Assembly: GCF_000341145.1 (NCBI RefSeq)
Contig: NZ_ANBE01000003.1
Span: forward strand, 381,321-426,902
Reading direction: 5' to 3'
Source: Nocardiopsis xinjiangensis YIM 90004
GTDB taxonomy: Bacteria > Actinomycetota > Actinomycetes > Streptosporangiales > Streptosporangiaceae
DNA length: 45,582 nt
Shown piece by piece: positions 1-45,582 of this stretch. The notes beneath the pieces are model-generated. The model did not search any database and was not told where the DNA came from. It saw nothing but the letters and a program-made list of their open reading frames with translations. The position numbers were made by a program, and so were the translations under genes. Every line of letters starts with the position of its first letter. Positions within the stretch are counted from its first letter, which is position 1.

Positions 1-2
1 CG

Positions 3-695
3 TACGGGGCGTCGGTCCTGGTGCACCACTACCGCCCGCACGACGCCGAACTCCCGTGGGGGACCGACGACCTCGACGCCGTCCTGGACGGAGTACGTGA
101 GACCCGAGGGGACCCTGACGCACGGGTGGCGCACGTGAGTGCCGACATGGCCGACCCGGACGCCCCGGCGCGGGTGATCGACGCGGCGCACGCCGAGCTC
201 GGGCGCCTGGACGTGGTGGTCGCCAACCACGCCCGCAACGGCGGCGACGCATCACTGGCCGAGGTCACTCCCCGGATGCTGGACGGGCACTGGGCCGTGG
301 ACGCCCGTTCGGCGATCCTGCTTGCACAGGCCTTCGCCGCCCGTCGCCCCTCCGGACCGGGCGGACGTCTGGTGCTCATGACCTCGGGCCAGATGCACGG
401 GGGTATGCCCGGCGAGATCGCCTACGCAGCCGCCAAGGGCGCCCTCGCCCAGCTCGCCCCGACCCTCGCCGCCGAGCTCGGCCCCAAGGGCATCACTGTG
501 AACGTGGTCGATCCAGGCCCGGTTCCGACCGGATACATGAGCGAGGACGACATCGAACAGCTCACCCCGGAGTTCGCGCTCGGGCGTATGGCCACCACCG
601 ACGATCCGGCACGGCTGGTGGCGTGGCTGACCACCGGCGAGGCGTCGTGGGTGACCGGTCAGGTCATCAGCGCCGACGGCGGTTTCAGCGTCTGA
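3..695 (+). CDS. SDR family oxidoreductase, 5'-truncated by the window edge
   Basis: The reading frame is open to the first base, so the N-terminal Rossmann strand with the TGxxxGIG nucleotide loop lies outside the window. What remains has the short-chain dehydrogenase/reductase pattern: an acidic DMADPDAP segment, the VVANHARNG strand (NNAG-like), LVLMTS followed by the catalytic YxxxK motif (YAAAK), then GITVNVVDPGPVPTGYM and a C-terminal WVTGQVISADGG. This is typical of NAD(P)H-dependent reductases of FabG type. A GTG at 21 could initiate, but residues before it still read as SDR sequence, so the true start is upstream. The substrate cannot be told. It converges with the NUDIX gene. Confidence 0.85.
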   Translation, partial: YGASVLVHHYRPHDAELPWGTDDLDAVLDGVRETRGDPDARVAHVSADMADPDAPARVIDAAHAELGRLDVVVANHARNGGDASLAEVTPRMLDGHWAVDARSAILLAQAFAARRPSGPGGRLVLMTSGQMHGGMPGEIAYAAAKGALAQLAPTLAAELGPKGITVNVVDPGPVPTGYMSEDDIEQLTPEFALGRMATTDDPARLVAWLTTGEASWVTGQVISADGGFSV

Positions 696-730
696 GCCAC
701 ACCTGTCTGTGCGCGCCTCCTCGGCGCCGG

Positions 731-1168
731 TCACGCCTCGGGAAGCAGATGCGTTCCGTCGTGGACACGGATGAACGGGCCGCCTTCGGACAACGCATCG
801 GTGATACGGACGCCCCGTGCCTCAGGCGCCGCGCGTACGGCCTCTTCAGGAGACAACCAGGCCACGCTCAGGGCCTCGTCGGTCGTCCGGACACTGCCGC
901 CCACGGGTTCGCACAGCAGAGCCAGGGAGACCACACCGAGCTTCATGTTCTTGTAGACCCCGGTCAGCCGCACTGGCTCGACTTCGACCCCGGTCTCCTC
1001 CCGGACTTCCCGCATGGCGCACTGCTCAGGTGTCTCCACCAGTTCGAGAACCCCGCCCGGCGGGACCCAGCGCCCGTCATCGGCCCGTCTGATCACGAGT
1101 ACCTTGCCGTCCTCGGGGCGCACGACGATCCCGGTGACGCTCACGCTGTGGAGGGCCACGTCGCTCAT
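731..1168 (-). CDS. NUDIX hydrolase
   Basis: A protein of 145 residues with a complete NUDIX box: GGVLELVETPEQCAMREV followed by REETGVE (GX5EX7REUXEEXGU). The preceding KVLVIRRADDGRWVPPGG strand is typical of small pyrophosphohydrolases acting on nucleoside diphosphates linked to another moiety, in the cytoplasm. The ATG at 1168 is chosen because it overlaps the stop of the upstream GntR gene in an ATGA arrangement; a longer frame to 1228 would run into that gene. The tight overlap implies translational coupling and co-regulation with the GntR regulator. The substrate is unknown. Confidence 0.88.
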   Translation of the reverse strand: MSDVALHSVSVTGIVVRPEDGKVLVIRRADDGRWVPPGGVLELVETPEQCAMREVREETGVEVEPVRLTGVYKNMKLGVVSLALLCEPVGGSVRTTDEALSVAWLSPEEAVRAAPEARGVRITDALSEGGPFIRVHDGTHLLPEA

Positions 1169-1929
1169 CGTTCCTGCTCCCACGTGTACGTCAACCGCCA
1201 GCGCAGAGCGGCCAGGACGTTCAGGCATGCTTCCACCGGCCTCCCTTCGGGGTCGAAGGCCGTGCGGAGAACCTGGAAAACCGGTTGGCCGTGCACGATG
1301 TTCAGGAACTCGGACTCTTCTGATGTGGCACCGCGGACCTCGATGTCCTCGCTGAATCGGACCGGAGCGAACCCACGCTCCGCCAACCGCCCGTACATAC
1401 CGCTCGGTCCGGTATCGGGCATGGCGATGTCAACGCTGCCGGCCACGCACATAGGGATGTAAGAAGCTGCGATCTGGACCGGCTTGTCATCAGCGAACAT
1501 ATGTCTCTTGCGCACGAGAACCGCTTCGCTCGGAGCGATCCGGAGCGCCTCGGAGATGATGTCCGGCGGGTCCTCTTCACCCCAATGCACAAGTTCGGTC
1601 CGCGCGGTCATCCCGGCTTCGGCAAGCTCCTCCGCGTACGCGCTCTCGCCACGGGAACTCCGGTGATGACGGTCGATCTTCCGTACACGCTTGACCATCG
1701 GCACATCGAGCACCACCGACCCGCGCCCGTGTTCTGTGCGGATCCACCCCTCGGCCTGGAGCGTGGCCATGGCCCGGCTGATGGAGCTCTGGTTGAGGCC
1801 GTACTTCTTGGCGAGGTCCGGTTGGCTGGGCAAGGTGCTGCCCGGAGTGTAGTCACCCCGCCTGATGGCATCACGCAACAGTGCTGCCACCTGCTTGTAC
1901 CGCGCTCGGGGCGGTTCCAGGGTGCTCAT
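1165..1929 (-). CDS. GntR/HutC-family transcriptional regulator
   Basis: 254 residues. The N-terminal winged helix (about 9-75) includes YKQVAALLRDAIRRGDY, LPSQPDLAKKYGLN, SSISRAMATLQAEGW and RTEHGRGSVV, the GntR signature. Residues about 95-245 resemble the UTRA ligand-binding domain of the HutC subfamily (LVRKRHMFADDKPVQIAASYIP, then FLNIVHGQPVFQVLRTAFD). It is probably a dimeric repressor whose DNA binding is released by a small molecule. It is divergent from the ATPase gene at 2191. Two near-identical operator-like elements lie in the shared intergenic region inside that gene's candidate promoter, so it likely controls that operon and perhaps itself. The effector is unknown. Confidence 0.9.
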   Translation of the reverse strand: MSTLEPPRARYKQVAALLRDAIRRGDYTPGSTLPSQPDLAKKYGLNQSSISRAMATLQAEGWIRTEHGRGSVVLDVPMVKRVRKIDRHHRSSRGESAYAEELAEAGMTARTELVHWGEEDPPDIISEALRIAPSEAVLVRKRHMFADDKPVQIAASYIPMCVAGSVDIAMPDTGPSGMYGRLAERGFAPVRFSEDIEVRGATSEESEFLNIVHGQPVFQVLRTAFDPEGRPVEACLNVLAALRWRLTYTWEQER

Positions 1930-2023
1930 CCGGCTTGTCCCTCCCGGCCTGTGTGTCTTCGTCCTTCACCGTAGCGCGGCCGGGCTCGCCCCTTCCTCTC
2001 ATGTCCGTTGAAGAGAGCGACTG

Positions 2024-2057
2024 CTTATGCCATATGCATTGCAGCTTATGCCATAAG
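2024..2057. promoter_or_regulatory. paired operator-like elements, probable GntR binding sites
   Basis: CTTATGCCATAAG at 2045-2057 is an inverted repeat with 6-bp arms around a single central base. A near copy, CTTATGCCATATG, lies at 2024-2036. The shared 12-mer GCTTATGCCATA repeats 21 bp apart (2023 and 2044), two helical turns, so the sites face the same side of DNA. The second copy lies in the spacer of a candidate promoter reading into the ATPase gene. Assignment to the adjacent GntR protein is an inference from position. Confidence 0.6.
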
Positions 2058-2067
2058 TGTTTATCGT
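2039..2067 (+). promoter_or_regulatory. candidate promoter for the 2191 operon
   Basis: TTGCAG (2039-2044), a 17-nt spacer and TATCGT (2062-2067) form a sigma70-like promoter. The CTTATGCCATAAG operator lies entirely within the spacer, the usual place for a repressor to block polymerase. The predicted transcript would have a leader of roughly 115 nt before the GTTG-preceded ATG at 2191. Confidence 0.4.
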
Positions 2068-2190
2068 GGTGCACACACGGGCCTCGGGTCTCGCAAGACC
2101 TCGACCGCGCATACAGAAGGCCCCGGGGGTGTCTGCAGCACCCACCGAGGCCGAGCCGACAACCACCCACTTGAACAAGGAGTTGCCGAC

Positions 2191-2730
2191 ATGACCATTA
2201 TCCACCCTCCCCCTACGCCCGCCTACCCAGGACGGCGATGGGAAGCCCGGCACTACCCCGGTACCGCGCCCACCTGCGCACGCTTCCGTTCCGAACTCCG
2301 CGACGACCTGACCACCCTCGCCGGCATCCCGCGCCAGGCACGCGAGGACATCGAGCTCTGCGCGAACGAAGCATTCGCCAACGCAGTCAGGCACTCGCGC
2401 TCCCAGCAGCCCGGAGGCAGCGTCATCCGGCTGCTGTCCACCCCACTCGTCATGGGCCGCAAGACCACCATGCGCCTGTGCGTCATCGATGAGGGCCCCT
2501 CGGGCCGGCCTCCGGCGCGACCGTTCATCCCACCGCAAGTGGACCGACGACCGGCAGAGGAATGGGAAACCACCGAGTCCGGGCGCGGACTCCTGCTCAT
2601 CCACCGCCTGGCCGACGAATGGGGCACCCGCCCATGGCCCTGCCCCGAGACGTCCGCCGAGCTCGGCACCGTGCTGTGGGCCGAATTCACGTTCACGTGC
2701 GCGCGCTGCACCTGCGGGGGTGCGCGATGA
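2191..2730 (+). CDS. ATP-binding protein, anti-sigma (RsbW/SpoIIAB-like) HATPase
   Basis: 179 residues. The ATG at 2191 follows AAGGAGTTG at a good distance; the open frame runs further upstream but without domain sequence. It has the N-box ELCANEAFANAVRHS, the G1 box CVIDEGPSGRPP and the G2 region ESGRGLLLIHRLADEWG, in the order of GHKL serine-kinase/anti-sigma ATPases common in Streptomyces and Nocardiopsis. Such proteins bind ATP and usually sequester or phosphorylate a partner such as a sigma factor or anti-anti-sigma. No partner is adjacent. The gene overlaps the next by 4 bp (ATGA). The C-terminus FTCARCTCGGAR carries two CxxC-like cysteine pairs of unknown meaning. Confidence 0.85.
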   Translation: MTIIHPPPTPAYPGRRWEARHYPGTAPTCARFRSELRDDLTTLAGIPRQAREDIELCANEAFANAVRHSRSQQPGGSVIRLLSTPLVMGRKTTMRLCVIDEGPSGRPPARPFIPPQVDRRPAEEWETTESGRGLLLIHRLADEWGTRPWPCPETSAELGTVLWAEFTFTCARCTCGGAR

Positions 2731-3167
2731 GCACCGCGACACTGCCGGACGGTATGCGCCAGGTCCTGACCGCTCCCCGCGGCCGGCGCTTCACCAGGCC
2801 CGGGATCCCTCGAACCCACCAGGCACGCATGCTCGCCCAGATGGCCGACAATCCCCGCGTGCGCTACCGACAGCTCCACGGCGAACTCCCCGCCTGGATG
2901 AACGCCCAGGAAGAGCGAACACCTCCACGCCGGCAACCGCGACCGGCCACACCCACGGTCCCGCACCCCAGGACACCGGACGAGACCAGCCCCGGCGCAC
3001 AACCCCCTTCACGCCCCCGCCCCTCGCGACCACCCGTACCGGTGCCACCGCGACGCCCGGGCAACCACCGCAAACCACGCCGCCGCACCGGATGGATCCT
3101 GGCCGGCCACACCCTCGCCGCCACCGCCGGAGCCTGCGTGTCCCACCTGTTCGGGTTCCTGGGCTGA
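2727..3167 (+). CDS. hypothetical basic Pro/Arg-rich protein, possible C-terminal membrane segment
   Basis: 146 residues, start coupled (ATGA) to the upstream ATPase gene. Residues 1-60 are moderately ordered-looking (MRQVLTAPRGRRFTRPG, ARMLAQMADNPRVRYRQLH). Residues 65-120 are rich in Pro and Arg, and the last 25 residues (GWILAGHTLAATAGACVSHL and on) could be a weak membrane anchor. I do not recognise a family. Coupling to the ATPase suggests a shared function, perhaps as a partner; that is inference only. Composition matches the surrounding genome. Confidence 0.6.
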   Translation: MSTATLPDGMRQVLTAPRGRRFTRPGIPRTHQARMLAQMADNPRVRYRQLHGELPAWMNAQEERTPPRRQPRPATPTVPHPRTPDETSPGAQPPSRPRPSRPPVPVPPRRPGNHRKPRRRTGWILAGHTLAATAGACVSHLFGFLG

Positions 3168-3190
3168 ACGGCCATCAACAACCAGGAGGC

Positions 3191-3241
3191 TCTTGCTACC
3201 GGAGCCGACCTCGACCGTCGAAGCCGGCGCTGGTAGCAAGA
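3191..3241. terminator. inverted repeat between convergent genes, likely bidirectional terminator
   Basis: TCTTGCTACC (3191-3200) pairs perfectly with GGTAGCAAGA (3232-3241) across 31 nt that can partly fold on itself. It lies between the converging 2727-3167 and PIN genes. There is no long T-run. Confidence 0.45.
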
Positions 3242-3284
3242 TCTTCCTTGGTGTGCAGTGCCTGCTCACCGACCCCGACCACCT

Positions 3285-3839
3285 TCATTCGGACTGCAGC
3301 TCAGCCACTGAGCCGTGAAGGCCGTTGCGTTGGAGACTGGCGAGCACGTCGGAGACCGTCCCGGGCGGCTTGCGCCAAGAGTCGGCGATCTGTTGTGCAC
3401 AAGACCAGACCACTTTCCTGTCCAAGTGGATCTGATCGAGAAGGAAGTCGTCCGGGCTCTTGGCCTCGATGTCCCACCCCGACAGGACCGACGAAGGGAA
3501 ATCGGTCAGGTTTTCCGTGACGATCACCTGAGCGCGTGCGCGGATGGCGGCGGCCACTACATGCCGGTCATCGGGGTCCGGAAGGTCCAAGGTTTCGATC
3601 AGCGGCTCGTACCCCGTGACGAGGCAGTCCCGGACCGCACAGATCATGAGTTCCCTTGTGCGCTCCAGGGCCGTGGCCGGGAGCTCAGGACGGTTCTTCT
3701 TGATGTTGCCGAAGGTCTCGTCCAGGATCCGGTGTGTCCATCTGGCCTGGACGAGACCTGCTTGCGCCACCCGGATGAGCAGGTCCCGAAGTGTGCTCGG
3801 GTACAAGACGTTCGCATCGTAGATGACGACGAAGGGCAT
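3285..3839 (-). CDS. PIN-domain ribonuclease, putative type II toxin
   Basis: 184 residues, PIN fold: VVIYDANVLYPS with Asp8, Asp40/Glu41 after RWTHRIL, DPDDRHVVAAAI with Asp90/Asp91, and VTENLTDFP with Asp113. These are the conserved acidic positions of Mg2+-dependent PIN nucleases. The ATG is separated by 1 bp from the stop of the antitoxin-like gene upstream, the usual antitoxin-toxin order. PIN toxins of the VapC type cleave tRNA or other RNAs until bound by antitoxin. At 184 residues it is longer than typical VapC (about 130) and closer to the VapC/PhoH-adjacent long PIN group. The target is unknown. Confidence 0.82.
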   Translation of the reverse strand: MPFVVIYDANVLYPSTLRDLLIRVAQAGLVQARWTHRILDETFGNIKKNRPELPATALERTRELMICAVRDCLVTGYEPLIETLDLPDPDDRHVVAAAIRARAQVIVTENLTDFPSSVLSGWDIEAKSPDDFLLDQIHLDRKVVWSCAQQIADSWRKPPGTVSDVLASLQRNGLHGSVAELQSE

Positions 3840-3840
3840 C

Positions 3841-4290
3841 TCAGTCCAGGCCCAATTCCCGGTTCATCGCGGACAGTTCGTCGGCGGCCTCGCGACGGCG
3901 CCGGTCATCCCTGCGCATGTACGCCAACAGAGAGGCGGCACGGACCCTGCGGTGGGTTCCGACCTTGCGGTACTCGATCTCCTCCGCCTGGAGAAGACCG
4001 ATGAGATGGGGGCGCGAGACATTGAGCATGTCCGCGGCCTGCTGGGTCGTCAGTTCGGCGTGGTCCGGCACGATCGAGACCCCGCGCCCGGCCGCCATGT
4101 GCGCGAGCACCCCGGCCAGCAGCTCGACAGCCGCACGGGGAAGCACAAGTTCTTCCTGGCTGTCCTCGACGGCCACGGGGACAGAGGTCAGCGCCTCATG
4201 GTGCTCGTCCAGATAGCGGCGGATCCGGGGCAGGGCGCTCTCAGCTGCTTCGATCTGATCGGTGTCCGGGTGCGAAGACAACACTGCCAT
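3841..4290 (-). CDS. excisionase-type HTH protein, putative antitoxin of the PIN toxin
   Basis: 149 residues from the ATG at 4290, which follows a GAGGGGG element; an in-frame start at 4323 has poorer context. Residues about 65-130 (ELTTQQAADMLNVSRPHLIG, then KVGTHRRVRAASLLAYM) match the MerR/excisionase-like helix-turn-helix of the excisionase/Xis family. The N-terminal 60 residues are acidic and helical. In TA modules of this layout the DNA-binding antitoxin represses the operon and blocks the nuclease. Immediate adjacency to the PIN gene supports that. The promoter at 4338-4366 lies just upstream. Confidence 0.8.
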   Translation of the reverse strand: MAVLSSHPDTDQIEAAESALPRIRRYLDEHHEALTSVPVAVEDSQEELVLPRAAVELLAGVLAHMAAGRGVSIVPDHAELTTQQAADMLNVSRPHLIGLLQAEEIEYRKVGTHRRVRAASLLAYMRRDDRRRREAADELSAMNRELGLD

Positions 4291-4337
4291 GGTTCCCCCT
4301 CGCTCGACCTTGGCACAGCTCATCAGCCTACAAATGC

Positions 4338-4366
4338 ATTATCCGAAACAAACGAAGCAAACGCAA
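4338..4366 (-). promoter_or_regulatory. sigma70-like promoter of the toxin-antitoxin operon
   Basis: On the minus strand, TTGCGT (4366-4361), a 17-nt spacer and GATAAT (4343-4338) give a near-consensus promoter in a locally A+T-rich patch. The start of transcription would be near 4331, about 40 nt before the antitoxin ATG. Confidence 0.6.
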
Positions 4367-4408
4367 GAGAGCGGTGGCCCTGTCGCCCGGGCAGGCCACC
4401 CCGGACCC

Positions 4409-5230
4409 TCAGCGCGGACGGCGGCGCGCGTGGCCGCGCTCGGCGGACCGGCAGGTCCAGCGGATGTGCTCGGCGACCGCGACAGGATCGTCGGCCATGG
4501 GGATGTGCCCGCTGCCGAGGAGCGAGACCATACGCGCGTTCGGCACGCGCGCGTGGGCGTGCTCGGCGCTGGAGGGCAGCAGGGTCCGGTCGCGGTCTCC
4601 CCAGGCGATGGTGACCGGGCAGTCGATGTGGCGCGGCACGAACACGTACTCGGCGATGCGCGGCACCATCCGCACGTAGGGCGCCCCGGGTTCCAATCCC
4701 TGGACGCCGAACCGGGTGGCCTTGGCGCCCGGCGACGACGGGTCCCCGCGCAGCGCCACCCGGGCGGCTGCGCGCGCGGGCGGGGTGTCGGCGAGCTGCT
4801 CCTTGACGTGGGTGGGCAGCCGCGCGGCCGCGTTCGCCACGTGTCCGACGGTGCGCATCCCCCAACGCGCGGCCCGGTCGGAGAACCCGGCCGGGGAGAA
4901 GACGGTGGCCGACCCGGCGGCGCCGCGGGCGGCCAGCTCCAGGGCGATCGAGCCCCCGAGGGAGTTCCCGGCCATGTGGGGGCGCTCCAACCCGTGCAGC
5001 TCACAGAACTCCCGCACGGCATCGGTCAGGGAGACCACGTTGTAGGGCTCGCCGATCGGCGGGGCCGGGGTGTCTCCGAACCCCGGGAGGTCGACACAGA
5101 TGACTTCGTAGGAGTCGACGAGCCGGCGCATCACACCCGCCCAGCTCTGCCGCCGGTCCCCCAGACCGTGCAGCAGCACCAGAGGGCGCCCCCGACCACG
5201 CCGTTCGTAGGCGATGCGTGTGGGATCCAT
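4409..5230 (-). CDS. alpha/beta-fold hydrolase
   Basis: 273 residues, complete alpha/beta hydrolase. The oxyanion-hole HG motif is at 21-22 (LVLLHGLGD), DLPGFGDTPAP is the beta4 loop, the nucleophile elbow GNSLGG has Ser90, the probable acid is Asp in IAWGDRDRTLLP, and the catalytic His is in LLGSGHIPM near the C-terminus. The pattern is that of cytosolic esterases, lipases and meta-cleavage-product hydrolases (MhpC-like). The substrate cannot be told. It is preceded by about 300 bp without a gene and is probably monocistronic. Confidence 0.87.
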   Translation of the reverse strand: MDPTRIAYERRGRGRPLVLLHGLGDRRQSWAGVMRRLVDSYEVICVDLPGFGDTPAPPIGEPYNVVSLTDAVREFCELHGLERPHMAGNSLGGSIALELAARGAAGSATVFSPAGFSDRAARWGMRTVGHVANAAARLPTHVKEQLADTPPARAAARVALRGDPSSPGAKATRFGVQGLEPGAPYVRMVPRIAEYVFVPRHIDCPVTIAWGDRDRTLLPSSAEHAHARVPNARMVSLLGSGHIPMADDPVAVAEHIRWTCRSAERGHARRRPR

Positions 5231-5528
5231 GTTCCCGGTCTACCCGTCTTGTCCGAGAGCGCTCCGGCCTTCGGTCCGGAGGTGACTCGGGCCTGGCCAC
5301 CGCGCCCTTTCGTGCCGGACGGGCGTTTCTGGTCCTGGCTCGGAGGGGCGCGGCACACCGGTCCGGCCGGCCTGCCGCCCGTGGTCTGCGCGGTTTCGAG
5401 CCCCGCACCCTGCCCGGCCAACCGGCGCGCGCCGCGAGGGCGGGTCTCGATCCCCGTCGGTTCACGACGGGGAGGACGTCGACCGAGGTACTTCTCGAGG
5501 TCCGCCGCCGGCGCGCGCCGAGGGAGCG
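5231..5528. other. intergenic region without a supported gene
   Basis: About 300 bp between the hydrolase start and the acyltransferase stop. A short hairpin (CTCCGG 5262-5267 with CCGGAG 5276-5281) lies just upstream of the hydrolase gene. Frames are open through the region on both strands, but the translations are Arg/Pro-rich and resemble no family. Confidence 0.4.
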
Positions 5529-6839
5529 TCAAGTCCCGGCGGATGCACGCTCGCGCGAGCGTGCGCGGGTCAGCACCAGGCCGGTCAGGACCGACAGCAG
5601 CCCGAGGAGGGTGAAGAGCCCGGTCCCCAGGCCGGCGACGGTCAGGGCGAGCAGGCCCCCGCCGATCAGCGCGGCGGCAAGGAGGACCCGCACCAGGCCG
5701 GGTGCCCCGTCCAGGGCGGTGGGCGGGTTCTCGAACCGCACCGCCCAGTGCGCGAGGGTCACCACCAGGGGCATGAGGACGGCCAGCCCCAGCACCCCCC
5801 ACAGTAGCCACAGGCCCGTCATCGGGGCGGGGGTGTGGATGTCGAGCCCGAACACGAGCACGCCGGCGACCACGCTGATCGGCACCATGTGCCACAGGTA
5901 GATCGTCATGAGCTGCGGGCTCACGCGGTCGAGGAGCCGGGCGGGACCGGGGCGCTCGGTCCATGCGGCGATCCGCTCGCGCATCAGCATGGCGGCCCCG
6001 ACCTGGAGTGTGCCCAGCGCGGCCAGCAGCAGCGTCGGCGGCGCGACGTTGGAGGTCTCGGCGGCGAAGACCCCGGTCATGTTGAGCCCGTGGGGGCCGG
6101 CCCAGGCGAGGGCGGTCGCCGTGGCCACGCCTCCGACGACCATGCCCACCGCGTACCGGCGCCGGAGCGTGGACGTGGAGTAGTGGAACCCGAGCTGGTG
6201 CACGCCCAGCCACACGAAGGCGACGTTGAGGTATCCGACGGCGTCGACGCCGCTGCCGAAGCGCACGGCGTCGACGGCCGCGGCGCCCGCCAGCAGGCCG
6301 ATCGGCACCCACCAACCCAGGCGCTCGTGGGCGCGGGCCAGGACGGGGGTGGCCACGACGACGAGCACGTACGCCGACAGGAACCACAGCACCATCCCGG
6401 CGGCCCCGGCGCCGACCAGGACCGGCTGGTGGGGCGCGCCGGCCAGGAAGAGCACGCTGCAGCCGACGAACCACACGGCGGCCAGCGGCACGACCGGCCA
6501 GGCCAGCCGCCGGAGCCGTTTCGCGTACCAGGTGGCGGCGGGGGTGCCGCGGCGGGAGGCGGACCGCCAGCTGATGAAGTTGGCCGCTCCCCCGACGAAG
6601 AAGATGAGCGGCATGACCTGGGAGACCCACGTGAGCACGAACCCGCCCTCGGTGGCCAGGACGCTCCCGGCATCCAGGGTCCCGGTGCCCTCCTCGACCG
6701 CCAGTACCGGCAGCCACCAGTGCTGGACGACCACGAGCACCATGACCAGCAGCCGGATCGCGTCGAGGAACCGGTCCCGCACGGGGACGGCCGGTGAGGT
6801 CGCGGTCGCCTCGGCTGTCATCGGGGTGGTCACGGCCAT
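5529..6839 (-). CDS. membrane acyltransferase, acyltransferase-3 family
   Basis: 436 residues from the ATG at 6839, which follows AAGGAG. The first conserved segment (VRDRFLDAIRLLVMVLVVVQHWW) carries Arg and His positions typical of the Acyl_transf_3/OafA group, followed by about ten hydrophobic helices such as ALIGGGLLALTVAGLGTGLF near the end. Members transfer acyl groups to sugars, lipids or peptidoglycan at the membrane. The product cannot be identified. The Arg-rich C-terminus (LTRARSRERASAGT) is presumably cytosolic. About 280 bp upstream hold only a nadE terminator-like palindrome and possible promoter sequence. Confidence 0.85.
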   Translation of the reverse strand: MAVTTPMTAEATATSPAVPVRDRFLDAIRLLVMVLVVVQHWWLPVLAVEEGTGTLDAGSVLATEGGFVLTWVSQVMPLIFFVGGAANFISWRSASRRGTPAATWYAKRLRRLAWPVVPLAAVWFVGCSVLFLAGAPHQPVLVGAGAAGMVLWFLSAYVLVVVATPVLARAHERLGWWVPIGLLAGAAAVDAVRFGSGVDAVGYLNVAFVWLGVHQLGFHYSTSTLRRRYAVGMVVGGVATATALAWAGPHGLNMTGVFAAETSNVAPPTLLLAALGTLQVGAAMLMRERIAAWTERPGPARLLDRVSPQLMTIYLWHMVPISVVAGVLVFGLDIHTPAPMTGLWLLWGVLGLAVLMPLVVTLAHWAVRFENPPTALDGAPGLVRVLLAAALIGGGLLALTVAGLGTGLFTLLGLLSVLTGLVLTRARSRERASAGT

Positions 6840-7080
6840 CGATTGCTCCTTCGTCGCCGCCGGTCCACACCCTGTGGACACACACGTGCCCGTGGCTGAA
6901 GGAGCGGTGCCGACCGGTGGCAGGGGGTCGCGGTGCGTCCAGGGCGCACCGCCTGTGCTGCGTCGGCGGCGAATCCCCGTCCGTGTGCCCGACGCGTGTT
7001 CGGATACGACCTTAAGTGCAAGAGGAAGGTGTTCGCGATGGTTCGGGCACCCTGCTCCACCGACGGGCGACACGACCGCC

Positions 7081-7104
7081 GGTGGTGGTGCATGCACCAC
7101 CACC
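7081..7104 (-). terminator. 24-bp perfect palindrome after nadE, terminator-like hairpin
   Basis: The arm GGTGGTGGTGCA at 7081-7092 is followed directly by its reverse complement. RNA would fold as a 10-bp stem with a CAUG loop. It begins 17 nt after the nadE stop and lacks a U-run. It could instead be a protein-binding operator ahead of the acyltransferase gene, 240 bp away. Confidence 0.5.
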
Positions 7105-7121
7105 AACGAAGAATACCCAGG

Positions 7122-7961
7122 TCAGGGAGCTGATGGGGCAGTGGGCACGGCACGCTTGTGCGCAGTGGCACGGTAGCGGGCCACGAGGGTGCGCTCCACG
7201 TCCTCGGGCACGGGCAGGCCCTCGAGGAAGTCGTCGATCCGGTCGTAGCTCAGGCCGAGCGCCTCCTCGTCCGGGCGCCCGGGAGCGAGCGACTCCAGGT
7301 CGGCGGTGGGGACCTTGTTCACCAGGTCCTCGGGAGCGCCCAACGATGCGGCCAGGGCACGGACCCGGCGTTTGGTCAGCCCGGCCAGCGGGACGAGGTC
7401 CACACCGCCGTCGCCGTACTTGGTGAAGAACCCCGTGACGGCCTCGGCGGCGTTGTCGGTACCCACCACGAGACCGCGCATCCCGCCGGCGACCGCGTAC
7501 TGGGCGATCATGCGCTGGCGTGCCTTGACATTGCCGAACACGAAGTCCTCGGAGGTGTCACCGTCGAAGATCATGCCGGCGGTACGCAGGGACTCGGACA
7601 TGGCATCGCTGGCGGGGGCCACGTCCACGGTCAGAGTGCGGTCGGGGGCGGAGAACCCCAGGGCGCGGGCGGCGTCGTCCTCGTCCTTCTGCACGCCGTA
7701 GGGCAGGCGCATCGCCACGTACCGGGCCTCGTGGCCCTGTTCGCGCACCCGGTCGACGGCCAGGCGGCACAGGCGGCCGGTGACCAAGGAGTCCACACCG
7801 CCGCTCATGCCGAGAACGAGGGCGGTGGTGCCGGTGGTGATGAGTCGCTCGGCGAGGAAAGCCACCCGGCGCTGGGTCTCGACGCCGGTGTCGAAGGCCG
7901 CGGCCACCTCGAGGTCGCTGATGATCCCGCGGCGCTCCTGGCTCAGCTGAGTCTCGGTCAC
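7122..7961 (-). CDS. nadE: ammonia-dependent NAD+ synthetase
   Basis: 279 residues from a GTG at 7961 behind GACAGGGGG. It makes NAD+ from deamido-NAD+, ATP and ammonia in the cytosol, the last step of NAD synthesis. The PP-loop motif SGGVDS occurs in LVLGMSGGVDSLVTGRLC, followed by MRLPYGVQKDEDDA, FGNVKARQRM and GTDNAAEAVTGFFTKYGDGG, all hallmark NadE sequence. The length fits the NH3-dependent (E. coli-type) enzyme without an N-terminal glutaminase domain. A longer open frame upstream is a shadow of the neighbouring gene. A candidate -10 (GATAAT) lies at 8004-7999, without a clear -35. Confidence 0.95.
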   Translation of the reverse strand: MTETQLSQERRGIISDLEVAAAFDTGVETQRRVAFLAERLITTGTTALVLGMSGGVDSLVTGRLCRLAVDRVREQGHEARYVAMRLPYGVQKDEDDAARALGFSAPDRTLTVDVAPASDAMSESLRTAGMIFDGDTSEDFVFGNVKARQRMIAQYAVAGGMRGLVVGTDNAAEAVTGFFTKYGDGGVDLVPLAGLTKRRVRALAASLGAPEDLVNKVPTADLESLAPGRPDEEALGLSYDRIDDFLEGLPVPEDVERTLVARYRATAHKRAVPTAPSAP

Positions 7962-7998
7962 GGCGCATCCCCCTGTCGTGTGGTGTTCGTGCTCGCCG

Positions 7999-8004
7999 AT
8001 TATC
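7999..8004 (-). promoter_or_regulatory. candidate -10 element for nadE
   Basis: GATAAT on the minus strand, about 38 nt before the GTG start. No good -35 hexamer was found at 16-18 nt. Confidence 0.3.
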
Positions 8005-8086
8005 CAGGTTCGTACCTGTCCCGTGTACCCCGTTCGCACGTGGTTACGACCACCACTGCGGTGGGGCCCGAACGGCGCCGGCCCGC

Positions 8087-8695
8087 TCAGGGACCGCTCC
8101 CGCGTCCGGGCGGCCCCGGACGCGGGAGGCGGCGGGCCAGTCCTTCGTAGTCGACGACGAGCCCGTCGGTGTCCACGGAAAGCCGGTACCGGCCGTTCTC
8201 GGGGTCGGCGTAGGTGTAGTGGTCCAGGCCGTCGGCGAAACCGTGGCGGAGGTAGCGTTGGCGCACCCTCCGCACGGACAACGAGGGCACGTGCACCCAG
8301 GCGACCGCGATGTCGCGGTGCTCGCCGGGACGCAGGCCCAGACGGCGGACGGGGAGGGTGTTGGTGAGCGGGGTGGCGGCCACGTCCACGTCGAAGCAGC
8401 CCACGAGCTCGGGCAGCCGGGTGCCGTCGCCACGCGCCCAACTGCCGTCGCGTGCGGTGAGCTCGAGCCGGGCGGGGCCGTCCGCGGAGAGCACCTCCAC
8501 ACGCACGTGCCGGGTCACCCACGCCAGGTCGGTCTCGACCCCGAAGCGGGTGGAGAAGGCCTCGCCGTCCTCGACGACGGTCTCTCCCGCCTCCAACACG
8601 TACCCGTCCGGCCGGGGCGCGAGGGTCCCCATCCCCAGTCCCTCGGGGACGTCGGTACGGGTCCACACGGCGGGGTGTTCCGTCTGTGACGACAT
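8087..8695 (-). CDS. putative glycolipid-binding domain protein (DUF1089-like)
   Basis: 202 residues. The central and C-terminal part (CFDVDVAATPLTNTLPVRRL, then HVPSLSVRRVRQRYLRHG and YRLSVDTDGLVVDYEGLARR) matches the pattern of the Pfam putative glycolipid-binding family (formerly DUF1089), whose members form a beta-barrel-like fold. Function in the cell is unknown, and no signal peptide is seen. The ATG at 8695 is the natural start. A 12-bp perfect hairpin overlaps the last codons. It lies between putP and nadE with its own spacing, so operon membership is unclear. Confidence 0.7.
   Translation of the reverse strand: MSSQTEHPAVWTRTDVPEGLGMGTLAPRPDGYVLEAGETVVEDGEAFSTRFGVETDLAWVTRHVRVEVLSADGPARLELTARDGSWARGDGTRLPELVGCFDVDVAATPLTNTLPVRRLGLRPGEHRDIAVAWVHVPSLSVRRVRQRYLRHGFADGLDHYTYADPENGRYRLSVDTDGLVVDYEGLARRLPRPGPPGRGSGP
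8099..8126 (-). terminator. hairpin overlapping the end of the 8087-8695 gene
   Basis: CCCGCGTCCGGG (8099-8110) and CCCGGACGCGGG (8115-8126) form a perfect 12-bp stem with a 4-nt loop, inside the final codons (Pro/Gly/Arg-rich) of the gene. It probably acts as the terminator. Confidence 0.5.
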
Positions 8696-8740
8696 GCACC
8701 CGTTCTACCGTCGCGGAGCCGGAGACGCCAGAAGTGCACG

Positions 8741-8774
8741 TGGGGCCCGTGCCCCGACGAGGACACGGGCCCCA
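8741..8774 (-). terminator. terminator of putP
   Basis: TGGGGCCCGTG (8741-8751) and CACGGGCCCCA (8764-8774) form a perfect 11-bp stem with a 12-nt loop, 18 bp after the putP stop. It has no U-run, as is common in high-G+C actinobacteria. Confidence 0.65.
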
Positions 8775-8791
8775 GGACCGGCGCGGACGGA

Positions 8792-10375
8792 TCAGGCGTC
8801 GGCGGACGGCTCCTCACGCACCGGGGGCTCACCGGTCTTGATCTCGTGCTTCATGGCGTCGAAGTCGCTCTCCATCTTCTCGGTGACCTTGCCGAGCGGG
8901 TTGAAGACCACGATGCACAGGAAGCTGAGCGCCACGGCCGGGATCATCGCGTACAGGCCCAGGCCCAGGACGTTCTCGTCGAAGAGGTCCCAGAACACGG
9001 CCATGGACGCACCGGCGATCATGCCGGCGAGCGCACCCGCCCAGGTCATGCGGCGCCAGAACACGGCCATGAGCAGCAGCGGGCCGAAGCCGGCACCGAA
9101 ACCGGCCCAGGCGTAACCGACCAGGTCCATCACCGATTGGTCGCCGAACAGGGCCACCAGCGCGGCGATCACGGCCACGATCACGACGGTGGCCCGGCTG
9201 AGCCACAGGAGCTGCGTCGGAGAGGCGTGCTTGTTGACGAAAGCCCGGTAACCGTCCTCGGTGATGGCGGAGGAGGCCACCAGCAGCTGGGAGTCGGCGG
9301 TGCTCATCACGGCGGCCAGGATCGCGGCCATGAGGAAGCCGGCCACCCACGGGTTCATGAGGGCGGTGATCAGGGCGGGGAAAACCTGCTCGGGATCGCT
9401 CAGCGGCACCTCGAAGTAGGCGATGCCGACGTAGCCGACCAGCACGGCCAGGGCCATGGCGGTCACGGCCCAGCCGACACTGACGGTCGCGGCCATGGGG
9501 ATCTGCTTGACCGAACGGATCGCCATGTAGCGGGCGAGGATGTGCGGCTGGCCGAAGTAGCCGAAGGCCCAGGCCAGGCCGGAGACGATGACGACCCAGC
9601 CCAGGGCGCCGGTGGGCTCCCACGTCCCGGTGTCGGCGTTCAGGCTCGCGCCGCCGAACGCCGAGAGGAGGGACTCGCTGCCGGCCGCCACCCCGTCCCG
9701 GACCTCGCCCAGGCCGCCGATGGTGCTGATCGCGACGATCGGCACGATGAGCAGGGCGATCCACATGAGCACCGCCTGGACGGTGTCGGTGACGGAGACG
9801 GCGAGGAAGCCGCCGATGACCGTGTAGGCGACGACGAAGCCGAGCCCGATGAGTACGGCCGGGACCGGCCCCAGGCCGAAGACCTGGTCGAACAGAGCCA
9901 TCATCGCCGTCATGCCGGAGGCGACGTAGAAGAAGTAGAAGACGATGATGATGATCGCCGAGACCGCGCGCAGCAGACGGCTGCGGTCGGCGAACCGGTT
10001 CTCCAGGAACGAGGACAACGTCAGGGAGTTGGACTCGCCGCCGGTGAGAAAGTCCGTGACCCGGTGGGTGTACACCCGCAGTCGGGGAGCGAGCAGCACC
10101 CAGCTGCCCAGGAAACCGCACGCCAGGCCGACCGCGATCCAGGCCTCACCGAAACCGGACGCGTAGATCGCGCCGGGCAGACCCAGCAGGAGCCAGCCGC
10201 TGAAATCGCTGGCATTGGCGCTGAGGGCGGTCACGAAACTGCCGAGTTTGCGGTCACCCAGCACGAAGTCCGACTGCGACTTCGTCTTGTTGTAGAAATA
10301 GACGGCCATGACGATCATCAGGCCGAGGTAGATCGTGAAGGCCACGACCGGTTCCAGCAAGGAGTCGGGGTTCAA
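8792..10375 (-). CDS. putP: sodium/proline symporter
   Basis: 527 residues, the usual PutP length, in the SSS family (solute:sodium symporter, about 13 membrane helices). Diagnostic stretches are NASDFSGWLLLGLPGAIYASG (the Ser/Gly-rich helix 2 with Na+ and proline contacts), AWIAVGLACGFLGSWVLLAPRLR, VMSTADSQLLVASSAITEDG and YAWAGFGAGFGPLLL. It takes up proline with Na+. The start is TTG at 10375, with AGGAGA 6 nt away. The C-terminus is a hydrophilic cytosolic tail (KMESDFDAMKHEIKTGE). No putA is adjacent, so it may serve osmoprotection or proline scavenging. Confidence 0.93.
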   Translation of the reverse strand: MNPDSLLEPVVAFTIYLGLMIVMAVYFYNKTKSQSDFVLGDRKLGSFVTALSANASDFSGWLLLGLPGAIYASGFGEAWIAVGLACGFLGSWVLLAPRLRVYTHRVTDFLTGGESNSLTLSSFLENRFADRSRLLRAVSAIIIIVFYFFYVASGMTAMMALFDQVFGLGPVPAVLIGLGFVVAYTVIGGFLAVSVTDTVQAVLMWIALLIVPIVAISTIGGLGEVRDGVAAGSESLLSAFGGASLNADTGTWEPTGALGWVVIVSGLAWAFGYFGQPHILARYMAIRSVKQIPMAATVSVGWAVTAMALAVLVGYVGIAYFEVPLSDPEQVFPALITALMNPWVAGFLMAAILAAVMSTADSQLLVASSAITEDGYRAFVNKHASPTQLLWLSRATVVIVAVIAALVALFGDQSVMDLVGYAWAGFGAGFGPLLLMAVFWRRMTWAGALAGMIAGASMAVFWDLFDENVLGLGLYAMIPAVALSFLCIVVFNPLGKVTEKMESDFDAMKHEIKTGEPPVREEPSADA

Positions 10376-10720
10376 CCGGTCTCTCCTACGTGATCAGGCG
10401 CGCTTTCGGTCACTTCATACGCGCTGCGGACGGACGATGACCGAGATCATGTCCCCTTGTCAGCCCGGACACAACGTGTCGTTCGTGGAACAACACCGCT
10501 TCGATACCCGGTCGAGTCATCGACCAGGTGGGATTGTGCGGCGGGCCACTCGCCGGCGCCCTTGTTCGTCCGATCGGACATACAGGTCGGGCCCGAGGGT
10601 CCCGGGTGTGTTCGACCCCATCCCGCCCCCTCCGCACACCGGGTAGCCGCGCTGCGGTCGGCGGTCACCGAATCCACGAACGGACTGTTGCTCCGGGCCG
10701 CCGCGGACTACGGTGACGGC
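10376..10720. other. intergenic region between divergent putP and the 10721 gene
   Basis: About 345 bp. It must hold the putP promoter and that of the downstream small gene and protease operon. Both strands contain open frames here, but they look like shadows. No convincing paired hexamers, RNA gene or repeat was recognised. Confidence 0.35.
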
Positions 10721-10897
10721 ATGGACGCTCAGCCCTCCGCAAACGGCCGCAGCATCGGCCCCTCGGGGATCTGCCCACGGGGCGAACACGACTGGCAGCC
10801 CGCGTCACCCGGTTCAGCACGCCGACTGTGCAGCAAGTGCAACTCGATGATGATGCGCAACTACGTCCCGGAGGCCGATCGGGACCGCCGCAGCTGA
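10721..10897 (+). CDS. small zinc-ribbon-like hypothetical protein
   Basis: 58 residues starting at an ATG. The motif ICPRGEHDW...RLCSKCNSMMMRNY has Cys18, His22, Cys37 and Cys40, a possible zinc-binding set (C-x4-H-x14-C-x2-C). The tail is hydrophilic. It ends 20 bp before the protease gene and is on the same strand, so it may be the first gene of that operon. No family was recognised. The reading is supported by the motif and spacing, but not by any known homologue. Confidence 0.5.
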   Translation: MDAQPSANGRSIGPSGICPRGEHDWQPASPGSARRLCSKCNSMMMRNYVPEADRDRRS

Positions 10898-10917
10898 GGT
10901 GTGAGAGAGGCCCTCAC

Positions 10918-12801
10918 GTGACCGAGACCCCCCGCCTCGCGCCCCTGCGAGAACCCGCTTGGCAACTGCGTGTCCTCGACGGCGACGGATTCCCCGTCGG
11001 CGGCGCCGTCCACATGTCCCCCCGTTTCCTCGTGACCTGTGCCCACGTGGTCAACACCGCGCTGGGCCTGCCCGCCGGCACCGAGGAGCACCCCGGCGAG
11101 CGGGCGCGCGTACGGCTCGCCCAGAGCCACGGCCCCGTGTGGGAGGCCTCCGTCGGAACCGAGGTGTGGTCCGCGGGCCACGGCGAGATCGACGTGGCCG
11201 TGCTGTGGTTGACCTCCTCCGGCTTCCCCGACACCGGCCATCCCGTGCGGGTGACCGGTTCCCGGTTACGCCAGGGCGAACCCCTCCGTACGACCGGTTA
11301 CCCGGACGGTTTCGCGCTGCATTCCTCCCTGCTCTACCTCGGACCGGCCGGCCCCTCCCGTGCCAGCCACCAGGCCACGCTGCCCGAGAACGAGGTCCAG
11401 CCGATCACAGAGGGTTTCAGCGGATGCGGGGCCATCACCGAGTCCGGTGAGCTGGTGGGCCTCGTCCAGCAGAACCACTTCCACGCCCACGACGGCGACC
11501 GCCCCAGCGGCACAGCGTTCATACTGACCACCGACGACATGCCCGACGGCGGCTACGGCGGCCGGGAGGGCCGCGCCGTCGGGGCCGGACCGGTCTCGCG
11601 CCTGACCGACGAGGCCCTGTGCGGTGAGGTCGCCTACGAGCGCCTGCACGACTTCCTGGAGTCCGTCCCGGAGGCCGTGCTGCCCCACGCGCACCTGCTC
11701 GACGACGAGGAACGCCGCCGCACCCGCGAGCGCATCGGGGAGGAACCCAGTGCGTGGCGGGTCCTCATGGGCCTGTGGAACCTCGTACCGGCCGGGGACG
11801 CACCCCCTCTCCGGCTCGTGTGGGTGCACCACGCGCTGCGTGAGCTGCGCAGCCACAGGCCCGTCCCGCCCTCGGCCGGCCGATGGCTGCGCGAGGAGGC
11901 TCGCGAGCACCTCGGTGACGGATGGGAGCAGGAACTGGACTCCGAACTCACCCGCCGTTCGTCGGAACACGCCCCGTCCCCCGAGGGCCCCTCGGCCGAG
12001 GAAGGCACCGCCCCGCAGCCCGGCCGACGCCCCGACACCGTCGTCCTGTTCGACGTGGAGCCGGTGACCGGGGGCTACAAGCTCTCCCACGGCATCGCCC
12101 ACCGTTCGGGGCGGGGCTACGAACACCGGGAGCAGGCGACGATGCTGGTCCAGCGCTACCAACTCCGCGACCGGGTGGGCGACCTCGTGAGCCAGGCGGG
12201 TTTCCGGGACGGCCTCACCCCGGAGCGCGGATCACCACGGCTGAGCTTCCTGCTGCCCAAACGCCTGCTCGGCCTGGACCTGGGATCGGTCACCGGCCAC
12301 CACGGCGACCGACAGGACGCCCCGACCCTCGCCGAGGAGTACGAACTCGTCTACCACGTGCGCGAGCGGGTGCGCCCGCCCCGGCACGTACCCGGTCGTG
12401 AACGGCCCTGGCGCACGCGCACCGAACGCCAGCACGAGCACCCCCTGTTGAGCGCCGACACCTTGCTGACCACGTGGGACCGGGTCGGGGACGAGGTGCG
12501 TGCAGCGCTCTCCGACGAGGAGGTGACGGTCTGTGTGGTGGAGACCGACCGGTTGGACACCCACAACGTGTACGACGCCGTGCTCGAGTCGGGGGTACCG
12601 ACGGTCCTGCGCGGCCCGCGTCCTGCCTTGCTCACGCTGATCGGGGAGCTGCTGACGGCCCGGTCGGAGGAGCAACGGCACGTGTGGGCCCTGCCCTCGC
12701 TGTTGCGTGAGCGGGCCGAGCGCAAACAGGGCGGGGAAGGGATCGTGCTCGTGCACGACGAATACGGTGACGTACTTTTCCGGGAGGTGGAGAGAACCTG
12801 A
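10918..12801 (+). CDS. trypsin-like serine protease with VMAP-C-like C-terminal domain
   Basis: 627 residues from a GTG at 10918 after GAGAGAGG. Residues 10-205 are a trypsin-fold peptidase: His43 in VTCAHVV, Asp92 in EIDVAVLW and Ser168 in GFSGCGAI (GxSG rather than GDSGG). Residues about 230-350 are helical and acidic (LTDEALCGEVAYERLHDFLE, LVWVHHALRELRSHRPVPP). Residues about 360-627 resemble the VMAP C-terminal domain: SPRLSFLLPKRLLGLDL, then AEEYELVYHVRERV, PWRTRTERQ and VYDAVLESGVPTVLRGPRP. Such proteins occur in NTP-dependent conflict systems where a sensor unleashes a protease effector. No signal peptide is visible, so it is cytosolic. It is followed after 183 bp by the NB-ARC/TPR gene. 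The domain names are by eye. Confidence 0.8.
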   Translation: MTETPRLAPLREPAWQLRVLDGDGFPVGGAVHMSPRFLVTCAHVVNTALGLPAGTEEHPGERARVRLAQSHGPVWEASVGTEVWSAGHGEIDVAVLWLTSSGFPDTGHPVRVTGSRLRQGEPLRTTGYPDGFALHSSLLYLGPAGPSRASHQATLPENEVQPITEGFSGCGAITESGELVGLVQQNHFHAHDGDRPSGTAFILTTDDMPDGGYGGREGRAVGAGPVSRLTDEALCGEVAYERLHDFLESVPEAVLPHAHLLDDEERRRTRERIGEEPSAWRVLMGLWNLVPAGDAPPLRLVWVHHALRELRSHRPVPPSAGRWLREEAREHLGDGWEQELDSELTRRSSEHAPSPEGPSAEEGTAPQPGRRPDTVVLFDVEPVTGGYKLSHGIAHRSGRGYEHREQATMLVQRYQLRDRVGDLVSQAGFRDGLTPERGSPRLSFLLPKRLLGLDLGSVTGHHGDRQDAPTLAEEYELVYHVRERVRPPRHVPGRERPWRTRTERQHEHPLLSADTLLTTWDRVGDEVRAALSDEEVTVCVVETDRLDTHNVYDAVLESGVPTVLRGPRPALLTLIGELLTARSEEQRHVWALPSLLRERAERKQGGEGIVLVHDEYGDVLFREVERT

Positions 12802-12984
12802 GACACACCCCGCCTGGAAGAACGTCGGCGACCGGTGGTATCCGGAAAACGCGCACGCGGAGAACTATTCGCCGGAGCGCGCCGGGGTGGCAGAATCGAC
12901 GTCAGACTCGTGCGTCGGTATTTCCGAGGACGGGGGACCACCTTCAGGAGCCCTTGAGAAGGGAATAATGGGGGTAAAAAGGAC

Positions 12985-15900
12985 ATGACACCCCAGAATA
13001 CGCAAATTCCTGCCCTCACCCTCAGCAGCCTCACCAGCGACCCCTCACATCTGGTGATCCTGCTCGACACATCCCCCCTGATGTGCGTACACGAGGACGA
13101 GATCGCGGAACTGCTGCGTGAGGCCGAGTCCGTCGGCGCCGCGGTGTGCGCCATCACGCCCACACCCCTGGCCCGTGCCCACAGCGGCGAGCACCGGTGG
13201 CCCCTCGACGCGCCCCTGCCCGCCGGCGCCACCGCAGGCATCGTCGTCACCGACGCCCAGGACCGCGGCTGGCGCCAGCCCCACTTCCGCTCCTGGCTCG
13301 CCGAGCTCAACACCCGTCTGCCCCTGCACGTGGTGCACCTGCTCGACCGCTCCACCTGGCACCGCGGACCGGTCCACCCTTCACCCATGCGCCTCACCGG
13401 CGCCCGGACCAACGACCCCGCCGCTTGGTCTCCCGCCCACCCCGACGACGTCGGCGACCTCCCCGGCGGGACCACCGCGCTGCCGGTCCTGTCGCCGGAG
13501 AACCCGCCCGAGCACCGCAACCTGCCCGCGCCCGAGGCCGGTTGGGAAGCCGACGTGTGGGCCCTGCCCCTGGACGGCAGCCGCAACGACGACGCCACCC
13601 TCGTGCCCGATCCCGTCGCGCACTTCCTCACCCACGCCTCGCTCGGGGCCCGCCTGCTCGCCCAACGCCTCGCCCAGGCCCCCGTCAACCTGCCCGTGGC
13701 CCGCATGCTGCACCAGGGCATCCCCCGCGACCCCGGCGAGGAACGCACCCGGCGGACCGAGATCGCCGAGGTCCTCGGCAGCGGCCTCCTGGACCCCACC
13801 CACCCGGTCGGCGACCTCCACGATCCCGTCGAGGCCGCCCTGGAGTTCCTGCCCGGGGTCCGCCCACAGCTCCTCGGCCGGCTCGGCGACCTCAGCACCA
13901 TGCGGTCGGTCTTCTTCGCCCTCGGCGTGGAGTTCAAGGAGACCGCGCAGGTCTACCAGTGGCTGTCACGCCTGGAGATCGGAGCGCCCCCCGAGATCAC
14001 CGTCCCGCCCCGGGAGAGGGGCCTGGCTCGGGCCGTTCTGCCCGCCCTGCGCCAGATGCCCGGCGAGTACCGCCGCTTCGCCGCCCGCCTGGAGAACTCT
14101 CTCGGGATCCGCAGACCGGCACCGGCCCCCGCAACGCCTTCCCCCGGTGCGGCCACGGGCTCCGAAGCACCCACAGGACCGCCCGGGGCCACACCGCCGC
14201 CCGCAGGGCCAACGAAACTCCGGAAGGAGCAGACCCCCCAAGTGAGCATCCACGACGACCTCGACGAGGAGTCCACCGGCTCGGAGCCCGTCAGCACGCG
14301 CACCGGAGGCTTCCGCCGCCGGCGCCGCAGCTCCGCCCAGTTGCGCGGCCTGCCCCCGCACAACCGGCACTTCACCGGCCGGGACGACTTCCTGGAGCAC
14401 ATCCGCGCCTCGTTCGACTCCCCCGAGACCTATGACGGGCTCTACCTACTCACCGGCGGCGGCGGTTACGGCAAGACCCAGATCGCGATCCAGTACGCGC
14501 ACCAGCACCGCGACGACTACGACCTCATCTGGTGGTTCCCCGCCAACAACGCCACCGACGTCCAGCAGGCCTACCTGCACCTGGCCCGTTTCCTCGGCAT
14601 CCCCGGGGACCTCGGCAACTACGAGCGCACGGTCGAGCGTGTGCACGAGGACCTGCAGTTCCGCGAGGACGTCGGGTACTGGCTGCTGGTCTTCGACGAC
14701 GTCGAGGACCTCGACAAACTGCGCCAACAAGGGCTGCCCACGGGCCGCGGCGGCGACATCCTCATCACCTCCCGCGAACAGAGCTGGTACCAGGACGGCG
14801 TCAGCGACGGCAAGAAGGTACGCGAGCTGCCCCCGCAGGAGAGCGTCACCCTGCTGCGCCGCGTCTGTCCCCAAGGGCTGGACGAGGACACCGTCGCCCT
14901 GCGTATCGCCGAGCAACTCGAACACTTCCCCCTCGCCCTCGCCCAGATGGGCGCCTACCTGCGCGATTCCCTCATCAGCCCCGAGGAGTTCCTCGACCAG
15001 CTCACCAACGAGTTCTCCTCGCTGCTGGACGAGGTCGGCCCCGACGGCCACTACAACAAACCCCTGGCCGCGGCCTGGAACGTGCAGCTGGAGGAGCTCA
15101 AGCGCGGCTCCGAACGCGACCGCGAACTCAAGCAGCTCGTGCGCGAGTTCATCCAACTGTGCTCGTTCTTCGCGCCGCGCCCGCTCAAACGCACCCTCTT
15201 CCACCGGGCACGCGGGCTCAGCGACAACCGGGAGCTCGCCAAGATCCTGGGCGACGACCGGGCCCTGAACAAGGTCCTGCAGTACATGAGCCGGCACAGC
15301 CTCGCCGACCTCGACCGCCGCAACTACACCTTCCAGCTCCACGGCAGCTTCCAGGCGGTCGTGCGCCGCACCCTCGGTGAGGACGAACGTGTGCGCCTGC
15401 GCGACCTCGCCCACCGCCTGCTCGCCCAGAGCGACCCGCTGGGGCCCGAGAACCCGCAGAACTGGCCCGAGTACCAGATCTACTACGCCCACATCCTCTC
15501 CTCGCAGGCCTGGCGCACCCGCGACGTGCAAGTACGCAACCTGGTACGCAACGTCGTGGTGTACCTGCTGGAGACCGACAACCCGCTCATGGCCCAGCGG
15601 ATGGCCGAGCCGGCGATCGAGGCCTGGTACGACGACCCCTCACAGCGCTTCGAGATGGAACTGCTGCGCAACAACGCCCTGCGTCTGCGCGACCAGAACA
15701 CCCTGGCCCTGAAGGAGGCCGACCGGATCCTCGCCGAACGCCGGGAGTTGGACGGCGGCGACAGCGAGGAGGTCATGGAGGCACGCCGCGCGCGGGCCAT
15801 CGCGCTGAGCCACCTGGGCGAGTTCGAGAGCGCGCTGTCGGAGTTCCGCTCCATCCGCGAGAATGTGGTCGAGCTCTACACCGAGGAGGACGACAACGCC

Positions 15901-16833
15901 CTGGTGGCCGCGCACGACGTCGCCGTGGCCCTGCGGTTGCTCTTCCGGTTCACCGAGGCACTGGAGATCGACGAGGAGAACCTCCGGCGCCGCCGCCACC
16001 TGTTCGGTTCCAACGGCATCCCGACCCTGCGCTCACAGACGGCCTTGGGCATCAGCATGCTCGGCCTGGGGCGTATGACCGAGGCGACCGCGACCTTGGG
16101 GGACTGCCTGCAGCGGTTCGAGTCGGAGGAGGCCGAGGACAGTTCGCACGCGGCGGACATCCCCCTCTTCCAATCGGTTCTGCACCGGCGCTTCGGCGAC
16201 CACGACCGGGCCCTGGAACTGTCCCAGGGCGCGGCCGACGCCCAGTACCTGCGCGACCAGTTGCGCAACCGCACCGAGGTGTTCGTCTACAACATCCACG
16301 CGGTGAACCTGGCCTTCACCAAGAACGTGGAGCGCGCCGAGCTCCTCGCCGAGCGGCTCCTGGTCACGGCCGACGTCCACTACGGGGAGAAACACATCGC
16401 CCGGTGGATCACGCGTGTCAACGCCGCGATCGTGCTGCGTGCGGCGGGTCGTTTCGAGGAGGCGCTGGAGCTGGACCGGGTCGCCCACGAACGCCTGGCC
16501 GACCTTCTGCCGCCGGAGCTGGGCCCGCTGGCGCCGGTGGAGATCAACCGGGGCAACGACCTGTTCGGGCTGGGCCGCCTCCAGGAGGCCCTGGAGCAGG
16601 ACAACACGGCCCTGGCCACGTGCATGGCCGGCCTTGCTCCCGACCACCTGTTCACCCTCATCGCCCGGCGCAACCTGCTCATCAGCCGCCGGGCCCTCGG
16701 CGAGGAGGTCGGGGAGGAGTGGTTGCAGCTGCGGAACGAGTTCGTGGCCGGATACGGCCCCGACCACCGTTACGTACAGGGCATGGACGGTTTCGTCCGG
16801 CTCGACGCGGACTTCCTACCGGTCTCCCGGTGA
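12985..16833 (+). CDS. NB-ARC ATPase with TPR array and vWA-like N-terminus (FxSxx-COOH system TPR-like)
   Basis: 1282 residues. Residues about 20-370 resemble the SAV_2336 N-terminal region: a vWA-like start (LVILLDTSPLMC, where the DxSxS metal motif is degraded to DTSPL), then a helical block (THASLGARLLAQRLAQAPVN, ARMLHQGIPRDPGEERT, EAALEFLPGVRPQLL). Residues 370-450 are a Pro/Ala linker. Residues about 455-800 are NB-ARC: LPPHNRHFTGRDDFLEHI, Walker A GGGGYGKT (Lys497), Walker B LLVFDD (567-572), ILITSREQ and a GLP-like LEHFPLALAQMGAYL. The rest is a TPR/ALIX-like repeat array (LALKEADRILAERRELDGG, LGLGRMTEATATLGDCL). Many such proteins are named FxSxx-COOH system TPR protein, but no FxsA/FxsB is here. 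The ATG follows AAGG weakly, so the start is uncertain. Confidence 0.8.
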   Translation: MTPQNTQIPALTLSSLTSDPSHLVILLDTSPLMCVHEDEIAELLREAESVGAAVCAITPTPLARAHSGEHRWPLDAPLPAGATAGIVVTDAQDRGWRQPHFRSWLAELNTRLPLHVVHLLDRSTWHRGPVHPSPMRLTGARTNDPAAWSPAHPDDVGDLPGGTTALPVLSPENPPEHRNLPAPEAGWEADVWALPLDGSRNDDATLVPDPVAHFLTHASLGARLLAQRLAQAPVNLPVARMLHQGIPRDPGEERTRRTEIAEVLGSGLLDPTHPVGDLHDPVEAALEFLPGVRPQLLGRLGDLSTMRSVFFALGVEFKETAQVYQWLSRLEIGAPPEITVPPRERGLARAVLPALRQMPGEYRRFAARLENSLGIRRPAPAPATPSPGAATGSEAPTGPPGATPPPAGPTKLRKEQTPQVSIHDDLDEESTGSEPVSTRTGGFRRRRRSSAQLRGLPPHNRHFTGRDDFLEHIRASFDSPETYDGLYLLTGGGGYGKTQIAIQYAHQHRDDYDLIWWFPANNATDVQQAYLHLARFLGIPGDLGNYERTVERVHEDLQFREDVGYWLLVFDDVEDLDKLRQQGLPTGRGGDILITSREQSWYQDGVSDGKKVRELPPQESVTLLRRVCPQGLDEDTVALRIAEQLEHFPLALAQMGAYLRDSLISPEEFLDQLTNEFSSLLDEVGPDGHYNKPLAAAWNVQLEELKRGSERDRELKQLVREFIQLCSFFAPRPLKRTLFHRARGLSDNRELAKILGDDRALNKVLQYMSRHSLADLDRRNYTFQLHGSFQAVVRRTLGEDERVRLRDLAHRLLAQSDPLGPENPQNWPEYQIYYAHILSSQAWRTRDVQVRNLVRNVVVYLLETDNPLMAQRMAEPAIEAWYDDPSQRFEMELLRNNALRLRDQNTLALKEADRILAERRELDGGDSEEVMEARRARAIALSHLGEFESALSEFRSIRENVVELYTEEDDNALVAAHDVAVALRLLFRFTEALEIDEENLRRRRHLFGSNGIPTLRSQTALGISMLGLGRMTEATATLGDCLQRFESEEAEDSSHAADIPLFQSVLHRRFGDHDRALELSQGAADAQYLRDQLRNRTEVFVYNIHAVNLAFTKNVERAELLAERLLVTADVHYGEKHIARWITRVNAAIVLRAAGRFEEALELDRVAHERLADLLPPELGPLAPVEINRGNDLFGLGRLQEALEQDNTALATCMAGLAPDHLFTLIARRNLLISRRALGEEVGEEWLQLRNEFVAGYGPDHRYVQGMDGFVRLDADFLPVSR

Positions 16834-17052
16834 CACGCTGCACGGAACCGCCGCCAGCAGGCGGGCCCACTCGCTGAGCGGGACACCGAGCTCCGTGCCG
16901 GAGGGGTTCTGGGAATCGCGGACGTGGGCACCGCCGCGGCTGAGGCGGGCTTCCCAGCATCCGCCCGAGTCGTGCGAGCGGCGGGACTTGCGCCAGATGT
17001 CAGCGCTCCGACCGTCGGCCCAGTTCAACGTCTCGCCCTTCCGCGTTCCCAT
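16816..17052 (-). CDS. DUF397 domain protein
   Basis: About 78 residues. WRKSRRSHDSGGCWEARL followed by HVRDSQNPSGTELGVPLSEW is the DUF397 signature, a small actinobacterial family usually paired with an XRE-type regulator. Here no such regulator is adjacent; it sits between the NB-ARC/TPR gene and the Trypco1 gene on the opposite strand. Its end overlaps the NB-ARC gene end by 18 bp. The start could be the ATG at 17052 or a GTG at 17067 behind GAGGAG. The role is unknown; in other settings the pair is linked to development or signalling. Confidence 0.7.
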   Translation of the reverse strand: MGTRKGETLNWADGRSADIWRKSRRSHDSGGCWEARLSRGGAHVRDSQNPSGTELGVPLSEWARLLAAVPCSVSPGDR

Positions 17053-17171
17053 GTCAAGTTGACCCACGATCTCCTCTGAGCGACGACCGACGCTTGACGG
17101 CACATTCCCATTTTACGTTCCAACCGGACAATCACGAAAGTCCACATGAAATACCGACCAGAGGTGCCACG

Positions 17172-17501
17172 GTGAACAACGCGATCGACTTCGTCACCGA
17201 TGACGGATTCACCGTCAAGATCGAGCCCGCACAACAGCGCCGGCAAGGGGCGCACAACGTCAGCAAACAGAACGGGACAGCCACCGGACAAAAACACCTC
17301 GACGACGTCCTCCTGCGTATCCGTAAGGTCGCCGAAGCCGTTTCCTCGCAGATCAACGGGTTCTCCGAGATCCCCGGAGGCCCCTCCGGCGCGGAGGTGG
17401 AGTTCGGGATCAGCGTGAGCGCCGAGGCCGACGCGGTCATCCTCAAGGGCAACGGCGAGGCCACCTTCAAGGTCACCCTCACCTGGGCCCGCCACACCTG
17501 A
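17172..17501 (+). CDS. Trypco1 (trypsin-co-occurring) domain protein
   Basis: 109 residues from a GTG behind GAGGTG. The C-terminal half (VLLRIRKVAEAVSSQINGF, then GGPSGAEVEFGISVSAEADA and ATFKVTLTW) matches the trypsin-co-occurring domain 1 pattern, a small beta-rich domain found next to trypsin-like effectors in conflict systems. It fits the trypsin gene 4.4 kb upstream. Its proposed role is as an accessory or regulatory partner of the protease. A hairpin follows and the next gene converges. The match is by eye, and function is inferred from company. Confidence 0.75.
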   Translation: MNNAIDFVTDDGFTVKIEPAQQRRQGAHNVSKQNGTATGQKHLDDVLLRIRKVAEAVSSQINGFSEIPGGPSGAEVEFGISVSAEADAVILKGNGEATFKVTLTWARHT

Positions 17502-17511
17502 CACGGCGGAG

Positions 17512-17555
17512 GGCGCCGAGAGCCGGTCCGGGGGGACCCCCGTCCCTCGACGCCC
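17512..17555. terminator. hairpin between convergent Trypco1 and nrdB
   Basis: GGCGCCGAG (17512-17520) pairs with CTCGACGCC (17547-17555) apart from one position that is a G-U wobble in the nrdB transcript; G-rich and C-rich inner runs may extend it. Confidence 0.4.
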
Positions 17556-17580
17556 CTTCCTGCTCGGGGCGACCCGTGCG

Positions 17581-18657
17581 TCAGTCCCAGTCGAGCCCGC
17601 CGCCGGACTGGTACTCGATCACCCGGGTCTCGAAGAAGTTCTTCTCCTTCTGCAGGTCCATGACCTCGGACATCCACGGGAACGGGTTCTCCGTCTCACC
17701 GAAGATCGGGGCCAGACCGATCTGCTCGGCCCTGCGGTCGGTGATGAAGTGCATGTAGGTCTCGCACAGCTCGGCGTTGAGCCCGAGGACACCGCGCGGC
17801 ATGGTCTCCCGGCCGTAGGCGACCTCCAGGTCACAGCCCTCCACCAGCATCTGCCGGACCTCGGCCTGGAACTCCTCGGTCCACAGGTGCGGGTTCTCGA
17901 GCTTGATCTGGTTGATCACGTCGATGCCGAAGTTCAGGTGGATCGACTCGTCGCGCAGGATGTACTGGTACTGCTCGGCGATACCCACCATCTTGTTGCG
18001 CCGTCCCAGCGACAGGATCTGCGCGAACCCGGTGTAGAACCACATGCCCTCGAAGATCACGTAGAAGGCGATGAGGTCGCGCAGGAACGCCTGGTCGGCC
18101 TCGGGCGTACCCGTGGAGAACTCGGGGTCCTCCAAGTTCTGGGTGTACCTGAGCGCCCAGGAGTCCTTCGCGGTGATCGAGGGGACCTCCCGGTACATGT
18201 TGAACAGCTCGCCCTCGTCCAGGCCGAGGCTCTCGCAGATGTACTGGAAGGTGTGCGTGTGCACGGCCTCCTCGAAGGCCTGCCGGAGCAGGTACTGGCG
18301 GCACTCGGGGTTGGTGAGCTGGCGGTAGACGGCCAGGACGACGTTGTTGGCCACCAGCGACTCCGCCGTGGCGAAGAACCCCAGGTTGCGCTTGAGCATG
18401 AGGCGCTCGTCGTCGGTGAGGCCGTCCGCGGACCGCCACAGCGCGATGTCGGCCTGCATGGCGACCTCGGTGGGCATCCAGTGGTTGTTGCAGCCGGCCA
18501 GGTACTTCTCCCACGCCCAGGTGTACTTGAGCGGGAGGAGCTGGTTGACGTCGGCGCGGGCGTTGATCATCGCCTTGTCGCCGGCGTCGACACGCTCGGC
18601 GTCGCGTTCGATCTCGCCGAGCCCGGTGCCGGTGTCGACGGTGTTCGGTGTGCTCAT
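17581..18657 (-). CDS. nrdB: ribonucleotide-diphosphate reductase beta subunit, class Ic-like
   Basis: 358 residues from the ATG at 18657. It is the radical-bearing subunit that, with NrdA, makes deoxyribonucleotides. Metal ligands are readable: Glu99 in FFATAESL, Glu130 and His133 in [11 protein letters not shown], then Glu in VIFEGMWFY and Glu/His in [11 protein letters not shown]. Class Ia enzymes have Asp at the first and Tyr four residues after the His. Here they are Glu99 and Phe137, with the same spacing as Chlamydia trachomatis class Ic NrdB (Glu89, Glu120, His123, Phe127). A stable Mn/Fe cofactor instead of a tyrosyl radical is therefore inferred. It lies 59 bp after nrdA in one operon. 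Confidence 0.93.
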
Positions 18658-18716
18658 GGCGATGGTGTTCCGATCCTTGGCAGAAGGCTGCGGGCGGGTG
18701 TGCGACGGGGCGGCCG

Positions 18717-21272
18717 TCACTGGCAGGCCTCGCACTCGGGGTCCTCGATCGAGCAGGCCTGGTCCTCGTCGACCTCGAACCCGTCCTCGGCCGGTGCGGC
18801 GCCCGACGATGAGTTCGGGGACGGCGAAGGCGACGGGCTCGGGGACGGCGAAGGCGACGGCGCCGGTGAAGGGGCCGCCCCGGGCGTCGGCCCCGGGGTG
18901 GCCGAGACCGCGTTCAGGCGGCCGTCGGTGCCCTTGATGGTGCTCTTCTCCACGTGGGTGGCGCTCTGGGAACGCAGGTAATACGTGGTCTTGAGACCCG
19001 AACGCCAGGCGCGCCGGTACAGCTCGTCGAGCTTGCGGCCGCTGGGGCCGGCCATGTACAGGTTCAACGACTGAGCCTGGTCGATCCACTTCTGGCGGCG
19101 GGCCGCGGCGTCCACCAGCCAGTCCGGGTCGACCTCGAACGCGGTGGCGTACAGGGCCTTGAGGTCGTCGGGGACCCGGTCGATCCCGCCGAGACTGCCG
19201 TCGTGCAGCTTCAGCGCCGAGACCATCTCCTCGTCCCACAGACCGCGGTCGCGCAGGTCGCGCACCAAGTACTCGTTGACGACCGTGAAGTCGCCGGACA
19301 TGTTCGACTTCACGAACAGGTTCCGGTAGACGGGCTCGATCGACTGGCTGGCGCCGGTGATGTTGGCGATGGTCGCGGTCGGGGCGATCGCCATGACGTT
19401 GGAGTTGCGCATGCCGCGCTCGCGTACCCGCTCACGCAGTGTGTCCCAGTCCAGCGTGCTGCCGCGCTCCACGTCGAGACCGCCCCCGCGGGCCTCGTCC
19501 AACAGGCTCAGGGAATCCAGGGGCAGGACCCCCTTGCTCCACAGCGATCCGTCGAAGCTCTCGTAGGAGCCGCGCTCCTCGGCGAGTTCGGAGGAGGCCT
19601 CGATCGCGTGGTAGCTGATGAGCTCCATGCTGTGGTCGGCGAAGTCCACGGCGCCCTGCGAGGAGAACGGCAGTCGCAGGCGGAACAGCGCGTCCTGGAA
19701 CCCCATGAGCCCCAGACCCACCGGGCGATGGCGCATGTTCGCGCGCTCGGCCTCGGGGATCGTGTAGAAGTTCACGTCGATGACGTTGTCGAGCATCCGT
19801 ACGGCGGTGCGCACGGTACGGCGCAGGCGCTCGCGGTCGATGCCGTCGGGGCCCACGTGCCGGGCGAGGTTGACCGAGCCCAGGTTGCAGACCGCGACCT
19901 CGTCCTCGCTGGTGTTCAGGGTGATCTCGGTGCACAGGTTGGAGGAGTGCACCACACCTGCGTGCTGCTGCGGCGAGCGCAGGTTCGAGGGGTCCTTGAA
20001 CGTGATCCAGGGATGGCCGGTCTCGAACAGCATGGTGAGCATGCGCCGCCACAGGTCCACCGCCGGCACGCGCTTGAAGACCCGGATCCGTCCGGCATCG
20101 GCCTCGGCCTCGTAGCGCTCGTAGGCCTCGGTGAAGGCAGGACCGTAACTGTCGTGGAGCTCGGGCACCTCGTCCGGGGAGAACAACGTCCACTCACCGC
20201 CGTCCTCGACCCGGCGCATGAACAGGTCCGGCACCCAGTTCGCCGTGTTCATGTCGTGGGTGCGGCGCCGGTCGTCACCGGTGTTCTTGCGCAGATCGAG
20301 GAACTCCTCGACGTCGATGTGCCAGGTCTCCAGGTACGCGCACACCGCCCCCTTGCGGCGTCCGCCCTGGTTGACCGCGACGGCGGTGTCGTTGGCGATC
20401 TTCAGGAACGGAACCACACCCTGGCTCTTGCCGTTGGTGCCGCGAATGTGCGAGCCCAGGCCGCGGACCGGGGTCCAGTCGTTGCCGAGACCGCCCGAGT
20501 ACTTCGACAGCTTCGCGTTGTTGCTGATGCCGTGGAAGATGCCGCCCAGGTCGTCGCCGACCGTGGTCAGGAAGCACGACGAGAGCTGGGCCCGCACCGT
20601 GCCGGCGTTGAACAGGGTCGGTGTGGAGGCCATGAAGTCGAACGAGGACAGCAGCTCGTAGAACTCGATCGCGCGGGCGTCGCGGTCGTCCTCGTTCAGA
20701 GCCAGCCCCATCGCGACCCGCATGAAGAAGACCTGCGGCAGCTCGTAGCGCACGCCGTCGTCGTGCAGGAAGTAGCGGTCGTAGAGGGTCTGCATCCCCA
20801 GGAACGTGAACTGCTCGTCGCGGTCGGCCTGCAGAGCCGCACCGAGGCGGGCCAGGTCGAACCGGGCGAGGTCAGGGTCGAGCTGGCCCAGGGCGATGCC
20901 CTTGCGCACGTATGCGGCCAGGTGGTCTCCGTAGCGCTCGGCCATCTCGGACTGGCTGGCGGTGTCGGGGGAACCGGTGACGTGGGTGAGGGCCTCACGG
21001 CGGAGCTTGTCCAGCAGCAGGCGGGCCGCGGCGAAGGAGTAGTCGGGGTCGGCCTCCACGAAACTGCGGGCGGCCATGACCAGCGCGAGCTCGACCTCGT
21101 CGTCGGAGATGTCCGGGTAGAAACCGCGGCGGGCCTCGGCGAGCACCCGCTCGGCGGAGGCCCCGGGCAACCCCGCGCAGGCCTCGGCCACGACGCTCTC
21201 GATCCGGTCGGCAGCCGCAGGGGGCGCAGCGGTCCCGGCGGCCTCGGGCACGGCCTGGACGTCAAGGGTCAT
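18717..21272 (-). CDS. nrdA: ribonucleoside-diphosphate reductase alpha subunit
   Basis: 851 residues from the ATG at 21272. It has an N-terminal ATP-cone-like region (about 20-110), then the catalytic barrel: [49 protein letters not shown] (active-site NxCxE), [26 protein letters not shown]. It reduces ribonucleoside diphosphates. The C-terminal tail ends ECEACQ, the redox-active CxxC that carries electrons to the active site. Between about 792 and 822 is a Ser-Pro repeat linker (SPSPSPSP) not usual for the family. Transcription starts ahead of a cobalamin riboswitch about 170 nt upstream. Partner NrdB is directly downstream. Confidence 0.93.
18815..18860 (-). repeat. 24-bp tandem repeat encoding Ser-Pro linker in nrdA
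   Basis: TCGGGGACGGCGAAGGCGAC recurs at 18815 and 18839 (period 24), encoding alternating Ser-Pro near the C-terminus of NrdA. Confidence 0.8.
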
Positions 21273-21422
21273 AGAGCGGCTCCAACCTCGTATCGGTTTC
21301 CCTGCGGGGACCGGCGAGGAGGAGGCGCGGCACACACCGGCGGGACCTGCTGCACCCGGGGCGCAGCGGTCGTGGGGACCGGTGCCGTCGCGGTGAGCTC
21401 GCCCTCGAAGCCCCCGACATCC

Positions 21423-21441
21423 GCACGCGTCGCACGCGTGC
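21423..21441 (-). promoter_or_regulatory. hairpin just after the riboswitch aptamer, possible expression platform
   Basis: GCACGCG (21423-21429) and CGCGTGC (21435-21441) form a 7-bp stem with a 5-nt loop immediately downstream of the aptamer. It could be part of the switch, but no clear terminator or RBS-blocking fold was demonstrated. Confidence 0.35.
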
Positions 21442-21442
21442 A

Positions 21443-21608
21443 CCGATGGCAGGTCTTCGGACTCACGGGCGGCCTACACGACCATCGCTTCCCGGGCCAC
21501 ACCGGACCCAGTGCCATTGACGGCCTTCGTTCCCGTTCACCGCTGCGGGGCAGTCCCGGACTCACACCGGGTTCCCTCTCGCCTCACCCACGTGGGGTGA
21601 ACCATCGG
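21443..21608 (-). ncRNA. cobalamin (B12) riboswitch controlling nrdAB
   Basis: On the minus strand the leader holds GGGAACCCGGTGTGAGTCCG, GGGACTGCCCCGC, an AGCGGTGAA stretch, GGCACTGG and AGTCCGAAGACCTGCC, the conserved core of the AdoCbl riboswitch. The P1 stem pairs CCATCGG (21602-21608) with CCGATGG (21443-21449). It lies about 170 nt upstream of the nrdA ATG. Streptomyces nrdABS is known to be shut by B12 through such a switch when the B12-dependent class II enzyme is available, so the same logic is likely here. A class II gene is not in the window. Confidence 0.92.
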
Positions 21609-21613
21609 CGGGT

Positions 21614-21628
21614 CAGATACTACATCTG
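21614..21628. promoter_or_regulatory. palindrome over the nrdA -10 region, candidate NrdR box
   Basis: CAGAT-ACTAC-ATCTG is a 15-bp interrupted palindrome centred on the -10 element. Its ACTACATCT core resembles actinobacterial NrdR boxes from memory; not confirmed. Confidence 0.35.
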
Positions 21629-21646
21629 GGGGAAGGCAGTTCGGAA
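21617..21646 (-). promoter_or_regulatory. candidate promoter of nrdAB
   Basis: Minus strand TTCCGA (21646-21641), an 18-nt spacer and TAGTAT (21622-21617) place transcription start near 21610, right before the riboswitch P1 stem. That agreement supports the call. Confidence 0.45.
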
Positions 21647-21842
21647 CGTCCCAAGATGATCGCGTGTCACCCTTGGGGCCGCACATCTCACACCGCCTCT
21701 TCCAAGGCAGCACGGCACACGGCCGGCAACGGTTCGGAGGAAGGACCGTTCAACCGGACCGCGGGCGCCGGGGCCCTGCCCCCCGCACCGGCGCGCACCC
21801 GGCGTTCGGACAGGGCCGACGGGGCCTGCCGCACAGGGGCGT

Positions 21843-22382
21843 TCAGATCGAGCGGTCGAGGTCGTCCTCGTCCAGGTCCAGGTCGGAACGGATCCGGAAC
21901 CGGATGCGCAGCAGTTCCTCGAACAGGTCGCCACCGTCCTCGGGGTGGCTGCGCGCGCCGGAGGTGGCCCACCATTCGGCGCCCTCGAGGTCGCCGTGGG
22001 CATAGAGCACCTCGGCGATGTGCAGGTAGGTGGGGAGCCCGTCGGGAACGTCCTTCTCCAGACGCCCCAGGTGGGTGTGGGCACGTTCGATCTCGTCCAT
22101 CTGCAGGAGTGCGCCGGCGCACAGGGCCCGCGGGTCGATCACGGTGTGCCCGCCGTCGTCTATGGCGCGCTGGTAGGACGAGCAGGCCCGTTCGTACTCT
22201 TGGGCGATCTCCCACTGCTCGCCGGCTCGCACGAAGAGCTCGGCGCGGGTGATCTCGCTCGCGGCCTCGGCACGGTTGGCCAGGTCCTGCAACTGCGCGG
22301 CGACCCTTCCGTGCTCACCGGACCTGACAGCGTCGAACTCCAGCCGGTCGAGCTCGGCCGTCGTCACGTGGATCACCCGCAT
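21843..22382 (-). CDS. TPR-like helical repeat protein
   Basis: 179 residues from the ATG at 22382, 11 nt after GAGGAGG; ATGs at 22391 and 22409 are alternatives. Helical repeat features include AAQLQDLANRAEAASEITR, LFVRAGEQWEIAQEYERACS, AHTHLGRLEKDVPDGLPTYL and ADLEGAEWWA-like stretches (A/L/Y spacing of TPR pairs). The C-terminus is acidic (SDLDLDEDDLDRSI). No catalytic motif is present. It is co-oriented with and 36 bp downstream of the NYN gene, so the two may form an operon. Many actinobacteria have such a TPR protein, but its role is unknown to me. Confidence 0.65.
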   Translation of the reverse strand: MRVIHVTTAELDRLEFDAVRSGEHGRVAAQLQDLANRAEAASEITRAELFVRAGEQWEIAQEYERACSSYQRAIDDGGHTVIDPRALCAGALLQMDEIERAHTHLGRLEKDVPDGLPTYLHIAEVLYAHGDLEGAEWWATSGARSHPEDGGDLFEELLRIRFRIRSDLDLDEDDLDRSI

Positions 22383-22418
22383 CGCCCCCATGCCCTCCTC
22401 GCACTCCACACACCGGGG

Positions 22419-24278
22419 TCAGGGCCTGGCACGCTCCAGTGCCTGCCAGAACCCCTGACGCAGTCCTTCCCGGACCTCGTCGCGCAACAGGTGGTCGACA
22501 GGCAGTGCGGACCCCTGGAGCAGACGCGCCTCCAGGTCGGAGGGCATCCGGGGCCTGCGGGCGAGGACGGCCTCGACCCACAGGGCGGGCGCCTCGCGCG
22601 CGATCGACTCCGCGAAGCCGCTTCCTTCCCCGTGCGCGACGTGCACCGCTTCCTCAACGGTATGCGCGGCGGCCGCCCCGTGTTGCGGATATCCGGGAGC
22701 GGACCCGGATTCCTGGTAACCGGGCCGACCGAAACCGGCGTCGTGGTCGGGACCAGCAGGTGACCGCACCCCGCTCGCGGGGGTGGGCCCGCCGCCGTGG
22801 GCGGCCTCAGTTGCCGTACTGGTCCCATAGGTAGGGTTTGTGTCGCCCGCACCCCCGTAACCAGGGTTCTCGCCGGTTCCGAACCGCGGATCCTGCGGCG
22901 GAGGGGGCGCGTCTCTGGGCGGTGGCGCGTGGCCCGCCTGTGACTCGCCGGCGAAGGAGGGCTGCGGACCGGTCCCGGGCGCGAACGAGGGTTGTGGCCC
23001 CGTGCCCTGTTGATAGGCCTGTTGCGGCCCGGTCATCGGGTGACCCTGGGGCGGCCGGCCGGGCACACCGTAGATGTTGGGGTCGGTTCCCTGCATCGAC
23101 GGCTGACCGCCGGTGGAGGCGTACCCGGGTTGGGCACCGGCCGGAGCCGGACCCGGCGGCGCGGGGTGGCCCCGCTGGACCTGGTGCTGTGGGTACGCGT
23201 TCTGCCGTTGGTGCTGCTGGGGCGCTTGCTGATGCTGGGGCGCTTGGTGCTGCTGGGGCGCTTGCTGATGCTGAGGCGCTTGGGGGTGCTGAGGCGCTTG
23301 GGGGTGCTGGGGCGCTTGGTGCTGTTGCTGCGTTTGCGGCGGCTGGGGCTGTTGCGGGTGGCCCGCGCCGGGGTACGAAGCGCCGGGGTAGGCACCGGTC
23401 CCACTGGCCGGGGCCTGCTGGCCGGAGGGGAAACCGTTGGCGTCGATCCCGCCCGAGGGCTGCCCCTCGGCCGGACCCGCGAGATGGTCGCCGCCGCGCT
23501 GCTCGGCTATGGAGCGGCGCATGGCACGCAGCTGGTCCATCGCGCTGCCCTGGTGTGACGGGCTCCCGCCGGTGCCGGCGAACATGGCCTCGAGCCCGCC
23601 GGTGGAGGGGGCCGCCACTTCGACCTGCTCACCGCCGGTCCGGGCGGCGACCGGGTGCCGCGGGGCGTCGGGGGCCGAGCGGGCCTGGCCGTTGGCGAAG
23701 GGCGCGGTGGTCTTGGCCGCCTCCTCCTGGGCTGCGGCCCCGCCGCTCAGGAGGTTGACGTGCGGCCGGAGGTGTCCCGCGCCGATCTCGATGAGGTCGT
23801 CGCACTCCCGGCGCAGGGCCCGGGAGATGGTCCAATTCCCCTCCACGGAGATGTGCACGACGGTGACGCGCACTCCCAGGTCCTGTACGTCGGCGACCAC
23901 GGAGGACATGTCCTCGTCCCCGCTGACCAGTACGGCGTCACACAGGACACCGGTGCGGGCCAGTGTGGTCAGGTCACGCTGGACGTAACTCTCCACGCCC
24001 TCACGACGCCCGGGTCTGATCCTGACACCCCGGAACTTGATGCCGGGGATGTCCGCGATGCCGTCCTGTTCCTGGGAGCGCCGCTCATCGGCGACCGCCT
24101 CGTACCAGTAGCAACGCAGCAGCGGCAGACCAGTGCGGTCGCGGGCCACCTCGTTGAGGAACTGGACGAGTCCGGCATAGTCCCAGGAGACGGAGTCCCG
24201 ATTCCGGGTTCCGTGCACGGCCATCGCGCCGTCCGCGAGAAGGTATCCCGCGTCGACGAACAACGCGCAGCGGTCCAC
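22419..24278 (-). CDS. NYN-domain (PIN-like) protein with Gln/Pro-rich repeat region
   Basis: 619 residues from a GTG behind GGAAGGGGG. The first 165 residues are a NYN domain: MDRCALFVDAGYLL, the DR...GLPLLRCYWYEA strand, VQRDLTTLARTGVLCDAVLVSGDEDM and GVRVTVVHI, with the conserved acidic residues of the PIN/NYN nuclease fold (Asp9, Asp in SGDEDM). It probably binds or cleaves RNA. Residues about 300-400 are Gln/Pro/His-rich imperfect repeats (QAPQHPQAPQ, QQAPQQHQAP) and the rest is Gly/Pro-rich low complexity. The last 90 residues regain order (VEEAVHVAHGEGSGFAESIA, ALWVEAVLARRPRM). The low-complexity block suggests disorder or condensate behaviour; inference only. Confidence 0.78.
   Translation of the reverse strand: MDRCALFVDAGYLLADGAMAVHGTRNRDSVSWDYAGLVQFLNEVARDRTGLPLLRCYWYEAVADERRSQEQDGIADIPGIKFRGVRIRPGRREGVESYVQRDLTTLARTGVLCDAVLVSGDEDMSSVVADVQDLGVRVTVVHISVEGNWTISRALRRECDDLIEIGAGHLRPHVNLLSGGAAAQEEAAKTTAPFANGQARSAPDAPRHPVAARTGGEQVEVAAPSTGGLEAMFAGTGGSPSHQGSAMDQLRAMRRSIAEQRGGDHLAGPAEGQPSGGIDANGFPSGQQAPASGTGAYPGASYPGAGHPQQPQPPQTQQQHQAPQHPQAPQHPQAPQHQQAPQQHQAPQHQQAPQQHQRQNAYPQHQVQRGHPAPPGPAPAGAQPGYASTGGQPSMQGTDPNIYGVPGRPPQGHPMTGPQQAYQQGTGPQPSFAPGTGPQPSFAGESQAGHAPPPRDAPPPPQDPRFGTGENPGYGGAGDTNPTYGTSTATEAAHGGGPTPASGVRSPAGPDHDAGFGRPGYQESGSAPGYPQHGAAAAHTVEEAVHVAHGEGSGFAESIAREAPALWVEAVLARRPRMPSDLEARLLQGSALPVDHLLRDEVREGLRQGFWQALERARP
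23205..23345 (-). repeat. imperfect tandem repeat encoding QAPQ-type motifs
   Basis: Units near GGGGCGCTTGGTGCTGCT recur several times with 15-24 bp spacing (GGGGCGCTTG, GAGGCGCTTG). They encode the Gln/Pro/His region of the NYN protein. Confidence 0.75.
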
Positions 24279-24469
24279 GACACCGCCCCCTTCCCTTTCG
24301 TCTGAGGGTCATCTCCATGACCGGAGCTCAGCCTAACCAACTCTGTTTGCTTTTGCCTGCCACTTGTAAATACATACAGTTATTGGATGACTACCCTGGG
24401 ATTGCTTTTCGAGGTGTGCCGAACCGGAGCCCCCCAGGACCGGGACGTACCCCGGCCTCGGAATCGGAC
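24279..24469. other. intergenic region with A+T-rich patch
   Basis: About 190 bp between the NYN start and the ECF gene end. Bases 24345-24400 are A+T-rich for this genome and include CTTGTAAATACATACAGTTA. It probably carries the NYN promoter; TAGGCT near 24330 (minus) is a possible -10. No terminator hairpin was recognised. Confidence 0.35.
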
Positions 24470-32456: not shown

Positions 32457-33434
32457 TCACTGGGGGACGTCGTTGACCGCGACACGCTCGACGTAGCCGT
32501 TGGCCACGAGCCAGCGGAGCGTGGGTGCGGGCGGCACGTCCGGGAACCCGGCGGTGTCCAGTGTGAAGCGCGCTCCCCCACCGGGGTTGCCGCCCTCGTC
32601 CGGGGCGATGGCGGCGGTCACCTGGAAGGGGTGCACGACCCGGTAACGGTGGTAGAGCTCGTCACCGTCGGCTCCGGTGCGCACGTGGTCGGGCAGGCCC
32701 CGTTCGGCGTAGGGGGTGCCGTCGGGATGGAGGTGGCGTCCGGCCTCGGGGCCGAAGGCGTCGACGTGGTCACCGGGTTCGAGCTCGTGCAGGTAGGAAT
32801 CGCCGCTGCGCTGCTCGAGTCCTTCCTGGACCGCTTCGACGAGCTCCTCGGTCTCCTCCCGGGCCTCTTCCTCCTCGGTCGGGGAGAGCACGGCCGGCTC
32901 GGACTCGGTGGTGGCGAGCTCCTGGTAGAGCCAGCGGGCGGCTTCGTCCTCGGTGCCGAACTCCTCGTTGGTGCGGCCCTGGTCGAAGTCCATGACGGAA
33001 GCCTCGAGGTTGCCCTCTGCGCCCGGGGTGAGGAAGTAGTAGCTGGAGACGGTGCTGGGCTCGGGCCGCGGGTCGCCGGGCAGGACGTAGAGGTGTTCCT
33101 CGACCCCGGCCGCTTCGAGTTCGTCTCGGAGCATGTCCAGGGTGACCTGCTCGCCGACCCAGTCGCCGGGCACGGGTGGGACCGCGTTCTCCGCAGGGGC
33201 GGATCCGGCCTGCTCGCGTTCGAGTTCCTGGTCGCTGAGGGTGGTGGTGATGAAGGACCAGCCGACGCTGCCCGCGCACGCGGCGGCAGCGAGGCAGGCG
33301 CTGACGACGACCTTGCCGATGTTCTCGTCGAGGCGGCGCCGGGTGCGTCCGCTGCCGAAGAGCACCGCCTCACGCAGACGCTGGCGCCGGACCGCGACGG
33401 ACTCCAACAACTGGTTGTCGTAGTCGCGGCCCAC
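32457..33434 (-). CDS. membrane-anchored TNT-domain (NAD+ glycohydrolase-like) protein
   Basis: 325 residues. Residues 1-37 are basic and cytosolic (RRQRLREAVLFGSGRTRRR), 40-66 form one membrane helix, and a low-complexity acidic part with a coiled helix (about 185-210, EEEEAREETEELVEAVQEG) leads to residues 217-322, which resemble the TNT domain of the tuberculosis necrotizing toxin: GDHVDAFGPEAGRHLHPDGT, PYAERGLPDH, ELYHRYRVVHPFQV, GNPGGGARFTLD, WLVANGYVERV. TNT cleaves NAD+. Where TNT relatives commonly have Gln after GGG (GGGxQY) this has Arg289, so activity is uncertain. It takes the operon place of EccB, whose sequence it does not resemble. The domain would lie outside the membrane. Confidence 0.78.
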   Translation of the reverse strand: MGRDYDNQLLESVAVRRQRLREAVLFGSGRTRRRLDENIGKVVVSACLAAAACAGSVGWSFITTTLSDQELEREQAGSAPAENAVPPVPGDWVGEQVTLDMLRDELEAAGVEEHLYVLPGDPRPEPSTVSSYYFLTPGAEGNLEASVMDFDQGRTNEEFGTEDEAARWLYQELATTESEPAVLSPTEEEEAREETEELVEAVQEGLEQRSGDSYLHELEPGDHVDAFGPEAGRHLHPDGTPYAERGLPDHVRTGADGDELYHRYRVVHPFQVTAAIAPDEGGNPGGGARFTLDTAGFPDVPPAPTLRWLVANGYVERVAVNDVPQ

Positions 33435-33488
33435 CGGCGCTCCTCGTCTTGGTCTCGGTCGGTGTGTGGTCGTCCTCGGTGAAGCCCG

Positions 33489-33791
33489 TCAGATGCTGCT
33501 GACAGCGTTACCGGCCCGGCTGAGGGTGTCCTGGGCCGTGGAGTCGTTCTTCTCCATGGTCTCGCGCAGCAGGCGGATGATCGAGCGGACCTCGTTGCCG
33601 CACGTGCCCCACTTCTGCTCGACCTCGCGGTAGGACTCGTCGACCCCGTCGGCCTCGAAGTCGGACATGGCGCTGTTGACGTCCACGTCACGTTCGCCGA
33701 GGAGCTCCTCCAGCCGGGAGGCGATCCGTTCGATGTTGCTCTGCACCTCGGCGGAGGCGGAGTCGTCGTAGGCCTTCTGTCCCGAGCTCAT
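33489..33791 (-). CDS. WXG100-family ESAT-6-like protein
   Basis: 100 residues, the family length. Two helices flank the turn KWGTCGNEV (WxG), with basic and acidic alternation and no signal peptide. WXG100 proteins pair as helical hairpins and are substrates of type VII secretion, escorted by EccC. It is 70 bp upstream (in sequence) of the second Esx gene's end and likely co-transcribed with the neighbouring genes on the minus strand. A YxxxD/E-like C-terminal signal is not clear. Confidence 0.82.
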   Translation of the reverse strand: MSSGQKAYDDSASAEVQSNIERIASRLEELLGERDVDVNSAMSDFEADGVDESYREVEQKWGTCGNEVRSIIRLLRETMEKNDSTAQDTLSRAGNAVSSI

Positions 33792-33861
33792 CGTCTCTCC
33801 TCAGTTCGCAGGGGTACGGGGTGCTGTTCGGGGCCGCGGGAAGGAACGCACGCGGCCGGGG

Positions 33862-34191
33862 TCACTTGAACTTCGCGGCGTCGAAGTTGGCCTTGCCCAT
33901 GTCGCTGTTGGCGTCGTCGGCCATGGTCTCGTCACCGGTCCGGAAGGCCGTGTCCATCTCCTGCTGGCCCTGGTTGATGCGGCCCAGGCCCTGTTTGAGA
34001 TCGGCCGTGATGGTCTCGGAGTTGTTCTTGAACGCGGCGAAGGCGGCCTTGCCCTCACCGTCGAACTTGCCCTCGAGGGGTTCGGCCGCGGCGATGAGGT
34101 CCTTGAGAAGGCTCTCCAGCTCCTCGCCGGATGAGCTGGTGTTCTTCTGGAGGACCGGCATGGTCTCTTCGTTGAAGCTCCACCGAGACAT
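33862..34191 (-). CDS. WXG100-like ESAT-6 family protein
   Basis: 109 residues. LLKDLIAAAEPLEGKFDGEG KAAFAAF is the typical central turn of the LXG/WXG100 fold, where FDGEG replaces W-x-G. The protein is helical and acidic, starting with MSRWSFNEETMPVLQ. It is the first gene of the minus-strand T7SS operon and the likely heterodimer partner of the 33489 protein. AGGTGA stands before its ATG. Confidence 0.8.
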   Translation of the reverse strand: MSRWSFNEETMPVLQKNTSSSGEELESLLKDLIAAAEPLEGKFDGEGKAAFAAFKNNSETITADLKQGLGRINQGQQEMDTAFRTGDETMADDANSDMGKANFDAAKFK

Positions 34192-34646
34192 GGTTCACCT
34201 GCTCAGTTAGGGGGCTGCAAAAGCGGTCTCCGGTGACGGCGCGCGGAAGCGGCTCGCGAACCGCTGCACCTGATCACCGACCACAAATCATGTCAGGCGC
34301 CTCCGACAGTCGTGCGGGTGCCTCGGCCTCACCCTCCGCGCACGTGAGCCTCTCGGGAACCCGGGTTCACCTGTGCCGATAGGGCCGGGCACGGGCCCTC
34401 ACCGGCAGTTTCTCGGTTCGCGGCCCACGGAGGGGCCACTCGAAAATTTAATCAAAATGACACAAAGCGCCAAGAACAGTGAAGAACTCGGCGCCCACCT
34501 TCACGAACCGCACACGGCCCGAGGCCGTCCCACCCCTGTGGGGCCGATACATCCCCGTCCCTCCCACGACGACCCCCGAGCCCCGTTTCGGTAGGCTTCC
34601 TGCGCGCCTGCCCGGCCCGCCTCCCCCGACCCCGAGAGGAACGCCG
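34192..34646. other. divergent promoter region of the T7SS locus
   Basis: About 455 bp separates the esx operon from eccC. Most is G+C-rich, with one A+T-rich patch at 34441-34465 (CGAAAATTTAATC and on). Frames here look like shadows. It presumably carries both promoters; no clear paired hexamers or operator were found. Confidence 0.4.
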
Positions 34647-37600
34647 ATGACGCTGAGGGTCGTGCACCGGCCGACACGTATCGTCTACCCGGCCCCAGCA
34701 CAGCAGCCGCGCGAGGTGGAGGCACCACCGACCCTTCCCGACGGCAAGTCACAGCCCAACCCGCTGATGAGCATGCTGCCCATGGTCGGGATGATGGCGT
34801 CCCTGTCGATCATGATGGTCATGCGCAATCCGGCCTTCATGGCCGTCGGTGCCGTCCTGATGTGTGTGGCCCTCCTCGGCGCCGTCGTCATGCTCTTCTC
34901 CCGGCGGGGGCAGGTCACCCGGCAGCGCCGCAACCAACGCGACCTGTACCTGGAGTACCTGGAGGAGCTGCGCGAGGAGCTCAGCGGATGGGAGAACGGC
35001 ACCCGCTCCCACGCCCGCCTCCTCGATCCCCCTCCCGAATCGCTGTACGACATCATCCGCGACCCCACCCGTCTCTGGGAACGCCGCCGACGCGACCGCG
35101 ACTTCCTCGACGTGCGGGTCGGCGCCGGCATGACCTCCGGACGCCCACTGCAACTCGCCGAACAGGGCACCGCGCTCACCCCCACCGACCCCTTCATGCA
35201 GTCCGAGGCCCGCGCCCTCATCGACCGCTTCGGAGCCATCCCCGACATGCCGCTCCGGCTGCCCCTGGACATGGTCGGCAACATCAGCGTCGTCGGCGAC
35301 CACGAGGACCTCATGCGCTTCGTGCGCGCCCTCGCCGCCCAGTTCGGCGCCTTCCACGCCCCCGAGGACGCCGGTCTGGCCGTCGCCCACCCGGAGGAGC
35401 GCGCCGAGGCCTGGTCCTGGCTGCCGTGGCTGCCCCAGGCGCTCGACCCGCAGCGCCGGGACAACGGCGTCGCCACCCGCCTCATCGCCCCGGACCCGCG
35501 CGAGCTGGGCTCCCTGCTCGCCGACGAACTGCGTGCACGCACCGACTTCGCCTCCGAGGTCCGCCGCGGCATGGGCCGCCGCGAGGCCTACCGGATGCTG
35601 CGGCGCCTCGTCGTCGTGCACGACACCCACGGCGAGGTCGCCACCGAACTCGTGCGCCCCGACCACGCCATCGACCCCGCCGACCTCGGCCTGACCGTCC
35701 TGCACCTGGTCGCCCGCCAGGTCGACGAGCCCGGCGACGTCAACATCCGGGTGACCGTCGACGGCGACGAGGTCGCCATCGAGGACCTGCGTGGGACCGA
35801 TCCCGTGGTCTCCACCGGCACCCTGGACCACGTCACCCCCGCGACCCTCACCGGCCTCGCACGCATGCTCGCGCCGCTGCGCCTGTCCCCCGAATCCGTG
35901 GAGGAATCGGCCCAGGAGGGCGGCAGCATCGACTTCCCGTCCATGCTCGGCGTGCACGATCCGGGCGACATGGACGTTCCGCGCATGTGGGCGCCCCGGA
36001 GCGAACGGGCGTTCCTGCGTGTGCCCATCGGCGTGGACGACATGGGCAACCCCGTGGTGCTGGACCTGAAGGAGTCGGCACAGCTCGGTATGGGCCCGCA
36101 CGGCCTGTGTGTGGGCGCCACGGGCTCCGGCAAGAGCGAAATGTTGCGCACACTCGTCCTCGCCCTAGCCGGTTCCCACCCGCCCGACCGGGTGAGCATG
36201 GTGCTCGTGGACTACAAGGGCGGTGCGACCTTCGCCCCCTTCGAGGACATGCCGCACGTGGCCGGCGTCATCACGAACCTGGAGGACGACGCCGCCCTCA
36301 TCGAGCGCGTCCACGCCAGCCTCTCCGGTGAGGTCCAGCGCCGCCAGCAGGTGCTCCGGGACGCCGGCAACGTGTCCAACATCGGCGACTACCAGTACAA
36401 GCGCGAACAGGACCCGAGCCTGCCCCCGCTGCCGCATCTGCTGGTGATCATCGACGAGTTCGGCGAGCTGCTCACCGCACGTCCCGACTTCATCCAGTTG
36501 TTCCTGTCGATCGGACGGATCGGACGCAGCATCGGGGTGCACCTGCTGCTCTCCAGCCAGCGCATCGAGGGCGGCAAGCTCCGCGGGCTCGACACCTACC
36601 TGTCCTACCGGCTGGGTCTGCGCACCTTCTCCGAGGAGGAGAGCCGCACGGTCCTCAACACCCCCGACGCCTTCCACCTGCCCGCCCTGCCGGGTTTCGG
36701 CTACCTCAAGGTCGACACCACGGTGTACCAGCAGTTCAAGGCGGGCTACGTCTCCGGCCCCTACCGCGGTCCCGTGGCCGAGGAGGAGAGCGGGGACCAG
36801 AGGCCCGGGGTGCGCCGCTACACCGCGTTCAACCCGGACCCCGAGGACGAACAGCACGAGGAGAAGACGGCGGAGAGCGGCCCCTCCATGCCCTCGCGCA
36901 CCACCGGTCCCACCCTGCTCGACGTCATGGTCGGCCAGTTCAACCAGCACGGGGACCGTACCCGCGCCATCTGGCTGCCGCCCCTGCCCCCCGCCCTCAC
37001 CCTGGACCAGGCCACCGGGGCACCCGAGAACAGCGAGTACGGGCTGCTTCTGCCGGGGGAACGTGCAGCCATGCGGCTGCCCATCGGCACCCTCGACGAC
37101 CCCTCGCGCCAGTGGCAGGACGTGTGGGAGCTCGACCTGACCGCCTCCGGTGGGCACGTGGCGGTCATCGGCGGCCCCCAGAGCGGCAAGACGACCCTGC
37201 TGCGGACCCTCGTGACCTCGCTCGCGCTCACGCACACCGCGGAACAGGCCGTCGTCTACGGCCTGGACCTGGTCGGCGGCGGGCTCCAGGCACTCAAGAA
37301 CCTGCCGCACGTGGGCGGCGTGGCGCTACGCACCGACTCCGAGCGTGTACGCCGCACCGCCGAGGAGATGCGCGGGATGCTCGAGCACCGCCAGGAGGTC
37401 TTCCGGGACCGGGGCATCGACTCCGTGGCCCAGCTGCGACGCATGCACGCACGCGGCGAGGTTCCCGAGCTCGCCAGCGCCGACGTCGTCCTGTGCATCG
37501 ACGGCTACGGCGCGCTGCGCCAGGACTTCTCCGAGATCGAAGGCATCGTCACCGATCTCCTCCAACGGGGCGGCGGTTACGGCATCCACGTCGTGGCGGG

Positions 37601-38645
37601 CATGCTGCGCTGGAACGACGTACGCATCGCCACCCAGTCCAACTTCGGGCAGAAGGTCGAGCTGCACCTCAACGACCCGACGGAGTCGACGATCGACCGC
37701 AAGCTCGCCGAGACCCTGCCCGAAGGTGTGGGCGGCCGGGCCCTGACCTCCGGAAAGCTGTTCGCCCAGACGGCGCTGCCCCGCTTCGACGGCGAGGCCT
37801 CCGACGAGGAACTCGGCACGGTCGTGGAATCGACGGTGCGCGCGATCGACCACGCCTGGGCGGGCAAGCGCGCACCCGAGGTACGGGTGTTGCCGACGTC
37901 GTTGTCGGTACGTTCACTGCCCACGTGGGAGAACGAGTCCAAGACCGTGCCGGTGGGTGTGGACGAACGTTCCCTGTCCCCGGTCGCGCTCGACCTGTTC
38001 GAGCGGGACCAGAACATGCTCCTGTTCGGCGACGGCGAGAGCGGCAAGACCAACTTCCTGCGCCTGCTCGCCGAAGGCCTCGTGGACCGGTACACACCCG
38101 AGGACGTCGTGTTCGCGGTCATGGACCCGCGGCGTTCGCTGCGCAACCTCGTACCCAACGAGTACGTGGGCGGGTACGCGAGCAGCCCGCGTGTGTGCGG
38201 GAGCCTGGCCACCGGTGTCGCCAAGGAGCTGGAGGAGCGCCTGCCCGACGAGGGCGACCCCGACTCGATGGACGTGCCGTCCTTCTCGGGCCCGCGCATC
38301 GTCGTCGTCGCCGACGACTACGACGTGCTCACGACCGCCGGGCAGAAACCGCTCGCCCCGTTCGTGCCCTTCGTCTCCAGCGGACGCGACATCGGCCTGC
38401 ACTTCGTGGTGGCACGCCGCGTCGCGGGTGCGAGCCGCGGCCAGTTCGAACCCCTGGTCCAGGCCATGCGGGAGATCGGCACGAGCGCGCTGGTGATGTC
38501 CGGTGACCGCACCGAGGGCCAGGTCCTGCCGCGGGTGCACGCCTCGCCGCAGCCGGCTGGGCGCGGTCTGTGGGTCTCGCGCACCGGATCGACACAGCTG
38601 GTGCAGACCGCCCTGATCGACACCCAGGAGCACCGCCGTCCCTGA
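34647..38645 (+). CDS. eccC: type VII secretion FtsK/SpoIIIE-type ATPase EccC
   Basis: 1332 residues from the ATG behind GAGAGGA. Two N-terminal membrane helices (LMSMLPMVGMMASLSIMMVM, FMAVGAVLMCVALLGAVVML) are followed by a cytosolic arm and three FtsK-type ATPase domains. Walker A motifs are GATGSGKS (Lys496), GGPQSGKT (Lys848) and GDGESGKT (Lys1134). The first domain also has VLVDYKGGATF and LPHLLVIIDEFGELL. This is the motor that recognises WXG100 signals and energises export. It is transcribed divergently from its substrates and EccD. The single, fused form is the actinobacterial EccC type. Confidence 0.95.
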   Translation: MTLRVVHRPTRIVYPAPAQQPREVEAPPTLPDGKSQPNPLMSMLPMVGMMASLSIMMVMRNPAFMAVGAVLMCVALLGAVVMLFSRRGQVTRQRRNQRDLYLEYLEELREELSGWENGTRSHARLLDPPPESLYDIIRDPTRLWERRRRDRDFLDVRVGAGMTSGRPLQLAEQGTALTPTDPFMQSEARALIDRFGAIPDMPLRLPLDMVGNISVVGDHEDLMRFVRALAAQFGAFHAPEDAGLAVAHPEERAEAWSWLPWLPQALDPQRRDNGVATRLIAPDPRELGSLLADELRARTDFASEVRRGMGRREAYRMLRRLVVVHDTHGEVATELVRPDHAIDPADLGLTVLHLVARQVDEPGDVNIRVTVDGDEVAIEDLRGTDPVVSTGTLDHVTPATLTGLARMLAPLRLSPESVEESAQEGGSIDFPSMLGVHDPGDMDVPRMWAPRSERAFLRVPIGVDDMGNPVVLDLKESAQLGMGPHGLCVGATGSGKSEMLRTLVLALAGSHPPDRVSMVLVDYKGGATFAPFEDMPHVAGVITNLEDDAALIERVHASLSGEVQRRQQVLRDAGNVSNIGDYQYKREQDPSLPPLPHLLVIIDEFGELLTARPDFIQLFLSIGRIGRSIGVHLLLSSQRIEGGKLRGLDTYLSYRLGLRTFSEEESRTVLNTPDAFHLPALPGFGYLKVDTTVYQQFKAGYVSGPYRGPVAEEESGDQRPGVRRYTAFNPDPEDEQHEEKTAESGPSMPSRTTGPTLLDVMVGQFNQHGDRTRAIWLPPLPPALTLDQATGAPENSEYGLLLPGERAAMRLPIGTLDDPSRQWQDVWELDLTASGGHVAVIGGPQSGKTTLLRTLVTSLALTHTAEQAVVYGLDLVGGGLQALKNLPHVGGVALRTDSERVRRTAEEMRGMLEHRQEVFRDRGIDSVAQLRRMHARGEVPELASADVVLCIDGYGALRQDFSEIEGIVTDLLQRGGGYGIHVVAGMLRWNDVRIATQSNFGQKVELHLNDPTESTIDRKLAETLPEGVGGRALTSGKLFAQTALPRFDGEASDEELGTVVESTVRAIDHAWAGKRAPEVRVLPTSLSVRSLPTWENESKTVPVGVDERSLSPVALDLFERDQNMLLFGDGESGKTNFLRLLAEGLVDRYTPEDVVFAVMDPRRSLRNLVPNEYVGGYASSPRVCGSLATGVAKELEERLPDEGDPDSMDVPSFSGPRIVVVADDYDVLTTAGQKPLAPFVPFVSSGRDIGLHFVVARRVAGASRGQFEPLVQAMREIGTSALVMSGDRTEGQVLPRVHASPQPAGRGLWVSRTGSTQLVQTALIDTQEHRRP

Positions 38646-38703
38646 CCACCCGGACCACCGGAAGCGCGGAATGTCCGAACCTTCGGGCACTCTGGTCCCT
38701 CCA

Positions 38704-38732
38704 CACACGGTGACCGAACCTTCACCCGTGTG
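38704..38732 (+). terminator. hairpin after eccC
   Basis: CACACGGTGA (38704-38713) pairs with TCACCCGTGTG (38722-38732) with a one-base bulge; a second small hairpin (GACCCC 38732-38737 / GGGGTC 38745-38750) follows. The word CCGAACCTTC also occurs twice, at 38675 and 38714. Confidence 0.45.
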
Positions 38733-38817
38733 ACCCCCGACCGAGGGGTCCCGTCTATGGCCCTCCGCGTTTGCCGGACCAGGAGAACACCTCGGCCAGA
38801 CCCCGAGGAAGCGAAAA

Positions 38818-39267
38818 ATGAGACCACCTGAGGCCGGTGGCATCTCCCCACAGGAAGAAGAAGACCTTCTCATTAAAATTGGAAAGACCCTCCTCCAGGG
38901 GGCATCCAAAGAACGGGCAAAAATTTCCTATGAATGGGATGGCCTAAAAGGATATTCCACCAACGGACTCTACCTGTATCCCTTGAACGGGGGACCGGAG
39001 ATGATCCCTTCCCCCACAGTAATCAACGAAATCCAGCGCCTTCGCGCCGGCATGTACAAGCAGGGCCGCGGCACCTGGTTCTCCATGCACTACACCATCA
39101 CCCCGCCCACCCGATACGACGCCACCTTCAACTACGACGACCCACCCGACTTCCTCATCCTTCCCATACCCCACGACTACCTCGACGACCTCGAATACTT
39201 CCCCCGAGACCCCGAACACATCCCCCACTGGCTCCGACAAAAAATCAACGAAGCCAACAACACCTGA
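38818..39267 (+). CDS. YezG/DUF600-like putative immunity protein, low G+C
   Basis: 149 residues behind GAGGAAGCG. The central motif MYKQGRGTWFSMHYTITPP with YDATFNYDD, then LEYFPRDPEHIPHWLRQK, matches the YezG (DUF600) family, an antitoxin or immunity family of LXG-type toxins exported by type VII systems. Its base composition is unusual for the window: bases 38881-38940 are 50% G+C against roughly 70% around. That points to recent acquisition. It is followed after 190 bp by a paralogue. The cognate toxin is not identified. Confidence 0.72.
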   Translation: MRPPEAGGISPQEEEDLLIKIGKTLLQGASKERAKISYEWDGLKGYSTNGLYLYPLNGGPEMIPSPTVINEIQRLRAGMYKQGRGTWFSMHYTITPPTRYDATFNYDDPPDFLILPIPHDYLDDLEYFPRDPEHIPHWLRQKINEANNT

Positions 39268-39457
39268 TCTCCTGAAATCCCATCGCACCCTCCTCGACCA
39301 CTTGGCCCCGCGCCACAGATCTGCCGACAACTGAATCCGGCACCTGGCTCACGCATCACACGTGTCCACAGCCCCAGTAGTCTCCCCGCACGGCCGCGGG
39401 CGGCACCGCTTCCGCCCGACGGCGAAACAACCTCCGTACGAAATGAGGAGCCCCACC

Positions 39458-39925
39458 ATGACGCAGGAACCGGTCGGCGGCATGACACCCATCGACGAGA
39501 GCCAGGCCCTCGTCGAGCTCGGGAAGGCGTGCCTGTCGGTCATCGGCCCCGATTGGAGCGAGGTCGTGCTCCAGTACGCGGCGGTCGCCGACCACGAGTC
39601 CGCCGAGCTGCTCCGACGCGCCTCCGACGGCAGCAGCAGCTCGGTGGAGGTCCCCGAGGGGGCGCTCGAGGAGGCCCGCCGCCTGCGTAACGGCATGTAC
39701 AAGCAGGACACGGGGACCTGGTTCTCGATGCGCTACACGATCACCCCGCCCGGGTCCTACGGGGTCGACTTCGGATACGACGGCGAGCCCGGGTTCGCCG
39801 CACCGGTCCCTCCGGCTGCCTTCGCGCAGGACCTGGAGCGTTTCCCCCGGTCCGAGGAGCACACCCCCGAGTGGCTCGGACGGGTTCTCGCACGAGCCCA
39901 GGGCGGCGGGCCGCTGCGGGACTGA
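39458..39925 (+). CDS. YezG/DUF600-like putative immunity protein, second copy
   Basis: 155 residues from the ATG at 39458, 8 nt behind GAGGAG. It shares MYKQDTGTWFSMRYTITPP, the VDFGYDGEPGF strand and LERFPRSEEHTPEWLGRV with the previous gene, so the pair are paralogues. In contrast to the first copy its codon use is genome-typical, so the two have different histories. Proposed role: neutralising a type VII-exported toxin in the same cell. Orientation and spacing would allow one transcript from the upstream gene. Confidence 0.72.
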   Translation: MTQEPVGGMTPIDESQALVELGKACLSVIGPDWSEVVLQYAAVADHESAELLRRASDGSSSSVEVPEGALEEARRLRNGMYKQDTGTWFSMRYTITPPGSYGVDFGYDGEPGFAAPVPPAAFAQDLERFPRSEEHTPEWLGRVLARAQGGGPLRD

Positions 39926-39947
39926 ACCGCAGCACCCCGCCGCACTG

Positions 39948-40532
39948 TCAGCGCAGGGCGTGGATCAGCTCGGCGAGCGCGGTGCCGGCGTCCTGCGGAT
40001 GCGCCTCCCGCACCGTCCATCCGCGCATCCCCGCGAGTTTGGCCACGTGCGCGAACGCCGGGTCCACGCACAAGTACCCGCAGGGTGCGTCGGGCCAGTC
40101 GGCGACGGTGGGCAGGGGTTCGGTGAGGAAGCCCTCCGGCGCCTCGGGCAGGACGGGCGCGGCGTCCTCGGGGCTCTGGCGGGCGGCGATGTCGGCGCGG
40201 GTGGGGCTGCCGGGTTGGGGCAGCCACGCGTCGACGAAGACGTAGGCGTGGACGGGACGGTGCGCGGCGCGCTGGGCCGCCCCGACGGCGCCGAGCAGGG
40301 GTCCGGCACCGCCCTCGGCGACGAGGGCGAGCGGGGCGCGCGGGTCCTCGGCGGGCAGGCCCCGAGCGGTCTCCAGACTGGCGCGGGCGACGTAGCGCGC
40401 GGCGTGAGGGGGCCTGTCGTCGTCGGGGATCTCGGGCAGGACCGGGGACAGGCCGCGCTCGGCCAGGTGGGGCGCGAGCGTGCGCAGCCGCCTGGGGGCG
40501 CCCAGGGGCGGGGGAAGGCAGACGGCGATCAC
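39948..40532 (-). CDS. alpha/beta-hydrolase-like protein with degenerate nucleophile elbow
   Basis: 194 residues from a GTG at 40532 overlapping the cutA stop (GTGA). The fold pattern IAVCLPPPLGAPRRLRTLAP, PLALVAEGGAGPLLGAV and AYVFVDAWLPQPG suits a short alpha/beta hydrolase, but the nucleophile position in the elbow is Gly (AEGGAG), not Ser. The C-terminal part (WTVREAHPQDAGTALAELIH) is reasonable for a truncated family member. Activity is doubtful. Coupling to cutA is conserved only by position here, and the function is unknown. Confidence 0.6.
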   Translation of the reverse strand: MIAVCLPPPLGAPRRLRTLAPHLAERGLSPVLPEIPDDDRPPHAARYVARASLETARGLPAEDPRAPLALVAEGGAGPLLGAVGAAQRAAHRPVHAYVFVDAWLPQPGSPTRADIAARQSPEDAAPVLPEAPEGFLTEPLPTVADWPDAPCGYLCVDPAFAHVAKLAGMRGWTVREAHPQDAGTALAELIHALR

Positions 40533-40870
40533 GCCGTGCCGCCTGCCCGGGTCTCCTCCCGCACCCAGTCGAGGTAGGCGGGGTTGCCGCCGACGACGGG
40601 GACCGCGACGACCTCGGGCACGTCGTAGGGGTGGGCCTCGAGGACGCGGGCGGTGAGGGCGTCGAGACGATCGGCGGTGGTCTTGATCACCACCATCCAC
40701 TCCTCGTCGTTCTGTACCTGGCCCTCCCAGCGGAAGAAACTGGTGATGGGGCCGCTGACCTGGGCGCACGCGGCGACCTGGTGTTCGATCACCGCCCGTG
40801 CCACACGTTCGGCCCCGTCCTTGGTGTCGACGGTGGTCTCGACCCGCACGGTGTCGTCGGACTGCGTCAT
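40529..40870 (-). CDS. cutA: divalent-cation tolerance protein CutA
   Basis: 113 residues from the ATG at 40870. The motif IEHQVAACAQVSGPITSFFRWEG is diagnostic for CutA1, followed by EEWMVVIKTT, HPYDVPEVVAVPV and GNPAYLDWV. CutA1 forms trimers; it has been linked to copper tolerance but its molecular role is not settled. It has an AAGGGTGACC start region and ends 4 bp into the downstream gene. The 136 bp upstream separate it from the divergent pyrE-like gene. Confidence 0.93.
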   Translation of the reverse strand: MTQSDDTVRVETTVDTKDGAERVARAVIEHQVAACAQVSGPITSFFRWEGQVQNDEEWMVVIKTTADRLDALTARVLEAHPYDVPEVVAVPVVGGNPAYLDWVREETRAGGTA

Positions 40871-41006
40871 GGTCACCCTTCCGGCCTGGGGTCCCGGCGT
40901 CGTTCCGGGACCTCGGTGTTCCAGTGCTGTGTCATTCGGGGGCTGCCCGTCAAGGAGTGTCGCGCCGGGGCGAACCCCGGCTGATGCGGCGCTAGGCTCA
41001 CTGGTC

Positions 41007-41540
41007 ATGAGCGAACGTGATGAACTCCTGCGCCAGATCAACGATAAGGCGGTCGTGCGCGGGAAGGTGACCCTGTCCTCGGGGCAGGAGGCGGACTACT
41101 ACGTGGACCTGCGCCGGGTGACCCTGGACGGCGAGTCGGCGCCGCTGGTGGGATCGGTGATGTTGGACAACGTCGCCGACCTGGACTTCGACGCGGTCGG
41201 CGGTCTGACGCTGGGCGCGGACCCGGTGGCGGCGGCGATGATGCACGCGGCACACCGGCGGGGCCGGAGGCTGGACTCCTTCGTCGTGCGCAAGTCCGGC
41301 AAGGCGCACGGGCTGCAGCGTCGGATCGAGGGCCCGGACGTGCGGGGCCGCCGGGTGCTGGCCCTGGAGGACACCTCGACGACGGGCGGTTCGGTGATGA
41401 CCGCCGTGGAAGCGCTGCGCGAGGAGGGTGCCGAGGTCGTCGCCGTGGCTCTGATCCTCGACCGCGGCGCCCGGGGGGCGGTCACCGCGCAGGGGTTGGA
41501 GTACCGGTCGGTCTTCGGCGTCAGCGACCTGGACGTCTGA
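41007..41540 (+). CDS. pyrE: orotate phosphoribosyltransferase
   Basis: 177 residues. The PRPP-binding motif VLALEDTSTTGGSVMTAVEA is clear, with GKVTLSSGQEADYYVDLRRV and VGGLTLGADPVAAAM, all typical of orotate phosphoribosyltransferase, the pyrimidine step joining orotate to PRPP. The enzyme is cytosolic and dimeric. The ATG at 41007 is divergent from cutA. The next gene converges, so it is probably monocistronic. Confidence 0.93.
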   Translation: MSERDELLRQINDKAVVRGKVTLSSGQEADYYVDLRRVTLDGESAPLVGSVMLDNVADLDFDAVGGLTLGADPVAAAMMHAAHRRGRRLDSFVVRKSGKAHGLQRRIEGPDVRGRRVLALEDTSTTGGSVMTAVEALREEGAEVVAVALILDRGARGAVTAQGLEYRSVFGVSDLDV

Positions 41541-41599
41541 GAGCTCCTCGGTCCGGGCCACGGGAGTTCGGGGAAAGGCAGGAGATCGGGGCTCGGGGA

Positions 41600-42025
41600 T
41601 CAGCCGTCGATGTTGAAGCTGAACTCCGGGTCGCGGTCGGACAGGTCGCGCTCCTCGCCGTGGACGAAGACCTCCACGGCGGCGGGGTCCTCGAGGGTGA
41701 CCTCGAGACCGCCCTCTGCACTGGTGTAGTTCACCGATTGCCCCTGTCTGAGCTCGTAGTCGAGGAGCACGTCGCCGCCGGGTTCCCGGACGTGGACGTT
41801 ACTGGACTCCCCGACGACCTGGATGTACAGAGCACCCAAGTTCTCGGGACGTTCTTCTTCGACGGATGCCTCGGAGGCGTTCGCGTTCACGCTGGTGTCG
41901 GTCGATGGCAGGGACCGGTAGAAGAAAAACACGCCCAAGCCGACCATGCCCACCAAGAGCACGACGGCCAGAACGATGGCCATCACCTGACCAACGCCAC
42001 GAGGATCGTTCCTATGCCTTCCCAC
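41600..42025 (-). CDS. small membrane protein with RodZ C-terminal-like (DUF4115) domain
   Basis: About 141 residues from a GTG at 42025; an ATG at 41983 is the other likely start. A basic N-terminus (GRHRNDPRGVGQV) precedes one membrane helix (MAIVLAVVLLVGMVGLGVFFFY). After a Ser/Asn/Glu linker, an extracytoplasmic beta domain (YIQVVGESSNVHVREPGGDV, LLDYELRQGQSV, GGLEVTLEDPAAVEVFVHG) resembles the RodZ C-terminal DUF4115 domain. The HTH part of RodZ is absent. The role may be in cell-envelope shape or adhesion; unknown. Confidence 0.62.
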   Translation of the reverse strand: MGRHRNDPRGVGQVMAIVLAVVLLVGMVGLGVFFFYRSLPSTDTSVNANASEASVEEERPENLGALYIQVVGESSNVHVREPGGDVLLDYELRQGQSVNYTSAEGGLEVTLEDPAAVEVFVHGEERDLSDRDPEFSFNIDG

Positions 42026-42197
42026 GGCGTCGAATGTAGCGTGTATCACGGCAAAAAGCGACAGCACTCGTCCAGTAGCCGCACTGATCACACAATTCGG
42101 CCACTTCTTCACAGATCATCCCGTCCCCTACGCTCCCCGGGAGAAGCGCAGGGAACGGACATCCCGCGCTCCACGTGAACCCGACAAGGCCGGGCAC

Positions 42198-42213
42198 TTT
42201 GGTCTAGACCTTT
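42198..42213. promoter_or_regulatory. dre-like DasR operator upstream of fbaA
   Basis: TTTGGTCTAGACCTTT contains the perfect 10-bp palindrome GGTCTAGACC (42201-42210), the core of the DasR responsive element (consensus close to ACTGGTCTAGACCAGT). It abuts the -35 of the fbaA promoter. The flanks match only partly. Confidence 0.65.
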
Positions 42214-42240
42214 TCAACGGCTCCCCGGGTTCGCGATACT
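42212..42240 (+). promoter_or_regulatory. candidate promoter of fbaA
   Basis: TTTCAA (42212-42217), a 17-nt spacer and GATACT (42235-42240) form a sigma70-like promoter, with start near 42247 and a leader of about 28 nt. The dre-like site touches its -35. Confidence 0.5.
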
Positions 42241-42274
42241 TGGACCGACACCGCCGAACCCAGGGAGGCAAGTC

Positions 42275-43297
42275 ATGCCCATCGCCAGCCCCGACGTCTA
42301 CGCCGAGATGCTTCAGCGCGCCAAGACCGAGGGTTTCGCCTACCCGGCGATCAACGTGACCTCCAGCCAGACGCTGCACGCCGCCCTGCGCGGCTTCGCG
42401 GAGGCCGAGAGTGACGGCATCATCCAGATCTCCACCGGTGGCGCGGAGTTCCTGTCCGGCGCCTCCGTCAAGGACATGGTGACCGGCTCGGTCGCCTTCG
42501 CCGAGTTCGCCCGTGTGGTCGCCGAGAAGTACTCGGTCAACATCGCTCTGCACACCGACCACTGCCCCGAGAACAAACTCGACAGCTTCGTGCGCCCGCT
42601 GCTGGAGATCTCCAAGGAGCGTGCCGCCAAGGGCCAGGAGCCGCTGTTCCAGTCACACATGTGGGACGGCTCGGCCGTGGAGCTCGAGGACAACCTGCGC
42701 ATCGCCGAGGAGCTGCTGCTCTCGTCCAAGGCCGCCAACACGATCCTGGAGATCGAGGTCGGCGTCGTCGGCGGCGAGGAGGACGGCATCGTCGGCGAGA
42801 TCAACGAGAAGCTCTACACCACGCCGCAGGACGCCCTGCGTACCGCCGAGGTCCTCGGCCTGGGCGAGAAGGGCTACTACATGACCGCCCTGACCTTCGG
42901 CAACGTGCACGGCTCCTACAAGCCCGGCTTCGTGAAGCTGCGCCCCGAGGTGCTCAAGAACGCCCAGACCGCCGTCTCCGAGAAGCACGGCAAGGACAAG
43001 CCGTTCGACTTCGTCTTCCACGGTGGCTCCGGTTCCACCCTGGAGGAGATCCACGAGGCCATCGACTACGGCGTCGTGAAGATGAACGTCGACACCGACA
43101 CCCAGTACGCCTACACGCGTCCGGTCGTCGACCACATCATGAAGAACTACGACGGCGTGCTGAAGATCGACGGAGAGATCGGCAGCAAGAAGGCCTACGA
43201 CCCGCGCGCCTACGGCAAGGTCGCCGAGGCCGGCATGGCCACCCGTGTCGTCGAGGCCGCCCAGAACCTGAAGTCCGCGGGCAACAAGATGCGATAA
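42275..43297 (+). CDS. fbaA: class II fructose-bisphosphate aldolase
   Basis: 340 residues. It cleaves fructose 1,6-bisphosphate in glycolysis and acts in reverse in gluconeogenesis. Class II metal ligands are visible: IALHTDHCPENK, EVGVVGGEEDG, and FVFHGGSGSTLEEIHEAI, then YGVVKMNVDTDTQYAYTRPV. The ATG follows GGGAGGCAAG. Upstream lie a promoter and a dre-like DasR site, suggesting amino-sugar-responsive control. A strong 13-bp hairpin follows. Confidence 0.96.
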   Translation: MPIASPDVYAEMLQRAKTEGFAYPAINVTSSQTLHAALRGFAEAESDGIIQISTGGAEFLSGASVKDMVTGSVAFAEFARVVAEKYSVNIALHTDHCPENKLDSFVRPLLEISKERAAKGQEPLFQSHMWDGSAVELEDNLRIAEELLLSSKAANTILEIEVGVVGGEEDGIVGEINEKLYTTPQDALRTAEVLGLGEKGYYMTALTFGNVHGSYKPGFVKLRPEVLKNAQTAVSEKHGKDKPFDFVFHGGSGSTLEEIHEAIDYGVVKMNVDTDTQYAYTRPVVDHIMKNYDGVLKIDGEIGSKKAYDPRAYGKVAEAGMATRVVEAAQNLKSAGNKMR

Positions 43298-43335
43298 GGG
43301 GGCCCTCCCCGAACGGGAGGACCAGGCCCTCCTCA

Positions 43336-43366
43336 CGCCCGGCGGCCGCCATCCGGCCGCCGGGCG
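43336..43366 (+). terminator. terminator of fbaA
   Basis: CGCCCGGCGGCCG (43336-43348) pairs perfectly with CGGCCGCCGGGCG (43354-43366) around CCATC. The run TTCGTACTTC follows, without a U-run. Confidence 0.7.
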
Positions 43367-43404
43367 TTCGTACTTCCCCTCCTTCCCGGTGGCAGGATGG
43401 GGGT

Positions 43405-43821
43405 ATGAACCTGCACCAGAACCTGCTGAACGAGCCGCCCGAGACGCACTTGCCCGACAACCCGGAGGCGCGTGAGGCCCTCGAGAGCACCGATGACCCC
43501 ACCCCGGTCGCCGGCCGTTTCCCCTCCTTCTCCGCCGCCTGGGCCCGCCTGGCCGAGCGCGCCCTGGACGACGGGCAGCCGGTGGCCGCCTACGCCTACG
43601 CGCGCACCGGTTACCACCGCGGTCTGGACCAGCTCCGCCGCTCCGGGTGGAAGGGCCACGGCCCGATCCCGTGGGACCACGAGCCCAACCGCGGTTTCCT
43701 GCGCGCCCTGAACGCCCTCGCCCGGGCCTCCGAGCAGATCGGTGACGCCGAGGAGGCCGACCGCTGCTCGACGCTCCTGCGCGAGTCCAGCGACGAGGCC
43801 GACAAGGCCCTCAACAGCTGA
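43405..43821 (+). CDS. DUF3151 family protein
   Basis: 138 residues from the ATG at 43405 behind AGGATGGGGG. WARLAERALDDGQPVAAYAY ARTGYHRGLDQLRRSGWKG HGPIPWDHEPNRGFLRALNA is the DUF3151 signature, a conserved actinobacterial helical family of unknown role, found near fbaA or purA in many genomes. No membrane or catalytic motif is seen. Confidence 0.85.
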   Translation: MNLHQNLLNEPPETHLPDNPEAREALESTDDPTPVAGRFPSFSAAWARLAERALDDGQPVAAYAYARTGYHRGLDQLRRSGWKGHGPIPWDHEPNRGFLRALNALARASEQIGDAEEADRCSTLLRESSDEADKALNS

Positions 43822-45299
<1,478 letters not shown>

Positions 45300-45350
45300 C
45301 CCGGGCCGTCACAGCACGCACCAGTCCTTCCAGCACGAAGAGGCCCTCCA

Positions 45351-45582
45351 GTGAAAGCCCTCGTTCTCGGCGGCGGAGGCCGCGAGCACGCACTCGTCCG
45401 AGCCCTGTCCCTGGACCCGGGCATCACCGACCTGCACAGTGCCCCCGGCAACCCGGGCATCTCCGAACTGGCCGAGAACCACGTCATCAACGTGACCGAC
45501 GGCCTGGCGGTGACGGAACTGGCCGCGCGCATCCGCGCCGAGCTCGTCGTCATCGGCCCCGAGGCACCCCTGGTGGCGGGGG
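45351..45582 (+). CDS. purD: phosphoribosylamine-glycine ligase, cut by the window end
   Basis: The first 77 residues from a GTG: VKALVLGGGGREHALVRALS, then APGNPGISELAENHVI and ELVVIGPEAPLVAG. This is the N-terminal domain of the ATP-grasp enzyme GAR synthetase, the second step of purine synthesis. The frame is open to the last base, so the gene continues beyond the window. Confidence 0.93.
   Translation, partial: MKALVLGGGGREHALVRALSLDPGITDLHSAPGNPGISELAENHVINVTDGLAVTELAARIRAELVVIGPEAPLVAG

Follow-up and report, generated by a model that had tools for sequence, protein, structure and literature searches.

The window analysed here is a 45,582-nucleotide stretch of Nocardiopsis xinjiangensis YIM 90004 (GCF_000341145.1, NZ_ANBE01000003.1, positions 381,321-426,902), in which an island at positions 10721..17501 holds three genes on the forward strand. 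They encode, in order, a VMAP-type protease, a large protein with vWA-like, NB-ARC and TPR parts, and Trypco1, with a DUF397 gene between the second and the third. The features, in window coordinates, are as follows.

10721..10897, forward strand: small cysteine-pair ORF at an nrdB-symporter site, judged outside the cassette
10918..12801, forward strand: VMAP-type protease (trypsin/DegS fold, VMAP-C match, 15-sequence alignment)
about 10951-11529, forward strand: trypsin/DegS (HtrA) fold part of the protease (trypsin match and predicted fold)
11044-11046, forward strand: His43 codon, predicted triad residue
11191-11193, forward strand: Asp92 codon, predicted triad residue
11419..11421, forward strand: Ser168 codon, predicted catalytic serine
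about 11590-11967, forward strand: middle region of the protease, helical in the predicted model
12079-12759, forward strand: VMAP-C of the protease (PF20028)
12802..12984, no strand: 183-bp gap where related loci have MoxR
12985..16833, forward strand: vWA-like/NB-ARC/TPR protein, 1282 aa (profile matches, model of residues 1-378)
13045-14001, forward strand: vWA-like domain (96 bits with a profile of MoxR-linked vWA components)
13066..13083, forward strand: altered MIDAS motif DTSPLM, residues 28-33 (alignment)
14359-15444, forward strand: NB-ARC (Pfam)
14473..14475, forward strand: Walker A Lys497 codon (alignment)
from about 15904, forward strand: TPRs (Pfam)
16816..17052, reverse strand: DUF397 gene (PF04149, 49.3 bits, cut-off 24)
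17172..17501, forward strand: Trypco1 gene (PF19493, 76.2 bits, cut-off 24.6)

Gene calls beyond the main ORFs come from a composition-based script that set some starts wrongly, and the names nrdB, nrdA, nadE and symporter for the flanking genes were read from the sequences without a family call. A preliminary description of this DNA had proposed a protease with a VMAP-C tail, an NB-ARC/TPR protein with a vWA-like N-terminus and a Trypco1 protein on one strand. This layout is confirmed, with the DUF397 gene running antisense, and the Trypco1 call withstood the profile search. The description named two outcomes that would refute it, no VMAP-C or Trypco1 match in profile searches and homologues of the genes not occurring together elsewhere, and neither came about. 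All 14 homologous loci outside the window have the three genes together, Trypco1 included in every case and the middle gene being split in one, so that by sequence comparison the three genes are a conserved cassette. DUF397 gave a tblastn match at the same place in 12 of the 14. The cysteine-pair ORF at 10721-10897 was considered as a further cassette gene and rejected: it has matches (77-93% identity) at only four of the 14 homologous cassette loci, and also sits beside nrdB at two cassette-free sites (L273 and L274).

Residues H43, D92 and S168 are invariant in all 15 aligned cassette proteases, and the trypsin match and predicted fold suggest that they form the catalytic triad. The VMAP-C tail is missed when the full-length protein is scanned against Pfam, and a reading without VMAP-C was rejected once PF20028 was detected both on a fragment (49.8 bits) and in a genome-wide search (49.4 bits), as the preliminary description had anticipated. 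In that genome search the cassette protein scores above the VMAP-C cut-off in 8 of the 11 cassette genomes covered. Ten of 15 homologues match VMAP-M0 (E up to 1); a Pfam scan of the window's own protein and of its middle fragment gave no such match. The protease does combine an N-terminal peptidase with a Trypco neighbour, which is the criterion for a trypsin-type VMAP.

The second protein matches the profile of MoxR-linked vWA components, and Pfam vWA models match neither it nor the four MoxR-linked vWA components scanned; the vWA label therefore derives from gene position, a MIDAS-like motif and the description by Kaur and colleagues. Both MIDAS aspartates, Asp28 and the Asp of VTDAQDRGW, are kept. 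The Walker A GKT and Walker B DD of the NB-ARC are retained in 14 of 14 aligned cassette proteins, an alignment that omits the split protein (L044).

What sets the cassette apart is the lack of the gene for the AAA+ ATPase MoxR, which comes second in related loci. A MoxR gene adjoins 48 of the 50 VMAP-C loci surveyed across the class and all 17 of the relatives' loci, but none of the 15 cassettes, and neither the 183-bp gap nor any of the 14 homologous loci yielded a match. The absence of MoxR, already remarked upon in the preliminary description, is thus unusual for VMAP-type loci, and no description of a VMAP system without MoxR was found in the parts covered of the open-licence PMC literature.

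Could the cassette still need MoxR in trans, borrowed from another, complete VMAP system of the same genome? About 120 kb away, the window's own genome encodes a second system that comprises a protease, a VMAP-C protein, MoxR, a vWA component and Trypco1, and 10 of the 15 cassette genomes have a VMAP-type MoxR outside the cassette, in one case a fragment at a contig edge. Yet none was found in the remaining five (four without any match, and G008 reaching no more than 48 bits), where 33 of 82-94 first-look candidates were scored. The congruent trees of the three components, as reported by Kaur et al. 2020 (PMC7159879), favour cognate partners. Plausible contact points for MoxR, namely the vWA extension and the MIDAS serine, have been lost as well, and we consider a borrowed MoxR unlikely.

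The N-terminal extension of MoxR-linked vWA proteins is absent: in 12 of 15 cassettes the vWA-like domain is preceded by no more than 19-20 residues and in the others by no more than 54, the open frame measuring 25-79 codons. An LA[D/E]ALWLA-type motif upstream of the vWA is seen in 0 of 15 cassettes, compared with 15 of 17 and 37 of 47 MoxR-linked loci, although this pattern was picked after inspection, a stricter one matched just 2 of 17 and 7 of 47, and even the looser one leaves 12 of 64 MoxR-linked vWA loci without the motif. Leu replaces the second Ser of the MIDAS DxSxS in all 15 cassettes; the 15 MoxR-linked proteins covering the position all have Ser or Thr there. In VMAP-C, Trp and charged positions are changed. 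The cassette loses eight conserved columns, but six and seven are lost in two of the 13 MoxR-linked groups used for comparison, which were delimited manually on the vWA tree. This control makes the loss of VMAP-C residues, taken alone, a weaker sign that MoxR has gone; only the Trp/charged losses are distinctive (six in the cassette versus at most three in MoxR-linked groups).

The cassette falls in one genus (Nocardiopsis in the named records), where 15 of 37 genomes carry it, usually at a single site; some relatives have nothing at this site, and other genomes have a standalone NB-ARC/TPR gene there. It forms one clade in the vWA tree and in the NB-ARC tree, and when the former is rooted on cyanobacteria the clade nests within the MoxR-linked vWAs with a support of 93, in a quick tree from which four long tips were omitted.

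The stem of this clade is long (1.4 changes per column), and in Nocardiopsis sp. CNR-923 (L044/L067) an ORF of its own encodes the vWA part, and the reading frame changes in the TPR region. Both observations would fit a cassette in decay, one that lost MoxR and whose remainder persists without function. However, the predicted triad and both Walker motifs are kept, all three genes are retained in every carrier down to 38% identity, and dN/dS against one close relative is 0.18-0.24 for the three genes (0.09 in the protease part, 0.08 in the NB-ARC and 0.54 in the VMAP middle), making decay very unlikely. The cassette might instead serve regulated developmental or housekeeping proteolysis rather than immunity, like NLR-protease modules recruited for host lysis: Caulobacter LypABC, a trypsin and NLR-TPR system resembling phage defence, brings about cell lysis for gene transfer agents according to the part of PMC13236601 consulted. 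A scattered distribution, vacant sites and a lone NB-ARC/TPR gene at the same site in other genomes are common features of conflict loci, without being proof, and we hold a non-immune role to be rather doubtful.

We favour, with a probability of roughly 0.6, the reading that the cassette derives from a VMAP ternary conflict system, has dispensed with MoxR and relies on NB-ARC/TPR switching alone to gate its protease. The missing MoxR motor suggests that the NLR-like switch beside the protease may have come to act by itself. The NB-ARC/TPR protein would change state upon an intruder-derived signal, probably through ATP-dependent assembly; the vWA-like domain and the VMAP-C tail would form a docking interface; and assembly would concentrate or turn on the DegS-like protease, with Trypco1 as a putative dedicated cofactor, inhibitor or pro-effector substrate and self-damage or dormancy as the outcome. 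Former work of the MoxR ring might be done by the NB-ARC alone, or be needed no more. The preliminary description had outlined NB-ARC/TPR sensing, tail docking and protease release, perhaps as abortive defence. Our comparisons support its domain calls, the kinship and the co-occurrence of the genes, and these four functional steps keep the standing of a hypothesis.

The fuller claim, that this is a working NLR-protease system from a three-part ancestor that has dispensed with its motor, its NB-ARC/TPR protein alone gating the VMAP protease and its coordinated losses marking MoxR contacts, is in our view an even bet. If it is true, the lost vWA extension, MIDAS serine and Trp/charged VMAP-C positions would mark where MoxR touches its partners in MoxR-linked VMAP systems. 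A natural version shorn of its MoxR core poses the question of MoxR's purpose directly, and the three-gene cassette offers both a smaller system for reconstitution and testable interface positions.

Predicted to act in biological conflict, VMAP systems are widespread among multicellular bacteria, with 716 organisms in table 1 of Kaur, Burroughs, Iyer and Aravind (eLife 2020); the parts of the literature covered report no experimental test of them. The kinship to these systems claimed at the outset holds, with the same parts in the same order minus MoxR. As far as the sections covered of that paper describe them, the ternary systems share with the cassette an N-terminal trypsin joined to VMAP-C, a Trypco1 neighbour, a vWA component fused to an AP-ATPase (NB-ARC) and TPRs, a VMAP gene upstream of the vWA gene, and a nearby DUF397 gene, reported for about 4% of them. 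Unlike them, the cassette has no MoxR gene between VMAP and vWA and no vWA extension bearing the acidic/aromatic motif, and its MIDAS and VMAP-C positions are altered. Partial ternary loci are already known beside diversity-generating retroelements (PMC10907252, in the part covered), in some cases together with Trypco1 or Trypco2 and trypsin-like peptidases, and DGR 2 has Trypco2 but no complete VMAP system; the best-described of these incomplete loci, unlike the cassette, retain MoxR and are missing the vWA or VMAP part.

The NB-ARC/TPR protein also scores 522 bits (cut-off 300) with NCBIfam NF040586, the TPR family of FxSxx-COOH peptide systems (NF040586, TIGR04269), which qualifies the statement in the preliminary description that FxsA/FxsB were lacking. 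That statement stood for FxsB: the radical SAM enzyme has no match in the window's genome, while 10 of 37 genomes searched exceed its cut-off, and an FxSxx peptide system was rejected as the class of the cassette, which differs in its vWA-like N-terminus and VMAP protease partner.

In how they work, Hachiman and AVAST nuclease-protease pairs are similar in that, in the portion of PMC12799240 seen, a trypsin-like protease activates the partner encoded beside it, but no nuclease was recognised in the cassette. By description, CARD-NLR systems and LypABC likewise pair a trypsin-like peptidase with a STAND ATPase-TPR protein. Neither large cassette protein has a Pfam match at E up to 1 to CARD or another adaptor domain, and the predicted coupling parts here are VMAP-C and the vWA-like domain. 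The cassette also narrows the distance between VMAP systems and NLR-protease immunity, apoptosome-like protease activation being one example.

The preliminary description had proposed that a protease with a VMAP-C tail, an NB-ARC/TPR protein and a Trypco1 protein form an island, and profile searches confirmed that the island is real (VMAP-C 49.8 bits, Trypco1 76 bits). The window belongs to contig C3 of the genome, which measures 5.33 Mb. The cassette comprises the three plus-strand genes below, together with an antisense DUF397 gene:

10918-12801, + strand, VMAP-type protease gene (627 residues; trypsin-type N-terminus, VMAP-C tail)
12985-16833, + strand, vWA-like/NB-ARC/TPR gene (1282 residues; NB-ARC and TPR profile matches)
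16816-17052, - strand, DUF397 gene (profile match 49 bits, cut-off 24)
17172-17501, + strand, Trypco1 gene (109 residues; cut-off for the profile match 24.6)

In Pfam scans, NB-ARC and TPR of the 1282-residue protein both exceeded cut-off, and Trypsin_2 scored slightly below the family cut-off for the protease. VMAP-C was not detected by the full-length Pfam scan with the whole protease as query, but was detected with its C-terminal fragment (cut-off 27), and a genome profile search placed VMAP-C above cut-off for the cassette protein in 8 of the 11 cassette genomes that it covered. The 1282-residue protein also matches the NCBIfam equivalog FxSxx_TPR (522 bits, cut-off 300); its SAV_2336_NTERM match, beginning at profile position 149, is below threshold (101.7, cut-off 200).

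All 14 homologous loci keep the order protease, NB-ARC/TPR, Trypco1, the NB-ARC/TPR gene being split in one (L044). In this strain, Nocardiopsis sp. CNR-923 (L044 5580-8830, L067), the vWA part is an ORF of its own and the frame changes in the TPR region. A DUF397 match lies antisense at the equivalent position in 12/14 loci, and the fetched stretches include the symporter gene in 13/14 and nrdB in 12/14. Nocardiopsis sp. JB363 holds an additional cassette (L068). Counting the window, 15 of the genus's 37 genomes hold full-length protease relatives, against none of the 23 other genomes in the same search; the 13 records with such relatives comprise 12 Nocardiopsis and one Streptomonospora. Across a class-wide sample of 296 genomes, full-length matches occurred only in the genus (genomes G000 and G005), the other matches being partial and mostly to the protease domain. 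The cassette is real and conserved inside one genus.

VMAP loci of relatives usually run trypsin/VMAP, MoxR, vWA, the vWA often carrying NB-ARC and TPR, and often include DUF397 and Trypco1. We built MoxR search profiles from these fetched loci. The one MoxR scanned has AAA_5 above cut-off, and alignment rows covering the N-terminus contain the W-G and PxWR motifs reported by Kaur et al. (PMC7159879). The profiles found MoxR in 17/17 relatives' loci, in 48/50 survey loci (246 genomes of the class sampled) and in 0/15 cassettes. The survey loci are those above the VMAP-C cut-off other than the ones fetched before, adjacent pieces of one match counting once; MoxR is lacking at L237, a contig end of 3.9 kb, and at L239, where the VMAP-C match is weak and vWA is likewise missing. 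Since the survey may overlook a VMAP that has diverged to the same degree as that of the cassette, it does not establish that MoxR loss is restricted to this genus. Elsewhere in the genome, 10 of the 15 cassette genomes encode a VMAP-type MoxR, in one case as a contig-edge fragment. Genome-wide, with 33 of 82-94 first-look candidates scored, no VMAP-type MoxR was found in genomes G002, G017, G019 and G027, and the matches in G008 were all generic, none above 48 bits. About 120 kb from the cassette, the genome of the window encodes another VMAP system, one with MoxR (L136 6106-11704), in which the protease and VMAP-C protein are separate genes and the 548-residue vWA component is without NB-ARC.

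Several changes accompany this absence. Counted from the farthest start codon, 19-20 residues precede the vWA-like domain in 12/15 cassettes and 25, 33 and 54 in the other three. The open frame upstream spans 25-79 codons in the 15 cassettes. Among MoxR-linked loci its median is 354 codons for the 17 from relatives (minimum 51, in L151) and 239 for 47 from the survey (minimum 110). An LA[D/E]ALWLA-type motif lies upstream of vWA in 15/17 relatives' loci, 37/47 survey loci and 0/15 cassettes, a pattern picked after inspection; a stricter one finds 2/17 and 7/47. Both MIDAS aspartates are kept in the cassette, and the second Ser of the MIDAS DxSxS is Leu in 15/15 cassettes and Ser/Thr in all 15 covering proteins of 16 MoxR-linked ones aligned. 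With conservation in at least 70% of 54 MoxR-linked sequences as the criterion (of 67 fetched loci, the rest being partial or not entered), VMAP-C has 23 conserved columns, of which the cassette has lost eight, six of them Trp or charged. Because 13 MoxR-linked control groups lose 0-7 columns (Trp or charged, 0-3), these losses are only suggestive as a mark of MoxR loss. The vWA N-terminal extension and MIDAS Ser, and perhaps the VMAP-C positions, are probable MoxR contacts lost along with MoxR.

The catalytic parts are preserved. H43, D92 and S168 are unchanged in 15/15 aligned proteases, and the GKT of Walker A and DD of Walker B are present in the 14/14 cassette proteins aligned. In a comparison with a single close relative, the genome from which L032 comes, dN/dS was 0.24 for VMAP, 0.23 for vWA/NB-ARC/TPR, 0.18 for Trypco1 and 0.45 for DUF397, and 0.07 and 0.12 for nrdB and nadE; by part it was 0.09 for the protease, 0.08 for NB-ARC, 0.54 for the VMAP middle and 0.71 for the vWA-NB-ARC linker. 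The rapidly evolving middle fits the sensor role proposed for VMAP-M by Kaur et al. (PMC7159879).

In quick maximum-likelihood trees the cassette forms a single, long-stemmed clade for both vWA (SH-aLRT 100) and NB-ARC (support 95). With four Microcystis vWAs from MoxR-bearing loci as root and four long tips excluded, it nests among MoxR-linked actinobacterial vWAs (support 93). A single loss of MoxR is the simplest reading, the root of the tree not being proven. Among 27 genus genomes with nrdB found, the cassette lies within 1.5 kb of nrdB in nine; six have the symporter at nrdB and no cassette match (four viewed over 11 kb); in three, a standalone NB-ARC/TPR gene is accompanied by a DUF397 match; and nine have neither cassette nor symporter at this flank, two of which (G009, G024) hold the cassette farther away. 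Such standalone genes adjoin DUF397 at the nrdB-symporter site of other genomes (L040 11494-13998, L271, L272, L273), and their match to the 1282-residue protein starts past the vWA-like part; G009 holds both standalone gene and cassette. A 58-residue cysteine-pair (zinc-ribbon-like) protein (10721-10897; zero Pfam matches at E <=1) occurs at this site whether or not the cassette is present.

Elsewhere, the window encodes a 619-residue protein that carries an NYN (RNase-like) domain at its N-terminus, the long remainder having no Pfam match (22419-24278), a 978-residue protein whose single chain combines sigma-70 region 2 with a zf-HC2 zinc finger (24470-27406), and a type VII-like secretion locus (30121-38645):

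31061-32368, EccD/YukD protein gene
32457-33434, TNT-domain gene (TNT is a family of NAD-cleaving toxins)
34647-38645, FtsK/SpoIIIE-type ATPase gene

This locus also has two small ORFs of WXG100-like size; the one scanned had no Pfam match.

In the proposal of Kaur et al. (PMC7159879), MoxR remodels the complex via the vWA domain, whereupon effectors are deployed. Since MoxR and its probable contacts are absent while protease and NB-ARC are intact, our inference is that the protease is under direct control of NB-ARC/TPR switching. A ligand would engage the TPRs, the NB-ARC/TPR protein would assemble in a nucleotide-dependent manner, and VMAP-C and the vWA-like domain could be the route by which this assembly gathers or activates the protease, with Trypco1 as its putative cofactor, inhibitor or pro-effector. 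LypABC is a trypsin-NLR system in which both activities were demonstrated to be needed (PMC13236601), and phage defence includes trypsin-like proteases that activate a neighbour (PMC12799240). The cassette may be compared with LypABC and these protease pairs in how it would work, with no kinship implied. An immune role is plausible. We class the cassette as a MoxR-free derivative of the VMAP ternary system and not as a strict member, because it lacks MoxR, a defining part.
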